DNA from: Pseudobdellovibrionaceae bacterium
GTDB lineage: Bacteria; Bdellovibrionota; Bdellovibrionia; Bdellovibrionales; Bdellovibrionaceae
Reading direction: 5' to 3'
DNA: 64,000 nt
Assembly: GCA_021731025.1 (NCBI GenBank)
Contig: JAKFYD010000024.1
Span: 1 to 64,000, forward strand
Part shown: in pieces, positions 1 through 64,000 of the stretch
How the letters are laid out: each line of letters begins with the position of its first letter
How positions within the stretch are numbered: the stretch's first letter is position 1
Program-made: the position numbers and the translations under genes
Notes under the pieces: model-generated
Told to the model about the DNA's origin: nothing
The model's input: only the letters and a program-made list of their open reading frames with translations
The model's database searches: none

Positions 1-392
1 TACATTCGTAATATTGGTTTTCTTCATCTGGGTTCCTTTCTCCGTTTTTGGAGAGAATTTTGTCGTTCCAGGATCTTATCCTGGGGAACCCGACTTTCAA
101 ACCCTAACGACTAGGTGGGACAAGCCCTTTTATTACATTTATGGGTATCACCATTTCAATCGTAAGTTTTCTTTTCTCGGCATTTGTGTTCATCAGTTAT
201 CTTCTTTTTGGAAATCCATATACGGGTTGGACAAGTCTAGCCATTATAAGTTCTTTTATTGGCGGAATTATTCTCATTTCATTAGGGATAATTTCTGAGT
301 ACCTTTGGCGCATTTTAGAACAAGTTCGTCCTCGTCCTGCCTATGTTATCGAGGAAGTCATACATCATTCAAGTCAGCATGAAAAAACGTAA
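1..392 (+). pseudogene. C-terminal remnant of a GT2 (GtrB/DPM-like) glycosyltransferase, probably frameshifted
   Basis: From about position 108 to the stop at 390-392 one frame encodes two hydrophobic segments and the ending SEYLWRILEQVRPRPAYVIE. This is the usual C-terminal membrane hairpin and tail of bactoprenol-linked GT2 enzymes such as GtrB; compare the intact relative at 9541-10485. That frame is closed upstream by a stop at 105-107, and the first 100 bases give no convincing GT2 sequence in one frame. A neighbouring frame around 80-105 has a PGEPDFQTLT stretch that could match the usual AGETKF region, so a frameshift near 105-120 is plausible. The gene is also cut by the window edge. 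The remnant overlaps the next gene by 14 bases. Confidence 0.5.
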
Positions 393-1101
393 AATTGTTG
401 GAATAGTCCAATCTAATTTTGTACCCTGGCAGGGGTATTTCGACTTCATTAAAAGTTGCGATGAATTTATTCTATTCGATGATGTTCAATATACCGAGCG
501 GGATTGGCGAAATCGCAATAGATTGCGAACTGATCAGGGGTTTAAGTGGATTAATGTTCCGGTTATTTTTTCTCGCTCCACTCCAACAATTATTGATGAA
601 ACACTGATAAATCATTCAGTTGAATGGATAAAACCCATCGAGGATCTAATTAAACACTGCTACAAACGCAGCCCCAATTTTGACCTGTATTACTCTGCAT
701 TCATCCAAATCTTAAAAAAGAAACATCGGACAATTTCAAATCTCAATGAAGAACTCATTCGGTGGGTGTGCAGAGAAATGGAAATTTACACGCCTATTAC
801 GCAAGCACGAACATACTGTGGTACAGGCGCAAAAACAGACCGTTTGTTAGATCTTTTGAAAAAATCAAAGGCAACAATTTATATTTCTGGGCCAGCAGCA
901 CGAGATTATATCCAAATCGAAAAGTTTAAAACCGAAGACATCGAATTACGTTACAAGTCCTATTCCTACCCACCCTATTCACAACTTCAGGGTGAGTTCA
1001 TTCCCGGCCTATCTATTCTGGATCTTTTATTTAATGAAGGTTCTCGCGCAAAATGTTTTATAGAGTCTCAAGTGCCTGATGAAATTATTCAATTTATTTG
1101 A
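379..1101 (+). CDS. WbqC-family protein
   Basis: A 240-residue protein that starts with the WbqC family signature: a hydrophobic strand, then QSNFVPWQGYFDFI, then DDVQYTERDWRNRNRL. The family is common in O-antigen and capsule loci, where it is thought to help make or attach an unusual sugar or amino-acid substituent; the exact reaction is uncertain. I chose the ATG at 379 because family members begin just before this strand; an ATG at 343 in the same frame would add 12 residues. The gene overlaps the GT2 remnant upstream and meets the SGNH gene tail to tail with an 8-base overlap. Confidence 0.75.
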   Translation: MKKRKIVGIVQSNFVPWQGYFDFIKSCDEFILFDDVQYTERDWRNRNRLRTDQGFKWINVPVIFSRSTPTIIDETLINHSVEWIKPIEDLIKHCYKRSPNFDLYYSAFIQILKKKHRTISNLNEELIRWVCREMEIYTPITQARTYCGTGAKTDRLLDLLKKSKATIYISGPAARDYIQIEKFKTEDIELRYKSYSYPPYSQLQGEFIPGLSILDLLFNEGSRAKCFIESQVPDEIIQFI

Positions 1102-2431
1102 GCTCAAGGTCTACAAAGAATGTATAAGGCTGAGGGTCTCCATTTAAAGCATGAGATGCGGGTTCATCCGTTATAAACTTCAGCTCTTTTAAATTTTCGC
1201 CGGGCTCTAATTTTAAAATTGTTTTCTGAAAGTCCTGGGTTTTAAGCTTCAGTGTTCTAACCCAAGCACCGTCCATAAAAATTGCAATTTTCCGGGGGCG
1301 TACGGTGTGCAAAGTCACTTCAAGCTGCGAATAATTCTGGGGTCGAATTCGAACAAATGCCTGAGACTTTTGACTCCATGATCTTGACCGTTCAGGAGAG
1401 GCCCAGCCCGATTGAAATTGTATATTGGGTTCAATCAGGTTAGTTGAACTTTCGAATAAATTTGAAGATAGGGACTGCTGAATAAACTGGCTTACAACGG
1501 CCGAAACAGTGATGTCATCAGGGGGAGCGACGTGAATATCGTCATAGTAATTCCAGTTCAATCTATCCGGATTTAAATTGAAGTCTAAGACTGGTATTTT
1601 TAGGTCTTTTGCAATCATCGACAATGAAATAGGATCATTTTTTGTTTCTTGCTCAAGTGCCCACTGACCAACTGGCATTCGCAGAAGAATAACTTTAGTT
1701 CCATGACCCTTAAAAACATCAATCGCTTTTTCAAATTGATAAGTGATGAAATCTAATTCTTTCTTTTCGATTTTTTTAGAATACATCATCGAGTACCACT
1801 TCTTTTGTTCATCGACAGCTTCATTTTTGTTTAGACGGTAAACGATATGGGCTTGGCCCTTTTCAGAAATCGATCTTTTATCAATCCAATCGACTTCATT
1901 AGCTTTATTTGCAGTCCAATTTTTGGGTGAAAAACTGACTAGGTTTTCTGATAACCATGAAAATATAGCCGAGTTGAATGTTGTTTCAAATGAAGTCGGA
2001 ACAATAGGAAAAAAAGTTGCAGTACTCCAAATGACCGACAAATGCGAGTAGCCAACAACAAGTACATCGGGGAAGAAATTATACTCTATAAAACGATCCA
2101 GAATCGGGCGAACAGCTGCCCCTGGATATGCCAAATTATAAACTTGATAGTCATTGCCCAAATATTCTTGCATTTTCTCGGGACTGAGTGACCATTCAAT
2201 TCTTGAGTCGCCAGTAACGACTAGAACTTTCTTACCAAGATCCTGATCCCTTTTCGCCCGGTTAACTAGACTCAAATATTGTTCAGGTGTCTTTCCAAAC
2301 CAAACTTTTGGTTTCGTCCCAACAGCGCGCAGGGCGAGTTCAGTTAATGATAAAAATATCAATAAAAGTATTACGACTTTGAAAGCTAAAAATTTAGAAC
2401 TGAAAGTAGATAAATTCACGACCATCACCAT
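1094..2431 (-). CDS. Membrane-anchored SGNH/GDSL-like hydrolase, O-acetylation partner
   Basis: A 445-residue protein with one N-terminal membrane segment (about residues 12-35), followed by an exported domain. A GDSR motif after the strand VLVVTG supplies the probable nucleophilic Ser of an SGNH fold. A late DDIHVAPPDD segment holds a candidate catalytic Asp/His pair. The last ~90 residues look like a beta-rich accessory domain. It starts inside the 3' end of the MBOAT gene (38-base overlap), so the two are probably translationally coupled. The pair resembles AlgI/AlgJ- or PatA/PatB-type systems, in which the MBOAT carries acetyl across the membrane and the SGNH protein attaches it to polysaccharide. 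Substrate unknown. Confidence 0.7.
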   Translation of the reverse strand: MVMVVNLSTFSSKFLAFKVVILLLIFLSLTELALRAVGTKPKVWFGKTPEQYLSLVNRAKRDQDLGKKVLVVTGDSRIEWSLSPEKMQEYLGNDYQVYNLAYPGAAVRPILDRFIEYNFFPDVLVVGYSHLSVIWSTATFFPIVPTSFETTFNSAIFSWLSENLVSFSPKNWTANKANEVDWIDKRSISEKGQAHIVYRLNKNEAVDEQKKWYSMMYSKKIEKKELDFITYQFEKAIDVFKGHGTKVILLRMPVGQWALEQETKNDPISLSMIAKDLKIPVLDFNLNPDRLNWNYYDDIHVAPPDDITVSAVVSQFIQQSLSSNLFESSTNLIEPNIQFQSGWASPERSRSWSQKSQAFVRIRPQNYSQLEVTLHTVRPRKIAIFMDGAWVRTLKLKTQDFQKTILKLEPGENLKELKFITDEPASHALNGDPQPYTFFVDLELK

Positions 2432-3785
2432 GAAAAAAGTAAGTTATCAGTAAAGCTAAAAAAGCAGTTAATATAATTAGTCTCGGTCTGGCTTCAATTC
2501 GCTCAATGAAGTTAATGCGAACTGCAAAAAACTGGAAAATTGGCCCCAATATCAGCGCGCTTAAAAAATAAAAATAATTTATCGAATTCTCTGTAAAGAA
2601 AGATGCTTTACAAAACTGACTTATCAAAACAGACAACATTGTAAAGTTTTCGGCTCGGAATGGAAGCCAGGAAATTGATATCAAAAAGAAAAAAACAAGA
2701 CATTTTATGAAATTTATCCCTTCCGACGATACATTGACTTCATCTTTTTTAGAGCCACCAATGAAATAAAAGATATTAAGATAAATTCCGTGAATAAAAC
2801 CCCATATAAGAAATGTCCAATTTGCTCCATGCCAAAGGCCACCCAAAAGCATAGTGATTAAAGAGTTAATATACTTTTTCGTAACTGGGCCACGGCTTCC
2901 TCCTAACGGGATATAAAGATAATCTCTGAGCCACGATGATAAGGAAATATGCCATCGCTTCCAAAAATCTGACGGGTTTTGCGCAGCATATGGGAAATTA
3001 AAATTTTCATGAAATTCGTATCCAAAAAGGCGCGCGGTACCAATCGCAATGTCACTATAAGCACTGAAATCAAAATAGATCTGCATGCCAAATGTTATAC
3101 CTGCGAGGAGCACGTCAAAGGATGACAACAACGAAGATCGCAAAAATAATGAGTCACTTATCTGAGCAAAATAAGACGATATAACAAGCTTTTTCATAAG
3201 GCCTATGGAAATTCTATAAAACCCGAAATTTAAGTTCTTCCAATCGAAGGTTTGGAAGGTTCTTAGTTGAGGAAGAAAACTGGCTCCTCTGACTATAGGC
3301 CCCGCAACAAGATGAGGGAAAAAAGTGATATAAGTAAAGAAATCGAGCCGACTCGGGACCTGTGTTATTTGCCTGCGATAACAGTCAATAGTGAAGCTCA
3401 TGGCTTGAAAAGTATAGAAGGAAAGGCCTATCGGTAACGGCACATCTATCGGCGACCAGTAAATTCCTCGGCCTAATAAGAAAGACCTAATTTCCCCTGT
3501 CGCAAAGTTAAAATATTTGAAGAAAAATAAAATTAAAAGATTGATCGCCAAACTTAGTATCAAGTAAAACTTCGGGCTTTTGTTAGCTAATATTTTCCGT
3601 CCCGCAAATAGATCGATCGCTGTACTTGCAAAAATTAAAAAAACAAATCTGACATCCCATACACTATAAAAAACAAGCGAGCATACCAGAATAAACATTT
3701 TTTTTATCGCTAGATTTCGTATCCAATAATAAATTGGCAATACAATTAGCAGAAACAAAAAAAACAAATAGGAATCGAAATGCAT
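2394..3785 (-). CDS. MBOAT-family O-acyltransferase (AlgI-like)
   Basis: A 463-residue polytopic membrane protein. Family hallmarks include FFPHLVAGPIVRG, DFWKRWHISLSSWLRDYLY with IPLGGSRG after it, and LLGGLWHGANWTFLIWG, which contains the invariant MBOAT His. Length and motif order match AlgI-type alginate or peptidoglycan O-acetylation transporters. It is first in a two-gene unit with the SGNH protein downstream. A 153-base divergent gap (3786-3938) separates it from the ABC exporter and must hold both promoters, although I could not identify them with confidence. Probable role: O-acetylation of the surface glycan made by this island. Confidence 0.88.
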   Translation of the reverse strand: MHFDSYLFFLFLLIVLPIYYWIRNLAIKKMFILVCSLVFYSVWDVRFVFLIFASTAIDLFAGRKILANKSPKFYLILSLAINLLILFFFKYFNFATGEIRSFLLGRGIYWSPIDVPLPIGLSFYTFQAMSFTIDCYRRQITQVPSRLDFFTYITFFPHLVAGPIVRGASFLPQLRTFQTFDWKNLNFGFYRISIGLMKKLVISSYFAQISDSLFLRSSLLSSFDVLLAGITFGMQIYFDFSAYSDIAIGTARLFGYEFHENFNFPYAAQNPSDFWKRWHISLSSWLRDYLYIPLGGSRGPVTKKYINSLITMLLGGLWHGANWTFLIWGFIHGIYLNIFYFIGGSKKDEVNVSSEGINFIKCLVFFFLISISWLPFRAENFTMLSVLISQFCKASFFTENSINYFYFLSALILGPIFQFFAVRINFIERIEARPRLIILTAFLALLITYFFHGDGREFIYFQF

Positions 3786-3938
3786 AAGTGAATTTTTCTA
3801 TTAGGCCAACCCCTGTGTCATCTGTTAATTATGGATTAAACGAGCTTATATAACTCATCGCAATGTTAAGGTAAATGGCACTATTATTGACTCTTGTAAC
3901 TTGTCCAATGCCTTAAACTGCTCTAGGATACAAAACTC

Positions 3939-4724
3939 ATGAGAGTAAGCACACTTTGGGACATGTTCTGTCCTTACCATAAATTCTTATTGTTTAACTT
4001 GGTTACCAGAAACCTTAAGCTCAAGTACCGCAAATCCATTTTAGGTATGTTTTGGACAATGCTTGCCCCAGGATTGAGCGCTGTTATTTATTTTTTAATT
4101 TTTAAGTTCGTCATGAAGGTCGGTATACCTAACTATTTGCTTTTTTTGTTAATAGGACTCTTACCCTGGACATTTTTTGTAACCAGTTTAAACAACGGAC
4201 TTGAATCCTTGGTCATGAACCAAAGTTTACTCAATAAAATTCCTCTACCCATACATTCATTACCTTTAGCAGAAACAGCCACGGGCCTAATTAATTTTGC
4301 TTTGTCATTACCAGTTCTGCTGATTGTGGCCTTGGTAACAAATGCAACTCTGTCGTTTACGGCCGTTCTGTTTCCCTTCTTTATGCTCCTGCTTTTCTTC
4401 CAATCCTATGCCTATGCCATTCTTTTAGGCATCTATTTTGTTTACCTCAGAGACTTAAGGCATGTCCTAGTAATTATTATCCAAGTTTGGTTTTATATAA
4501 CTCCGATTATTTATGAAGAAAAGATGATCCCTGCGGAGCTCGCTTTCTTCAAGTTCCTTAATCCCGTATTCTTTATTTTTTCAGGGATCCATGATGTTAT
4601 TGTTTTTAATCGCTGGCCACCCGTGGAAACTTTAGCCGTTTCAACTGGATGGACCTTTTTTGTATTTTTGCTTTCGTTCTTTGTACTTCGCAAAAATCAA
4701 CGAACCGTGGTTGAATATCTATGA
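3939..4724 (+). CDS. wzm: ABC-2 type polysaccharide/O-antigen export permease (Wzm-like)
   Basis: A 261-residue inner-membrane protein with about six hydrophobic segments. The early FNLVTRNLKLKYRKSILGM and the GLLPWTFF loop are typical of TagG/Wzm/KpsM-type permeases that flip complete lipid-linked glycans. The stop overlaps the next gene (ATGA), so it is coupled to its ATPase. The pair implies that at least one polymer in this island is finished in the cytoplasm and exported by an ABC transporter, not by Wzx/Wzy. Confidence 0.88.
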   Translation: MRVSTLWDMFCPYHKFLLFNLVTRNLKLKYRKSILGMFWTMLAPGLSAVIYFLIFKFVMKVGIPNYLLFLLIGLLPWTFFVTSLNNGLESLVMNQSLLNKIPLPIHSLPLAETATGLINFALSLPVLLIVALVTNATLSFTAVLFPFFMLLLFFQSYAYAILLGIYFVYLRDLRHVLVIIIQVWFYITPIIYEEKMIPAELAFFKFLNPVFFIFSGIHDVIVFNRWPPVETLAVSTGWTFFVFLLSFFVLRKNQRTVVEYL

Positions 4725-5488
4725 CTTCATCCAAAAAATTACTTATCGAGCTGGATCGTGTCTCAAAAAAGTTTACCTATTGGGAAAACAGTCGCTCGAG
4801 CATTAAAACAATACTTGCTGACTTTTCTAAATTCAATTTTTCCAAAGGAAAATCCCATGTCCTTACCGTACTTGATGATGTTAGTTTAAAAATTCATGAA
4901 GGCGAATTTGTAGGCATTATGGGACGGAATGGGGTCGGCAAAAGTACCCTTTTAAAAATTATATCCGCTGTTTATTCACCAACAAATGGCGAAGTTCGCA
5001 TTCATGGAAAGATTGCTCCTTTGCTAGAACTTGGAGCAGGTTTTGCGCCAGAATTATCCGGTCATGAAAATATTTTTTTAAATGCAGCCATTCTTGGATA
5101 TAACCGTGCTGAAACTTTAAAAAAGGTCGACGAAATTATTGAGTTCAGTGAACTGGGCGATAAGATTTTTATGCCCGTAAAGAACTTTTCGTCAGGTATG
5201 TTGGTAAGGTTAGGTTTTGCCATTGCAACTAATATGGACGCGCCTATTTTGCTTTTTGATGAAATTTTAGCTGTGGGTGATCTTGGCTTCCAAATCAAAT
5301 GTCTCAATAGAATTAACGACCTTTATAAAAGCGGCCGAACAATTGTCCTAGTCACTCACAACCCGACCCAAATTGAAGAGTATTGTAACCGCTGCGTTGT
5401 TTTTGATAATAAAAAGATTGTCTTCGATGGCGACCCAAAATTTGGGGTTAAGGTTTATCAAGAAGGTTTTCCTGAAGCTCAGACCTGA
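4721..5488 (+). CDS. wzt: ABC transporter ATP-binding protein for polysaccharide export (Wzt-like, short form)
   Basis: A 255-residue ATPase with Walker A GRNGVGKS (about residues 69-76), signature FSSGMLVRLGFA (about 156-167) and Walker B ILLFDEILAVGD. It has the extended N-terminal region typical of TagH/Wzt. It ends soon after the nucleotide-binding domain, so it lacks the C-terminal carbohydrate-binding domain of E. coli O8/O9a Wzt, which reads the chain-terminating cap. Export is therefore probably not cap-dependent. The start overlaps the permease stop by 4 bases. Confidence 0.88.
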   Translation: MTSSKKLLIELDRVSKKFTYWENSRSSIKTILADFSKFNFSKGKSHVLTVLDDVSLKIHEGEFVGIMGRNGVGKSTLLKIISAVYSPTNGEVRIHGKIAPLLELGAGFAPELSGHENIFLNAAILGYNRAETLKKVDEIIEFSELGDKIFMPVKNFSSGMLVRLGFAIATNMDAPILLFDEILAVGDLGFQIKCLNRINDLYKSGRTIVLVTHNPTQIEEYCNRCVVFDNKKIVFDGDPKFGVKVYQEGFPEAQT

Positions 5489-5490
5489 GC

Positions 5491-6354
5491 TTATTTTACA
5501 CAGTCATAATAAAGAATGTACGAATTCTCGATATCACTTGTCCAAGTTGCACCTAAAACAAAGTCCTTATAATGAAATGAATTCGTTCTTTTAGTCAGTG
5601 GTAATTCACAAATTCCCAGACGTGAACTGATTTGAAAGCCTTCGCCTTGGATGAGTCTTTCTAGCTCATTAGCCGTGTATTCATGTTTGTGATCCGGGTG
5701 GATAAAGCTATCGCTACCTTCGCTTTTAACATGCAAAATTGTCATTGCACGGTTTGGCGTATCAAGGATTAAACGACCACCCTTTGCCAACACACGGAAA
5801 ACTTCTTTAAGGGTCTGCTTCGCTTCTGCCTGAGTGATATGTTCAATGACCTGGCCCATCCAAATGAGATCAAAGCTATTATCTGAGAAAAATGATAGAT
5901 CAGTCATATTAGAATATCTGACTTCGACCTTCCCTTTACCTCGTTGCCATTCTTTTTTGAATTCTTTGTGGCGTTCATCTATGGGCAAATCTAACATGCA
6001 CATATAGTCAAATTCATAGGGATAACCCATATCGTAAAGTGGACTATTTGCACCACCAATATCGAGAATTCTTTTTGCTGGTGGTAGTAAGACTTTGACT
6101 GCTTTTAAACGCGCTGAATGAATATAATAGAGATGATTCTCTCGGGCTCTTTCTTCGGAATAATAAAGGCCCAAAGAACCACTCATCTCCTGAGCTATAA
6201 AGTCAAAAAATGGGTTATTGCTGCTTTTGAGACGATTCCAATAGTCAGCAGCTTCAGCCGAAGACAGCTTTCTGCGAAAAATTAAATTCATTAAAAGTTT
6301 TAAAGTGGCCGGATTGAAAAGTGTCAGACCGAAAATCTTCTTAATCTTTTGCAT
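5491..6354 (-). CDS. SAM-dependent class I methyltransferase
   Basis: A 287-residue protein. The SAM-binding motif I, RILDIGGANSPLYDMGYP, lies about 90-110 residues in, and DLIWMGQVIEHI plus VLAKGGRLILDTPN follow at the expected spacing for a Rossmann methyltransferase. It lies tail to tail with the Wzt gene with only two bases between stops and is oriented opposite to its neighbours, so it is probably a separate transcript. Substrate not readable; by context a sugar or glycan methyl transfer. Confidence 0.75.
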   Translation of the reverse strand: MQKIKKIFGLTLFNPATLKLLMNLIFRRKLSSAEAADYWNRLKSSNNPFFDFIAQEMSGSLGLYYSEERARENHLYYIHSARLKAVKVLLPPAKRILDIGGANSPLYDMGYPYEFDYMCMLDLPIDERHKEFKKEWQRGKGKVEVRYSNMTDLSFFSDNSFDLIWMGQVIEHITQAEAKQTLKEVFRVLAKGGRLILDTPNRAMTILHVKSEGSDSFIHPDHKHEYTANELERLIQGEGFQISSRLGICELPLTKRTNSFHYKDFVLGATWTSDIENSYILYYDCVK

Positions 6355-6472
6355 TAAGCTTACTCACTCCATTAAGCATTTATCCAAAAAGATTAGCGGA
6401 TAAATCACCAAAAAAGAATATGACCTTACCTTTTTCTTTGATTTAATCAATCCTTAGTTTTAAAACCAGTGC

Positions 6473-7240
6473 ATGAAGGCAGTTATATTGGCTGGTGGCT
6501 TAGGTACGCGTCTGAGCGAAGAAACCTCTTTGCGACCAAAACCTATGGTTGAAATTGGTGGTAAGCCCATTTTGTGGCACATCATGAAGATCTTCTCCAG
6601 CTATGGAATTAATGATTTTATCATCTGCTGTGGGTATAAGGGCTACATAATTAAGGAATACTTTTCGAATTACTCGCTTCATAATTCAGATATCACAATC
6701 GATCTTGCCGAAAATAAAATCCTTTTCCATCAGAAACAAGTTGAACCATGGAAAGTCACCTTAGTAGATACTGGCGAAAACACGCAAACTGGCGGTCGAT
6801 TGAAGAGAGTTGCGAACTACATCGGTAACGAAGACTTTTGTTTTACTTATGGAGATGGAGTTGCCGATGTTAATATCAAGCAACTGATCGAGTTTCACAA
6901 AAAAGAGGGTACATTAGCCACAGTAACAGCCACCCAATCCCCAGGGCGCTTTGGCGCTTTAAATCTTGATGGAAATCGCGTAAGTAGCTTCAATGAGAAA
7001 CCTTTGGGCGATGGCGGATGGATTAATGGCGGTTTTTTCGTTTTGTCACCGCTTGTTCTCAAATATATTGATGGAGACGCTACACTCTGGGAAAGAGAAC
7101 CCCTTGAAAATTTAGCTCGAGAAAAAAAATTATCTGCTTTTTATCATGAGGGATTCTGGCAACCGATGGACACTTTACGCGATAAAATGAAGCTCGATTC
7201 CCTCTGGCAAAATGGCCAAGCACCATGGAAGATATGGTAA
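6473..7240 (+). CDS. rfbF: Glucose-1-phosphate cytidylyltransferase
   Basis: A 255-residue enzyme converting glucose 1-phosphate and CTP to CDP-glucose. The N-terminal nucleotidyltransferase signature [18 protein letters not shown] (about residues 8-25) is followed by [25 protein letters not shown] with the metal-binding Asp, and [15 protein letters not shown], all characteristic of RfbF. Length matches the family. It is first in a run of five genes and works with RfbG at 10457-11632. The intergenic gap upstream (6355-6472) must carry the promoter. Confidence 0.93.
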
Positions 7241-7254
7241 ATAAAGGAAAATAT

Positions 7255-8508
7255 ATGTCTCAAGAGGTTAAAGAAATCACATCTTGTGAAGTCTGTGAAA
7301 ATCAAAAATTAACTCCAGTTCTTAATTTGGGATTACATCCTTTGTGTGATGATCTAGTTCCCATCAATAACAATCGAATTTGCCATGAGTATCCTATCGA
7401 AATTTTACTTTGTGAAAACTGCTGCACAGCTCATCAGCGCTTTCAGGTTCCAAAACGTGAATTGTTCCCTTCAACTTATCATTACCGTGCTCGATTCACT
7501 GCGGATGTACTAAATGGAATGTCAAATCTTGTCGACTCCTGTGAAAATCGCTTCGGATCAATTCGTGATAAAAAAGTTCTCGATATTGGTTGTAATGATG
7601 GTAGCTTGCTGAATTTTTTCAAAGCTAAAGGCGCCGTCACTTTTGGTATCGAACCTACTGGCGCAGCTTCAGATGCACAAAAAAGCCATTCTGTAATTAA
7701 TGATTTTTTATCCGAAAGCATTTCTACCCGATTTGTTAAAGCGAATGGCCCGCCTGATATTATCACTTTTACGAATGTGTTTGCCCACATCGAGAACCTA
7801 AAGGAAGTTCTTCAATCTTTAAAGATTTTGTTGAACCCTAAAACAGTGATCATTATTGAAAATCACTATCTCGGCTCGGTACTTGATACCAATCAGTTTG
7901 ATACATTTTATCACGAACATCCCCGCACCTACAGCTATAAATCTTTTGTTTATATGGCAGAATCTTTAGGATTGAACTTACTAGACGTTGAATTCCCTTC
8001 TCGATATGGTGGCAATATTCGTGTCACCATGGGGTCATCAAAGATCCATGGCCCTACACAAAATCCGGCAAGTCTTCAAAACATAACAGAACGCGAGTCA
8101 CGTATCTTTAAAGACTTTCAGCGTATGAGCCTGATGTTGAATCATTGGAGAGAATCTAAACACAAAGAGATTCAAAATCTTTTTAAAAAAACTGGTAAAC
8201 TCAGAGCAAAGGCTTTCCCTGGACGAGCTGCTATACTTATAAAATTGTTAAATTTAAATGAATCAGTTATTTCAGCAGTCTATGAAAAACCTGGATCCCT
8301 TAAAGTAGGCCATTATGTTCCAGGGACTCGTATTCCTATTCATTCAGACGAACAATTCTTCTCAGAGGACGATAAGAGCAAACCATTTTTAAATTTAGCT
8401 TGGCACATACCCACAGAAATACGTAAATACTTGTCTGAGCATGGGCAACAGGGACAGGTCATCGACATCGTTAGCAATGATGACTTCATGGGTGCTAACA
8501 ATCAGTGA
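7255..8508 (+). CDS. NDP-hexose C-methyltransferase (Zn-binding N-terminal domain, Methyltransf_13/14 type)
   Basis: The N-terminus carries a Cys cluster, CEVCENQ then CENCCTAHQ (about residues 9-60), that binds structural zinc in this family. A SAM motif VLDIGCNDGSLL lies near residue 105, and the C-terminal domain contains YHEHPRTYSYKSF, part of the TylC3/NovU-type C-methyltransferase region. These enzymes add a branch methyl to NDP-4-keto-6-deoxy sugars. The start is the ATG at 7255, which has AAAGGAAA just upstream; an in-frame ATG at 7225 would overlap rfbF. Its location between RfbF and RfbG makes CDP-4-keto-6-deoxyglucose or a derivative the likely substrate. Confidence 0.85.
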   Translation: MSQEVKEITSCEVCENQKLTPVLNLGLHPLCDDLVPINNNRICHEYPIEILLCENCCTAHQRFQVPKRELFPSTYHYRARFTADVLNGMSNLVDSCENRFGSIRDKKVLDIGCNDGSLLNFFKAKGAVTFGIEPTGAASDAQKSHSVINDFLSESISTRFVKANGPPDIITFTNVFAHIENLKEVLQSLKILLNPKTVIIIENHYLGSVLDTNQFDTFYHEHPRTYSYKSFVYMAESLGLNLLDVEFPSRYGGNIRVTMGSSKIHGPTQNPASLQNITERESRIFKDFQRMSLMLNHWRESKHKEIQNLFKKTGKLRAKAFPGRAAILIKLLNLNESVISAVYEKPGSLKVGHYVPGTRIPIHSDEQFFSEDDKSKPFLNLAWHIPTEIRKYLSEHGQQGQVIDIVSNDDFMGANNQ

Positions 8509-9452
8509 TTTGCATTTTAGGAACTGGTTTTGGCTTATACGGATATTTACCAGCCTTAGTCCAAGGGTGTTCACAGAAGGTAGTGCTGCCAGAACGTTCA
8601 AGAAAAAAGCTTTTAAGTCGACCAGAACTTAAATTATTACTTCCACATATTCACTTTGCTCCCACTGAACTTGAGGCATTAGAACTTGCTGACGGCGCTG
8701 TCCTGGCGCTATCCCCTGAAGATCAATTGACATATCTGAAAAAAATTCTACCATTAAAACAAATCAAACTTCTATTTTTAGAAAAGCCCTTAAGCAACAC
8801 GCCTGAAAGCTCTCAAAATATACTTAATGAAATCATCCAGTCTGGAAAAGAATTTCGAATTGGATATCTTTTTCGACAAACAACATGGGCCAGGGAATTT
8901 GTTGAAAAATTCTATCGGCTCAACGAAAGCTCTACCCTGCGATTTAACTGGTTTTTTCAAGCTCATCACTTTAAAAATAATTTACATAATTGGAAACGCT
9001 CTCACCATTTCGGTGGTGGGGTCATTCGTTTTTACGGGATTCACCTGATCGCTTTTTTGGCCGAGTTAGGATATGGACAAGTTGCAAGTTCAAAAACTTA
9101 TGGCTTTAATAAAGATGAAATTGAAAGATGGCATGCCTGTCTATCGGGACCAAAACTTCCTGATATTGAAATTTACATTGATAGCCGTTCACCAAAAACG
9201 CAATTTTCAATCGATCAAAAAGCTGACACACACCAACACTACCAAAACTTCATTATTCAAAAAGACCCCTTGGATGTTCCTAAAATCGAAGACAATGATC
9301 TCTCTATGCCCGTTTTCGACCGTCGAGTGACTTACCTTGTAAAACACTGTCTATTGCCGCTGGATAAACAGAAGGATTTTACTCAAATATATACAGATAC
9401 GAATACCCTTTGGGCTCTGATCGAACAGAAAGATGAGTTTGTAAAAATATAA
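8505..9452 (+). CDS. Gfo/Idh/MocA-family oxidoreductase
   Basis: A 315-residue protein with an N-terminal dinucleotide-binding strand and GTGFGLYGYLPAL (residues 6-18), followed by FLEKPLS, the family EKP motif. A later HFGGGVIRFYGIHLIAF segment contains a conserved-looking His. It starts at GTG 8505, overlapping the methyltransferase stop by 4 bases, so it is coupled to it. The likely role is NAD(P)-dependent reduction or oxidation of the CDP-keto-sugar after C-methylation. The sequence is divergent, so the precise step is inference. Confidence 0.75.
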   Translation: MICILGTGFGLYGYLPALVQGCSQKVVLPERSRKKLLSRPELKLLLPHIHFAPTELEALELADGAVLALSPEDQLTYLKKILPLKQIKLLFLEKPLSNTPESSQNILNEIIQSGKEFRIGYLFRQTTWAREFVEKFYRLNESSTLRFNWFFQAHHFKNNLHNWKRSHHFGGGVIRFYGIHLIAFLAELGYGQVASSKTYGFNKDEIERWHACLSGPKLPDIEIYIDSRSPKTQFSIDQKADTHQHYQNFIIQKDPLDVPKIEDNDLSMPVFDRRVTYLVKHCLLPLDKQKDFTQIYTDTNTLWALIEQKDEFVKI

Positions 9453-9540
9453 TGAATACAAACGAAATGGACTACTTGTTCTAGCTTATTCCGAAGGTTA
9501 AAAGAGTTGATTCGTATCTATAAAAATGTAATATCCACAA

Positions 9541-10485
9541 ATGGCTAAAAAACTAATTAGCATTATAACCCCCTGCTACAATGAACAAGCAAGTGTCGCA
9601 GAATGCTATGAGACGATTAAAAAGGTCATTGAAACTGAACTAAGTCATTATACCTATGAGCATATTTTTTGCGACAATTGCTCAACTGATAATACCGTAA
9701 AAGTACTTAAAGAAATTGCTGCAAAAGACCCCCGAGTAAAAATCATAGTTAATTCTCGAAACTTTGGAATTTTAAAAAATACCTATAATGGGGTTCTGAA
9801 TGCTTCAGGCGACGCTACTATTTTATTTATGCCTGTAGATCTTCAAGATCCTCCAGAACTTATTCCTACTTTCATCAAACATTGGGAAGAAGGTTATGAA
9901 ATTGTCTATGGGATTCGTGGAAAGCGGGAAGAAAATTTTTTCATGGCTATGGCTCGTAAAGCCTACTATCGCCTGTTAAGCGCATTAACCTATGTTGATT
10001 ACCCTCCAGATGTTGGTGACTATCAGCTTGTGGATCGTAAAGTTCTCGATAGCATGAAACGCATTGACGATGCTCAACCCTTTATGCGCCTGATGACCTT
10101 TGATTGCGGTTTTAAGTCTATTGGAGTTCGCTACACATGGAGAGCTCGAAAAGTTGGAAAATCTGCAAACCGAATACTTCATCTTTTTGACCAAGGATTA
10201 AATGGGATTATTGGATTTAGCGGAGCACCTGTACGCTTAGCCTTAGTTCTTGGGCTTTTCACCTCCATCGCCAGCATCATTTATGCAATCAGTGTTCTTT
10301 TTCTTACTCTGAGTGGTCGGGTTAATTCTCAAGCAGGGACACCTACAATCATCATTGCTTTATTTTTCTTTGGTGGTGTTCAAATGTTTTTCTTGGGAGT
10401 TCTTGGAGAATATATTTTAGCAATATACAACCAAGTCAGACGAAAACCTCTTGTGATTGAACGTGAGCGAATTAACTTTGAGTAA
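9541..10485 (+). CDS. GT2 glycosyltransferase, polyprenyl-phosphate sugar synthase type
   Basis: A 314-residue protein. The catalytic GT2 domain begins ISIITPCYNEQASV, continues with DNCSTDNTV, and has MPVDLQDPPELIP, a DPM/GtrB/ArnC-like acidic motif, near residue 100. Two C-terminal membrane segments (about 230-295) and a tail like YNQVRRKPLVIER complete the architecture. Such enzymes load a sugar onto a lipid phosphate for use by GT-C transferases on the periplasmic side; several candidate GT-C proteins follow. An 88-base gap precedes it with no clear ribosome binding site. It overlaps rfbG by 29 bases. Confidence 0.85.
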   Translation: MAKKLISIITPCYNEQASVAECYETIKKVIETELSHYTYEHIFCDNCSTDNTVKVLKEIAAKDPRVKIIVNSRNFGILKNTYNGVLNASGDATILFMPVDLQDPPELIPTFIKHWEEGYEIVYGIRGKREENFFMAMARKAYYRLLSALTYVDYPPDVGDYQLVDRKVLDSMKRIDDAQPFMRLMTFDCGFKSIGVRYTWRARKVGKSANRILHLFDQGLNGIIGFSGAPVRLALVLGLFTSIASIIYAISVLFLTLSGRVNSQAGTPTIIIALFFFGGVQMFFLGVLGEYILAIYNQVRRKPLVIERERINFE

Positions 10486-11632
10486 ACCCACAAGCTCTTC
10501 TCTGCAAAATTCAGTTGGATTGTTTGGAAATACTTATTTTGGAAAAAAAGTTCTCGTAACTGGTCACACCGGATTCAAAGGTTCATGGCTTTCATTTTGG
10601 CTGAATCGTCTCGGAGCAAAAGTCTGGGGATATTCTTTAAATCCGCAATCAAAACCAAATCATTGGGACATCCTAAAAAATAGCTTCAATGATTCCATTT
10701 TGGAAAAAGATGGCGATATTCGCGGAGACATTCGCAATCTTCCACATCTGCAAAAAGTTTTTTCCGAGGTTAAACCTGATATTGTTTTTCATCTGGCGGC
10801 ACAAGCTCTTGTCTTACCTGCCTACGAAGATCCAATAGAAACTTATTCCTCGAATTTAATGGGAACATTAAATATTTATGAAGTCGCTCGGAAATCTGAT
10901 TCTTGCAAAGCCATAGTCAGCATTACCTCAGATAAGGTTTATCAGAATGATGAACTCAATAAGGCTTTTACCGAAAAAGACACCTTGGGCGGCTATGACC
11001 CCTATAGTTCTTCAAAAGCATGCGTAGAAATCATGTCAACTTCCTATCGCAATTCTTTCCTTAATATAGAACAGTATAAGTTAAAACATAACATACTGTT
11101 AGCAACGGCTAGAGCAGGAAATGTCATTGGCGGTGGCGATTGGGCGGCCCAGCGACTCATTCCTGACATCATTCGAGCAACAACAAATTCTGAAAAAGTT
11201 TCGCTAAGAAGTCCAAGTTCAACTCGACCTTGGCAACATGTTCTGGATCCAATTTCTGGCTATCTTCAATTAGGCCAAAAACTTTTATCAGAGCAATCTG
11301 AATATTCAGGCAGTTGGAATTTTGGGCCCAAAGAATACAACTGGTCAGTTCTCGATGTCATAAAGTTACTTAAACTCGGTTGGCCTAAAATTGAATATTC
11401 TACCGAAGTTAATCCAAAACTTTTTCACGAGGCCAAAACTCTATCTCTGAATTGTGAAAAAGCGCATAGCTTGCTCGGATGGAAGCCAATTTGGAATACC
11501 AAGTATTCAATAGAAAAAACAATCGCGTGGTACAGTGATTTTTATTCAGAGAAAAAAGTTAATACTGAAAAAGACCTACAACAATTTATACTTGATGCTC
11601 AAGAACAAAGAGTTGAATGGGCAGTAACTTAA
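10457..11632 (+). CDS. rfbG: CDP-glucose 4,6-dehydratase
   Basis: An extended SDR of about 391 residues making CDP-4-keto-6-deoxyglucose. TGHTGFKGSWLSFWL is the RfbG form of the glycine-rich NAD motif; SITSDKVYQN supplies the Thr/Ser-Asp region and YDPYSSSKA the catalytic Tyr/Lys. NVIGGGDWA and RPWQHVLDP also fit the family. The coordinate given uses TTG at 10457; GTG 10463 or TTG 10478 are alternatives, since family members begin about 10 residues before KKVLVTGHTG. The stop shares the palindrome TTAA with the stop of the opposing membrane gene. Confidence 0.93.
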   Translation: MNVSELTLSKPTSSSLQNSVGLFGNTYFGKKVLVTGHTGFKGSWLSFWLNRLGAKVWGYSLNPQSKPNHWDILKNSFNDSILEKDGDIRGDIRNLPHLQKVFSEVKPDIVFHLAAQALVLPAYEDPIETYSSNLMGTLNIYEVARKSDSCKAIVSITSDKVYQNDELNKAFTEKDTLGGYDPYSSSKACVEIMSTSYRNSFLNIEQYKLKHNILLATARAGNVIGGGDWAAQRLIPDIIRATTNSEKVSLRSPSSTRPWQHVLDPISGYLQLGQKLLSEQSEYSGSWNFGPKEYNWSVLDVIKLLKLGWPKIEYSTEVNPKLFHEAKTLSLNCEKAHSLLGWKPIWNTKYSIEKTIAWYSDFYSEKKVNTEKDLQQFILDAQEQRVEWAVT

Positions 11633-13446
11633 AAAGCTCGTACTAGCTTTCGCACGTAAGATTGATCTATAAATACATATCCACAATCGTTTTGCCAGTC
11701 AGCTTTAGATTTCGCAACTTCTGTAAAAGTAATCTCTGAAATATTTTTGATACTTTTCCAAAACAAAATTGGGAAAAGTCGCATTTGACCTGTAAGCACA
11801 GCTCCTTCTGACAATGTGGCCTTCCAAGATAATTCTTTTGGATAGTCGGGACTTGCGCCGGAAAGCCAATAACGAGCTTCATCTCCTACCCCGAATGTAG
11901 CCACAGATATACTGGGGTCCAATTGGAAACTCTGTGACTTTAATCCATTTTCATCAATCGCTCTGTTGCAACTTTTATCCTCTATATGTGTGTATGAGAA
12001 ACTACTTAGATCAAAAATTAACACCAAAGTCATAATGCAAACAGTGGCGGCCAATCTTTGAATTTTCTTCTTTTGCGCTAATGCCCAAACCAGCCAAGAG
12101 GATCCTACCAGAAACAATAAACCAAAAATAAATTGCGTGCGAAACTGATTTTCAGCAGAAAAGTTAAAATCATCCAAATGAAGTTTAACCGGTAAAAAGA
12201 TAGCAAAGTTAAAACCACGACCATCACGAAAAATGGCATCATAAGGAAACGAATAAGCTCTATTCATTATGAATACAGACGGGTCTTTTAAAAACAGCAT
12301 TACTAATAAGAACTGAACATACACCATAACTGAAAGAAGAATCCATCCTGGCTGTTGAAAGATTTTACTTTGACGACATCTCTCAATAAAAACACAAGTT
12401 CCAAATACAAAAAAAGGCAGTAAAAAAACCCAAAGCCGTGCCGGAAAAGACTCATTGGCATCTTGAATAATAATTGTAGGTGAATAAATTAAAAAAGCAA
12501 CAAGACCGACAAAAGCGCGCCAATCTTTGCGAATAGATCCATATATCAGTCCGATTAAACCAATAATAGCTATTGGCGCATTAATAAATAATCCATGTCG
12601 ATACCAAAGCCATTCAAGTAATATTCGCGTTGGTATCGTCCAAGCTTTTATCTCAAAAACCACACTTCTCATATTGCTCAATCTTCCGTACATAAACCAG
12701 TGAATCAAAAAAAATACCATGGCGCCGACTGCAGTACTCAATACAACAGGTTTCCAATTTGCGCTTTTTCCAATCATCCAAACTCTAGTGTAATAAACGA
12801 GCATAAGCCAACCAGCCACATAGCAGCCTCTAGTGTGCATGAGTGGAATTACACAAATGGTTAGCGGAAGCAGAACCAATGAAAGGTTTTCTAGTTTTGG
12901 TTCAAAAAGAAAATAAAGAGATATGGAAGCAAATGTAAATAAATATATATCTAGGTTTACAATCAGAAAATGAGATAGAAATGTCACGCAGGTTAAAGTC
13001 AGTACAGTGCTCGCCCAAACCACTTCTTTTCGATAAAAACGTTCCATATTTTTTAATAAAAAGGCAATTCCGACTAAACCGCATAACATACTCACCACCC
13101 GACCGCCAACGGGGCCACCTATGATTAAACCTATTGAAGCTATGATTGATGGGACAATACCGCCGAGCGCTTTCAAATCGCTCATTACATAATCTTTGCG
13201 AAGGAAATGAGTTGGAGCTTGGTATGTAAAGTGCCAACTTTTTAAAAACTCACCCCAAACAGAATGATCTAAGGTTAGAAACTCTCCTTTAAAAAAACTA
13301 ACTCCATAATAGAGAAGTCGAGGCTCATCTCCAGTCACTGGTAGTAAACCGTAGGTCAAAGTTATATAGGCACCGATAAGAAAAAAATAAAGCCCTACTA
13401 TAAAAAGACCTGAACGTAAAAATCGAAGTCTAATGATACGCCCCAT
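11629..13446 (-). CDS. Large polytopic membrane protein, probable GT-C/ArnT-like glycosyltransferase
   Basis: A 605-residue protein with about ten to twelve membrane segments and a soluble C-terminal part of ~120 residues. The first periplasmic loop carries VTGDEPRLLYYG, an acidic motif in the position of the catalytic Asp of lipid-sugar-dependent GT-C enzymes. LMHTRGC and a long membrane core fit dolichyl-phosphate-mannose transferase-like proteins. It would use lipid-linked sugars from GT2 enzymes such as 9541-10485. Family assignment rests on topology and the loop motif, not on a recognised full-length match. Overlaps rfbG by 4 bases, tail to tail. Confidence 0.6.
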   Translation of the reverse strand: MGRIIRLRFLRSGLFIVGLYFFLIGAYITLTYGLLPVTGDEPRLLYYGVSFFKGEFLTLDHSVWGEFLKSWHFTYQAPTHFLRKDYVMSDLKALGGIVPSIIASIGLIIGGPVGGRVVSMLCGLVGIAFLLKNMERFYRKEVVWASTVLTLTCVTFLSHFLIVNLDIYLFTFASISLYFLFEPKLENLSLVLLPLTICVIPLMHTRGCYVAGWLMLVYYTRVWMIGKSANWKPVVLSTAVGAMVFFLIHWFMYGRLSNMRSVVFEIKAWTIPTRILLEWLWYRHGLFINAPIAIIGLIGLIYGSIRKDWRAFVGLVAFLIYSPTIIIQDANESFPARLWVFLLPFFVFGTCVFIERCRQSKIFQQPGWILLSVMVYVQFLLVMLFLKDPSVFIMNRAYSFPYDAIFRDGRGFNFAIFLPVKLHLDDFNFSAENQFRTQFIFGLLFLVGSSWLVWALAQKKKIQRLAATVCIMTLVLIFDLSSFSYTHIEDKSCNRAIDENGLKSQSFQLDPSISVATFGVGDEARYWLSGASPDYPKELSWKATLSEGAVLTGQMRLFPILFWKSIKNISEITFTEVAKSKADWQNDCGYVFIDQSYVRKLVRAF

Positions 13447-13535
13447 AATTCGCTACCTTGTGAAATTTTAGAAATTTAAAAATAGGCTTGAAATTTAACA
13501 AATTTAAAATTGAAAGCCAATACAAAATAGGTAAC

Positions 13536-15218
13536 TCAATCTACCTTTAACTCTTCTATAATTTCTTTTTCACAACCGATTTGGCTAAAGGATATGGCCA
13601 GATTTTTATCATCCCACAGGGTCTGGACTGGCATTTCGATATTAAACAGGGAACTGCCGAGAATAGGCTTTTGCAAAACAACTGGGCTGCCTTTTTCAAT
13701 AATATTTCCTTTATCGTCTTTCCTAACAAACTGAAATAGAGCTTTCCCATTTTCATCGACTTTATCAATTTTCAGACGATCATGGTTAATGACCTCAATA
13801 GTTAATAAATAAGAATTTGGCCGCCCCAATAGTCTTTCAGTCCAAGGAAGTTTATTGAATAAACTTTTACTGACTAAACGATATTCAAACTTAGGTTTTA
13901 AGCATTCTTGGTTTTTTTTTCGCACTTCATTGTCAAAATAAGCACCATATTCATAGAAGGCAGATCCGGGATAACTTCTCGCCATTGCAAACTGAATTCT
14001 AAACGGCAATAAGGCTGAAACCAGAAGTACAAATAAAGCCCATTTCCTCAACTTTTGACAAACGAAATTTAAATTAAATAAAACAATAACATAGAAAATT
14101 GTTATGGCCTTAAAATACCCGCTATAGTGATGCATAACGGTTTGACCAAAGCACGCGTAGAGTCCGATGATTGGCAAAAAAGCAAAATTTAAAGCCCAAA
14201 GTTTTTCACCAAGAAAATTTTTTCTCCTCAAATAATTTAAAACACTGAATAAAGTGGCAAGATAGAGAGCAACAAATGAAAGTAAAAGCTTCCACTCATA
14301 ACTATCCCCCAAAGGATGTCCGCCTCTATACGACCCCAGAAACATTTTAAACCAGGTTCTCAAGGGCACTAGATCCAAAATGCCTCCTGAAAGCGCAGCT
14401 TGGGAGGCACTTTGACCGAAGTGAACTTTTAGCCAACTTTGCCAAGCGAAAAAAATCATTGGAACTAAAAGATACAAATTTATTTTGGAAAACAGCACCC
14501 TCCGAAGGTTTGTTTTCTTGAATAGAAAATAATTTTGATGTGCCCATATGAGTAAAGGTATGACCAAATAAATCTCTCGGGACAAGGCTGAAAATAAGAT
14601 AGCTACTACCGAGAGCGCAATTCGATTTCGAAAAAACATAATAAGGCCAACAATAAGCATTGCATCGGCGAATGCATCCGGCAATCCCCGCGATAGTGTG
14701 AGCTGCGTGCCTACCCCTATTCCCCATAAAAGGGACCAATAAGGTGAAATACCTGCTTTTGCCAAATGGTCTGCTAACAGTACTAAAGCGAGAAGTATAA
14801 ACAAAAAGTTGGTTAAATAAAATAGCCAAGGGGGAACCCAATCTAATATTAAAATACGCGAAAACATAAATGCAACCAATGGCATTCCAATCCTTTGGTA
14901 ACGATAAGCCGGAGCATCTATGTTTTTGGAAGTCGCTAGTTGATCTAGTGGATCATTAGAAATATAAAAATAAAACTGTCCGTCCCATCCCGTATTTTGC
15001 ATTCCCTGAGTGTGTGGCGAAATTCCTTTCTCTAAGAGGTATGGGGGCACACCAAAAAGGGCTGACGTCAGCATGTAGTGATTAAAAACGCCCCGCAACT
15101 CTCCCGAAACATAAAAAAACTGCGTCAGGAACGAAGTCCCAATAAATAGACAAGATATTAGAACCATGTGGTAACGTTTGTATTTTGCTTGTTGACTTGA
15201 TTTTGTAGTAACTTCCAC
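13536..15218 (-). CDS. Large polytopic membrane protein, GT-C-like
   Basis: A 560-residue protein with about ten membrane segments and a C-terminal soluble tail of ~110 residues. Its first loop contains NTGWDGQFYFYISNDPL; GWDGQFY is a recurrent first-loop motif of uncharacterised GT-C-like proteins in polysaccharide loci. It lies 89 bases upstream of the 605-residue protein on the same strand, so the two probably form one transcript. The 174-base gap 15219-15392 is divergent with the DUF4214-methyltransferase gene. Function beyond membrane glycan transfer is unknown. Confidence 0.6.
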   Translation of the reverse strand: MEVTTKSSQQAKYKRYHMVLISCLFIGTSFLTQFFYVSGELRGVFNHYMLTSALFGVPPYLLEKGISPHTQGMQNTGWDGQFYFYISNDPLDQLATSKNIDAPAYRYQRIGMPLVAFMFSRILILDWVPPWLFYLTNFLFILLALVLLADHLAKAGISPYWSLLWGIGVGTQLTLSRGLPDAFADAMLIVGLIMFFRNRIALSVVAILFSALSREIYLVIPLLIWAHQNYFLFKKTNLRRVLFSKINLYLLVPMIFFAWQSWLKVHFGQSASQAALSGGILDLVPLRTWFKMFLGSYRGGHPLGDSYEWKLLLSFVALYLATLFSVLNYLRRKNFLGEKLWALNFAFLPIIGLYACFGQTVMHHYSGYFKAITIFYVIVLFNLNFVCQKLRKWALFVLLVSALLPFRIQFAMARSYPGSAFYEYGAYFDNEVRKKNQECLKPKFEYRLVSKSLFNKLPWTERLLGRPNSYLLTIEVINHDRLKIDKVDENGKALFQFVRKDDKGNIIEKGSPVVLQKPILGSSLFNIEMPVQTLWDDKNLAISFSQIGCEKEIIEELKVD

Positions 15219-15392
15219 TCTGCGCCTCTTGCAAATTGTGATATAGCCCGAACGGGGTTAAACCGCAAATCATTCACTCAGATCTAAGTTAGCATTTTAT
15301 ATTCTGCAATATTATTAAGCATTTACTCCTTTAAGCTTGCGAACTAATTTGCTCATTTGATAAACATAACCAAATATAAAAAAGGATAAAAT

Positions 15393-16838
15393 ATGTCAGT
15401 GGATGTCGAATCTCTAACTGAAAATATTCGATTGAACTCTCAACAAATGAATTCTGACGAGTTTTGGATTAAATACATCGCAAACATATTTGGCCACGTT
15501 GGAACAAATACTTTTTTTATATATGACTTCCTCAGTCTTGAGAGAGACTCTTTTATATTCTATTGCTATCAAAAGATACTCGAGCGAAGCCCCACTCCAG
15601 AAGAGATTCTTCATGGCTTGAAGTTTAATCCTTCAAATAATGAAGGCAAAACTTCATTCTTAGATTTTATTCTCTTAACACCAGAATTTTTTGCAAAAAA
15701 TCGAACTCTTAATTTTATTGGAATGTACGAAGCCCATCCTGTTTATTACAGACTATTCAGGCTAAAAAACAAAATCTTGTTTTCGGTATTTTCCCAGCTC
15801 ACAATTCGAGGATGGATTAAAAAAAAACTATTAACATTCTTTAGCACATCAACCTTGAAATCTTTGGAAAAAAACGAGTATTTCTTCTTTCTTAACTACA
15901 ACTGCTCACGAAAAGCAGATCCATGGCTAAAATTAATTCGACTTACTATTCTAAAAATTTCAAGATTTTGCCTTTTCCTCTGCGATTTAATACTACCTTT
16001 TCTATTTCAATCCAAAAGCCAATTCCAAGTTTTATTAAACCAGTCCTTTATGCTCTACCAGACGAAACAAATAAAGGATCTCAGAAGAGATCTCCTGAGT
16101 GCGAAGGACAGCCACCCGGGCAATCTGAATTCACGCGCTCCTTCGGTGACTAAAACGACACCGAGCCCAATCTCACAAACTAGTACTTCAGGCTACTTTG
16201 AGTTTGAAAATTTATTTCGTGGCAGTGAAGAATTGGTTAGAGAGCGTCTAAGCTTTTACATTCCGCATTTGAAGAACATCTACCAAAACCTTGATAAAGC
16301 ATTAGCCCTGGACGTAGGTTTTGGCCGGTGCGAATGGCTTTCACTCTTGCGCGACGAAGGCATCCCCAGCTTAGGCGTTGATATCGATCCTGACTTAGTC
16401 CAGAGAGCCATTAGCAAAGGTTTTAATGCTGTCAATGGCGCAGCTTCCGACTGGCTGAAAACCCAAAAGAATAATTCTTTCGGACTTGTGACTGCGTTTC
16501 ATGTGGTTGAACATTTGTCTTTTGACGTTTTACTTGATTTCCTGCGCTCAAGCTACGATGCTCTCGTCCCGGGTGGGGGTTTAATTATTGAAACTCCAAA
16601 CCCAGAAAATCTACTTGTTGGCTCCTTCGAGTTTTGGATCGACCCGACTCACGTGCGCCCTTACCCAAGTCAGACTCTTCAATTCTGGATCAGCACTATT
16701 GGCTTTAAGAATGTACAGGTTATTAAGCTCAATCCTTACAATATTCTACCATCTGAAGGTTTGTCTCATGAGGCTATTAAAAATCTAGTATACAGGGCTA
16801 ATCTCGAAAGAGACTATGCTATAATAGCGAGAAAATAA
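15393..16838 (+). CDS. DUF4214-like N-terminus fused to a SAM methyltransferase
   Basis: A 481-residue two-part protein. Residues about 40-105, with FIFYCYQKILERSPTPEEI and FLDFILLTPEFF, look like the DUF4214 repeat often found in glycan-associated proteins. A middle section has basic helices and a hydrophobic stretch (about 180-210). Residues 300-440 are a class I methyltransferase: ALDVGFGRCEWLSLL, then GVDIDPD, AFHVVEHL and PGGGLIIETPNPENL. A ribosome binding site AAAAAAGGAT precedes ATG 15393. It overlaps the following GT4 by one base (TAATG). Probable role: methyl modification or chain-end capping of a surface glycan. The fusion is clear; the substrate is inferred. Confidence 0.75.
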   Translation: MSVDVESLTENIRLNSQQMNSDEFWIKYIANIFGHVGTNTFFIYDFLSLERDSFIFYCYQKILERSPTPEEILHGLKFNPSNNEGKTSFLDFILLTPEFFAKNRTLNFIGMYEAHPVYYRLFRLKNKILFSVFSQLTIRGWIKKKLLTFFSTSTLKSLEKNEYFFFLNYNCSRKADPWLKLIRLTILKISRFCLFLCDLILPFLFQSKSQFQVLLNQSFMLYQTKQIKDLRRDLLSAKDSHPGNLNSRAPSVTKTTPSPISQTSTSGYFEFENLFRGSEELVRERLSFYIPHLKNIYQNLDKALALDVGFGRCEWLSLLRDEGIPSLGVDIDPDLVQRAISKGFNAVNGAASDWLKTQKNNSFGLVTAFHVVEHLSFDVLLDFLRSSYDALVPGGGLIIETPNPENLLVGSFEFWIDPTHVRPYPSQTLQFWISTIGFKNVQVIKLNPYNILPSEGLSHEAIKNLVYRANLERDYAIIARK

Positions 16839-17908
16839 TGAAGTTTTTAATCGCTCACGGAAGCTTTGTTCCTCACGACGCAATCGGAAACGACATTGCC
16901 GGAATGATGAGTTCTCTTTCACGTTTTGGCCAAGTTGAAATCTATTCTATCCATAATTATACGAAAATACCATCCATCACTTATACTGAAGCTTTGTCTT
17001 TCATTTCTGATCCAAAGAATATCTTGATTTATCATCACAGCATTTATTGGCCTGAAGGCGAAAACCTTCTTAAAAAGAGTAAATGTAAAATTGTTTTTAA
17101 ATACCATAATGTTACACCACCTTCTTTTTTTGAATCTTACTGCACCTCTTCGAAAAAGAACTCAGATCTAGGCCAACAACAAACTTACCGACTTGCTCAG
17201 AATTTTAGTGAACATCTTTGGCTAACAGACTCTCAGTTTAATCAGACTGATCTCAATTTGGTAAAAAGAAAAATGACAATACCGCCATTCCATAACATTC
17301 ATACTTGGAATGATTTTAACCCGAACAATAATTCTGCAGAGAAATCCTTAAGGAAAGAAATCAAATTAATATTTGTTGGTCGCCTTGCTCCCAACAAAGC
17401 GCAACACCGACTTATACAAATGCTTCATGCAGCAAAAATCACGCTATCTCAACCCATGTCACTTTATCTTATTGGAAAATCATATACTCCTAAATACTTG
17501 TCCTTCTTGAAAGAATTAACAAAACAATTGGAAATGGATGACTGTGTTCATTTCGTTAACGAGGTAAACAATAAAGATTTATACTTTCATTACACAACGG
17601 CTGATGCTTTTGTTTCTATGAGCCAACATGAAGGATTTTGTGTCCCGATCATTGAAGCTCAGTTTTTGCAAACGCCAATAATAGCGCTCGATATTCCTGC
17701 GGTCCGCGAAACGATTGGCTCAAGCGATTTTCTTATTAAAGATAATTTTTTTGAATTTACAGAAGCGTTAGTCAGGCTCATTTCAAATAAAAAATTGCGC
17801 GATGAAAATTTACAAAAAGGAAAATTGAATTATATGGCGCGATTTAATCGTCCAAAAATTGAAGAACTTTTTATTAAAACTTTATCATCCGAAGGAATTC
17901 TCCAATGA
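16838..17908 (+). CDS. GT4-family glycosyltransferase
   Basis: A 356-residue protein of GT-B fold. The C-terminal half holds the recognisable core: IFVGRLAPNKAQHRLIQM (about 181-198), then YTTADAFVSMSQHEGFCVPIIEAQ, the acidic donor-binding EGF-x7-E type motif of GT4 enzymes. The N-terminal half is a divergent acceptor domain. It is coupled to both neighbours by 1- and 4-base overlaps, so it belongs to a three-gene unit with the DUF4214-methyltransferase and the next GT4. Retaining transfer from an NDP-sugar is expected; specificity not readable. Confidence 0.85.
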   Translation: MKFLIAHGSFVPHDAIGNDIAGMMSSLSRFGQVEIYSIHNYTKIPSITYTEALSFISDPKNILIYHHSIYWPEGENLLKKSKCKIVFKYHNVTPPSFFESYCTSSKKNSDLGQQQTYRLAQNFSEHLWLTDSQFNQTDLNLVKRKMTIPPFHNIHTWNDFNPNNNSAEKSLRKEIKLIFVGRLAPNKAQHRLIQMLHAAKITLSQPMSLYLIGKSYTPKYLSFLKELTKQLEMDDCVHFVNEVNNKDLYFHYTTADAFVSMSQHEGFCVPIIEAQFLQTPIIALDIPAVRETIGSSDFLIKDNFFEFTEALVRLISNKKLRDENLQKGKLNYMARFNRPKIEELFIKTLSSEGILQ

Positions 17909-18972
17909 AAATTGCTTTGCTCACTGTGCAGGTTCCTTATATTTCCGGTGGAGCAGAGATTCTCACAGAACAACTTTTTCAACAACTTAGGCTACACGGA
18001 CACGATCCTGTCATCATAACAATTCCCTTTCGCTGGTACCCTCCGCAGTTATTAATTGATAGCATGGTTATGGGAAATCTGATTGAAATTTCAGAAGCAG
18101 CTTACCAAAAAATTGATCTTATGATCGGGTTAAAGTTTCCAGCTTATTTCGCTAAACATCCTAACAAAGTTTTATGGCTCATTCATCAACATCGTCAGGC
18201 TTATGATCTCTATAAGACTAAGTATGGAGATTTACATCAAACTGCTGAAGGCAGAAGAGCAAGAGAGTTTTTAGTCCAAAGTGATGATAAATTTCTGGCC
18301 ATCTACAATCGCAGATACACCATATCGAAAAACGTCAGCGATCGTTTGCTAAAAAATAATAATCTCTCCTCTGAAGCGCTTTATCATCCGCCAATCAATT
18401 ACGAAAAGCTTTTTTGTGACCGCTTCGAAAACTATATATTTTATCCCAGTCGCATTGATCTTATGAAAAGACAGCGACTTTTGGTTGAAGCCGCAAAATA
18501 TCTCAAATCGGATATCAAAATCATTATTGCTGGATCCGGCGACCCTACGGAAACAGAGTTTCTTAAAAAAATGATTAAAGAAAATAATCTTGAAAACAGG
18601 GTTCAGCTTCTTGGAAGAGTCAGCGAAGAAGATAAAATTCTTCTTTATGCGCGCGCACGTGCGGTCTTTTTTGGATGTTATGACGAGGATTATGGTTACA
18701 TATCTCTTGAAGCGCTTTTAAGCGCAAAGCCACTTATTGTCTTTGAAGATGCAGGTTGCCCTACCGAATTTGTTAGAAATAATGAATCTGGATATATTAT
18801 TCCTGCACAAGCAAAAATTTTGGCTGAAAAGATGGATGAACTCTCTTTGAACCTAACACTCGCAGAAAAGATGGGCGCAGCTGGCCTGAAGCTAATCCAA
18901 GCACGGAATGTCAGCTGGGATCACACTGTTAACAGTCTATTAGGTTTTACGAATAGTAATAATCCAAGCTAA
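17905..18972 (+). CDS. GT4-family glycosyltransferase
   Basis: A 355-residue GT-B enzyme. The N-terminal VPYISGGAEILTEQL loop is typical of GT4 proteins, and the C-terminal half has FYPSRIDLMKRQRLLVEA, LLGRVSEEDKILLYARA and CYDEDYGYISLEALLSAKP, the DYG-x4-E donor-sugar motif. It starts on the ATGA overlap with the previous GT4. Its 3' end overlaps the opposing methyltransferase by 33 bases. It probably adds one residue to a repeat unit or to a linker. Confidence 0.87.
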   Translation: MKIALLTVQVPYISGGAEILTEQLFQQLRLHGHDPVIITIPFRWYPPQLLIDSMVMGNLIEISEAAYQKIDLMIGLKFPAYFAKHPNKVLWLIHQHRQAYDLYKTKYGDLHQTAEGRRAREFLVQSDDKFLAIYNRRYTISKNVSDRLLKNNNLSSEALYHPPINYEKLFCDRFENYIFYPSRIDLMKRQRLLVEAAKYLKSDIKIIIAGSGDPTETEFLKKMIKENNLENRVQLLGRVSEEDKILLYARARAVFFGCYDEDYGYISLEALLSAKPLIVFEDAGCPTEFVRNNESGYIIPAQAKILAEKMDELSLNLTLAEKMGAAGLKLIQARNVSWDHTVNSLLGFTNSNNPS

Positions 18973-19719
18973 GGAAAGATATCGGTCAAGAGGACTTAGA
19001 ATAAACTCTACAGCAGGCACTATAAAATTTAAAAATTTCGGTATCAACGGTCGATAGTTCACGCCACCACTTAAAATATATCCCCATGTTGGAACAAATT
19101 CTTTACATTCAACATTAAGATTTGGAAATTTTTGTTGGAATTTTTTGATATCCCGTTCAAAAACTATCCAAGATAGAGCCTGATTCGTGTCTAACATAGA
19201 ATTAGATTGATCAAAGATCCACTCTTGCAATTCTGGATGATGAGGCTCGTGATGAAAGTGTTTATAAAAAAATCGACCTAAAAAATTACTTGTAGGCTCT
19301 ACCATAACACAAACGCCATTATTGATTAGACAGCGATCAACCTCTTTAAAAAAAAGCTCACAGTTTGGAATGTGATGCAAAACGCTCGACATAAAAATGG
19401 CACGTAAACTTTGATCCTTGAACGGTAATTTCTGTGCATCGACTTTAAGATCAGCGACACCTTCGGTCACGTCAGACGTTGTAACATCAGGAAGAAAATC
19501 CTTTAACAAACTTCCTCCGCTTCCGAGCTCTAAGATGATTCCTTCACATTTTTGTGAATGAATTATTTTTAAAAAATGATCATAAAACATGCGATAACTA
19601 CGAAATAACAAAGCTTTGTTTTTGATAAACTGTCTTTGCGTGAGAAAAAAATCAGGATGTCCAGGCTCAAGATTTACGATGGAATTTTCTTTCAAATTTG
19701 CAACAATCGCTTTAATCAT
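18940..19719 (-). CDS. SAM-dependent methyltransferase (class I)
   Basis: A 259-residue protein. GIILELGSGGSLLKDFLPDV (about residues 60-80) is SAM motif I, followed by MSSVLHHIPNCELFFKEVDR and NGVCVMVEPTSNFLGRFFY, which fit the Methyltransf_11/25 fold. Its start overlaps the stop of the epimerase-like gene upstream, making a three-gene unit with the GMC oxidoreductase and the SDR. Because all three are coupled, they probably act on the same intermediate. Substrate unknown. Confidence 0.75.
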   Translation of the reverse strand: MIKAIVANLKENSIVNLEPGHPDFFLTQRQFIKNKALLFRSYRMFYDHFLKIIHSQKCEGIILELGSGGSLLKDFLPDVTTSDVTEGVADLKVDAQKLPFKDQSLRAIFMSSVLHHIPNCELFFKEVDRCLINNGVCVMVEPTSNFLGRFFYKHFHHEPHHPELQEWIFDQSNSMLDTNQALSWIVFERDIKKFQQKFPNLNVECKEFVPTWGYILSGGVNYRPLIPKFLNFIVPAVEFILSPLDRYLSLAWIITIRKT

Positions 19720-20545
19720 TTAAATACCTCTTGTGATCGATGACTTCCTTAAATAGATCAGGGTTCTGATTCGTAAAGCTCAATATGCTGTCAGATCTGA
19801 TTGGGCTTTTTAAGTTTACGCATTCTAAAATTTGGGCACAATACCATAAAATTTTCCAGTAGACTGGCACAATTAAATAACGCACACCTTTTGTACCAAT
19901 CCAATCATTAAAAAATTTACGAAATGTGACCGCTTCATTTGGTAAAAAAAGTATAACTTTGTCAGCCGCCGGCTTTCCAGACGTTAAAATTTGCATAATG
20001 ACTGCGTAGATTTCGTTTGAGCTAACCGGATACACAGGGTCTCTACCACCATTGATTAGCGGTATGATTGAAAACTTCGCTGCAAGTTTCTTCATTGATG
20101 GAACAATACCACTGGATGTATCGTGGATTAATCCAACACGAATGACGTAGGTTTCCTGCGGCAGTAACTCACGCTCAGTTTGATACTTAACCTGCCCGTA
20201 AGTACTTTTTGCTTCAGCAAAGGCTGCCAGTGACGATATAAATAAAAACTTAGCTGAACTTCCATATTTTTTTCTATATGAATGAAAGAGATTAAGAGTT
20301 CCAGTGAAATTTAGATTTTTTTTAATATTGGAATTCTTATCTGTGAAATCGTAGGCGCAATGGATCAATACCGTTGGTTCTACCTCAGGCCACTGAATAT
20401 CTTTTTGAGAGAGTTTGAATTCTACATCTCCGGAACAATCAGCTTTTCTAATGAGACGAATAACTTTACAACCATGCCTTTTAAAGTCAGCAGTAAGGGC
20501 CTTTCCCAAACCACCTGTAGCGCCAGTTATCATCACAGTTTTCAT
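19712..20545 (-). CDS. NAD(P)-dependent epimerase/reductase of the extended SDR family
   Basis: A 277-residue protein with N-terminal TGATGGLGKALTADF (about residues 7-21) and a YGQVKYQ catalytic Tyr-x3-Lys preceded by FLFISSLAAFAE. It is shorter than typical GalE-like enzymes (about 310-340), mainly in the C-terminal substrate domain. It overlaps the GMC gene by one base at its start and the methyltransferase at its end. With a GMC-type oxidase next door, an oxidation followed by reduction of opposite stereochemistry, giving a net epimerisation, is a plausible scheme but remains inference. Confidence 0.75.
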   Translation of the reverse strand: MKTVMITGATGGLGKALTADFKRHGCKVIRLIRKADCSGDVEFKLSQKDIQWPEVEPTVLIHCAYDFTDKNSNIKKNLNFTGTLNLFHSYRKKYGSSAKFLFISSLAAFAEAKSTYGQVKYQTERELLPQETYVIRVGLIHDTSSGIVPSMKKLAAKFSIIPLINGGRDPVYPVSSNEIYAVIMQILTSGKPAADKVILFLPNEAVTFRKFFNDWIGTKGVRYLIVPVYWKILWYCAQILECVNLKSPIRSDSILSFTNQNPDLFKEVIDHKRYLND

Positions 20546-22128
20546 CAGACTACTCTTCCTTGAGAAAACCCTATTCTATATGCATTCGCCATTATTGAAA
20601 ACGTAATAGTTGAAGCTGGTAAGTAAGGAAGTATAGAAGCATCAACCACCCATACACAATCGCGACCAAACAACTTTCCATTCAAATCAGTTTCATATGC
20701 TTTTGGCTGATTTTTCATTGGCAATGTTCCGCCAATATGAAAGCTATTTCCTGGCTGTCCTCGCTTAACAACTGGAAAAAACACAGCACCTAATTTAAAA
20801 AATATTTTAGAAAGGAATAGAAAAAAACGAATTGAACTGAATTCGGAATATTCAGGATTTTTGCTGTGTCCAGTGATCTCGACTACAGGGTGGGCTTTAT
20901 CTTTAGTTAGCTCCGCAATCCCTGAGGAAGATAAACTCGATGGATAGAAAATTTGAACAATAGCCAGTCGGTCTAAAAAAAGTGATTTAAACCAGCTTGC
21001 AGATACCAGCTTTTTTGGAAGTATTGTTCGTAGAGCCTTCTCGATATAGTCACTTGCTGGATAAACCTGTAAATGAATAAGTTGATTATCTGTTACTTTA
21101 TTTTTTACACCTATAAATCCACACGAAAGAGTAATTTTGGGTGAGCTATAATTGATTTTTTTAAATAAAAACAATGGCGCCAGAAAAATTTGATTTTCAA
21201 GTATTGATAGGTGATTCACTGGTAGTTTTTCTGACTTCAAGACAATTGCTGTTGTCGGTAAAGCGCCTGCTGCTAAAAAAAGCTTATCCCCTTTCAAAAT
21301 TTTAACCTCGTTTGAAACCCTATCAATATATTCAACCTGTACTTGCCCATTGTTTTCAGAATAAGAAATAACTTCAGCATTTTTCTGGTAATCAAATTTT
21401 TTATTTTTTATCAGTTGATTCAGAAGCTGGCTAGAAGAGAAAATAGAACCATAAGGGCAACCATACATACATAAACCACAACTTTTGCAACCTCTTTCCG
21501 AATCTCGAGTATCGATCGCTAGCCGAGGTGCTCCCCAGTAAACTCCTTGTCTATTCAAGAATAATTTTTTGTCCTCATATTTCGAATTAAAATAATGAAA
21601 TACTTCACTGAGAAAAGATTTAATCGACATAGAAAAAATATTCTTGTAGAAATTATCAAGATCATCTGGCTCTCCGGCAATTGAGATGGCTTTTTCAATT
21701 TTTTTATAATACAGAGTCATGTCCTCACCAAACATCTTTTGACTTTCAATCTTGTTCGCCGGGAGGCAAGCACTACCCCAAATTTGGGAAAGTCCGCCAC
21801 GAGCCATAGAGTACGATGGGAAGAAATTTTTAAGACGAAGTGTTAGCTTAGCAAAGCTTCCACCGATGGCGTAAGCTTCACCGAAATGACGTTTCTGGGG
21901 TACTGATTGGGTATCAACATTAATTTTTTCTTTAATTACTTCTAAATTTTTTGCAGTCCATTCCTTGCTAGGTGTGTTTCGCAAGTTTTCAACAGCGTTT
22001 TGCGTTTCTGCAGACAATTCAAGGCCAATATCTAACATGATCACATTGCAATTGTTCTCAAGCAGCCCCATGGCACAGCTTACTCCAGCTGGACCAGAAC
22101 CTACAACAATGCAAACTCTTGGCTCCAT
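20545..22128 (-). CDS. GMC-type FAD oxidoreductase with a ferredoxin-like Cys cluster
   Basis: A 527-residue protein. The N-terminal FAD-binding motif VVGSGPAGVSCA (about residues 8-19) and the C-terminal HIGGTLPM and VVDASILPYLPAS segments are the GMC oxidoreductase ends, including the catalytic His region. Unusual for the family, residues 214-224 read CKSCGLCMYGC followed by P, a Cys-x2-Cys-x2-Cys-x3-Cys-Pro pattern typical of [4Fe-4S] binding. The protein could therefore pass electrons from FAD to an Fe-S centre instead of oxygen. It leads a tightly overlapping unit with the SDR and methyltransferase; a sugar or lipid alcohol substrate is likely. Confidence 0.8.
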   Translation of the reverse strand: MEPRVCIVVGSGPAGVSCAMGLLENNCNVIMLDIGLELSAETQNAVENLRNTPSKEWTAKNLEVIKEKINVDTQSVPQKRHFGEAYAIGGSFAKLTLRLKNFFPSYSMARGGLSQIWGSACLPANKIESQKMFGEDMTLYYKKIEKAISIAGEPDDLDNFYKNIFSMSIKSFLSEVFHYFNSKYEDKKLFLNRQGVYWGAPRLAIDTRDSERGCKSCGLCMYGCPYGSIFSSSQLLNQLIKNKKFDYQKNAEVISYSENNGQVQVEYIDRVSNEVKILKGDKLFLAAGALPTTAIVLKSEKLPVNHLSILENQIFLAPLFLFKKINYSSPKITLSCGFIGVKNKVTDNQLIHLQVYPASDYIEKALRTILPKKLVSASWFKSLFLDRLAIVQIFYPSSLSSSGIAELTKDKAHPVVEITGHSKNPEYSEFSSIRFFLFLSKIFFKLGAVFFPVVKRGQPGNSFHIGGTLPMKNQPKAYETDLNGKLFGRDCVWVVDASILPYLPASTITFSIMANAYRIGFSQGRVV

Positions 22129-22139
22129 ATATCTTCTCC

Positions 22140-23870
22140 CTACATCTCGTCCTGCGCTTCAGAAGAAAGGCGATAAAGTTTAAGACGGCCAGCTTCAAGT
22201 AAGTTTTCTGCACGGGTAGAAATTTCTTTTTCAGTGATTAGATATTTATAGGTTGTAGCTTTGCTACTATTTTTCAATTTGAAAATGTAGCCTTCCTCTA
22301 ACCAAAATTCAGCCATGAATGGATTTAATTTTTGAAAATTTTCAACGCGAATATCCTCTGCAGGGATCTTCAAGCTGATGATTTTTCGGTAGAGCATATT
22401 TTCGTTTTTATTCATATCAACCATAATTAATACAAATCTTGAGCTGTGGTCTCCTGAGAAAATACAAAAAAAGATGACTAACCAATGCCCCAGCTTATTC
22501 AGCTTCGACCATCTAATTAAAGAAAAAACCAATAAACTCAGAAGAACAGAACCAGCAGCTATGTTCCAGGCATACAGCTTGGCATTTTCAATGGCATCGC
22601 TGTGACTCCACGGCGGCATACTTTGACCAATAAATCGAATGAGATACTGAATATCTGGAGCATTAAATTCTCCATGAGACCAAAGCGTATTTAAGGGACT
22701 GCAAACACCTAGCAGAAGAATAAAGCCACCACAGACTGGAAGAGTTTTTAGCAAAGGAAGTGGATTTTTAGACTGTAAGTCTAAGCCATTTATTCCTACC
22801 GCAAAAAATGATGGCAATAGAACGGCCATATAACGTCCAATTTGAAAATCAGGTAAATTATCCACTTGGTAAGATTGGATCAGTGTATTATTAAAGATTG
22901 AAAGTACAATAGACAATCCCAAAATCATTAAAACACTTACGCAAAAAACAAAGTTTAAAGGAGTTCCGTTTTGCTTTATGTTTTTAGTAAAACGCCAAAT
23001 ACCTAATGAAATAAAAATAAATGTTCCAGCAATAAGGTAACTTATCTGATGAAAAATATTCTTATAAAATTCTGGAACCCCTAGAAGAACGAAGATATTT
23101 TTGGCCGCTGCATTTGTCGCGGGGGCGTATCCAAGAGCATTCTGAGTCTGCATTTTGGTATAAATAATATAAGGAAGCACCACCAATAGAAAGGCTCCTA
23201 GAAGCCAACTGGACAACTTAAAAAAAATCGTTCTTTCTTCTTTGCAAGCTGTGTACATATAAATTGCGAGTGAACTCACAATTGCCACAATTAAAATGGA
23301 AGCTCCTACCATTTTTGTTAAAAAAAGTAAACCTACGCTAAATCCAAGGAAAATGGCAGACTTTGCTGTTTTAAAATCCATCAAATTAAGCAAAAGCAAC
23401 CAGGTCAAGGATGACAATGAATAATACAAAGGCTCAGCCCAAATGCCGATGATGGTTGAATTCCACCCTGTAAAAAGCAATGCTATAGCAAGCAACAGGG
23501 AATAGATAGAATTGACTGAAAATTTTCTCAAAAGAAAATACGTAGAAAATAAACCCGTGGAAAATATTGCGAAATTGAAAGTTAAAAGCGATTGAAACAG
23601 ACTGATCCTGTCAGAAAAATTTCCAAACATCGCTGCTAGGAAGGGATATAGTGGGCCATATTGAGAAGGTTCGAACATTTTTTTATGATGAAAATTTAGA
23701 ATATGTTTTAGATAGCTTGTCTCATCCCCAAAAATTGATGGCCCGTAAACATGCTCATATCTATTTTTAAAAATAATTACGATCAGAACATAAAAAAAGA
23801 TAAGCGAAAACATTTGTAAAATCCAAGAATTATCGAGCTTAGACGACAATGAGTTTAGTCTGCGTATCAT
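22140..23870 (-). CDS. Large polytopic membrane protein, GT-C-like (paralogue of 25286-27037)
   Basis: A 576-residue protein with about ten to eleven membrane segments and a C-terminal soluble tail. The first loop reads YGPSIFGDETSYLKHIL followed by QYGPLYPFLAAMF. The GDE acidic motif sits where GT-C enzymes have their catalytic Asp. The same loop, WAEPLYY, FLTK and GRYM segments recur in the 583-residue protein at 25286-27037, so the two are paralogues. It lies 11 bases upstream of the GMC gene on the same strand. Function: probable glycan transfer at the periplasmic face. Confidence 0.6.
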   Translation of the reverse strand: MIRRLNSLSSKLDNSWILQMFSLIFFYVLIVIIFKNRYEHVYGPSIFGDETSYLKHILNFHHKKMFEPSQYGPLYPFLAAMFGNFSDRISLFQSLLTFNFAIFSTGLFSTYFLLRKFSVNSIYSLLLAIALLFTGWNSTIIGIWAEPLYYSLSSLTWLLLLNLMDFKTAKSAIFLGFSVGLLFLTKMVGASILIVAIVSSLAIYMYTACKEERTIFFKLSSWLLGAFLLVVLPYIIYTKMQTQNALGYAPATNAAAKNIFVLLGVPEFYKNIFHQISYLIAGTFIFISLGIWRFTKNIKQNGTPLNFVFCVSVLMILGLSIVLSIFNNTLIQSYQVDNLPDFQIGRYMAVLLPSFFAVGINGLDLQSKNPLPLLKTLPVCGGFILLLGVCSPLNTLWSHGEFNAPDIQYLIRFIGQSMPPWSHSDAIENAKLYAWNIAAGSVLLSLLVFSLIRWSKLNKLGHWLVIFFCIFSGDHSSRFVLIMVDMNKNENMLYRKIISLKIPAEDIRVENFQKLNPFMAEFWLEEGYIFKLKNSSKATTYKYLITEKEISTRAENLLEAGRLKLYRLSSEAQDEM

Positions 23871-23919
23871 CGAGTTAACCTACCTCTTTCATTTATAACA
23901 GGCAAGCCCCGCTAATCCA

Positions 23920-25134
23920 CTAAGAATTCTCTAAAAGATTTTTAATTTTCAAAGAAACTGATTTTGATGAATAATCATCCTTTATCATTTGGCGTGCGCG
24001 TTCGCCAAAATGCTGAAACTTATCACGTGATTTTAAGAAATCTAAAATAACAGAATTAAGCTCTTCCTCGACTCTTGCATTTGAAATTTTAATCACGGTA
24101 TTGCTCGGTAGCTCAGAAAACCAGGCATCGTCACTGACAACACAAGGCTTTCCTTCGCGCAGAATTCTAATAACGGCAGCACTAGTTTCACCCATACTTG
24201 GGTTTCTTAGATTAATGACAAGATCACTAGCCTTAATAAACCCAACAAAGTCCCTAAGGTCAACGTAGCCTGTTTTCCTAATTACTTTTCCATCAAGATA
24301 ATGATCGATATACCCACCTTCGCCAACCATTATGTAACGCAAGCGAGAGTAGTCTTTAGACAAGGCTTTTATGATTTTACACACGACATGGTTTAACTTG
24401 GTTTCGGCAATATGGCCAAAACTAGATATTATTATATCGTCGGCACCTATATTAAATTTTTTCTTAATTTCTTCACTGCTCGTTTCAGTTTCATCTTGTG
24501 GATCTGAAATCATATTTACAATATGTATTTCATTTTCCTTCTGAGGGAACTCATTGAGTATTTTTTGTTTAGCAAAATTTGAATGAACCATAATTTTATT
24601 TTTGCTATTTAAAATTTCAAAATTAAAAGACTGAACGCGATCGTATTCGCAATGAAGAGGATGGCGTCGACGCAATAACAGTTTGCCAATAAGCACCAAA
24701 CCTTTTAACCCGCCAATCTTAAATACTTTTTTAAAAAATCTTTGTTTATCACCCCAATAACGTCCGACAACTAAGTAAAAAAGAACATAATCATGAAGAA
24801 TAACTAGGCCAGGGTAATGAAGAGCATAGTCATACATGTATGAATGATAATAAGGATTATTTCCAAGATTATAGATTCGGTAATCATAATCATTAAAATT
24901 GATTTCATCCCAGCCTACCTGCTTAACTTTATATTTTTCATAAAGTTCAGGACTGTAGTGCCGAAAAAGATCTTTTTCATCAACGTTATAAAGACCAGGA
25001 TTAATAATTCGAATAGGCTCAACCGCAATAGTTATGTCAAAATGCTCGGCCAAGCCAGCAATCAAGGCCATCGAGTAATCAGCTATGCCGCTTTTGTGCG
25101 GAGGAAGTGGACTAAAATAAAGAAGTTTTTTCAT
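23920..25134 (-). CDS. GT4-like glycosyltransferase
   Basis: A GT-B type protein of about 404 residues starting KLLYFSPLPPHKSGIADYS, a common N-terminus for GT4 enzymes of rhamnan/mannan loci. The C-terminal domain has IISSFGHIAETKLNHVVCKI, a KASDLVINLRNPSMGETSAA segment and CVVSDDAWFSELP. The usual acidic E-x7-E is altered (GETSAAVIRILREGKP). I prefer the ATG at 25134, because GT4 proteins begin right at this strand; an in-frame ATG at 25146 adds four residues. It shares its strand with the paralogous membrane protein downstream, 49 bases away. Confidence 0.78.
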   Translation of the reverse strand: MKKLLYFSPLPPHKSGIADYSMALIAGLAEHFDITIAVEPIRIINPGLYNVDEKDLFRHYSPELYEKYKVKQVGWDEINFNDYDYRIYNLGNNPYYHSYMYDYALHYPGLVILHDYVLFYLVVGRYWGDKQRFFKKVFKIGGLKGLVLIGKLLLRRRHPLHCEYDRVQSFNFEILNSKNKIMVHSNFAKQKILNEFPQKENEIHIVNMISDPQDETETSSEEIKKKFNIGADDIIISSFGHIAETKLNHVVCKIIKALSKDYSRLRYIMVGEGGYIDHYLDGKVIRKTGYVDLRDFVGFIKASDLVINLRNPSMGETSAAVIRILREGKPCVVSDDAWFSELPSNTVIKISNARVEEELNSVILDFLKSRDKFQHFGERARQMIKDDYSSKSVSLKIKNLLENS

Positions 25135-25285
25135 GGATGCTTTCATAGAAAATATTATTTAGATAATTTTGCACGGGAAAGTAAAATTGTATATTTCTTC
25201 TCTTCAGCTCAATGTTGCCCCGCGGAATATTCTGCTAGCCTAATTGCATACTCGTCGGTAGGCTCACTTTATTACAAGGAAAACT

Positions 25286-27037
25286 ATGATTTTTCAGAAG
25301 ATAAAATTCCTGGGCCATCTTAAATTATGGCTTAATAGCCTTAATATTAAATACCTGATTATTTTCATGATCACAGTTGCATTTTTTATTATCCATCGTT
25401 GGTTTGAACCGGTTGTGTCGCCATTTATTTTTGGTGATGAAAGCAGCTACTTTAATCTTATCCATGATATTGCGGTTTTTGGGAGGTTTAATGGAGGCCA
25501 GTATGGTCCACTTTATCCTTTTATAGGTTCGTTTTTATTCGACAAAGATCATGTTATTTTCAGTTATTTTGCCATTAAAACATTTAATATTTTAATTTTC
25601 TGCCTATCCATTATCCCTTGGTACCTACTCTCTGGTTTTTTTGTTGAAGAAAAAATTGTTAGGCTACTTCTTTGCGCACTGTTCGTCTTTGCCCCTTTGA
25701 GCACTTTAACTACATTAATTTGGGCGGAACCTTTCTATTTCTTTATTTATGCCTGGGTTTGGTATTTTTGCGCTAAAGCTTTTCACACAAATCAAAGACA
25801 AGATTTTTTTCTTTGTGGCCTTCTAATCAGCTGTCTATTTTTAACAAAGCCCGCAGGGCTTATTCCGGGTATTAGTTTCTTACTCACTCAAGCCTTATTT
25901 CTTTTTTTCCCGAGTAATTCAGAAAACGCTAATAGAAAATCATCACTTGCTTGTCTTTTATTCTTTTTAGCACCTTTACTTACAGGATTACTCGGATACA
26001 TCTCATACAATTGGTTCGTCTCTAAATCGACTGCCATTGGTTATGCAACTGAAAAAATCACTGTGAATGACCTTGCGGATCTGCTCGACAATTTCGGCTT
26101 TTATAATTCTTTCTTGCACCAAATAAGTTATTTCACATTTTCACTGTATGCCGTGTTCCTTATTGTGCCAATTTTACTTGTTTTTAGTTTTAGAAATTTG
26201 AATGTGATTCAGGTGAGGTTTGCAATTACAATTCTCGCTTCGCTTATAGGAGTGTCAACTTTAATCAGTGTATTCTTTAACCTATTCGAAAAAACTTATC
26301 ACATCCCAAATGATTACACCTTGGCTAATGGAAGGTACTTAGGTCCACTCTATCCCCCATTTATTCTTGTTTCTTTCTGGGCCATTAATCATTCTTTTCT
26401 AAATACTCCTATCAAGCGTGCTTTTTTTCTTATCGGTTCGGTTGCTGCAAGCTTACTCGTCGCTTGTTTCTCACCTTTGCTGTCTGCTTACTCTATGGGG
26501 GTCGTAAATTCCCCTGATGTAATGTTTGTGGCTCGTCTTTACCTTTCTGATGTTTTCCCCTGGCAACCCAGCCATGCCCAATCTCTTTTTAATGCTGGAA
26601 AAATAACGATTCCCCTACTGCTGTTCTTAAGCAGCATTGCTTTTTTCTATTTGTTACAAAAACAAAAAACAGTATTACTCTTGTGCTTACTTATAACCTT
26701 TGTCTTTTATGCTTCCACTGAAAACAAAGAATATATTCGAATTCTCGCCAGCACTGCAGAAGGAGACAGCACGGCACTTAAATATTTTATTGAAAATAAA
26801 ATAGATCTAAAAGACGTTTATTTTCTCAATAAAAATTCCATGGACTCGTTCAAAATTAACTTTTGGTATTTTCGCCCAGATCACGGGGACTATCTTAAAG
26901 CTCACACTTTGGATATCAGTTCACTCGATAAAATAGCTACAGGTCAGTGGATAGTTACAGCTGATATTGAACTAAAACCACCTTTTCAAAAAAGGTTTCA
27001 GAAGCATGGTCACTCTCTCTATCAGAGAGGAAACTAG
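25286..27037 (+). CDS. Large polytopic membrane protein, GT-C-like (paralogue of 22140-23870)
   Basis: A 583-residue protein with about ten membrane segments. First-loop motif VSPFIFGDESSYFNLI then QYGPLYPFIGSF, an IWAEPFYFF segment, FLTKPAG and NGRYLGPLYPPF align by eye with the 576-residue protein on the other strand at 22140-23870, including a shared SPL-x8-NSPD/NAPD region. A good ribosome binding site, AAGGAAAAC, precedes ATG 25286. The two genes flank the GT4 gene head to head. Its role is probably transfer of a lipid-linked sugar; substrate unknown. Confidence 0.6.
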   Translation: MIFQKIKFLGHLKLWLNSLNIKYLIIFMITVAFFIIHRWFEPVVSPFIFGDESSYFNLIHDIAVFGRFNGGQYGPLYPFIGSFLFDKDHVIFSYFAIKTFNILIFCLSIIPWYLLSGFFVEEKIVRLLLCALFVFAPLSTLTTLIWAEPFYFFIYAWVWYFCAKAFHTNQRQDFFLCGLLISCLFLTKPAGLIPGISFLLTQALFLFFPSNSENANRKSSLACLLFFLAPLLTGLLGYISYNWFVSKSTAIGYATEKITVNDLADLLDNFGFYNSFLHQISYFTFSLYAVFLIVPILLVFSFRNLNVIQVRFAITILASLIGVSTLISVFFNLFEKTYHIPNDYTLANGRYLGPLYPPFILVSFWAINHSFLNTPIKRAFFLIGSVAASLLVACFSPLLSAYSMGVVNSPDVMFVARLYLSDVFPWQPSHAQSLFNAGKITIPLLLFLSSIAFFYLLQKQKTVLLLCLLITFVFYASTENKEYIRILASTAEGDSTALKYFIENKIDLKDVYFLNKNSMDSFKINFWYFRPDHGDYLKAHTLDISSLDKIATGQWIVTADIELKPPFQKRFQKHGHSLYQRGN

Positions 27038-27171
27038 CGGCAAAACAGTAATCTTAGCTGCCGTTCACACGTTGCATCATTTTCATTTCCCTAGGAAAAC
27101 AGTCAAAGATTTGCAAACAACAACAAATAATTGTATAGATTTCTCTCTTTAATAACAAAAGTCGGGTGTAT

Positions 27172-28155
27172 ATGAGAACAGCATTGATCACTGGAGTTAC
27201 CGGTCAGGACGGCTCTTATTTAGCAGAATTCCTTCTTACTAAGGGATACAAAGTTTATGGTTTGACCCGAAGATCCAGCAACCCTGTTACCGACCGTATT
27301 AATCATATTGTCCATAAGATAAATCTTATTAATGGCGATCTTCTCGACCAACCTTCTCTCATCGAAGCGCTAGAAGAGTCAAAACCAGATGAAATCTACA
27401 ACTTAGCAGCCCAAAGTTTCGTTCACACTTCATGGAATCAGCCTGTACTAACTGCTGAATTTACTGCTGTTGGCGTTACTCGTATTTTGGAAGCGATGAG
27501 AAAAGTTTGCCCTAAAGCGCGTTTCTACCAGGCTTCCAGCAGTGAAATGTTTGGAAAGGTGCAAAGCGTACCTCAAACCGAAAACACTTCTTTCTATCCT
27601 CGTTCTCCATACGGAGTAGCTAAGCTTTACGGGCATTGGATTACTATTAATTACCGTGAATCATACAATATGCACGCTTCAAGCGGGATCTTGTTCAATC
27701 ACGAGTCCCCTCGCCGTGGAATCGAATTTGTTACCCGAAAAATCAGCTATAATGTTGGCTTGATTAAACATGGCCTTATCAATGAACTAAAACTAGGAAA
27801 TCTTGATGCCCAAAGGGATTGGGGCTTTGCTGGAGACTACGTTGAAGCTATGTGGGCCATGCTTCAACAAGACAAACCAGATGATTATGTTATCGCCACA
27901 AACGAAACACACTCCGTAAAGGAATTCGTCGAACTGGCTTTTGCTCAGGCCGACTTAGACTGGAAAAAATACGTCGTTAATGACGAAAAATTTTATCGGC
28001 CGGCAGAAGTCGATTTGCTTATCGGCGACTATGCGAAGGCCAAAAAACATCTTAAGTGGGAGCCCAAAACAAGCTTTAAAAAACTTGTGCATATGATGGT
28101 TGATAATGATTTAAAACTAGCAGCGGAAATTAAAGCCAAACAAAATTTACTTTAA
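27172..28155 (+). CDS. gmd: GDP-mannose 4,6-dehydratase family protein
   Basis: A 327-residue extended [18 protein letters not shown] (residues 8-22) and the ASSSEMFGK and [14 protein letters not shown] segments (Tyr147/Lys151) are diagnostic of GMD, as is NHESPRRG. The product of GDP-mannose would be GDP-4-keto-6-deoxymannose, precursor of GDP-rhamnose, GDP-fucose or perosamine. Close relatives (DmhA) act on GDP-heptose instead, which matters given the heptose-type genes at 33-41 kb. ATG 27172 is favoured over GTG 27166. It is followed 14 bases on by a reductase. Confidence 0.9.
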
Positions 28156-28169
28156 TTTTGATTCTACCA

Positions 28170-29069
28170 ATGAGTACATCAAAAAAAATTCTCATTACTG
28201 GCTCGGAAGGTTTTTTAGGAAAACATTTGTCTAAAAAACTTACTTCTCAGAACTATGATGTGTTTTGTTCAACATTTGACATTACAAAACCAGGTGATAT
28301 CGATAATTTCTTAAGCCAACAAAAGCCTTTCGACTGCGTCATTCACTTAGCAGGCTACAGTACTGTAAAAGTTTGCGAAGACAGACCTAACGAGGCCTTT
28401 GAAGTCAATGTGGTTGGTACCCACAATCTGATCAACTCATTGTTAAAGATAAATAATAAGTTTTGCTTTATCTTTCCCTCGACAGGTCAGATCTATTCTT
28501 CTTCCGAAGAAGCAGCTAAAGAGACTTCACTTGCTGAACCGAAAAACTTTTATTCGCAAACAAAATTGATGGCCGAAAATATAATTCAAACTTATGCAAA
28601 AAAATATGATTTTCGCTCGACGATCTTAAGACTTTTTACTCATGCACATAAAAGTCAAACTGTCGACTTTTTCCTAGCTAGCGTTTATCAACAATTATTA
28701 AATGCTAAAAATGAAAGTCGAAAAGCTCAATTACGTATTGGAGATGTCAGCTTGTTGAGGGACTTTAGTGCTATTCAAGACTTACTTGAAGTCTTCGAAG
28801 TTCTTATCAGACTGCCTTCGAACAGTTCACATTTTCAAATCTACAATATTTGCTCGAGCAAACCTAAAAAGTTATCCGATATGATTGGGGAAATTGCGCA
28901 TCGACTGGGTGTTCAATTCGAGCTTAACGTTGATAAATCTTTATTCAGAAGTCATGATCCTAAGATAATTTTAGGAGACAGTACGAAATTTTCTAAAGAT
29001 TACAATTGGACTGCCAAAAGATCTCAGGACGTCAAATCACTTATAGGTGCTTTTTTAGAAGATATTTGA
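28170..29069 (+). CDS. NAD-dependent epimerase/reductase, probable GDP-4-keto-6-deoxysugar reductase (Rmd-like)
   Basis: An extended SDR of 299 residues with ILITGSEGFLGKHLSK at the N-terminus, FIFPSTGQIY and YSQTKLMAEN (catalytic Tyr-x3-Lys). It directly follows gmd, so reduction of GDP-4-keto-6-deoxymannose to GDP-rhamnose or a relative is the simplest reading. ATG 28170 is used; an in-frame TTG at 28158 is less likely. Its 3' end overlaps the opposing GT4 gene by 46 bases. Confidence 0.78.
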   Translation: MSTSKKILITGSEGFLGKHLSKKLTSQNYDVFCSTFDITKPGDIDNFLSQQKPFDCVIHLAGYSTVKVCEDRPNEAFEVNVVGTHNLINSLLKINNKFCFIFPSTGQIYSSSEEAAKETSLAEPKNFYSQTKLMAENIIQTYAKKYDFRSTILRLFTHAHKSQTVDFFLASVYQQLLNAKNESRKAQLRIGDVSLLRDFSAIQDLLEVFEVLIRLPSNSSHFQIYNICSSKPKKLSDMIGEIAHRLGVQFELNVDKSLFRSHDPKIILGDSTKFSKDYNWTAKRSQDVKSLIGAFLEDI

Positions 29070-30349
29070 GTTAGAAGTTTTTCAGTGGCTTCTTTCCAAG
29101 TGAGAACTTCAATCTGCCTTTTTCCCATACGCTGCGGCGAAAAATTACGCAGCTTTTCAGAGAGACTTTTGGGGTTTTTAGGGTCAAAATAAACAGGATA
29201 TTCACCGCCAACTTCGCGGAAAACTGAAATATCTGAACAAAGCACAGGCATGTTGTAAAACATCGCTTCAACTAAGGGCAAACCAAAACCTTCTGACAGC
29301 GAGGCAAAAATAAGCCCACTGGCTTTTTGATAACAATATTTTAACTCTTCGTCGGCACAGTCTTTAAGATATATAAGATTTTTCCCAAAATGTGGGTGAC
29401 TCTGAATACGATCCAAAATGTCTTCACATTTCCATCCAATGCGCCCAACAATAATTAGCTTCACATCTGTTCTCTGCTGCCAAATCTCATCAAGGGCATC
29501 TATAACACAGAGATGATTTTTTCGAGGTTCGATAGTTCCAACCATCAACCAAACTTGCCCCTGAAAGATACTCTTTAAAGCAGCTGAAGTTGGAATATTA
29601 GTTTCTTTCTGAGTTGGTTTAAAGTCAGCACCCAAGTAAAAATGTTTAATTTCCATTTTTTCCAAATCATACTTATGACTTCTCAGATACGATTCAACAT
29701 CGTGTGCAACACTCTTTGATATAGCTAATACTTTATCTACCTTACCCATTAAGAAATGAAATGACCGTGAAAATGCGCGACACCCAACTACTTCAACAAT
29801 TTCTGGATGTAGCAGAGGTATAATATCGTAGATAACCGCTTGTATGGAGCCACAAGAAGATAAACTTCTCTTAAACACCACTGGCAAATCTAACAGCCAA
29901 AATGAATCTAAAAATACAAATGTATCTTCTGAATTTGGCTTAAACCGGACAAATCCTGATAAAATCACGAAAGAAGATACACGACTGTACTTAAGAATCT
30001 TGTACAAAAATCGAAGCAGCCGGTCCCATTGTTCAAAAAAAGAAACAAAGAACCAGCCAAAGTATTTGTATTTACTTAGTCGTTTCCTAATTTTTACCCG
30101 AGTGGATTCAACTGTTAACTTTGCCTGTGAACCAAAGCTGATCAGTTTGGATTTGTTAATTTGAACAAGGTCTGGACGAATGTAGAAAACAAACCCAAAG
30201 AGCACAACGACAGGTATAACCTCTATCGATTCATTAAGAGTTGAGCTGCATGACCACTGCACTACATTGCGAACCACTCGCTGAATTCCCGTATTTACGC
30301 CGCTATAAACAGTAGCGGAGCAATCTATAAATATTCTTTTTTTTGCCAT
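29024..30349 (-). CDS. GT4-family glycosyltransferase (mannosyltransferase-like)
   Basis: A 441-residue GT-B enzyme. The start FIDCSATVYSGVNTGIQRVV is typical of GT4 mannosyl/rhamnosyl-transferases with a GIQR loop. The C-terminal part has MVGTIEPRKNHLCVIDAL, LIFASLSEGFGLPLVEAM with the EGF-x7-E donor motif, and VLCSDISVFREVGG. Its start abuts the stop of the upstream GT4 exactly, so the two form one unit. Given the nearby Gmd/reductase pair, a GDP-sugar donor is reasonable but not shown. Confidence 0.88.
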   Translation of the reverse strand: MAKKRIFIDCSATVYSGVNTGIQRVVRNVVQWSCSSTLNESIEVIPVVVLFGFVFYIRPDLVQINKSKLISFGSQAKLTVESTRVKIRKRLSKYKYFGWFFVSFFEQWDRLLRFLYKILKYSRVSSFVILSGFVRFKPNSEDTFVFLDSFWLLDLPVVFKRSLSSCGSIQAVIYDIIPLLHPEIVEVVGCRAFSRSFHFLMGKVDKVLAISKSVAHDVESYLRSHKYDLEKMEIKHFYLGADFKPTQKETNIPTSAALKSIFQGQVWLMVGTIEPRKNHLCVIDALDEIWQQRTDVKLIIVGRIGWKCEDILDRIQSHPHFGKNLIYLKDCADEELKYCYQKASGLIFASLSEGFGLPLVEAMFYNMPVLCSDISVFREVGGEYPVYFDPKNPKSLSEKLRNFSPQRMGKRQIEVLTWKEATEKLLTQISSKKAPISDLTS

Positions 30350-31333
30350 TTACCCCTTACTTTGCTGAATATTTTCAATGAGTGTCAACCATGCTTTTCT
30401 AAACCGAATTCGATTAAATGATTTCAAGTATTGTAAGTGTTGTTCCTTAACCACAGGCTTCAAGCCCATATACTCTTGCACCGTACTTTTTATTTCAATC
30501 AAGTTCTCATCATTAATTATTTTCTGATCTGTTTGACGTAATAGCTCCCCCATTCCACCTCGGCCCGAGCCAATTACAGGGGTTCCCATAAGAAGAGCTT
30601 CATGAGCTACCCTATTCCAACCTTCTTTAAATCGAGATAAAGTCATTACTACTGTTGAAGCCCTTAACAAGCACAGATAATCTTTAAAATTTAGTTTTAA
30701 GTAGCGAACGGGTAACTCTATATCTCCTTCGCCTGAACAGACGAGTTCAACCTTTAGCTCCTTCAAAGCATTGTAGGCGATATCAACACCTTTTTTCTTT
30801 TGAGGATTTCCGATATATATAATTTTTTTATTTTGTAAATTCTTCCGAACAAGAAAGTCGTTAACTTCAGTTTCGGTAACATTGTACTCCTGCTCGTCGA
30901 AAGCACAATAAATCAGATGAACATTAGTGAAACCTTTTTGAATCAAAAAATCTTTCCAAAATTGTGAAATCACAACTACGGGTTGATTTTTGGGAGTCAA
31001 AGTCCCAAACACGAACCAAGTCCACATTTGAATAAATTTAGAGAAAAGCCCGCTGTAATTCCAATCTACATGAAAAACTAAGTAGATGGTTGGTTTTCGT
31101 GATGGCCACATACAGGTCTCAAGATTGCGGATAATTATGCCATTCTGATTATTCGACTTTAGATAGAAAAAGAATAAATTAATGATTTCAAAATAACGAA
31201 ATGGTTTACGCCAGCGATACTGATATCTTAAAACTTTAAGATCATGCCTTTCGGCAATTGCCTGATCAACCATTTCCTCGTATATGGTACCCCCATATTT
31301 TTTTGCAGTGGTACCCAGCCGGTATATTTCCAA
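30350..31333 (-). CDS. GT4-like glycosyltransferase
   Basis: A 327-residue GT-B type protein. KIIYIGNPQKKKGVDIAYNAL and a LLRASTVVMTLSRFKEGWNRVAHEA stretch give the C-terminal donor domain; the canonical EGFG is replaced by EGWN, retaining the E-x7-E spacing to the second Glu. VIGSGRGGMGELL follows as usual. It is the first gene of a two-gene minus-strand unit and is divergent from the GT2 gene at 31447. Donor unknown. Confidence 0.75.
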   Translation of the reverse strand: MEIYRLGTTAKKYGGTIYEEMVDQAIAERHDLKVLRYQYRWRKPFRYFEIINLFFFYLKSNNQNGIIIRNLETCMWPSRKPTIYLVFHVDWNYSGLFSKFIQMWTWFVFGTLTPKNQPVVVISQFWKDFLIQKGFTNVHLIYCAFDEQEYNVTETEVNDFLVRKNLQNKKIIYIGNPQKKKGVDIAYNALKELKVELVCSGEGDIELPVRYLKLNFKDYLCLLRASTVVMTLSRFKEGWNRVAHEALLMGTPVIGSGRGGMGELLRQTDQKIINDENLIEIKSTVQEYMGLKPVVKEQHLQYLKSFNRIRFRKAWLTLIENIQQSKG

Positions 31334-31446
31334 TGTGCGCCTCTTAGCTCTTGAGTCATATCTGGTATTCTTAAATTTGTGAATCCCAATTTCTGGAAAG
31401 CTAATAATTGTTTGTTGTTTTCAGCAATATCAAATAAAATTTCCTA

Positions 31447-32232
31447 ATGACTTTTTCAGACATTTCCCTCCAGTCTTCGCACCTACACCTTATTTCAGTC
31501 ATCACACCCGTTTATAACAGTGCTACCACCCTCGCCGAGACTATACACAGTTTGTTGGAACAAGATTATCAAAACTGGGAAATGATCTGCATTGTTGATA
31601 AGGGCACAGTAGATAATTCTCGGGAAATTATTATTAAATTTTCACAAAATGATCCACGAATTAAGCTCATTGAAATGGAGAATAACACTGGTTGCGGGCC
31701 TGCCAGAACCTTAGGATTTAAACATGCTAATGGAAAGTATATTGCTTTTTTAGATGCCGATGACATCTGGCTGCCTAAAAAATTATCACTACAGTCTCAA
31801 TTCATGGAAAAAAATGGCCATAGCTTTAGTTGCACAGGGTACAGAAGAATGTCGAACGATGGAAATATTTATGAACGAATTTATATGCCGCCAAAATTAA
31901 TAGGCCATCATGATTTATTAAAAAATAATGTCATATGCTGTGGAACAGTCATGCTTGATCAAACAAAAATAGCCCCTTTGGTTATGCAAAATTTCCCGGG
32001 CGAAGATTACATTTTGTGGCTTGAGATCACAGGAAAAAAAGGAATTAAATGTCACGGATATCAGGAAGATCTAGTGAGATATAGGATTACAAATAATTCT
32101 TTATCTCGTTCGTTTTTCCGAACCGCTCGACAAAGATGGAATGTGTATAGGAATATTGAAAAGCTATCTGTTTCTAAATCAACTTATTTTTTTACAAATT
32201 ACGTTGTTACCGCACTTTTAAAGCGGATATAA
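31447..32232 (+). CDS. GT2-family glycosyltransferase
   Basis: A 261-residue cytoplasmic GT-A enzyme: LISVITPVYNSATTLAETIH at the N-terminus, DKGTVDNSREI, and IAFLDADDIWLPKKL, which carries the DAD form of the metal-binding DxD motif. GEDYILWLEIT contains the probable catalytic acidic residue near 190. No membrane segment. It is alone on its strand between two minus-strand units. It probably adds a residue to the repeat unit. Confidence 0.87.
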   Translation: MTFSDISLQSSHLHLISVITPVYNSATTLAETIHSLLEQDYQNWEMICIVDKGTVDNSREIIIKFSQNDPRIKLIEMENNTGCGPARTLGFKHANGKYIAFLDADDIWLPKKLSLQSQFMEKNGHSFSCTGYRRMSNDGNIYERIYMPPKLIGHHDLLKNNVICCGTVMLDQTKIAPLVMQNFPGEDYILWLEITGKKGIKCHGYQEDLVRYRITNNSLSRSFFRTARQRWNVYRNIEKLSVSKSTYFFTNYVVTALLKRI

Positions 32233-32255
32233 AAATTGTAAGCAAATTATGAGAT

Positions 32256-32897
32256 TCAGTGGACTCTGTTTTCAAAGATTTGATAGGACGATTTCCAATC
32301 TGCAGACTTTCGCACACTCACAAGGCCAACAGATTCTGCACGCTTGGTCATTTTGAATTCGTAAGCGAGCCAACGATTGAGCTCGACTTCTTCTTCTGCA
32401 ACTAAGAAACGATCAATCTTTACCCGTGCTGGCAATAGGGCCATTGGTATGGCAAACATTAAACGGGTCATCACTGTTCGTGCTAATGTATTGCGCGGCT
32501 CAACCGAATAAAACCTTCCTCCTGGCTTCAGGAGCCGCTTCACATTTTTCAATGCTTCGGTGACTTCATCGAAAGAGCTTAGATGATGAAGTACTCCTAA
32601 GATTACAACTGCATCGTATTGTGGTGGCGGTTCAGGAATTGAAAGACAATTACCCTGCCGAATACAGTCGAATCCTGATTGCTTAACAAGATCTTGTTGA
32701 GGCTCCCAACCTTCAACAGAAGTAAAACCACGCTCTTTTAAAATCTTAATAAATTCTCCGCTCCCGCAACCGAGATCCAAGATTTTAGCCTTACGTGATA
32801 ACTCATCGATACCTGTTCGATTGTAAATGTCTGTGAGTTTCACGTAATTAAATTCGCGATAACGTGTCCAAGCTTCATTCCATTGTGTGTGATCCAT
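32256..32897 (-). CDS. SAM-dependent methyltransferase (class I)
   Basis: A protein of about 213 residues with ILDLGCGSGEFIKIL (motif I), VVILGVLHHLSSFDEV and KPGGRFYSVEPRN, a standard small-molecule methyltransferase core. ATG 32897 is preferred because an AAGG precedes it; a TTG at 32906 would add three residues. It is the last gene before the 33 kb boundary. The 296-base stretch 32898-33193 that follows has no gene that I can support; it should hold the promoter of the nine-gene operon. Confidence 0.8.
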   Translation of the reverse strand: MDHTQWNEAWTRYREFNYVKLTDIYNRTGIDELSRKAKILDLGCGSGEFIKILKERGFTSVEGWEPQQDLVKQSGFDCIRQGNCLSIPEPPPQYDAVVILGVLHHLSSFDEVTEALKNVKRLLKPGGRFYSVEPRNTLARTVMTRLMFAIPMALLPARVKIDRFLVAEEEVELNRWLAYEFKMTKRAESVGLVSVRKSADWKSSYQIFENRVH

Positions 32898-33193
32898 ACC
32901 TTGCAAAGTAACGCAAGCGACTTCAAGTTGTCACGCTTCCTAAGGGATGCAGACCGTCGAAAAGCGCATATAGGAGTGAACAAAGTTTGGTAGTTAACTT
33001 AATAGCTTAATTTGAATATTTCATGCTCTTTTCTGTTTGCTGAAAAGTGGCGTAATGTTACCTGAAGACCTGTGGTTAGAACCGCTGAGACTTTCAGGCG
33101 AACTCGAGTAATTTCTATCCCATAGCCATCATTTTCCATAGACAACTTACTCCCCTCGCGATATCCATAATCCTTCACAAAACCCAGGGGTTA

Positions 33194-34210
33194 ATGATGA
33201 TTATCGTAAAAGCACCTTTACGCATCTCTATTGGTGGCGGCGGAACAGATCTTCCTTCTTACTACAAGCATTTCGAGTCCACCTTCATCAGCGCAGCCAT
33301 CAACAAATACATCTACATTTCAGTCCACCCCATCTTCATCGAAGATATCATTTTAAAATATTCGGAAATGGAAAAAGTAAAATCGGTGGATCAAATTAAA
33401 CATCCCATCGTGCGCGAAGCTTTAAAGTTAACAGGTATTAACTCGGCCCTTGAAATTTCGTCATTTGCTGACATTCCATCAGGAACAGGATTAGGTTCAT
33501 CAGGTACTTTCACCGTGGCTTTATTGAAAGCCCTTTACACTCTAAAAAACATTAATCACAACAACATGACTTTGGCTGAAGATGCCTGTCGCATTGAAAT
33601 TGAAAAACTAGGTGCGCCCATTGGAAAACAGGATCAGTACATTTCTTCTGTCGGTGGCTTGACCCGTTTTCATATCGACAAAAAAGGGATTGTGACTTCC
33701 CGACCGCTTGAAATGGATCAGCATTCTCGCACGGATCTGGAAGAACATTTGCTTTTATTTTTCACCGGTTACTCTCGATCAGCTAATGAACTTCTGCGCG
33801 AACAAGATAACAAAACTAAAGAAGCCCAAGGCCCGACTTCGGCTTCATCAGCTGCGCCAAGCAACGAAATGATTGAAAACTTACATTTCACCAAAGAGCT
33901 TGGAACAAAAATTGGTTACGCTTTGGAAAAAGGAAATCTTACAGAGTTCGGTCAGTTAATGAACACTCACTGGGAATTTAAAAAGAAACGTTCAAAAAGT
34001 ATGTCTACAGGTCGCATTGACGAATGGTACAGTCTAGCGATGAAAAACGGTGCCCTCGGTGGAAAATTAATTGGCGCTGGTGGTGGTGGTTTCTTGATGT
34101 TCTTAGCTGATGATAAACGTCGACTTAGAAAAACCATGCGCGAAGCTGGCTTGCAAGACGTTCCTTTCCGCTTTGATACTTTGGGAGCACAGGTGGTTCT
34201 TCATGACTAA
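33194..34210 (+). CDS. hddA: GHMP-family sugar kinase (HddA-like)
   Basis: A 338-residue kinase. APLRISIGGGGTDLPSYY at the N-terminus and PSGTGLGSSGTFTVALL, the GHMP phosphate-binding loop, match HddA-type D-glycero-D-manno-heptose-7-phosphate kinases and related fucose/galactose kinases. LIGAGGGGFLMFLAD is the conserved GHMP C-terminal motif. It phosphorylates C1 of a sugar phosphate before nucleotidyl transfer. First gene of the nine-gene operon; AGGGG lies at normal spacing before ATG 33194. The exact sugar is inferred from the neighbouring SIS isomerase and transaldolase. Confidence 0.82.
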   Translation: MMIIVKAPLRISIGGGGTDLPSYYKHFESTFISAAINKYIYISVHPIFIEDIILKYSEMEKVKSVDQIKHPIVREALKLTGINSALEISSFADIPSGTGLGSSGTFTVALLKALYTLKNINHNNMTLAEDACRIEIEKLGAPIGKQDQYISSVGGLTRFHIDKKGIVTSRPLEMDQHSRTDLEEHLLLFFTGYSRSANELLREQDNKTKEAQGPTSASSAAPSNEMIENLHFTKELGTKIGYALEKGNLTEFGQLMNTHWEFKKKRSKSMSTGRIDEWYSLAMKNGALGGKLIGAGGGGFLMFLADDKRRLRKTMREAGLQDVPFRFDTLGAQVVLHD

Positions 34211-35525
34211 ACAAATCGCTGTTATCGGAGATTGGCATTTAGCTTTTGTTACGGCATCGGTGTTGGCCGATGTGGGCCACAAGGTCAATTTCGTCAAACC
34301 ACTGAATTTAAATGCAACAGAATGGACGAAGTTCCCTGACATTCCTGTTATGGAACCCGGCCTGCAAGAGATGATTTCTAAAAACACCTCGGCGGGTCGA
34401 TTGGATTATAAAAATGGAGTCTCCGCCGATCTGACGGCCGATTACATTTGGCTTGCGGTTGATACTCCTGTGAATGAAAATGATGAGCCTCAGCTAGAAC
34501 CTCTTTTAGTCATTGCCGATCAAATTGCTTTATTGAAGAAAAAACCAAAAGCTTTGATAGTGAGTTCACAAATTCCTATGGGCTTTTGTGCTGAATTGGA
34601 AAAACGCACGGGACTTCCTGTCGCTTATATTCCTGAAAATCTGCGCTTAGGAAAAGGCATTGAAACTTTTTATCAAGCTGATCGAACCGTCATTGGTTGC
34701 AACAGCATGGCCGTTGCCGAAGATATTAAATCTTTGCTGTCTGGATTCAAAACTGAATTTCTCCTTTGCAATGCCATCACTTCCGAAATGGTCAAGCATG
34801 CGAACAATGCATTCCTTGCCATGAGCATTAGCTTTTCTAACGAGCTCGCTCGATTGGGTGAAAAGTTCAATGTCGATAGCGTTCTAGTCGGTAAAGCATT
34901 AAAGATGGACAAACGTATTGGCAAAGCAGCTTACGTTATTCCCGGTTTAGGTTTTGCGGGCGGGACATTGCCACGTGACCTTCGTGTTCTTCAAAAATTG
35001 GGTAAAGAACAAAATATTCCTATGGATATTATCGACTCTGTTTTACGGGTGAATGAAAACACCACTAAAGCGATTTCGGAAATTGTTCTAACTCATATTT
35101 CAAAAAATAATTTACCTAAATCAGTATTGATTTTAGGTTACACTTACAAACCAGACACAGACACATTACGCCGATCGCTTTCTTTAGATCTTGCCGAAGA
35201 ACTTGCTGACCATGGAATGAACGTCTCTGGTTATGATCCTGTAATGAATGGAAAAGACCTTTCAGCACTTAATGGAAAAATTAAACATTTTGATTCCTTA
35301 GATACTGTTCCCGCAGAAACTTCTGTTGTTTTGTTGATGACTTCTCGACCTGCATTTCAAGAATTGGATTGGAAAAAAATCACGGCAAAATCCAAATCCC
35401 CGGAAAAGATTCTTGTTCTCGACACTCAGAATTTCTTAAATGCGGCGGCACCTTTAAAATCGGGCTGCACTTTTAAGTCACTGTGGTCTCCGGCTAAAAC
35501 TTCTGCGGGAGAAGCTCATGCTTAA
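34203..35525 (+). CDS. UDP-glucose/mannose dehydrogenase-family protein lacking the catalytic Cys
   Basis: A 440-residue protein of UGD fold: N-terminal Rossmann region, EMVKHANNAFLAMSISF central helix, and a C-terminal NDP-binding domain with LILGYTYKPDTDTLRRS. The catalytic Lys198 and Asn202 of SEMVKHANN are present, and the loop GLGFAGGTLPRDL keeps its Asp259. In that loop Thr255 (ACA at 34965) replaces the invariant Cys that forms the thioester intermediate. The N-terminal loop GDWHLAF also departs from the usual GxGxxG. It probably cannot perform the complete four-electron oxidation to a uronic acid. ATG 34203 overlaps the kinase stop by 8 bases. Confidence 0.8.
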   Translation: MTKQIAVIGDWHLAFVTASVLADVGHKVNFVKPLNLNATEWTKFPDIPVMEPGLQEMISKNTSAGRLDYKNGVSADLTADYIWLAVDTPVNENDEPQLEPLLVIADQIALLKKKPKALIVSSQIPMGFCAELEKRTGLPVAYIPENLRLGKGIETFYQADRTVIGCNSMAVAEDIKSLLSGFKTEFLLCNAITSEMVKHANNAFLAMSISFSNELARLGEKFNVDSVLVGKALKMDKRIGKAAYVIPGLGFAGGTLPRDLRVLQKLGKEQNIPMDIIDSVLRVNENTTKAISEIVLTHISKNNLPKSVLILGYTYKPDTDTLRRSLSLDLAEELADHGMNVSGYDPVMNGKDLSALNGKIKHFDSLDTVPAETSVVLLMTSRPAFQELDWKKITAKSKSPEKILVLDTQNFLNAAAPLKSGCTFKSLWSPAKTSAGEAHA

Positions 35526-36366
35526 AAATAGAGTGATCGCCATCACCGGCGCTGGTCGAGGCATCGGTAAGTCTTTAGCTGAAGCCTGCAAAAAAGAAGG
35601 CTACAAAGTAGCCATTTGCGCTCGTTCGCAAAAAGAACTTGATGAAACTTTAGCTGAACTTAAAAAAATCAACGAGCTTCCTTGTTTAGCTTTCAAGTGC
35701 GACGTCACCAGTGAAAGCGAAACCAAAGCGTTCTTTGAAAAAGTGCAGAAAGATCTTGGTCCACTTTACGGGCTGATCTGCGCCGCTGGTGTTTATGGAC
35801 ATATCGGCCCTTTCCTTGAAAGCACTTTTGAAGAATGGGAAAAGGCCCTCGATATTAATTTGAAAGGAACTGCTCTCTCCGTTCACACCGCAGCTCCTTA
35901 TTTTGATAAAAGCGCTTCTGGAAGAGTGATTCTATTTTCAGGTGGAGGCCAAGGCCCACTTCCAAACTTTTCGGCTTATGCGATCAGCAAAGGTGGAGTT
36001 TGGCGCATGACTGAAACTTTTGGAGCTGAGCTTGCTCAAAGAAATATTTTCTTGAATTCGATCGCCCCTGGTGCCGTAAACACAAAATTGTTGGATGAAT
36101 TGCTGGAAGCTGGTCCCGATCGCGTTGGAAAAGAATTTTACGAAAAATCTTTGGCTCAACGAGAACAAGGCGGAACTTCTCCTGCGAAATCGGCAGAGCT
36201 TGCGCTGTATTTGCTCTCTGAAAAATCAACCGGGCTTTACGGAAAAACTCTTTCTGCAGTTTGGGATCCTTACAAAGATTTCACCAATCTGGAAAAAATG
36301 AGTCAAAGCGATATCTATCAAGTGCGAAGAGTTGTGGACAATCAAGGCAACACTCGCAGCAAATAG
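35518..36366 (+). CDS. Classical short-chain dehydrogenase/reductase
   Basis: A 282-residue SDR with TGAGRGIG (residues 10-17), CAAG at 88-91, catalytic Ser141 in LFSGGG, and Tyr154/Lys158 in YAISK, so all catalytic positions are present. It overlaps the UGD-like gene by 8 bases and lies 12 bases before the epimerase. In this operon it is the most likely enzyme for oxidation or reduction of a ring carbon of the activated sugar, perhaps together with the UGD-like protein. Specific substrate not readable. Confidence 0.83.
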   Translation: MLKNRVIAITGAGRGIGKSLAEACKKEGYKVAICARSQKELDETLAELKKINELPCLAFKCDVTSESETKAFFEKVQKDLGPLYGLICAAGVYGHIGPFLESTFEEWEKALDINLKGTALSVHTAAPYFDKSASGRVILFSGGGQGPLPNFSAYAISKGGVWRMTETFGAELAQRNIFLNSIAPGAVNTKLLDELLEAGPDRVGKEFYEKSLAQREQGGTSPAKSAELALYLLSEKSTGLYGKTLSAVWDPYKDFTNLEKMSQSDIYQVRRVVDNQGNTRSK

Positions 36367-36378
36367 TGAGGAATAGTA

Positions 36379-37347
36379 ATGGCTAAATTTTTAGTGACTG
36401 GTGGGGCTGGCTTTATCGGATCCCATTTTTGTGATGCTGCTTTATCGCGAGGTCATCAAGTTCTTGCTTATGATAACTTAGAAACCGGAAATAAAATATT
36501 TCTGACAGACGCGCTTAAAAATTCAAAGTTTCAATTGCTTGAGGGCGACATTCGCGAACTGGAACAACTCTCCAAAGCAGCGCAAGAATTTCGTCCCGAC
36601 TGGGTCATTCACTTTGCGGCGAATGCCGATGTCAGACAAGGTCTGGATCGACCTCGACGGGATTTAGATTACAACACGACGGGAACTTGGAATGTGGCCG
36701 AAGCGGCTCGACGCTCGGGATGCTCTCGTATTCTGTTTAGCTCAACAGGCTCTGTTTATGGCGAGCCGAAAATATTTCCTACCCCCGAAACTTGTCCTTT
36801 CCCCGAGCAAACTTCTTTGTACGGGGCTTCAAAGTGCGCGGGGGAAGCAATTCTTTCGGCTTACTCTCACGGTTACGGAATGAACAACACGGTCTTTCGT
36901 TTTGTTTCCATCCTTGGACCCCGATATTCACATGGACATGTTTTTGATTTCACTCACCGACTGCGACAAGATCCAACTCAATTAAAAATTCTTGGCAACG
37001 GGAAACAATTGAAATCTTATCTGCACGTCTTTGATTTAATGAACGGACTTTGGAAAGTCATCGATGCTGAGCCTAAGGGCTTTCAAGTTTTTAATATTGG
37101 TCACGATGATGCCCTCACCGTCGATCGCAGCGTTTCTTACATCGTGGATGAGTTAAAAATTTCGCCTAAATACAATTACACCGGTGGCGAACGGGGTTGG
37201 ATTGGCGACAGTCCCCGCATCCAATTGGATTGCACCAAATTAAAAACTCTCGGTTGGAAAGCGGAACGCAGTTTAGAACAAGGCGTGCGCGACACCGTGA
37301 AGTACCTTAAGGAAAATTCGTTCTTATTTGAAGGAGTTCCAGTATGA
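36379..37347 (+). CDS. NDP-sugar epimerase/dehydratase (GalE-like extended SDR)
   Basis: A 322-residue protein with TGGAGFIGSHF (residues 7-17), YDNLETGN after the second strand (UDP-glucose-4-epimerase type), STGSVYGE, and catalytic Tyr148/Lys152 in LYGASKCAGE. FRFVSILGPRYSHGHVFDF and NGKQLKSYLHVFDL also resemble nucleotide-sugar 4-epimerases. The stop overlaps the next gene by 4 bases. It probably inverts a hydroxyl of the nucleotide-activated sugar produced by this operon. Confidence 0.85.
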   Translation: MAKFLVTGGAGFIGSHFCDAALSRGHQVLAYDNLETGNKIFLTDALKNSKFQLLEGDIRELEQLSKAAQEFRPDWVIHFAANADVRQGLDRPRRDLDYNTTGTWNVAEAARRSGCSRILFSSTGSVYGEPKIFPTPETCPFPEQTSLYGASKCAGEAILSAYSHGYGMNNTVFRFVSILGPRYSHGHVFDFTHRLRQDPTQLKILGNGKQLKSYLHVFDLMNGLWKVIDAEPKGFQVFNIGHDDALTVDRSVSYIVDELKISPKYNYTGGERGWIGDSPRIQLDCTKLKTLGWKAERSLEQGVRDTVKYLKENSFLFEGVPV

Positions 37348-38351
37348 AGTGGGGTTTAATCGGCTGCGGAGTGATCGGCGAACGAAGAGCCGCGGCTCTT
37401 CCCGAGGGAGTAAAACTTGTTAGCTGTTATGATCCTGTTGCGGCTCGCACGGAAAAGATTTCTCAACTGACTGAGGCGCAAATTGCGAAGAATGAAGATG
37501 AAGTTTTTAAGACCGAAGGTCTGACTGCTGTCGTGATTGCGGCGATCAACTCATCTCTTGTTGGTCTTATTCAAAAAGCTGTGGATCGTGGTCTGCATGT
37601 GCTCGTGGAAAAACCAGCGGCTCGCAGCCATTCCGAGCTCTCGACATTGAATCCTAAAAAATCCGTGATTAAAGTGGGTTTCAATCATCGTTTTCATCCC
37701 GCATTTTATGATCTTGTGAATGAAATTAAAAATAATCCCGATGATCCCATTATGTTCATTCGTGCCCAGTATGGAAACGGAGCCCGCGTTGGTTTCGATC
37801 GCGAATGGAGATCCAACGTTGAAATCGCCGGCGGCGGTGAATTGCTGGATCAAGGCGTTCACGTTTTGGATTTAGCTTCTGTTCTTTTGCCCGACATGAA
37901 AGTGATTACGGGTTATTGCAAAACTCATTATTGGGATATGAAAGTGGACGATAACTCCTGGGCCATTCTTGCCGATAAGAGTGGCGCGACTTTCACTTTC
38001 CATGTTTCTTCCAGCGAATGGAAAAATGAATTTCGCTTCGAAGTTTACACTCGAAAAAGAAAGTACCAGTGGTTGGGATTAGGTCGATCTTATGGACCTG
38101 AAAAGTTACACATCTATAAAATGAAACCCGAGATGGGTCCTCCCGATTACGAAGAGCGCAGTTACCCCGGCGACGATCTCAGTTGGAAAAATGAAAACAC
38201 TCAGTTTCAACAGGCTGTTTTGGGAAAAGCTCCCCCTTATGGAGGCTTTCAAGACGCCTTGAAATGCCTGGGCTTCGTTGAAGATATTTATGAAAAGTCG
38301 AAAGCTCTTCAAGGAAACACCAATCATCCTTTATGGTGGAGACAACCTTAA
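37344..38351 (+). CDS. Gfo/Idh/MocA-family oxidoreductase
   Basis: A 335-residue protein: GLIGCGVIGERRA (residues 4-16) for NAD(P) binding, LVEKPAA (residues 88-94), and GGGELLDQGVHVLDLA with a typical catalytic-region His. These enzymes oxidise or reduce ring hydroxyls in NDP-sugars and inositols. It overlaps the epimerase by 4 bases and abuts the nucleotidyltransferase start (TAAGTG). It is distinct from the smaller, more divergent relative at 8505-9452. Confidence 0.85.
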   Translation: MKWGLIGCGVIGERRAAALPEGVKLVSCYDPVAARTEKISQLTEAQIAKNEDEVFKTEGLTAVVIAAINSSLVGLIQKAVDRGLHVLVEKPAARSHSELSTLNPKKSVIKVGFNHRFHPAFYDLVNEIKNNPDDPIMFIRAQYGNGARVGFDREWRSNVEIAGGGELLDQGVHVLDLASVLLPDMKVITGYCKTHYWDMKVDDNSWAILADKSGATFTFHVSSSEWKNEFRFEVYTRKRKYQWLGLGRSYGPEKLHIYKMKPEMGPPDYEERSYPGDDLSWKNENTQFQQAVLGKAPPYGGFQDALKCLGFVEDIYEKSKALQGNTNHPLWWRQP

Positions 38352-39059
38352 GTGCAAACATCGCCCGTCCCACCTATTCTGGTTTTAGCTGGTGGACGAG
38401 CGACTCGCCTTAAGGAACTTTCGAAAGATCTTCCCAAATATTTAATGCCGGTGGATTCGCAGCAGAATTTTGCTGATGTTCATTTAAAATGGCTGAAGTC
38501 TTTAGGATTTAACAAAGTCTTCCTGAGTATCGGTCACCTCGGAGAACAAATTCGGGATCACTGTGAAGACGGCTCACGTTGGGATTTAAATATTTATTAT
38601 CTCGAAGATGGGCCACAGCTCGTAGGCACCGGAGGAGCTGTTAGAAATTCCCTGGCCTTAGATTATAGCGAACTTGCTGTTACCTATGGTGACACATTGC
38701 TTAATCTTCAGCTGGATCAGCTTCTTGAAAATTTTCACCAGCAAAAAGTCCAAGGTCTTATGACCATTTATAAAAACGAAGTCCCTGGTCATGTTTGCAA
38801 TATTCATTGGGAATCCCCTTACGTCATCTACGATAAAATAAATCCTAAGCCTCAGTGGCAATATATTGATTACGGCTTTATGATTCTTAAACGCTCGCTG
38901 ATCGAGTCTTTTCCGAAAGAAAGCCCTCTGGACCTTGCTCTGCCTTTATCCCTAGCTTCTTATAAGAAACAAATCGCCGGTTACCCTGTGAAAGAACGTT
39001 TTTGGGAGATTGGCTCTCCCGAAGCCTTGGCCGAGTTTCAAGCCAAATTTCATTCATAA
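38352..39059 (+). CDS. Sugar-1-phosphate nucleotidyltransferase (HddC/MurNAc-P-transferase-like)
   Basis: A 235-residue enzyme with LVLAGGRATRLKELSKDLPK (the GGxxTR...PK signature), VGTGGAVRNSL and AVTYGDTLLNL carrying the metal-binding Asp. Length and motifs match short nucleotidyltransferases such as HddC, which activates D-glycero-alpha-D-manno-heptose 1-phosphate with GTP. The base used cannot be read from sequence. It starts at GTG 38352 immediately after the previous stop. With the kinase at 33194 it gives sugar-7-P to sugar-1-P to NDP-sugar logic. Confidence 0.83.
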   Translation: MQTSPVPPILVLAGGRATRLKELSKDLPKYLMPVDSQQNFADVHLKWLKSLGFNKVFLSIGHLGEQIRDHCEDGSRWDLNIYYLEDGPQLVGTGGAVRNSLALDYSELAVTYGDTLLNLQLDQLLENFHQQKVQGLMTIYKNEVPGHVCNIHWESPYVIYDKINPKPQWQYIDYGFMILKRSLIESFPKESPLDLALPLSLASYKKQIAGYPVKERFWEIGSPEALAEFQAKFHS

Positions 39060-39128
39060 AGCTAGTGCTTTTATAGCTAAAATTTAGTATTCCTAATTCA
39101 TCGCTAAATTCGTCACGAAAGGTAAAAA

Positions 39129-39854
39129 ATGAACACTCCCAGTCCATTTGCAAACAAAGTTAAAATTTACTCTGATGGTGCTGATAAAGCTTCCATGCTA
39201 GAAATGGCAAAAAATCCCCTGATCAAAGGCCTAACTACAAATCCCAGCCTGATGAAAAAAGCTGGCGTCAGTGATTACAAAAGTTTTTGTTTAGATATTT
39301 TAACTCACATCAAAGACAAACCCCTTTCTTTCGAAGTTTTTACAGATGATATCACCGATATGAAACGCCAAGGGAACGAGATCAACACTTGGGGTAAAAA
39401 TGTTTACGTTAAAATTCCAATCACAAACTCTGAAGGACAATCGACAATTCCTTTGATCAAAGAATTGACCAAAGCCGGAGTAAAATTAAATGTAACTGCA
39501 ATCTTAACAATGCAGCAAGTGACTGAAACAGTACTGGCATTGAAAGGTGGAGCTCCTTCCATCGTGTCTGTTTTCGCAGGACGAATCGCTGATACAGGCC
39601 GTGATCCTATGCCTATCATGAGCGCAGCTGCTGCTCTTTGCCGTGGCACTGATCCAAACATTGAATTGCTTTGGGCTTCAAGCCGTGAAGCTTTCAACAT
39701 TGTTCAAGCGGAACAAACAGATTGCCACATCATTACGGCAGCACCTGATTTGATTAAAAAAACTTCCATGTTCAACAAAGATTTAACTCAATTGAGTCTT
39801 GAAACAGTTCGCATGTTTAAAACAGACGCTGAAGCTGCGGGGTACAAATTATGA
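39129..39854 (+). CDS. Transaldolase-family protein
   Basis: A 241-residue TIM-barrel protein. IYSDGAD carries the conserved Asp16, GLTTNPSLM (residues 34-42) is the family signature, and VYVKIPIT holds the Schiff-base Lys95. VSVFAGRIADTGRDP replaces the usual SPFVGRI-type region. Size fits the short transaldolase/fructose-6-phosphate aldolase group. A 69-base gap precedes it, with AAAGGT before ATG 39129, and it overlaps the SIS gene by 4 bases. Such a gene inside a glycan operon suggests dedicated supply of a ketose phosphate, for example sedoheptulose 7-phosphate, to the SIS isomerase. Confidence 0.87.
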   Translation: MNTPSPFANKVKIYSDGADKASMLEMAKNPLIKGLTTNPSLMKKAGVSDYKSFCLDILTHIKDKPLSFEVFTDDITDMKRQGNEINTWGKNVYVKIPITNSEGQSTIPLIKELTKAGVKLNVTAILTMQQVTETVLALKGGAPSIVSVFAGRIADTGRDPMPIMSAAAALCRGTDPNIELLWASSREAFNIVQAEQTDCHIITAAPDLIKKTSMFNKDLTQLSLETVRMFKTDAEAAGYKL

Positions 39855-40459
39855 TGACCGACAGCTTTTCAAAATCTTTTCTCGATGAAACGATTCAAAT
39901 TCTTCAAGAACTCAATCCTACAGAAATCGATGCTTTAGCAACGTCCTTAGGTAAAGTTCGTGATAATGGCGGTCGATTATTTATTTTGGGTGTTGGCGGA
40001 TCTGCGGGTCACGCTAGCCATGCTGTTAATGACTTCCGTAAAATCTGCGGATTCGAAGCTTACGCTCCAACCGACAATGTTTCTGAACTGACGGCGCGAA
40101 TCAATGACGAAGGATGGGAGAGCTGTTTTTCAGAGTGGCTGAAAGGCTCACGCATTACTGGAAAAGACGCTGTTCTTGTTTTTTCTGTTGGCGGTGGAAA
40201 CCAAGAAAAAAATGTTTCCATGAATTTAGTGCGCGCTCTTGAAGTTGCCAAAGAAGTTGGCGCAACTGTGACTGGCATCGTTGGTAAAGATGGTGGTTTC
40301 ACTAAAAAAACATCTCAAGCTTGCGTGGTCATTCCACCCAAATTTTCCGAGAGAATTACTCCCCATACAGAGGGCCTTGCGGCCGTTGTTTGGCATCTGT
40401 TGGTTTCACACCCTGCTTTGAAAGTGAAACAAACAAAATGGGAAAGCACTAAACCTTGA
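39851..40459 (+). CDS. gmhA: SIS-domain sugar-phosphate isomerase (GmhA-like)
   Basis: A 202-residue SIS protein. LFILGVGGSAGHASHAVNDF is the phosphate-binding GGS region, VFSVGGGN the second SIS loop, and HTEGLAAVVWHLL the C-terminal Glu/His pair corresponding to the catalytic region of phosphoheptose isomerase. GmhA converts sedoheptulose 7-phosphate to D-glycero-D-manno-heptose 7-phosphate. The ATGA overlap with the transaldolase argues that they act in sequence. GmhA identity is probable; other ketose-phosphate substrates are possible. Confidence 0.78.
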   Translation: MMTDSFSKSFLDETIQILQELNPTEIDALATSLGKVRDNGGRLFILGVGGSAGHASHAVNDFRKICGFEAYAPTDNVSELTARINDEGWESCFSEWLKGSRITGKDAVLVFSVGGGNQEKNVSMNLVRALEVAKEVGATVTGIVGKDGGFTKKTSQACVVIPPKFSERITPHTEGLAAVVWHLLVSHPALKVKQTKWESTKP

Positions 40460-41247
40460 TCAGCAAGGTCAGCTTAATTATTCCTATTTTTAATGAAGGT
40501 GATACTGCCCTTGCACTTTTAAAAAGCGTCATGGCACAGCCTTTACCAGGTGATCTTCAAAAAGAGATGATTATCATCGAGTCCAATTCAACGGATGGGA
40601 CTCGTGAACTTGTGCAAAAATTTGTTCAGGAAAATGCTGGAAATTCTCCAGTGAAAATTGAGCTAATTCTTGAAGAAACACCCAGGGGAAAAGGTCATGC
40701 CGTTCGGCAAGGAATACAAAAAGCAACCGGCGACATCATCTTGATTCAAGACGGCGATCTTGAGTACAGTGTTACTGATTACCCACTGCTGCTTCAACCT
40801 CTCATCGATGGCCACGTCGACTTTGTTTTAGGATCACGACATTTATCTGCTGGTGGATGGAAGATCCGTAAGTTTGAGCAAAGCCCGATGACAGCTTTCT
40901 ACATGAATTTAGGTGGAATGTTTTTCCATACTTTGTTCAACATTCTTTACCAAGTTAAACTCACTGACCCTACAACCATGTATAAGGTTTTTCTGAAAAA
41001 ATGCATTGATGGTGTCGCTTTCGAATCAAACCGTTTTGATTTTGACTTTGAATTGGTCGCGAAATTAATTCGTCTGGGTTATATTCCTTTGGAAGTTCCT
41101 ATTTCTTACTCGTCTCGTGGTTTTGAAAAGGGAAAAAAAGTTCGAGCTTTCCGCGATCCTTTTATGTTCCTGTGGGTTATTTTTAAATTTCGAATTAAGC
41201 GAATTCAACGCATTCCTCGAAAAGCAATGACTTACAGTCTAAACTAA
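40456..41247 (+). CDS. GT2 glycosyltransferase (DPM1/polyprenyl-phosphate type, no TM hairpin)
   Basis: A 263-residue GT-A enzyme: SLIIPIFNEGDTALALLKSV, IIESNSTDGT, RGKGHAVRQGI, and ILIQDGDLEYSVTDYP as the DxD-containing motif. DPTTMYKVF and FDFDFELVAKLIRLGY match the dolichyl-phosphate sugar synthase group; it lacks the C-terminal membrane hairpin. It starts at TTG 40456 over the SIS stop. As last gene of the operon it probably transfers the finished sugar, either to a lipid phosphate or to the glycan. Its stop shares CTAA with the opposing mutase stop. Confidence 0.85.
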   Translation: MISKVSLIIPIFNEGDTALALLKSVMAQPLPGDLQKEMIIIESNSTDGTRELVQKFVQENAGNSPVKIELILEETPRGKGHAVRQGIQKATGDIILIQDGDLEYSVTDYPLLLQPLIDGHVDFVLGSRHLSAGGWKIRKFEQSPMTAFYMNLGGMFFHTLFNILYQVKLTDPTTMYKVFLKKCIDGVAFESNRFDFDFELVAKLIRLGYIPLEVPISYSSRGFEKGKKVRAFRDPFMFLWVIFKFRIKRIQRIPRKAMTYSLN

Positions 41248-42680
41248 CCCCGATACCCGTCGCAAAAAATCATCGCGTCTTTTAAAATCTCGCCGGCAGC
41301 GGTGCGATCTTTAGCCTCGACATAGATACGAAATTCAGGTGCATTCCCCGAAGGTCGCAAATGAACCGTTTGACCCCCATTGGAAATAATTTTGATCCCA
41401 TCCACTTTATTAATTTCTTTCACTGAAGAAAAGTAACGCCGAAGCGTACTGGAAAACTCCAGCAATCGTTGGGGATTCTCCGTAACATCTTCTAAAATTC
41501 TTTTTGAGATGGGCAAGGGAAACTCTTTCAATAATCCGCTCAAATTTACTCTAGAGAAAAGAAAATCTTGATGCTTTTTGAGCCAGCCAGAAATAGATTG
41601 TTTTAAGTATACAATCATTGGCAGAAGCGCATCCCTTGTTGGCAGTGCCGCCAAATCTTTCGCATCTGAACCTAGTAAGAATCCACCGTTCGCTTCAAAA
41701 CCAGCTACCGAAGATGCCGCTCCCGAAAGATTTTTCATTTCGGAGACCACGAAGGGAGAACCGATCTTTGTGCGGGCTACTTTAGAAAACCAAGTCGATT
41801 CTTCGATCAAACTTGTGCAACTGACCGGCGTCGCCACCGCATCCATTCCCAAAAAGTGCGCCGTAATCATTCCTAAAACATCACCCGTGATTTGACCATA
41901 GCGATGCTGCACCACTAAGGGGCGATCCGCATCACCGTCAGCGCTTATCAAAATTTCAATGTCGTTTTCAAACATCACCTCTTGAAGCGCTTGGAGATTA
42001 TCAATATTTTCTGTATCAACAGGAATGAACTTTTCAGAAAAGCCCGTTAACTTGACGTCAGCTCCCAACTCGCGCAAGATTTTCGGCAGAAGATCTCGAC
42101 CGACCGTTGAGTGCTGGTAGAAAAGTACCCGAGTCCCCGCTAAAAAATCAGGACCGAACGCTTTCAAATATCTTTGAGTGTAAAATTCTTCGGCTTGAAG
42201 TTGATTTGCAGACTCATTGGGGAAATCAGCTAAAGCTGGAGCTGCACCGACCGCGCTTGTCTTAAGACGCTCATTCTCTCTCTCGAAACCTCGACGGATT
42301 TCCAGCTCATCATCTTTCGTGATCTCCCCGTCAGGAGTATAGAACTTAACTCCGTTGCGATCCGCAGGAATATGACTGCCCGTCACCATCACTGAAGCGG
42401 CCTGACGAGATAGCGCAAAATAAGCTAAGGCCGGTGTCGGCACCCCACCCAAAGAAATAACTTTATAACCTGACTCTTCGAAAGATTTTGCGAAGTACCA
42501 TTGAATCTCGGGGCTGCTCGTTCGCAAATCCCTAGCCATATAAATTTCACGGACAGCAGGATATTGTTTACGCAAAAGTTCAACAAAGCCCAAAGCGTAA
42601 TTGCGACAGTTCGCAAAAGTAAAATCAATAACTCGACCGCGCACTCCACTGGTACCGAATTTTAAATCTTCTTTAATCAT
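41244..42680 (-). CDS. Phosphohexomutase (phosphoglucomutase/phosphomannomutase family)
   Basis: A 478-residue enzyme. FGTSGVRGRV at the N-terminus, MVTGSHIPADRNG with the phosphorylated Ser102, ISADGDADRPLV with the Mg-binding Asp trio, and the C-terminal phosphate-binding RPSGNAPEFRIYVEA are all present, although the usual SGTEP reads SGNAP. It converts hexose 6- and 1-phosphates, feeding CDP-glucose or GDP-mannose synthesis. It starts three bases after the pstB stop, so it is the last gene of the pst unit, an uncommon place. Confidence 0.88.
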   Translation of the reverse strand: MIKEDLKFGTSGVRGRVIDFTFANCRNYALGFVELLRKQYPAVREIYMARDLRTSSPEIQWYFAKSFEESGYKVISLGGVPTPALAYFALSRQAASVMVTGSHIPADRNGVKFYTPDGEITKDDELEIRRGFERENERLKTSAVGAAPALADFPNESANQLQAEEFYTQRYLKAFGPDFLAGTRVLFYQHSTVGRDLLPKILRELGADVKLTGFSEKFIPVDTENIDNLQALQEVMFENDIEILISADGDADRPLVVQHRYGQITGDVLGMITAHFLGMDAVATPVSCTSLIEESTWFSKVARTKIGSPFVVSEMKNLSGAASSVAGFEANGGFLLGSDAKDLAALPTRDALLPMIVYLKQSISGWLKKHQDFLFSRVNLSGLLKEFPLPISKRILEDVTENPQRLLEFSSTLRRYFSSVKEINKVDGIKIISNGGQTVHLRPSGNAPEFRIYVEAKDRTAAGEILKDAMIFCDGYRG

Positions 42681-42683
42681 GAT

Positions 42684-43451
42684 TTACCCAAACCGGCCCG
42701 TAATGTAATTCTCGGTCCTCTGATCTTTCGGAGTCGTGAAGATTTTATCGCTTAAACCAAACTCGATCAAATCTCCCATATACATAAAGGCCGTGTAATC
42801 AGAACATCGAGCTGCCTGATGAAGATTGTGAGTCACAATAAGGATCGTCACATCTTCTTTCAATTCATTGATCAGCTCTTCAATATGCGCGGTTGAAATA
42901 GGATCCAATGCTGAGGTAGGTTCATCCAATAATAAAATCTCAGGATCCGTCGCCAAAGCCCTCGCGATGCAGACTCGCTGCTGTTGCCCACCCGAAAGCG
43001 AAGTTGCTGGGCCTTCCAGACGATCTTTGACCTCGTCCCAAATTCCCGCTTGGATCAGTGATCTTTCGACACGATCTTCGATGAAGCTGCGTTTTTTCAC
43101 TCCGCGAACTTTTAAGCCGTAGGCGACATTTTCGAAAATGCTTTTAGGAAATGGATTTGGTTTTTGAAAAACCATTCCGATGCGCATGCGCACTTCCATG
43201 GGATCAATGTCAGATCCCAAAATATTTTTTCCTTCGGGGTAAAGTAAAATTTCGCCCTCATAGTGAATCGCCTGAGTGTACAAATCATGCATGCGATTGA
43301 AGCAACGTAACAGAGTGGTCTTGCCACAGCCTGAAGGACCAATCATCGCGGTGATTTTTTTTTCGTGAATGGGCAAATCGATGGACTTTAAAACTTTTTT
43401 TTCACCGTAAGCAAAAGATAAATTTTTGACTTGAGCTCTTAGATTTTCCAT
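42684..43451 (-). CDS. pstB: Phosphate ABC transporter ATP-binding protein PstB
   Basis: A 255-residue ATPase with Walker A GPSGCGKT (residues 38-45), the PstB-specific [29 protein letters not shown], signature [14 protein letters not shown] and Walker [14 protein letters not shown]. This energises high-affinity phosphate import. It lies 4 bases after pstA and 3 bases before the mutase gene. No phoU follows in the window, whereas phoU usually closes pst operons. Confidence 0.96.
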
Positions 43452-43455
43452 CAGC

Positions 43456-44406
43456 TCACCACTTCATCTTGGCGCGGAAACGGTAGCGAATAAAAATCGC
43501 CACCGCGTTCATCAGCAAAGTCATGCCCAATAAAACAATGCCCGTCGCTGCGGCATTGACGTGAAATTCTGATTCAGGTTTTGAAATCCAATTGAACATC
43601 TGAATGGGCATAACAGTGAAAGGGTCTTTAAGCCATTGGAAACTGATGAAGGGCCAAATTTCTTGCACCGGCGGAGTCGGCAAAAACGCAATAAAAGTCA
43701 AAGCTCCAATAGTAATGAGCGGAGCTGTTTCACCAATAGCGCGGCTTAAGGAAATAATAATTCCTGTTAAAATCCCCCCCGAACTGTAGGGCAGAATATG
43801 ATGCTTAATCGTCTGCCATTGGCTGGCGCCCAAAGCGTAAGCAGCTTCGCGAATCGCGTTCGGAATTGTGCGGATGGCTTCTCGAGTTGTGACAATGACG
43901 ATGGGTAAAACCATTAGTCCAAGTGTTAAACCTGCAGTCAAAATGCTTTGCCCAAAATCCAACTTTTGCACAAAAAATCCTAAGGCCATCAATCCAAAAA
44001 TAATTGATGGAACTCCCGCAAGATTAATAATATTGAGCTCAATCAAACTGCTGAACCAACTTTTACGGGCATACTCTTCGAGATAAACTCCGGCCGCAAT
44101 TCCCAAAGGAATCGTGCACAGTGCTGTCACACCCATCACACAGAAAGAACCCACCCAAGCCGAAAGAATCCCCGCTTTTTCAGGCCATCGCGAAGGAAAG
44201 TGAGTGAAAAAATCTTTGTTAAGTCTTGGCACTCCACTGGAAGCCAAATCCCAAATCAGCGCGAGCAAAACCAAAATCGAAAAAAAAAGTGTCAGCATAC
44301 CCAAAACCAAAAACAAACTGTTCACCAACTGCCGTCGGTGCAATTGATTTTTATCAATGGCTAAAAGCTCAGGCGAAGTTGAATTTGTTGTGATCGAGGC
44401 TTCCAT
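43456..44406 (-). CDS. pstA: Phosphate ABC transporter permease PstA
   Basis: A 316-residue inner-membrane permease with six membrane segments. [12 protein letters not shown] and the [20 protein letters not shown] loop (the permease EAA motif), then [19 protein letters not shown], identify PstA. It forms the channel with PstC. The cytoplasmic N-terminal ~30 residues are polar, as is usual. It is 12 bases downstream of pstC. Confidence 0.95.
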
Positions 44407-44418
44407 ACTGTCTCTGCC

Positions 44419-45351
44419 CTATTCTTTTTCTTGGAACCTTTTTCGGATCCAAAGACCAAAAATATTGAAAGACAAAGTAATCACAAACAAGGTCAATCCA
44501 GCAACATAAATGGACTGATAACCAATTGACCCATGGGGCAAATCCCCTTGAGAAATCTGCACAATAAAAGCGGTGATTGTTGCTGCGGGTTGAGTCGGAT
44601 CAAAGGTCATCTGAGGCTGATTCCCCCCAGCAATAGCCACCACCATGGTTTCACCTAAAGCCCGCGAGATTGCCAAAATATAAGCTGAAGTCATTCCTGA
44701 AAAGGCACTGGGAATAACGACGCGAAAAGTAGTTTGCAAGGGCGAAGCTCCCAGGGCCGCCGAAGCCTCACGAAAATGATTCGGAACTGCGCGCATGGCA
44801 TCTTCGCTCAAAGAACTTACATAAGGCACAATCATAAAACCAATAACGATTCCCGCTGCCAAAATATTAAAGCCCTGAATCTGCGGAAATATTTTTTGCA
44901 AGAGTGGCGTGACAAAGAGCAAGGCAAAGTAACCGTACACGACGGTGGGGACTGCAGCTAAAAGCTCTAGAAGAGGTTTTACAATTTCACGAGTGCCGGG
45001 CTTAACGTACTCACTGAGATAAGCTGCTGCTACGGTTCCCATCGGAATAGCGACAACTAAACCGATGAAAGTCGAAAGAAAAGTTCCGCAGAGTAAAGGC
45101 AAAATTCCAAACTTGGCATTTTCAAAAGTGGGAGTCCATTCCGTTCCCGTAATAAAATTCCAAAGGTTCACGTGCTTAAAGAAAGGAATAGATTCCGAAA
45201 TCAAAGTCCAAACAATTCCCACCGTGACCAGAACAGAAGAAGTTGCCGCCAAAAATAAAATGAGCTCGACAAATTTTTCGCGGAAGCGACGCCAGCGGCG
45301 AGCGCGACTGCCAGGAGCTGAAAAACGGGTCAGAACAAGTTTTTGACTCAT
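44419..45351 (-). CDS. pstC: Phosphate ABC transporter permease PstC
   Basis: A 310-residue permease with six membrane segments. It has the typical TGTEWTPTFENAKFGILPLL periplasmic loop, GTVAAAYLSEY, the EASAALGASPLQTTFRVVIP EAA loop and LAISRALGETMVVAIAGG. It overlaps the pstS stop by one base (TGATG), so it is coupled to the binding protein. Confidence 0.95.
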   Translation of the reverse strand: MSQKLVLTRFSAPGSRARRWRRFREKFVELILFLAATSSVLVTVGIVWTLISESIPFFKHVNLWNFITGTEWTPTFENAKFGILPLLCGTFLSTFIGLVVAIPMGTVAAAYLSEYVKPGTREIVKPLLELLAAVPTVVYGYFALLFVTPLLQKIFPQIQGFNILAAGIVIGFMIVPYVSSLSEDAMRAVPNHFREASAALGASPLQTTFRVVIPSAFSGMTSAYILAISRALGETMVVAIAGGNQPQMTFDPTQPAATITAFIVQISQGDLPHGSIGYQSIYVAGLTLFVITLSFNIFGLWIRKRFQEKE

Positions 45352-46337
45352 CAGAGTTTTTTCTCACGATTCATCAATTGGTCCATTTTTAAACCCATGC
45401 TCGAGTGTCCACCAAAAGATGTTCCCAATTTATTTTTCTTAATATGCTCTCGAGAAATTTCATAAATTTTTTCAGGCAGTGGAACATATTTTACCATCGG
45501 CACAATCTTCGCTAAATTCTTATTTGTAAATTCCACGAATTCACGCACCTCGGGTTTTTTCATGGCAGTTTCACTCACATAAATAAAAACGGGTCGAGAT
45601 AAGGGAGCATAATCTCCACTTTCAACGGTGGCTCTGGAAGGCGATACTGGTTTTTTCAAGTTGGGATTGATCACTCCAACGACTTTCAACTTGGATTTAT
45701 TTTCTTCGTAGTAGGCCAAAGGTAAATAACCTAAAGAAAATTTATCCCCGCTGATTCCCGTCACCAAAGTGTTATCATTTTCACTGGCCGAATAATCTCC
45801 TCGGCTGGATTTCGCTTTACCAACGATCGCTTCGGTAAAATAATCGAAAGTCCCAGAATCAGATCCGGCTCCGTAAAGTTTTAATTTTTCTTTGGGCCAG
45901 GCCGCATTGACTTGGTCCCAAGTCATAATTTTTCCTTGAGCACCGGGCTCCCACATTTTTTTAAGATCTTCGATGGAAATATTTTGAAGCCAGTCATTTT
46001 TCGGGTTTACTACGACCACCGTGGCATCATAAGCGATGGGAATTTCGAAGAAACGGATGGAAGCCTTTTTACAGTTGGCGAGCTCTTCAACCTGAATGGG
46101 GCGAGAGGCATTCTGAATATCAGTTTCGCCGCGGCAGAATTTTTTAAAACCCCCGCCTGTACCAGAGATTCCCACGGTGACCCGAACCTGTCCCCGCTTT
46201 TCATTCTGAAATTCTTCAGCCACAGCTTCAGCAATAGGGAAAACGGTGCTTGAGCCATCAACCTTGACAACAGGGACGACCGCTTGAGCAAACTGTAAAA
46301 AACCTGTGAATAAAAATAAACCCAGTAGACCCTTCAT
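45351..46337 (-). CDS. pstS: Periplasmic phosphate-binding protein PstS
   Basis: A 328-residue exported protein. The signal peptide runs [19 protein letters not shown], with cleavage after [21 protein letters not shown] and [15 protein letters not shown] are the phosphate-binding loops of the SphX/PstS group, and [16 protein letters not shown] follows. AAAAGGAGA precedes the ATG. It opens the pst-mutase unit. The 223-base gap 46338-46560, divergent with the DUF4360 gene, should contain a phosphate-responsive promoter, but I could not recognise a confident Pho box. Confidence 0.93.
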
Positions 46338-46560
46338 TTCGCTCTCCTTTTAAAACTTTGAAGTCCAATTTACTCTGGCTTTTCTGAAAGAATTGTTAAG
46401 GTTCGATCAGGATTTTTACGCAATGCAGGGAGCCTGAAGGAGGAGAACGCAGAGATTTAAAGTTTTAGAGAGTCTCTGGTGCGTTTAGATACCAAAGTGC
46501 GTGGCTTACCCTTTGCTTTTGATGCAAGTCAGTGTCCGAACATCACCTCCAGGGGGAACC

Positions 46561-47202
46561 ATGAAGTCAAAGATCTTATTTATCATTTCAATTTTATCTT
46601 TAATATTCGCCAGCTTACACGCTGAAGCTCAAACAACACCTGAAGGCGCGCAAGTGCTAGCGGTTCAGGTTGAGGGCACAGGTTGTGATCAAACAACAGC
46701 GGCAATCAGCTTATCCCCTGATGCTCGTGACCTGAGCGTGCTTTTCGATAATTACACCGTTGAAATTGGACAAGGCAGCCAAAATCCTTCCTTACTGAAA
46801 GCCCAAAAAAATTGCCGAATTTTTATTGATATGAATATTCCCATGGGTTGGCAATTTGCCTTCCGTGCCGTTGATTACCGAGGCTTTGCGGCTGTTCCTT
46901 CCAGCGCTTGGGCCTTTCACCGATTTTCCTACATTGCTCCAAACCAACTGATCAGCTCACTTCGCGAAGCCAGTATCACCGGTCCACAAAATAAAGATTA
47001 TGCCGTTCACTTTGAACAAAAACCATCGCGCTTAACTTGGTCACCCTGTGGTCAGCCTCAACAAAAAATTCAACTGCTCTCTCAGTTGGGTGTGCAGTAC
47101 TTTCCCCGCTCTAGCGATCGAAGCTTAGCACAAATCAGTTTAGATTCGGCGGATGCGAGTTTCCGTCAAAACTTTTCCATCGAGTGGAGACGTTGCAACT
47201 AG
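46561..47202 (+). CDS. Secreted DUF4360-like protein
   Basis: A 213-residue exported protein with an N-terminal signal peptide (MKSKILFIISILSLIFASLH, then AEA). The rest follows the DUF4360 pattern: GTGCDQTTAAISLSPDARDL, FDNYTVEIG, KNCRIFIDMNIPMGWQFAF, DYRGFAAV, a Gly-Pro turn, SPCGQPQQKIQ and a terminal SIEWRRC. Four conserved Cys probably form disulphides. Function of the family is unknown. ATG 46561 follows AGGGGGAA; an in-frame start at 46501 would add a polar leader and is less likely. Confidence 0.75.
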   Translation: MKSKILFIISILSLIFASLHAEAQTTPEGAQVLAVQVEGTGCDQTTAAISLSPDARDLSVLFDNYTVEIGQGSQNPSLLKAQKNCRIFIDMNIPMGWQFAFRAVDYRGFAAVPSSAWAFHRFSYIAPNQLISSLREASITGPQNKDYAVHFEQKPSRLTWSPCGQPQQKIQLLSQLGVQYFPRSSDRSLAQISLDSADASFRQNFSIEWRRCN

Positions 47203-47251
47203 AGTTCTAATCTAGGCATTTATTGACATTCGAGGAGGCTCGAAATCTGAT

Positions 47252-47279
47252 AAGACATCTGCCAAAAAGGAGATGTCTT
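47252..47279 (+). promoter_or_regulatory. Hairpin overlapping ribosome binding site and start codon
   Basis: A perfect 9-base inverted repeat, AAGACATCT at 47252-47260 and AGATGTCTT at 47271-47279, encloses a 10-base loop. The ribosome binding site AAGGAG (47267-47272) spans the loop and the first bases of the right arm. The candidate ATG (47273) lies in the arm and the better-spaced TTG (47279) at its edge. The RNA form could block or time initiation of the EI24 gene. There is no T-run, so a terminator is less likely. Confidence 0.5.
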
Positions 47280-48061
47280 TGGATTCCCAAATTAATTCGA
47301 CTCCTCGAACCGCAAATGTGATCAAGTCGCTTCAAAAAGCTTTGCTCAGCCTGACCCGTCCCGCGATTTTTTTCCGTCTTTTAATTCCCTTTTTTCTTTC
47401 TCTCTCTGTAGGTCTTCTCATCCTTTTTTTCTTTTGGACTGATTTTATAATAGTAATGACAAATGGCCTTTTAAATTTTGAAGGTCTGACCCGCACTTTG
47501 GAATGGATGTTTTCTTTTTTAAGTACCGATGTTCGTGACATTCTTGGTTTTTTCTCGGGCTTTGTATTCGTGATTTTAATTCTTATGCTGATCTACGCCA
47601 TCACTTTGATTTTGGTTTCGACTCTGTTGGTTCCTTTGCTCATTCCAATCATTCGACGACACGACTATCCCCACCTTAAGGACCATAAAAATTCTGAAAT
47701 TGGGCCTGGAGTGGTCAATACCATCCAGGCGCTCGTGGTTTTTTTCTTCTTTTTTCTCCTGTGCTTCCCACTGCTGTTCATTCCGGGATTATCTTTTCTC
47801 ATTCCCTTGGTGCTGAACTCTTATCTTTCTCAGCGAGTTTTTCCCTTCGATGTGCTTCAAAATTTAGCCCGGTCCCATGAAATTAAAAAATTTCAAAAAG
47901 ATCACCGGGTCCAGTTGTGGATGCTGTCGATATCGACGGGAATTTTGGTTTATATCCCCTTAATCAACTTTTTGGCGCCGTCCATTGCCGCATTGAGTTT
48001 TATCTTTTATATTTTTGAAAGCATCAGTGATTCAAGAAAACAAAGTCCGGGGGCTCTATGA
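47279..48061 (+). CDS. EI24-domain (CysZ-like) membrane protein
   Basis: A protein of about 260 residues with four to six membrane segments and the EI24 layout: N-terminal LTRPAIFFRLLIPFFLSLSV, a central membrane pair, and PGLSFLIPLVLNSYLSQRVF before a cytoplasmic NLARSHEIKKF-type loop. The family includes CysZ (sulphate) but most members are uncharacterised. I favour TTG 47279 because AAGGAG lies six bases before it; ATG 47273 directly abuts that site. It overlaps the TPR gene by 4 bases (ATGA) and leads a three-gene operon. Confidence 0.7.
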   Translation: MDSQINSTPRTANVIKSLQKALLSLTRPAIFFRLLIPFFLSLSVGLLILFFFWTDFIIVMTNGLLNFEGLTRTLEWMFSFLSTDVRDILGFFSGFVFVILILMLIYAITLILVSTLLVPLLIPIIRRHDYPHLKDHKNSEIGPGVVNTIQALVVFFFFFLLCFPLLFIPGLSFLIPLVLNSYLSQRVFPFDVLQNLARSHEIKKFQKDHRVQLWMLSISTGILVYIPLINFLAPSIAALSFIFYIFESISDSRKQSPGAL

Positions 48062-48936
48062 ATTTCATCGAAGGCTTTATTCAACCGAAGAAAATTGAAT
48101 TCCGTAGCTTTTTGGAAAGTGTTGATGGTCGCTCTGTCAGTGAGCTTAAAAAATCTTTGTCAGATTTGGTGGCTTATTCGTCCGAAGAGATCCAATGGCT
48201 CAACTATTTTCAGGCTCTTTTAAAGATTAAGGAAGAAGCCGATGTCGATGCCCTTAATATTTTAAAAAAGATTTATGAATCCTCGAAAGTAAATCTCACC
48301 GACGAGCAAGCAGACAGCTACCGTTTTTTAGGTTTGGTGCTGAAAAAAATCGGATGGATCTATCGCAAAAACAAGGATTTTGAAAAAGCTTATTTTTATC
48401 ACAGCGCTCGGCACCTTTACCTTTCTCGCTATGGAAGTGCCGCCGAAATTCACGATGCTGCCATTAGTTTGGATATGGATGCCTATTATCTGAAGGATCT
48501 CAAAGTTTCTGAGTTTTGGCTTTTGAACTCGAAGGACGCCGCAATGAAAATCAATAATCCTATTGATCGAAGTCGCAGCTTAGGTCTGACCAATAATAAT
48601 TTAGGAAGCACTTACGCTTTACAAAAAAGATTCAATGAAGCTGTTGCCTGCATTTATGCCGCTCTTGATGCTTGGATTGATTACGAAGCCTTGACTGGGC
48701 CCCATGAAAATAAAGTGGTTTGGGCCTATTACGCTGTCGGCGATGTTTATGAGAGCTGGTTGCTTCATCGTCAAGAAACGAAAGACAATACACTGGATCA
48801 AAAAACGGAAGCTCTGCGAGCTTTTCGTAAAGCCATCGCTTTAGCAGAACAAAGAAATATGCCCGAAACCGATCGGCTGTCGATGCAAGATCGGCTCAAC
48901 AAAATCTTGGACACCGAACCCGAGCTGCAAGTCTGA
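48058..48936 (+). CDS. Tetratricopeptide-like helical repeat protein
   Basis: A 292-residue cytoplasmic protein without signal peptide or membrane segments. Repeats of about 34-40 residues are visible in GLVLKKIGWIYRKNKDFEKA, NNLGSTYALQKRFNEAVACI and AYYAVGDVYESW, matching TPR helix pairs. It sits between an EI24 membrane protein (4-base overlap) and a Gcr-like membrane protein (one-base gap), so it may scaffold the two. Function unknown. Confidence 0.65.
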   Translation: MNFIEGFIQPKKIEFRSFLESVDGRSVSELKKSLSDLVAYSSEEIQWLNYFQALLKIKEEADVDALNILKKIYESSKVNLTDEQADSYRFLGLVLKKIGWIYRKNKDFEKAYFYHSARHLYLSRYGSAAEIHDAAISLDMDAYYLKDLKVSEFWLLNSKDAAMKINNPIDRSRSLGLTNNNLGSTYALQKRFNEAVACIYAALDAWIDYEALTGPHENKVVWAYYAVGDVYESWLLHRQETKDNTLDQKTEALRAFRKAIALAEQRNMPETDRLSMQDRLNKILDTEPELQV

Positions 48937-48937
48937 T

Positions 48938-50914
48938 ATGTTGAATCTCTATCGATCACAAACCCGCAACGACTTAGATTTTCTTTTGGCAAACCCACCG
49001 AAGGAAGATCAGCTCAGTGAAAATTTGCAGTGGTTAGGGAAAATCATTCACTGGGTCTTGTCGGAATCTCCACTGAAACTTCCTGAGCACAATTTTTCGA
49101 CCGGACAAACCCAGGCCTTAAGAGTGAAGTGGATGTTATTTCTTTTAGATAGAAATCCCGAATGGAAAACTCCATTGATAAAAGTGCTCAGCTCGATTGT
49201 TACTAAAACTCAAATTTTTGATTTGCTGGTGAGCGGCCTTCACCAAAAGTCGGGTATATTTTCCGAGTCTCTGCAAAGGCTTTCTTTTCGTTTTATGCCC
49301 CAACTTGCCGATCACAAAAATCTGGGATTTTTTCTACGCACGGCTTTCAGAAGGGAAAAAGATGCTTTAGCTCTGATGAAAATTGATTCGCAAAATTTTA
49401 AAAAGCTTATTGATCTTTTCGTGGTGGATTCAAAAACGGATTTTGGTCCTTGGCAATTCCATACTCTCGAAGCCATTCGCTATCTAGCCCTTCAGATAGC
49501 GGCCTTAAGCCAATCGACAGATGTGCGCCAGCATATTCCCTATATTTCTCTACAAGAAAATCCATTTTATCAGGTCAATCTTTTGGTCATCGAGTGGCAA
49601 CCAACACTTTCGACGATTCAAATTAACCACGAAATTGAAAAATGCAATCAAGCCATTGATGAACTTTACACCCACATGGATGATCACGGCGTCAGTATCG
49701 ACATGGTCTACCAGCTCGAGCGATTGCGCTTTCTATTGCGACGACTGAAACGACTGCTCAGTCTTTTTGAATCTTCTGCGACTTCCGTTGAGCAAAAACA
49801 AACTCTCATCTCGTTGATTGTTTTAGAAAACATTCGTTCCCGAAGTTTGCGAGCTTTGTTTGGCGATAACACCACTTTAATTTCTAAAAAAATTGCCGAG
49901 ACCAGCGCCGAAACCGGCGAACACTACATTGCCCACACTCCCCGAGAGTACTTTGACCTTTTTCGAAGTGCCATTGGCGGCGGAGCTGTCACCGCCATAA
50001 CGACTTTAGTGAAACTTCTTATCTCGAGTCTTCCGGGTTCGCCTTTTTTGTTGGGTTTCGTTTCTTCGATCAACTACACCCTGAGTTTTATGGTTTTACA
50101 ACTTCAGCATTTCACCTTGGCCACAAAGCAACCTGCCATGACAGCGGCTGTGATTTCCCAAAAACTTAAGCATGAAAATGAAAACATTGATCTGGATCCT
50201 GCGGTTCAAGAAATTTTTCACGTTATCAAATCCCAACTTGTTTCAGTTCTTGGGAATGCTCTCTCGGTTATCCCCAGTGTTATTTTTATTTGTATGGCTT
50301 ATTTTTGGCTTAGAGGGGTTCCTTTCCTTTCAGAAATGAAAGCTCACAAAGTTCTCGAAAGCATGTCGATCTTCGGGCCAACACCTTTTTATGCGGCCTT
50401 TACGGGAGTTTTACTATTTCTTTCCAGTCTTTGTTCGGGATGGTTCTACCATTGGGTTCGCTATCGCAATCTCCCCCAGGCCCTAGCTAAGAATCAGCGG
50501 CTGGTGAGATGGTTTGGACCAGAAAGAGCGCGACTTTTTTCGCAAATTTTTAAACGAAATGCTGCCGGCCTTGCCGCAAACATCTCGCTGGGATTTCTGT
50601 TGGGAATGACGCCATTTCTGGCCGAGTTTTTTGGTCTCCCTTTGGATATTCGTCACGTGACTTTGTCGATAGGATCTGTCAGCGCAGCCGTTTCGACTTT
50701 AGGTAGCCAAATTATTTATGAGCCGGCATTTGTTTATGCTGTCTTTGGGATTTTGAGCATGGCCGTTTTTAATATCTTCGTGTCCTTCACCTTGGCCCTT
50801 ATCGTCGCAGTTCGAGCGAAAAAACTATCCTTTAAACTTTCGGTTGAACTTTTGCGGGCTCTTTTTTCCGAGGTGAAAAAAAGAGCATGGGCGACTTTTT
50901 CATTTCGCCGATAG
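48938..50914 (+). CDS. Gcr-like membrane protein (SpecificRecomb family, PF10136 type)
   Basis: A 658-residue protein. The N-terminal ~340 residues are soluble and helical; the C-terminal half has several membrane segments. GGGAVTAITTLVKLLIS, INYTLSFMVLQLQHFTLATK and KQPAMTAAVISQKL are the signature of the family annotated as site-specific recombinase Gcr. No recombinase catalytic motif is visible, and the membrane topology makes a DNA-recombination role doubtful. A late KRNAAGLAANISLGFLLGM segment is also characteristic. The 3' end overlaps the opposing LysR gene by 83 bases. The true function is unknown. Confidence 0.8.
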   Translation: MLNLYRSQTRNDLDFLLANPPKEDQLSENLQWLGKIIHWVLSESPLKLPEHNFSTGQTQALRVKWMLFLLDRNPEWKTPLIKVLSSIVTKTQIFDLLVSGLHQKSGIFSESLQRLSFRFMPQLADHKNLGFFLRTAFRREKDALALMKIDSQNFKKLIDLFVVDSKTDFGPWQFHTLEAIRYLALQIAALSQSTDVRQHIPYISLQENPFYQVNLLVIEWQPTLSTIQINHEIEKCNQAIDELYTHMDDHGVSIDMVYQLERLRFLLRRLKRLLSLFESSATSVEQKQTLISLIVLENIRSRSLRALFGDNTTLISKKIAETSAETGEHYIAHTPREYFDLFRSAIGGGAVTAITTLVKLLISSLPGSPFLLGFVSSINYTLSFMVLQLQHFTLATKQPAMTAAVISQKLKHENENIDLDPAVQEIFHVIKSQLVSVLGNALSVIPSVIFICMAYFWLRGVPFLSEMKAHKVLESMSIFGPTPFYAAFTGVLLFLSSLCSGWFYHWVRYRNLPQALAKNQRLVRWFGPERARLFSQIFKRNAAGLAANISLGFLLGMTPFLAEFFGLPLDIRHVTLSIGSVSAAVSTLGSQIIYEPAFVYAVFGILSMAVFNIFVSFTLALIVAVRAKKLSFKLSVELLRALFSEVKKRAWATFSFRR

Positions 50915-51803
50915 CATTTTTAATCTTCAAGTGAAGAGGATCCTTTTGCTCGGCTTGACGACCGATCAAATAAAGTTGATGCGACCAAAATCCTCGCAGG
51001 GAAGAAACTGTTGCGACTAATCCCCGATTCATTTCTTCAGCGAGGTAAGGCATGGGAAGAAAGGCAAAACCAACTCCGTCGACGACAGCTCGAGCGACCA
51101 CGGATATCAGATCACTTTCGAAAACCACGGAATTTTTAATATTAAATTTCTGCAAAAATTGATCTGTTTCATGCCGCAGTTTTAATTTTTCAGAAGGCAG
51201 AGCAATTCCTAGTTTGGTTTTTTTCAACCATGTTTTAACAGCGATATGATTGCGATCCAAGGTCGCCTTCGGGGCGTCGGAGCTAGATACGAATAAGACA
51301 ACAGGCATGCGCACTTCTGACAAAGGATAAAGATCAACCTCATAGGTCGGATTGTTTGAAAAAAGAAGATCAATTTTGTGAGATTTCAACTGTTCAACTA
51401 AAAAAGATTTTTCGCCGGAAACAACTTTCAGTTGGAAATTTTCATCAAACGAAAATCCCTGCACGTGCGAGACAAGATCAGCGACAAAATTTTGATCGAT
51501 CTGCTCGGTCACACCGATACGGAGTGAGCGAATTTGCTGTTGAGACTGGCCCCGAAGGTAGTTTTCTAAATCCGCCGCGGCATCAAAAATTCTTTGGCAA
51601 TACCTAAACAAAATTTGCCCCCTGGACGAAAGTCGAAGCTCGCGCCCGACGCGCTCAAACAAGTCCTGTCCAATTTGTGACTCTAAAACTTTAATTTGAG
51701 CTGATAACGAAGGCTGTTGAATAGAAAGAAATTTTGCGGCGCGCGTAACACTTTGGTGTCGAGCCACCTGATAAAAATAATAAAGATGATTATAATTCAA
51801 CAT
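50832..51803 (-). CDS. LysR-family transcriptional regulator (NhaR-like)
   Basis: A 323-residue regulator. The winged HTH lies in residues 1-60 (NYNHLYYFYQVARHQSVTRA, then QPSLSAQIKVLESQIG), close to NhaR in its YNHLYYF opening. A periplasmic-binding-protein-like sensor follows. The extreme C-terminus is basic and overlaps the Gcr-like gene. It is divergent from the HPF-like gene with 88 bases between starts, a typical LysR arrangement, so it may regulate that gene and itself. Inducer unknown. Confidence 0.88.
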   Translation of the reverse strand: MLNYNHLYYFYQVARHQSVTRAAKFLSIQQPSLSAQIKVLESQIGQDLFERVGRELRLSSRGQILFRYCQRIFDAAADLENYLRGQSQQQIRSLRIGVTEQIDQNFVADLVSHVQGFSFDENFQLKVVSGEKSFLVEQLKSHKIDLLFSNNPTYEVDLYPLSEVRMPVVLFVSSSDAPKATLDRNHIAVKTWLKKTKLGIALPSEKLKLRHETDQFLQKFNIKNSVVFESDLISVVARAVVDGVGFAFLPMPYLAEEMNRGLVATVSSLRGFWSHQLYLIGRQAEQKDPLHLKIKNAIGEMKKSPMLFFSPRKKEPAKVQPKV

Positions 51804-51813
51804 AGATAAATCC

Positions 51814-51840
51814 TATATATTTCATCTTAATTATATATTT
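51814..51840. promoter_or_regulatory. Pair of 9-base direct repeats in LysR/HPF divergent region
   Basis: TATATATTT occurs at 51814-51822 and again at 51832-51840, 18 bases apart start to start, in the AT-rich gap between the divergent LysR and HPF-like genes. Spacing of nearly two helical turns would place both on one DNA face. This could be an operator, but A/T content alone makes such repeats common, so it is only a candidate. Confidence 0.3.
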
Positions 51841-51891
51841 TTAATTTCCGTCCCCGGCAAGCATAATGATTAAACAACTTAGCAAGGAGGA

Positions 51892-52257
51892 ATGATGAAA
51901 ACTGAAATCCGAGTGAAAGACTTTGAAAATACTGAAGGCTTACAAAACTATCTGCAAACTCATGCTGAAGAGTTGCTTCAGTCAACGCTTCCTAAAAATG
52001 ACCGTTACAATGTAACGGTGAGTGTCGGCGAAAATGCTCATCGCAATCAGGCCCGCCGACCTAACTTTGAATGCGCCATCCATCTTAAATTTGATGGTCT
52101 GAAAAAAGTTTACAAAGTGATTAAACAAGGCCCTAATTTTTATGACGTGGTTCACGATGCTGTTTTGAGTCTTAAAAAGATACTGCGTCGTCGTCATAAT
52201 TTAAACACGAGTTACAAACATACAATTCCTTCCCTAGGAGACTTCCACGCTTCTTAG
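51892..52257 (+). CDS. Ribosome hibernation promoting factor/RaiA-like protein
   Basis: A 121-residue protein (120 if the second ATG is used). TEIRVKDFENTEGLQNYL, then CAIHLKFDGLKKVYKVI, then DVVHDAVLSLKKILRRRH follow the beta-alpha-beta-beta-beta-alpha order of short HPF/YfiA proteins, with a basic final helix that contacts 16S rRNA. It lacks the C-terminal dimerisation domain of long HPF. AAGGAGG at 51884-51890 is better spaced to the ATG at 51895 than to 51892. It is followed by a terminator. Function in ribosome inactivation is inferred from fold similarity. Confidence 0.7.
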   Translation: MMKTEIRVKDFENTEGLQNYLQTHAEELLQSTLPKNDRYNVTVSVGENAHRNQARRPNFECAIHLKFDGLKKVYKVIKQGPNFYDVVHDAVLSLKKILRRRHNLNTSYKHTIPSLGDFHAS

Positions 52258-52269
52258 CCCTCCTTATTT

Positions 52270-52299
52270 GGCCACTCCGCAATGGAGTGGCCTCTTTTC
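52270..52299 (+). terminator. Rho-independent terminator after the HPF-like gene
   Basis: GGCCACTCC at 52270-52278 pairs perfectly with GGAGTGGCC at 52284-52292 around a five-base loop, and TCTTTT follows at 52293-52298. It begins 13 bases after the HPF-like stop and separates that gene from the GST gene. Confidence 0.85.
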
Positions 52300-52365
52300 A
52301 ATACAATCCTTGTAGTAAATTCGAAAAGGGGTATCCTCTGAAAATCAATAATTTGGAGGTAAACC

Positions 52366-52974
52366 ATGAAATTATATTACAGTCCCGGAGCTTGTTCGAT
52401 GGCTTCACACATTGTGCTAAATGAGCTTTCATTAAAATGTGATTTGGAACAGGTCTCATTGAAAGAGCATAAAACAAAATCGGGTGATGATTTTTATAAA
52501 ATTAATCCTAAAGGTTACGTTCCAGCAATGAGCTTAGACAATGGCCAAGTGCTGACCGAAGGAGCTGCGATTCTACAGTACATCGCAGATCAAAAACCTG
52601 AATCTCAAATGATTCCTAAATTTGGGACCTTTGAACGTTATCGCTGCCAAGAGTGGCTCACTTTTATTTCCAGCGAAATTCATAAAAACTATAGCCCTTT
52701 CTTTAATCCACAAACTCCCGAACAGACAAAAATGAATTTAAAGTCGACACTGTCGAAACGCTTTCAATACGTGGCAGATCATCTAAAAACAAATCCTTTT
52801 CTGATGGGGAATCAGTTTACCGTTGCGGATGCTTACCTCTTTACGGTTCTCTCTTGGTCGCAAGGGATGCAAATTGATTTAACTCCTTACCCTGCCCTAA
52901 TGGGTTACGTTGAACGCATTAAAAATCGTCCTGCTGTGATGGACACTTTAAAAAAAGAAGGCCTGGTTAAGTGA
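52366..52974 (+). CDS. Glutathione S-transferase family protein
   Basis: A 202-residue two-domain GST. The thioredoxin-like N-terminal domain begins KLYYSPGACSMASHIVLNEL and contains LTEGAAILQYIAD, the glutathione gamma-glutamyl contact. The all-helical C-terminal domain carries FTVADAYLFTVLSW, the conserved N-capping Asp motif. The SPGACS start is typical of bacterial beta-class GSTs such as GstA. TTGGAGG precedes ATG 52366. Probable detoxification role. Confidence 0.9.
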   Translation: MKLYYSPGACSMASHIVLNELSLKCDLEQVSLKEHKTKSGDDFYKINPKGYVPAMSLDNGQVLTEGAAILQYIADQKPESQMIPKFGTFERYRCQEWLTFISSEIHKNYSPFFNPQTPEQTKMNLKSTLSKRFQYVADHLKTNPFLMGNQFTVADAYLFTVLSWSQGMQIDLTPYPALMGYVERIKNRPAVMDTLKKEGLVK

Positions 52975-52993
52975 GCTCTTACCCATCTATTTC

Positions 52994-54832
52994 ATGTCTA
53001 ATATTTTAAGCGTACTTGATCTTGAAAAAACTTATGGCCCTCGAACACTTTTTCGGGGGCTTTCTTTTGGCTTAGCCGGAGCCGAAAAAGTTGGTCTTGT
53101 TGGACCTAATGGCGCAGGAAAATCTTCTTTGCTGCGGCTCTTAGCGAAGATTGAACAACCCGATAAAGGCCAAGTGGTTTGGACCCGCGGTTTACGCGTG
53201 GGCTATCTTCCGCAGAATCCCTTGTTCTCGGGGAAAACAATTATTGAAGAACTTATTCCCGCAGATCAACTCGATGATCCCATGATGCAAACCAAAGCGG
53301 AAGAGTTGATTTCTCGCCTAGGCTTAGACACTCACGAGCTTCGCCGAGATCAATCTGTCCTTGAACTTTCTGGTGGCCAAAAAAAGAAGGTGGCCCTCGC
53401 CCGAGAACTGATTAAAGAACCTGATCTTTTGCTGTTGGATGAACCCACAAATCATCTTGATATCGAAAGTTTAATGGGACTTGAAGAATTCCTGAATGAA
53501 CAACATTCGTTAGCTCTGTTGACTGTAACTCATGACCGCCTATTCTTACAAAATGTCGCCCAAACAATTATTGATTTAGATCCACGTTATAAAGAAGGTC
53601 TACTTCGAGTTGAAGGAAGTTACGCTGATTATCTGGAAGCTCGCGAACTTCGCTTAAGCGGTCAACTTTCGCAAGAAGCCAGCAGATCAAACGATTTGCG
53701 ACGAGAAATGGAATGGCTTCGCAGGGGCGCTAAAGCCCGACAGACAAAACAAAAAGCTCGGCAAGAAGCGACCTATGCTTTGATGGACGAAGTGAAAGAA
53801 CTTCGCAATCTCAATCGCAAAAAAAACTTAGATATTAAATTGGCCGCTGGCGATACAGTTCCGCAAAAACTCATCGATGCTGAAGGCATTTCAAAAGCCT
53901 ACGGAGAGCGAGTTCTGTTTAAAGATTTAACTCTTCTAGTCCGCCGGGGTTCCCGCATTGCCTTGCTAGGACAAAATGGTCGCGGCAAAACAACTCTGAT
54001 TCGATGCTTGCTTGGACAGGAACAAGTTGATTCTGGAAAAATTCGCTTGGCTGATAAATTGTCAGTCAATTACTTTGAACAAAATCGCAATTTGCTAAAC
54101 CCTAAACTTTCGTTGCTGAAAAATCTTTGCGCTGAAGGCGATTATGTTCACTTGCAAGGCCAAGCAGTCTTTGCGAAAAGTTATTTGGATCGTTTTCACT
54201 TCCGTCGCGAACAGCATGATTTAGCTCTTTCTCATCTTTCTGGAGGCGAGCAAGCTCGACTATTAATTGCGAAGATGATGTTGAATACTGCGCCCGTCTT
54301 GGTTCTGGATGAACCCACAAATGATTTGGATATTGAAACACTTGATATTTTGCGTGATGCCCTGATTGACTACCCGGGGGCTTTGCTCTTAGTGACTCAT
54401 GATCGTTACTTTATGGAACAAGTTTGTGACACCTTAATTGCGTTTCCCGAGCGAGACGATCTTCTTCCTGAAGAAACTCCAGGAACAATTTTTAGATTTG
54501 AAAGCTATCTGCAGTGGCAAAATTGGAAACTGGAAAGAAAAGAATTGGCCCGTCAGCGATTAGCCGCTGAAAATAAAAAAATAAAAGCGGGCCTGGGGAA
54601 AAAAGTTAAACTTTCTTTCAAAGAAAAAAGCGAGCTCGAGCAAATGGAAGCCATTATCGCCAAACTCGAAGCCGATTTAGCTCGACATCAAGAAGAAATG
54701 AATCTTCCCGAAGTGCTCAGTGATTCGACAAAAATCCTCCAACTCAGTGAAAAAATGTCTGAACTGGGGACAAAAATTGCTCAACTTTATAGCCGATGGG
54801 AAGAGCTCGAAAAGAAAGTTTCGGATAATTAA
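52994..54832 (+). CDS. ABC-F family ATPase (Uup-like)
   Basis: A 612-residue soluble protein with two ABC domains: GPNGAGKSS and LSGGQKKKVALARE, then LLLDEPTNHLDIE in the first; GQNGRGKTT, LSGGEQARLLIAKM and VLDEPTNDLDIE in the second. The charged linker between them and a C-terminal coiled coil (about residues 510-612) resemble Uup. No membrane part is present. ABC-F proteins act on ribosomes or, for Uup, DNA/ribosome quality control. It lies 19 bases after the GST gene and may be co-transcribed. Confidence 0.88.
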   Translation: MSNILSVLDLEKTYGPRTLFRGLSFGLAGAEKVGLVGPNGAGKSSLLRLLAKIEQPDKGQVVWTRGLRVGYLPQNPLFSGKTIIEELIPADQLDDPMMQTKAEELISRLGLDTHELRRDQSVLELSGGQKKKVALARELIKEPDLLLLDEPTNHLDIESLMGLEEFLNEQHSLALLTVTHDRLFLQNVAQTIIDLDPRYKEGLLRVEGSYADYLEARELRLSGQLSQEASRSNDLRREMEWLRRGAKARQTKQKARQEATYALMDEVKELRNLNRKKNLDIKLAAGDTVPQKLIDAEGISKAYGERVLFKDLTLLVRRGSRIALLGQNGRGKTTLIRCLLGQEQVDSGKIRLADKLSVNYFEQNRNLLNPKLSLLKNLCAEGDYVHLQGQAVFAKSYLDRFHFRREQHDLALSHLSGGEQARLLIAKMMLNTAPVLVLDEPTNDLDIETLDILRDALIDYPGALLLVTHDRYFMEQVCDTLIAFPERDDLLPEETPGTIFRFESYLQWQNWKLERKELARQRLAAENKKIKAGLGKKVKLSFKEKSELEQMEAIIAKLEADLARHQEEMNLPEVLSDSTKILQLSEKMSELGTKIAQLYSRWEELEKKVSDN

Positions 54833-54958
54833 TCTGTACTGGCTTTTAGAGTGCGTACACATCACTTATAAGTTTGTCTTATAGCTTAAAAATATTTTTT
54901 TTCATTGTCTGATTGGACCCCAATGCATATGACGCCCAGATACTTAAGGGGGAATAAT

Positions 54959-56491
54959 ATGCATTTAAATCCAATCCAGAAATTGTCGCAGGTCACATTC
55001 AAAGTTTACCTGTTAGCTTTTTTCTTTTTAGCTTCGGCTTCATTCTCGACAGCCCAAGCTCAGCAAAATCCAGTTCGTGAATGGACAGTCTTAGTTTACA
55101 TGAATGCAGATAACGATCTGTATCGCTTCGGTTTCTTAAACATGTCTCAAATGGAACAAGTGGGTTCAACAGAACAAGTCAACATTCTGGTCCAAATGGA
55201 TCATGAAGAAAAATCCATCCCAACGACCAGATACTATGTGACGAAAAATCCAAAACCAACCCAAGGAAAAATCACCTCCCAAGTTTTAGAAACTTTAGGT
55301 GAAACCAACATGGGTGATCCTAAAACATTAGCTGAATTCGTCAGCTGGGGAATTCAAAAATATCCAGCTCGCCATTATGCCGTGATCATTTGGAATCATG
55401 GAAATGGATGGCAGGGCGTTTCCTACGATGATAATCCGAAAGCCAATCTCACCTTGCCTAACGTACGCACAGCACTTCAAATGGGACAAGGTCTTCTCGC
55501 TAAGCAACGCGGTCGAAACGCTCAAGCTGTTAAATTTGACATCATCAATTTTGACGCTTGTTTAATGTCGACACTGGAAGTCGCTTATGAACTTAAAGAT
55601 GTTGGACAATATCTTGTCGGTTCTCAATTCAACGAACCTGGTTCCGGAGAAGACTACAGCAAATTTTTGGCTCCACTTATTGCTGCTCCTCAAAAATCGG
55701 CCCGTGAATTAGCCGAAGTCATGGTTTACCAATACGCTTTAACTTACCAAAATGATTCCAGCATTAACTACGCTGCTGTCGATTTAAATCGCGTTCAAAA
55801 TTTCACAGGGATGTTGAATGAAAGTAGCAAGCTTATGGCTGCTTCTCCCCTGAAGGGCGCTCTCCGCGAAAGTTTTGGATCAGACTCTTTTGATTTGATC
55901 ACAGCTTTCACTCGAGCCCAGGTTGCTAGCGGTCAAGATCAAAACGTTCAAAAAAGTTTAGATCAATTCATTGCTGCTTACGGGTATCCTCAAGACTTTC
56001 AACAGAACTTAGCTCGTGGAGCAAAGCTTGCGGGTCCAAAAGTTATCACTCGAACTTTCCCTGGAACAGTTTATTTTAAGGCTTCTCCTCAGGCTGCGAT
56101 GAGCAGCGTGGAACTGAAACCTTCGAAAAACAATTTGTACGTGGCTGAATTACCAGCTCAAACTGTGCAGTACACGGTGCAAAGAAATATTAAGGTGGGT
56201 TTGCGAGGCGAAACACGCACTATGAAAGAATCAACAAGCTCTTTTTTACGCCAAGGAAATAATCCCATCGTTTTTCACAATGCCTTTCCCGAAACCAGTC
56301 CACTGATCGCAGATGCTTACTCTTTTTCAACAAAGGGTGCACATGGAATGACTTTGTATTCACTGGCTGGGCTTAGCGCTTCAAAAAGCCCTCAGAACCG
56401 AACTTTAGGACGCTCGATTTTGACAGACTATAAGCAATTGCAATTTGCGTCTCAAGGCGCTCCGGCTTGGACTGCGTTTTTCGGTCTGTAG
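54959..56491 (+). CDS. Secreted clostripain-family (C11) cysteine peptidase
   Basis: A 510-residue exported protein. The signal peptide ends FSTAQAQ (about residues 30-36). EWTVLVYMNADNDLYRFG opens the C11 domain; His147 in IIWNHGNGWQG and Cys201 in NFDACLMSTLEVAYEL form the expected catalytic dyad. LVGSQFNEPGSGEDY follows, where family members have ASE-type sequence. The last ~130 residues look like a separate beta-rich region. ATG 54959 follows AAGGGGGAA at good spacing; ATG 54905 in frame is less likely. Probable surface or secreted protease. Confidence 0.85.
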   Translation: MHLNPIQKLSQVTFKVYLLAFFFLASASFSTAQAQQNPVREWTVLVYMNADNDLYRFGFLNMSQMEQVGSTEQVNILVQMDHEEKSIPTTRYYVTKNPKPTQGKITSQVLETLGETNMGDPKTLAEFVSWGIQKYPARHYAVIIWNHGNGWQGVSYDDNPKANLTLPNVRTALQMGQGLLAKQRGRNAQAVKFDIINFDACLMSTLEVAYELKDVGQYLVGSQFNEPGSGEDYSKFLAPLIAAPQKSARELAEVMVYQYALTYQNDSSINYAAVDLNRVQNFTGMLNESSKLMAASPLKGALRESFGSDSFDLITAFTRAQVASGQDQNVQKSLDQFIAAYGYPQDFQQNLARGAKLAGPKVITRTFPGTVYFKASPQAAMSSVELKPSKNNLYVAELPAQTVQYTVQRNIKVGLRGETRTMKESTSSFLRQGNNPIVFHNAFPETSPLIADAYSFSTKGAHGMTLYSLAGLSASKSPQNRTLGRSILTDYKQLQFASQGAPAWTAFFGL

Positions 56492-56517
56492 AATTTTAAC
56501 GACGAAGGAGTTCTAAA

Positions 56518-56793
56518 ATGAAAAAGATATTTCTAACGATCTTGTTACTGAGTGAATCTGCTTTTTCAGCAAGCCCAACAGCTTTAAAAGCTGTCCTTGA
56601 TTTGGCCGAGGTGAAAGCTTTGGCCAGCATCGAAACACTTCATGTGCAAAAAAGTTTTCGCTGCCAAGAATGCCATGAAGTTTGCGTTCATGGACTGAAG
56701 AGTGCCACCGACCAAAAGCTCACTGATCTTTTGATCAAAACCCGCTATGATCAGCAAAAACAAGAAGTCGTTGCTGAAGTCATTCAAAAGTAA
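56518..56793 (+). CDS. Small exported protein with a CXXCH motif
   Basis: A 91-residue protein. The first ~18 residues (MKKIFLTILLLSESAFSA) form a signal peptide. The mature ~73 residues contain FRCQECHEVCVHG: Cys49-x2-Cys52-His53 is a c-type heme attachment motif, and Cys56 and His58 follow. There is no Met in the mature part, so any second heme ligand would have to be His. It could equally bind zinc or form disulphides. GAAGGAG precedes the start. It lies 26 bases after the C11 peptidase gene. Family not recognised. Confidence 0.7.
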   Translation: MKKIFLTILLLSESAFSASPTALKAVLDLAEVKALASIETLHVQKSFRCQECHEVCVHGLKSATDQKLTDLLIKTRYDQQKQEVVAEVIQK

Positions 56794-56819
56794 TTAATAA
56801 TTCAACCTTTCAACCCACT

Positions 56820-56855
56820 CACAAGTTCTGACGGTTATAACCATCAGAACTTGTG
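56820..56855. terminator. Long perfect hairpin between converging genes
   Basis: A 12-base perfect inverted repeat, CACAAGTTCTGA at 56820-56831 and TCAGAACTTGTG at 56844-56855, encloses a loop that contains the palindrome GGTTATAACC. It lies between the CXXCH gene and the converging M24 gene, where a bidirectional terminator would sit, but neither side has a clear T-run. RNA 3'-end protection or Rho-assisted termination would also fit. Confidence 0.5.
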
Positions 56856-56878
56856 AGGTAGGTAAACAGACGAGAGCC

Positions 56879-57673
56879 TTACATGGCTCTTCCTCTAAGC
56901 TCTTCAATTTCCGCAATTTCATTAGGAACGGATGACAAGACCTCGCAAGTCTCACTGGTAACCACCACCACATCTTCAATGCGCACGGCGATTCCATAAA
57001 ACTCGTGGTTAGGATCGGCAAAGTAAAGACCGGGCTCGACGGTGAAACACATGCCTTCACGCAATTCTAGGGGAGTTCCGTCTTCATTAAAATGAGGACA
57101 AGGATCATGCACTTTTTGCCCAATCCAATGCGAAGTTTTGTGGGGAAACCAACGAGAAATTTCTTTCTCTTTAATCACGCCGGCTAAAAGCAAACCTTCT
57201 CGCAGATAATCTTGGGCAACTTGGTGCAAGCCAATTAAATTTTCTCCGGGACGCACGCGAGAAATCACTTCCTTTTGCGCACGTAAAACAATTTCATAAA
57301 TAATTTTTTGTTTATCCGAAAATTTTGTACCGGCGGGCCAGGTTCGGGTGATGTCAGCACACCAGCCTTGAAATTTAAGGCCAGCATCGATGAGCAGCAG
57401 CTCACTGTTTTCTATTTTGCTCGAAGTGGGATAGGCATGCACTTCTGTTGACCTTGCACCCGAGGCCACCAAGAGATCGTAAGCCCACTCGTGATCGCCC
57501 TGCTCCCGTTTAAAATTGTTAAGTCTTCCAGCGACTTCGAGCTCACTGAGATTTGAGCATTTCATGGTCATAGCGAAAATATGCAGGCGCGACGACAGGT
57601 CGCAGGCCTTTCGTAGAGCTTCTATTTCTGTTTTGGTTTTAATTGGATTAGTGTTTGTTTTTTGATTTTCCAT
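56879..57673 (-). CDS. M24-family metallopeptidase (aminopeptidase P-like catalytic domain)
   Basis: A 264-residue protein comprising only the pita-bread catalytic domain. Metal ligands are visible: Asp in LLLIDAGL, Asp in CADITRTWP, His in HWIGQKVHDP, Glu in FTVEPGLYF and Glu in VRIEDVVVV. Full PepP enzymes are about 430 residues, so the N-terminal domain is absent. GAGGAGGT precedes the ATG. It probably removes N-terminal residues ahead of Pro, or acts on a related substrate. Confidence 0.88.
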   Translation of the reverse strand: MENQKTNTNPIKTKTEIEALRKACDLSSRLHIFAMTMKCSNLSELEVAGRLNNFKREQGDHEWAYDLLVASGARSTEVHAYPTSSKIENSELLLIDAGLKFQGWCADITRTWPAGTKFSDKQKIIYEIVLRAQKEVISRVRPGENLIGLHQVAQDYLREGLLLAGVIKEKEISRWFPHKTSHWIGQKVHDPCPHFNEDGTPLELREGMCFTVEPGLYFADPNHEFYGIAVRIEDVVVVTSETCEVLSSVPNEIAEIEELRGRAM

Positions 57674-57828
57674 GACTGGACCTCCTCAGAAAGAATACAA
57701 AAGTGGGTCTTTTCCCGCTATATTTGTTAATAAAGTACCTTATTAAGGGCTTTCAACGATTAAAAGGAGATGGGCTTCAGTGAATCCGACAGGAAGAGGC
57801 TCTCCTTAAAGATGAGACCTTATTTCGC

Positions 57829-58275
57829 GTGTTTTGGCATTTAACAGTCGCTGATAGGTCTATTGAAGAAATTTCAAAGCGAGAAAAACTACCCTTAGAG
57901 AAGATGGATAGTTTTCTTCGAAAATTGGAAAGCATCGATTTAATTCAAGTCAGTAAAAACGGTAAAATCAGGAAGATGCATTCAGGTTTAGTTCGCTGGA
58001 ATAACGACAGTCCCTTGGTGAAAAAGATTAATCAAGAGTGGTCGAGATCAACTTTAGAAAAAGTTCTTCAAAACCCCTCTGAAGAAGCGCATTTTCATCG
58101 CTTGTCTTTTTTACGATTAGTTCCCGAATCACGGGAAACTTTTTACGAAGAACTTAATCAGATCATTACAAAGTATGCTCGTCTCTCGAGTCGCGAGAGA
58201 GTTGAAAAAAAATTGAAGGATTTGCAGCCTCTCAGTTTGCTGATCGCAATCTCACCCACCGAATTTACAAGGTAA
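57829..58275 (+). CDS. Winged-helix regulator-like protein (TIGR02147-like), possibly with a frameshifted 5' end
   Basis: About 148 residues from GTG 57829. VFWHLTVADRSIEEISKRE, then FLRKLESIDLIQVSKNGKI, look like the winged-helix part of TIGR02147/DUF4423-type regulators; a helical region with QEWSRSTLEKVLQ and FHRLSFLRLVPES follows. There is no ribosome binding site at 57829. A strong site (AAAAGGAG, 57762-57769) with an ATG at 57770 opens another frame that encodes MGFSESDRKRLSLK and soon stops; one shift near 57805-57812 would join the two. It may be a pseudogene, a frameshifted gene or a short protein. Function unknown. Confidence 0.55.
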   Translation: MFWHLTVADRSIEEISKREKLPLEKMDSFLRKLESIDLIQVSKNGKIRKMHSGLVRWNNDSPLVKKINQEWSRSTLEKVLQNPSEEAHFHRLSFLRLVPESRETFYEELNQIITKYARLSSRERVEKKLKDLQPLSLLIAISPTEFTR

Positions 58276-58484
58276 AATCCGAATTATCTTTGCAAAATTA
58301 AGTGACTAAATTTGAGACACTGTAACAAATTTCGTCAGTTCGACCTCTGTTTAATTCGATTTCATTTTTTAAAATCGTTTAAAACCAAACCAGGACGCTG
58401 TCGTCGTGCGGCATTCATGTTGCTATATAGCCGACCGGAACGAGGTTAACAGCCTTGAAACTTTAAAAACAAAAAGAGGTTTGT

Positions 58485-59174
58485 ATGTCTTTTCTTTCAA
58501 ATATTATTGGTGCCTTTGGACACGGTGGATTTGTTATGTGGATTATCTTCGCAGGACAGATCGTATCTATCGCTATCATCATTGAGCGAGTCTTTGCTCT
58601 TTATCTTTCACGCGCAGTGAATAGCAAAAAGATTGCTCGTGATTTCGAAGAAGATATTAAAAAAGGAAAGCTTGAGAGTGTTATCGCTAAAGCTCAATCC
58701 CTTGCTAAGAGCGGAAACTCAACTGGTAAAGCTATCTTAGCTGGAGCTGTTGCCGCACAAAACCGCGGTGGAAGTGACGAGATTCAATCGAAAATGGATG
58801 AAGTTCTTTTATCAGAAGCTTCTATCTTAGAAAAACGCACAGGATTTTTAGCTGCTATCGGTAATATCGGAACATTGGCTGGTCTCTTGGGAACAATCAT
58901 TGGTCTGATCGATTCTTTTGCGGCTGTTGCTAATGTTAATGCTATGGAAAAAGCAGCTTTGCTTTCTCAAGGTATTTCAATGGCGATGTATGCAACTGCT
59001 TACGGTCTTTTAGTTGCAATCCCTGCACTGGTGATGTTTGCCGTATTACAAAATCGCGCTAACAGTTTAACTGAAGATTTAAACCAATCTGCTTTGATGG
59101 TTTATAACTGGTTAACTTACAGCTACGAGCCTGTAACTCGCAAAGCTCCACGCACTAAAGAATTGAACATGTAA
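58485..59174 (+). CDS. MotA/TolQ/ExbB proton channel family protein (AglR/TolQ-like)
   Basis: A 229-residue inner-membrane protein with three membrane segments: near the N-terminus (about 15-36, ending IIIERVFALY), then FLAAIGNIGTLAGLLGTIIG, then MAMYATAYGLLVAIPALVMF. The second carries the AxxxTLxGLLGTxxG channel signature. It pairs with TolR/ExbD proteins to convert proton flow to mechanical work. An AAAGAGGT site precedes ATG 58485. The 209-base gap upstream (58276-58484) should hold the operon promoter; it includes a small CGATTT/AAATCG hairpin near 58358-58377. First gene of the motor operon. Confidence 0.9.
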   Translation: MSFLSNIIGAFGHGGFVMWIIFAGQIVSIAIIIERVFALYLSRAVNSKKIARDFEEDIKKGKLESVIAKAQSLAKSGNSTGKAILAGAVAAQNRGGSDEIQSKMDEVLLSEASILEKRTGFLAAIGNIGTLAGLLGTIIGLIDSFAAVANVNAMEKAALLSQGISMAMYATAYGLLVAIPALVMFAVLQNRANSLTEDLNQSALMVYNWLTYSYEPVTRKAPRTKELNM

Positions 59175-59220
59175 TTTTACGAAGCGAACTGAATTTAAAC
59201 TACTGGATAACGAGGAACGT

Positions 59221-59676
59221 ATGGCTTTCGCACAAGGTCCAAATAATAAAAAAGATTTGAACTTCGAGCTCAATTTGATGCCGGTGTTTGACATCCTCGC
59301 TGTATGTATTTGCTTCTTGCTGATGACGGTTGTTTGGGTCGAGGTTAAAGCCTTAGAAACCCAACAATCCATCGGTGGGCAAAGTTTAGCAGAAACGACT
59401 CAAAGTTCGAGTTTTTGGCTGACTTTGGATGAAGCAAACAACATCAGCTTTACCGTGAAATCAACGAAGAACTCTGACAAGCAATATTCAATTACGAATT
59501 TGCGTGGCCAGTTAGACATTAAAAAAGTCGCTTCGATGATTCTTTCAGTAAAAAATGAAAAGGTTGTTACCGCTCATATTTTACCAACGAAAAATACTAA
59601 ATACGATCAAGTCATACAGTTAATGGACGTACTTAAACAAAATGGCGTGAAAGACATCGGTCTTTCACCGATTTGA
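59221..59676 (+). CDS. ExbD/TolR-family protein (first copy)
   Basis: A 151-residue protein with one membrane segment (about residues 20-42). NLMPVFDILAVCICFLLM places Asp24 where TolR/ExbD have the proton-carrying Asp. The periplasmic domain (DEANNISFTVKSTKNS, then ILPTKNTKYDQVIQLMDVL) has the usual ExbD fold. The short basic cytoplasmic start (NKKDLNFELNL) is normal. It lies 46 bases after the TolQ-like gene and 7 bases before the second copy. Confidence 0.87.
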   Translation: MAFAQGPNNKKDLNFELNLMPVFDILAVCICFLLMTVVWVEVKALETQQSIGGQSLAETTQSSSFWLTLDEANNISFTVKSTKNSDKQYSITNLRGQLDIKKVASMILSVKNEKVVTAHILPTKNTKYDQVIQLMDVLKQNGVKDIGLSPI

Positions 59677-59683
59677 GGCATGT

Positions 59684-60166
59684 ATGAAACAAAGTATCTT
59701 AAAACGACAAGCTGACCACAGCCCTTTGCTGCAACAAAAGCGGGTTCAATCTGCTGGTGGATCTAACAAGAAGAAGAACTTACTTTTTTCTTTGAACTTA
59801 ACCACATTGATTGACGCCTTTTGTATTCTTGTCATCTTTTTGCTCTCGAACATGAATGGACAACTGCAAAACATCCAAATCGGCAAGAACATGGTTCTGC
59901 CCGCTGCTCTACAGAGCGATGTTTTGGACAAAGGCTTAGTTGTGCGTTTGGAAAAAGATGGATTTAGCGTTGATGAACAAAAAGTTTCAACGGGTGAGCA
60001 ATTGGCTCAAACCCTGATCGACGCTAAGAAAAAGAATTTAGGTCACAGTTCGATAATTATTCAAGCTGATCGCGGAGCAGATTTTTCTGCGGTGAGCATT
60101 ATTTTAAGGGCTGCCGGCTTAGCTGGTTTTGAAAAATACATGTTTGCCGTCCTTCCAGGAAGGTAA
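59684..60166 (+). CDS. ExbD/TolR-family protein (second copy)
   Basis: A 160-residue protein: a basic N-terminal cytoplasmic stretch of ~33 residues, longer than in the first copy, then LNLTTLIDAFCILVIFLLSN with Asp44 in the membrane, and a periplasmic domain ending IIIQADRGADFSAVSIILRAA, the ExbD C-terminal signature. Two unlike TolR proteins next to one TolQ match the AglR-AglQ-AglS pattern of the Myxococcus gliding motor. That equivalence is inference from gene order. Confidence 0.87.
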   Translation: MKQSILKRQADHSPLLQQKRVQSAGGSNKKKNLLFSLNLTTLIDAFCILVIFLLSNMNGQLQNIQIGKNMVLPAALQSDVLDKGLVVRLEKDGFSVDEQKVSTGEQLAQTLIDAKKKNLGHSSIIIQADRGADFSAVSIILRAAGLAGFEKYMFAVLPGR

Positions 60167-60173
60167 GAGAATT

Positions 60174-63146
60174 ATGAAACATCCATTGATTGCATCTCTC
60201 ATATTAACTTTTGCGATTTCGGCCGCTGTCGCCGAGAAGATGGATATTAAAACCCATGATTCACTTATCACTAAGTTGGAATCTGTGGTCGCAAATCAAA
60301 AAACCGATAGCATGATTCAGCAATCACAGCTTTTTTATCGTCTTGCTGATTTGTACTCGGAGCGATCTCGATTGCTTTCGATGGAAAATGAAGGCCGCGG
60401 TGAAGAAATTCACAAAACGAAAATCGCTTCTGATCGTAAAAAAGCCGTCAACATCTACAAACAAATCACTACATCACTGAAAGGTGATCAAAAAGATCAC
60501 GCGCTTTTACAATCGGCTCACTTGTACAATTTAATGGGTGAACCTGATCAAGCCGTTAAAATCTATAAAGATATCGTTAAAAACCCAAAATCAGTCGAAG
60601 AAGTCACTTTAGCTCAAGCTATGGTGCAATTGGGTGATATGTGGTTTTACAAAGCTGAATACAAAGCTTCTGAAAAAATTCTGAAAGAGTCTTTAACACT
60701 CAAAGAAAATCCTCGTAAAGCTTATGCCCACTATCGTTTAGCTTGGTGTGCTTACAATTCAGGACGCACTCTGCAAGCTAAAGAGCAATTGATTGATCTT
60801 TTGAAAAACAAAAACTTATTTGTGAACAAACAAGGGCATGTCGACAACTCGTTTAAAGAAGAAGTTTCTCGTGACTTGGCGACTTTTATTTCTTCCAATG
60901 ACGCTATCACTGAAGATGACGTTGTGTCTTTAGTAACTTTTTCTCCTGAACCTGCAAGACAAAAAAATCTGATCTTTTTGGCCACCGAATTAGAGCGAAC
61001 TGGCAAAAAGAAAAGTGCTGTGGTTGTTTGGAAAATTATCGGTAAACAAAAATTGTCTTTCGAAGATGAACTTGAAGGACAAATCCGCATCACTAAGATC
61101 CAATATGATTTAGGTGCAAAGAAGCAAGTCATCGCTGAAGTTGAAAAATCGATTAAACTTTTAAAAAGCAGCAACTGCCCGGCAAACCCTGAATGCGGTG
61201 TGAGCCAACAAAACCTTCGCCGTGTTTTGACCGAGTGGGGAACTGCGGAGCAACGTCTTCCCAGTGCAGAGCTGATTATCGCTTATGTGAAATACACCGA
61301 AGCATTTAAAGATGATGAAATGAGCTCATGGGCCGGTCACGCCGCTCTAAAACTGAAAATGTATTCTCAGGCTTATCAATTATTTAAAAATTCAGCGACC
61401 ATCATTGCCAATGATAGCGAAAAATTGAAAACCCCTAAAGGACAAAGAATCTTAGAAGGTTCGTTGTTGGGCGCTATCGAAGCCGCTGAAAATATAGAAC
61501 AAGTTCCACAACGTTTAGAAGCTTATAACTTGTACCTTTCATTGAATCCTAAAGGCGCTAAACGCTTTGAAGTTCGTTATCAAATCGCACAGTCTTATTA
61601 CAAACTCAATCAACATGATAAAGCCTTTTCGATGTATTACGACTTAGCAAAAGACGAGGAAGCTCCTGCTGCAATTCGCGAAAAATCATCTGAGCTTTCT
61701 TTGGATACTTTGGTGCTTTTAAAACAAGAAGGCGAAATCGAGAAGATTTCTGCGGAATACGCTTCGGTCTTCAAATCACGTCGCGATTATTTCTTGAACA
61801 TCAATCGCAAATCAGTTCTGAACCAATCTGCTAAAGTCATCAATAATAAAGATGAAACAAACAGCGCCTTGGAAGACCAATGGAATAAACTGAACAAAGT
61901 TGATACTGGCTCTTGGCCTTTTGAACAAAAGAAAGTTCTCGTTAAAAATAAATTGGCTTTGGCCTTACGTTTACAAAATGCAGAAATGATCGTTAAAGCG
62001 GCTGATGATATCTCTAAAGACAAAAGATTTTCAGTGGAAGAAATCAACCATGCTTTAAATCAAAAAGCTTGGGTTTACGAGATGAAAATGGATTTCAACT
62101 CAGCGATGTTGGTTTTAAGAGACGTAAGACCTTCTAAAAATGAAATGCCCGAGCATTTCTTTAAATTGGCTTTACTGTCAGAGTTAGCGAAGAAAAATCC
62201 TTCGTCTCATTACAGAAACTTCCTAGAGGTTTCTAAAAACAACTCGAAACGACAATACGCTATTCACCAATTGATTATTTATTCGGAAAATCCTGTTAAA
62301 GCTTTCAAACAACAAGGTCTTCAATTGAAATCGAGCCCTGCCCTTTACTTGTCAGCTGGTACCTTTGTGTATGAAAAAACCAAAGATAAAGGATTGGCCC
62401 AACGAGTTTTGGCGAATGCTAAAAATAAAAAAGGCTTCGAGTACGCACTGTTAAGCCGTTCTCTAGAAATCAATAACTTAACTCAGCAGTTGCTCGAAAT
62501 TAAGAAGATCCGCATCAATACCGTGAGTGAAAAAGCTCTCCAAAGAAATTTGGGTCAGAAAATCAAGTTGTTGACGGCTTTGGATAAAAAAGCTCAGTCC
62601 TACATTCAACGTAAAGACAATACTCTGCAATTGATAGCATTGGCTCACGTTGCGAATGAAAATAAACTTCTGGCTGATGATATTCTTTCTTTACCAACGC
62701 CTAAGAAGTTAAAAGGCGAGCAAGTTAAGTTTTACCAAGACCAAATTCAACAGCAAGTCCGACCTTTCTTGGCCAAATCTGAATCGGTGCGATTGCGTGC
62801 GGCTCAGTTGTTTGAAGAGTCCATCCAAAAAGGTTTATTTAAAGATATCCATGACCTTTCGGCTCAATCCGATAAGCCTGGAGCAAAATTGGCTTGGATC
62901 GAACTCGAACATTTGCGTCGCAGTGCTGGTTTAGTCGGAATCAGCGAAGACCCTTTTATAAACTTTACTCGAGAGCGACACAAAGTGGCGACTCAGGCCG
63001 AAGCTCTCCAACAGCGTATTATTGACAATCCTTTTAATTACAAAGACTTACAAGAATTCACTTTGGCGCAAAAACAGCTCGGAAGTGGCGCCTTTGTTGC
63101 TTACTTAGAACAGCGATTGAACGTTGTTAAACGAGGTGTAAATTGA
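60174..63146 (+). CDS. Exported 990-residue TPR-repeat protein (Glt-complex-like)
   Basis: The N-terminus MKHPLIASLILTFAISAAVA is a signal peptide. The remainder is almost entirely helical, with TPR-like repeats visible in HLYNLMGEPDQAVKIYKDIV, AQAMVQLGDMWFYKAEYKAS, YRLAWCAYNSGRTLQA and QIAQSYYKLNQHDKAFSMYY. ATG 60174 is preferred over an in-frame 60129 start, which lies inside the ExbD gene and would bury the signal peptide. Periplasmic TPR proteins (GltD/GltE type) accompany the Agl motor in gliding bacteria. It overlaps the next gene by 4 bases. Confidence 0.78.
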   Translation: MKHPLIASLILTFAISAAVAEKMDIKTHDSLITKLESVVANQKTDSMIQQSQLFYRLADLYSERSRLLSMENEGRGEEIHKTKIASDRKKAVNIYKQITTSLKGDQKDHALLQSAHLYNLMGEPDQAVKIYKDIVKNPKSVEEVTLAQAMVQLGDMWFYKAEYKASEKILKESLTLKENPRKAYAHYRLAWCAYNSGRTLQAKEQLIDLLKNKNLFVNKQGHVDNSFKEEVSRDLATFISSNDAITEDDVVSLVTFSPEPARQKNLIFLATELERTGKKKSAVVVWKIIGKQKLSFEDELEGQIRITKIQYDLGAKKQVIAEVEKSIKLLKSSNCPANPECGVSQQNLRRVLTEWGTAEQRLPSAELIIAYVKYTEAFKDDEMSSWAGHAALKLKMYSQAYQLFKNSATIIANDSEKLKTPKGQRILEGSLLGAIEAAENIEQVPQRLEAYNLYLSLNPKGAKRFEVRYQIAQSYYKLNQHDKAFSMYYDLAKDEEAPAAIREKSSELSLDTLVLLKQEGEIEKISAEYASVFKSRRDYFLNINRKSVLNQSAKVINNKDETNSALEDQWNKLNKVDTGSWPFEQKKVLVKNKLALALRLQNAEMIVKAADDISKDKRFSVEEINHALNQKAWVYEMKMDFNSAMLVLRDVRPSKNEMPEHFFKLALLSELAKKNPSSHYRNFLEVSKNNSKRQYAIHQLIIYSENPVKAFKQQGLQLKSSPALYLSAGTFVYEKTKDKGLAQRVLANAKNKKGFEYALLSRSLEINNLTQQLLEIKKIRINTVSEKALQRNLGQKIKLLTALDKKAQSYIQRKDNTLQLIALAHVANENKLLADDILSLPTPKKLKGEQVKFYQDQIQQQVRPFLAKSESVRLRAAQLFEESIQKGLFKDIHDLSAQSDKPGAKLAWIELEHLRRSAGLVGISEDPFINFTRERHKVATQAEALQQRIIDNPFNYKDLQEFTLAQKQLGSGAFVAYLEQRLNVVKRGVN

Positions 63147-63460
63147 AAACAGGATTAGCTCTACTGACATTCTTATTAGCACTCGCTGCTAACGAAAGTC
63201 TCGCAGCTAAGAGTGTAAAAAAGAAAGCTGTGTCTAAGACTACGACAGCAGCTGCTGCTTCCACTGCAAGTTCTGCTTTATCCCCCAAGTTAACAACAGA
63301 CGCTCAGTTCAATGATCAAGTTGTTGGTGGGCAATACCAAACTCCCTTTGAAGCTGTTTCTACTGTTGAAAATGAAAAAAGCATTGATGCACTTATTGGA
63401 GTTCGCAAGAACTTTCAAGACCGCATTGAAACCTCTAAACTTTATAGGGATGCAAAATGA
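63143..63460 (+). CDS. Small exported protein of the motor operon
   Basis: A 105-residue protein from TTG 63143, preceded by GAGGTG and overlapping the TPR gene stop. MKTGLALLTFLLALAANESL then AA is a signal peptide; an Ala/Thr/Ser-rich low-complexity linker (about residues 30-48) and a short charged C-terminal part follow. It overlaps the next start by 4 bases. No family recognised. Position suggests a periplasmic accessory of the motor, perhaps bridging the TPR protein and the TonB-like protein. Confidence 0.65.
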   Translation: MKTGLALLTFLLALAANESLAAKSVKKKAVSKTTTAAAASTASSALSPKLTTDAQFNDQVVGGQYQTPFEAVSTVENEKSIDALIGVRKNFQDRIETSKLYRDAK

Positions 63461-64000
63461 AAAACCAGTCGATTTATTTTTTAGAAAATAATCAAGGACA
63501 GGCCGTACGTGCTCTGCCAATGGACCTAGGTCATTCCGGAGTCATTCATTTTATTTTCCGCGAAGATACACGTCGCATGGAAGTGGTCTCTGAGCTTGAA
63601 GCTTTGGATCGAAGTAAAACTCCCTATCGTTTATTAGAGACTTTAAAGAAGGATCAACTTTCTCAAAAGAAAAAGCATAAACTTTCTTTTACCAATGCGG
63701 AACTGACTTTGGTTGAAGAAGTTACTGAACTGTTAGAAGATCAAGACTTACCTGAAGACGATTCTAAAAAGTTCATGACTCTGTTAAAGAAAACTTCAGG
63801 TGTTGGTGTGGCTGTTGTCATTTTAGTCTCTGCTCTAAGTTTTTTCATCAATAGCAAAGACGAAAAAGAAGAACTTCACACCGTGCAAGTGATCGATCGT
63901 GAAAAACTCGATATCCCTAAACCTAAAGTGGTCAAAGTTTCCGAGACTCCTGTTACTAAGACTAAAATAATTAGTAAATCGGTTAAACCTCAAAAAGTGG
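63457..64000 (+). CDS. TonB/AgmX (GltG/GltJ)-like transmembrane protein, 5' part
   Basis: The first 181 codons of a gene that runs off the window. A soluble N-terminal region of ~110 residues is followed by one membrane segment, SGVGVAVVILVSALSFFI, then a Lys/Pro/Val-rich stretch (IPKPKVVKVSETPVTKTKII) typical of TonB-like periplasm-spanning linkers. GltG and GltJ/AgmX of the gliding complex share this cytoplasmic domain, single membrane pass and TonB-like arrangement. It starts on the ATGA overlap with the preceding gene. The C-terminus cannot be seen. Confidence 0.75.
   Translation, partial: MKNQSIYFLENNQGQAVRALPMDLGHSGVIHFIFREDTRRMEVVSELEALDRSKTPYRLLETLKKDQLSQKKKHKLSFTNAELTLVEEVTELLEDQDLPEDDSKKFMTLLKKTSGVGVAVVILVSALSFFINSKDEKEELHTVQVIDREKLDIPKPKVVKVSETPVTKTKIISKSVKPQKV

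Follow-up and report, generated by a model that had tools for sequence, protein, structure and literature searches.

A UDP-glucose dehydrogenase homologue with threonine in place of the catalytic cysteine, a probable LmbL/CcbL-type enzyme in an octose-like operon of a Bdellovibrionaceae-like genome

Gene organization of the locus

The DNA analysed here, a 64,000-nucleotide stretch of a Bdellovibrionaceae-like genome (the window), carries at 33194-40459 an operon on the forward strand whose neighbouring genes overlap or almost touch. It begins with a GHMP kinase gene (33194-34210) whose product resembles LmbP/CcbP and HddA and is the best window match of CcbP (31%). This gene overlaps by 8 bases the start of the dehydrogenase gene at 34203-35525, which is followed by a short-chain dehydrogenase (SDR; 35518-36366, from Pfam and NCBIfam matches) in the position that the aminotransferase LmbS has in lincosamide clusters. 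Next are an LmbM/CcbM-like NAD-dependent epimerase (36379-37347; 40% identity and 237 bits with CcbM), an LmbZ/CcbZ-like Gfo/Idh/MocA oxidoreductase (37344-38351; the best window match of CcbZ, 27%) and a putative LmbO/CcbO-like sugar-1-phosphate nucleotidyltransferase (38352-39059), matched by CcbO at 24% and 65 bits, a small margin over the 60 bits of a second nucleotidyltransferase at 6473-7240. A small LmbR/CcbR-like transaldolase (TIGR02134; 39129-39854) and an LmbN/GmhA-like SIS-domain isomerase (39851-40459) complete the operon, and each is the only copy found in the window's genome. The final gene of the run encodes a family 2 glycosyltransferase (40456-41247; Pfam), which possibly uses the operon's sugar; a gene of this type also adjoins the cassette in two other loci (L031 and L032).

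Around the operon are an ABC-transporter pair, CDP-glucose-type genes, a GDP-mannose-dehydratase-like gene and many glycosyltransferase-like genes, read from the sequence and partly domain-checked. These polysaccharide-type surroundings suggest that the operon's product probably forms part of a surface polysaccharide. We also note, by eye in the list of open reading frames, a CDP-glucose-pathway-like run at 6473-11632 with cytidylyltransferase-, C-methyltransferase-, oxidoreductase-, glycosyltransferase- and 4,6-dehydratase-like genes, which perhaps makes a branched sugar.

The dehydrogenase and its active site

Translation of 34203-35525 (forward strand) gives a protein of 440 residues with no internal stops, in which all three domains PF03721, PF00984 and PF03720 score above their Pfam cut-offs and the NCBIfam model TIGR03026 reaches 247 bits (cut-off 190). 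The best structural matches of its AlphaFold2 model (mean pLDDT 93.7) are UDP-glucose dehydrogenase (UGDH) structures, and searches of the window's genome found no second UGDH-like gene. The first-pass annotation had read a Thr for the catalytic Cys at 34965-34967, retention of Lys198, Asn202 and Asp259, and an unusual glycine loop, and all three readings hold. The codon at 34965-34967 is ACA and encodes Thr255, which a phmmer alignment places opposite the canonical catalytic Cys of 3gg2 and 4a7p; a script check of the translation finds K198, N202 and D259 kept, as is E145; and the glycine loop is GDWHLAF as described. The only cysteines are residues 129, 166, 189 and 422, all outside the loop, so that substitution by a Cys elsewhere in the loop, which would have undone the observation, is ruled out.

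The window protein shares with canonical UDP-glucose 6-dehydrogenases (PDB 3gg2, 4a7p, 2y0e and 3vtf) the three domains, the fold and the Lys, Asn, Asp and Glu residues, and has in this respect what is expected of a UDP-glucose or GDP-mannose 6-dehydrogenase. The Cys nucleophile of those enzymes is missing, and so is the Thr of their K-S-T-V-P motif, which here is S-S-Q-I-P with Q123 at the Thr position. The canonical G-T-P is D-T-P; the first-pass annotation noted neither of these two changes. The glycine loop has the form G-x-W-H-L. The canonical enzymes also lie in a different gene neighbourhood and on the other side of a 100/100 branch.

Conservation and phylogeny of the Thr form

The nearest relatives, from the same genus or family of genomes and 70, 64 and 63% identical, all have GGTLPRD at the loop. 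Had they all carried Cys the substitution would have been an isolated mutation; this possibility, like a sequencing error, is ruled out by the conservation of Thr across relatives. When GTDB species genomes were scanned with two motifs from outside the loop, [TN][AS]EMVKHA and [VI][AT]VIG[DL]WHL, 27 loci were recovered, and every aligned locus has Thr in the loop and S-Q-x-P or A-Q-x-P at the K-S-T-V-P site. Residues T255, K198, N202, D259, E145, Q123, W11 and H12 are invariant in a 26-row alignment (A2), in which no column is an invariant Cys. Thr and the residues K198, N202, D259 and E145 are likewise kept in L118, L128, L132-L135 and the full-length viral forms.

Thr thus marks a conserved clade. 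It is found in 37/37 full-length relatives in the tree, which come from Bdellovibrionota, Chloroflexota, Patescibacteria, Micrarchaeota, Kiritimatiellota and other groups, a Lawsonia plasmid and viral contigs, and the accompanying signature is GxWH, SQxP or AQxP, PENLRLG, KH and TLxRD. Since different phyla keep both the Thr and these motifs, neither chance nor decay can be their source. A maximum-likelihood tree with the loop masked separates the 37 Thr rows by a single 100/100 branch from 31 Cys rows, the latter all from the UDP-glucose-dehydrogenase-like part of the superfamily. The Thr form is rare and patchily distributed; in the phylum of the window, 7/291 genomes have it. Two genomes of a 396-genome Actinomycetota sample, the starting genome included, have the Thr form among the best matches listed, in a screen with an E-value limit of 1e-108 and the loop read in the best 30 matches, which may miss divergent forms. 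This wide yet patchy spread suggests horizontal transfer. The Thr as a clade hallmark appears to be new, although the enzyme type that LmbL and CcbL represent is already known.

Relationship to the lincosamide octose genes

The operon resembles the genes for the lincomycin octose, a likeness that was the starting point for a comparison with lincosamide clusters. A kinase profile run against 296 genomes from a single large-genome genus led to locus L128, which encodes a HAD phosphatase, a UGDH-like protein, an epimerase, a SIS protein, a Gfo/Idh protein, a class I/II aminotransferase, a PIG-L protein and a GHMP kinase, together with a nucleotidyltransferase, a DegT aminotransferase, a transaldolase, a PmbA/TldD protein, a glycosyltransferase, an MDMPI protein and an AMP ligase. 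Judged by gene content, L128 is a celesticetin-type cluster, since its genes match the ccb set listed in PMC4351081, with a candidate for the salicyl-AMP ligase among them. Looking for a lincosamide-type LmbL in the PDB, in plasmids and in a broad Actinomycetota sample had yielded no lincosamide cluster.

CcbL of L128 has the clade signature and the Thr (GLWHLG, SQVP, VPENLRLG, AELVKHA and GAAFSGSTLQRD); the Thr for Cys and the motifs GLWHLG, SQVP, PENLRLG and KHA are seen directly in CcbL, to which LmbL is 63% identical (PMC4351081). CcbL and the window protein are 28-29% identical, and the latter has the features of the LmbL/CcbL clade, namely the Thr, GxWH, SQxP, PENLRLG and KH, and groups apart from the Cys forms in a tree made without the loop. 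The likeness extends to the neighbouring genes, with homologous kinase, epimerase, Gfo/Idh, nucleotidyltransferase, transaldolase and isomerase genes in both places. The best window matches of CcbL, CcbM, CcbZ, CcbP and CcbO all fall inside the operon, and the window's transaldolase and isomerase match the CcbR and CcbN regions, so that transaldolase, isomerase, kinase, nucleotidyltransferase and homologues of LmbM, LmbL and LmbZ stand together as a lincosamide-type octose set. The first-pass annotation was right to see an otherwise intact pathway here but missed its identity, a match to the lincosamide octose gene set.

There are also differences. Lincosamide clusters have the DegT aminotransferase LmbS/CcbS, which as CcbS has no match among the window's open reading frames, whereas the window operon has the SDR. 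They also carry antibiotic assembly genes, while the operon lacks these and lies in a polysaccharide-type locus. An LmbK-type phosphatase is absent from the operon as well, and a 35% match lies elsewhere in the window's genome. LmbM, LmbL, CcbZ and CcbS jointly convert GDP-octose to GDP-lincosamide (PMC12945683). In the tree CcbL is on a long branch beside an actinobacterial cassette member (L063; support 88/84), and a basal position on the Thr side is also compatible with the AU test (p-AU 0.357). The SDR-type cassette of locus L138, from actinobacterial genome G256, is complete. No other row of the tree lies closer to CcbL than the dehydrogenase of this locus (88/84), which is possibly related to the ancestor from which the lincosamide sugar genes arose.

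Cassettes in other genomes and in viral contigs

Within about 10 kb around 30 Thr-form genes we find a transaldolase at 23/30, a SIS protein at 24/30, a kinase at 27/30, a Gfo/Idh protein at 28/30 and an SDR at 24/30. The control, 20 Cys-form genes from the order to which the window belongs and so taxonomically narrower than the Thr set, gives 0/20 for each of the first four and 1/20 for the SDR (Fisher p 2e-7 to 5e-12, for loci that are non-independent). Many related cassettes include a HAD phosphatase, mostly beside the isomerase or the transaldolase, and only two loci, the ccb cluster and L054, have a DegT match without an SDR match. The openly accessible literature yielded no previous account of such cassettes, a weak indication that they are novel; the widespread variant with an SDR appears to be new.

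Several individual loci are of note. The cassette of L033 (CALQIT020000029.1) is 56-85% identical to that of the window. A full cassette is present in Lawsonia intracellularis plasmid 3 (L118, NC_008014.1:6625-31866), with SIS, HAD, transaldolase, Thr-form dehydrogenase, SDR and Gfo/Idh genes, a kinase annotated as galactokinase, and a nucleotidyltransferase. Much or all of the cassette is also found in the IMG/VR viral contigs L092, L093, L095, L106, L112 and L115, and at least L112, which has genes for a terminase large subunit and a D5-type primase, looks like a genuine phage. Some viral dehydrogenases are short and consist of the N-terminal and central domains only (L098:7998-8738, L106:7848-8672 and L112:6995-7852, and others in L109, L113 and L115); they are without the C-terminal UDP-binding domain and have Thr, Ser or His at the Cys position.

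Proposed reaction and alternatives

In UDP-glucose dehydrogenase the Cys binds the C6 aldehyde as a thiohemiacetal, from which the second hydride is transferred. When a sugar has seven or eight carbons, its C6 carries a secondary alcohol, which a single oxidation turns into a ketone that cannot go on to an acid. We consider it likely that the protein at 34203-35525 is a two-electron C6 oxidoreductase of the LmbL/CcbL type that acts on an NDP-octose and for which the Cys is dispensable. The nucleotide of this substrate would, by analogy, be GDP, and the NDP-octose would be made by four enzymes of the operon (transaldolase, SIS isomerase, kinase and nucleotidyltransferase) together with an unlinked phosphatase. 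The extra carbon on C6 would make the C6 hydroxyl secondary and its oxidation by NAD+ would yield a ketone. Such a ketone cannot proceed through a thiohemiacetal to a thioester and an acid, so the Cys would not be needed; lack of a role for Cys at a secondary C6 alcohol would likewise account for Thr becoming fixed while the other catalytic residues stayed.

A PNAS study of 2020 on LmbM, LmbL, CcbZ and CcbS reportedly describes in its abstract a 6-epimerisation, a 6,8-dehydration, a 4-epimerisation and a 6-transamination, and the 6,8-dehydration presumably belongs to LmbL. By this lincosamide precedent, the ketone would probably lose the beta C8 hydroxyl and receive the hydride back, a net 6,8-dehydration. 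It is speculation that the change of the middle Gly of the glycine loop to Trp reflects an NAD+ that is retained and recycled. The LmbM-like epimerase and the LmbZ-like Gfo/Idh enzyme would alter other centres, the SDR, in place of LmbS, would probably reduce the 6-ketone, and the end product may be a neutral (8-deoxy)octose for a surface polysaccharide.

The first-pass annotation had offered a two-electron reaction, a non-oxidative reaction or a structural or regulatory pseudo-enzyme. The two-electron reaction is the best supported of these, since Thr is a conserved trait of a clade to which CcbL, from the octose pathway of celesticetin, also belongs. The lost nucleophile and altered glycine loop would fit a structural or regulatory pseudo-enzyme. 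That reading is not supported, and we regard it as the least probable: Lys198, Asn202, Asp259 and Glu145 are invariant among the 26 aligned relatives, from bacterial and archaeal phyla alike, and as the sole UGDH-like gene found in its genome it has no active paralogue to regulate. Only marginally better is a four-electron dehydrogenase that makes an NDP-uronic acid with an ester at Thr255 instead of the thioester, or with water in the second step. The fold and remaining catalytic residues are those of UGDH, but a second catalytic residue, the Thr of K-S-T-V-P, has also been lost to Gln, and the Thr form is fixed alongside a set of genes that is not matched in the neighbourhood of enzymes forming uronic acids.

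The closest alternative keeps the enzyme type and changes the substrate to an NDP-heptose, whose 6-keto form the SDR would then reduce, with net C6 epimerisation or a similar result. The SIS isomerase, kinase and nucleotidyltransferase do resemble GmhA, HddA and HddC, and the isomerase, kinase, phosphatase and nucleotidyltransferase classes of the GDP-D-glycero-D-manno-heptose pathway (GmhA, HddA, GmhB and HddC) are common to both routes; yet the scores are far under the NCBIfam equivalog cut-offs (HddA 156 against 600 bits, HddC 61 against 300, GmhA 49 against 209). The heptose pathway is not known to need a dedicated transaldolase, a UGDH-like or a Gfo/Idh enzyme, three types that are found with the cassette again and again, and the joint presence of LmbM-, LmbL- and LmbZ-like genes favours the lincosamide route. 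In the lincomycin route an octulose phosphate is built by a transaldolase, whereas sedoheptulose phosphate is widely available in metabolism. Of 14 cassette genomes, 7 have more than one transaldolase. The argument from a dedicated transaldolase holds only partly, being weaker in the window's genome, where the cassette copy is the sole transaldolase found and may be a housekeeping gene. An LmbL-like dehydration is moreover impossible on a heptose, because its C7 hydroxyl is alpha and not beta to the ketone. We thus clearly favour an octose and consider a heptose unlikely.

Implications

A broader scenario, put forward tentatively and with some doubt, is that a patchy but widespread NDP-(8-deoxy)octose pathway ending in an SDR supplies bacteria, DPANN archaea, Patescibacteria and some phages with a sugar for surface glycans that has yet to be described, with the lincosamide sugar as an aminated offshoot. 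This suggests an origin for the lincosamide sugar pathway, and by its prediction the surface glycans of some phages and of many lineages without cultured members would contain eight-carbon sugars. The C6 two-electron reaction proposed here would also provide a chemical reason for one branch of the UDP-glucose dehydrogenase superfamily doing without its nucleophile. The clade signature would then tell such enzymes from uronic-acid makers, which are named alike in databases; the Lawsonia member of the clade is entered as 'nucleotide sugar dehydrogenase'.
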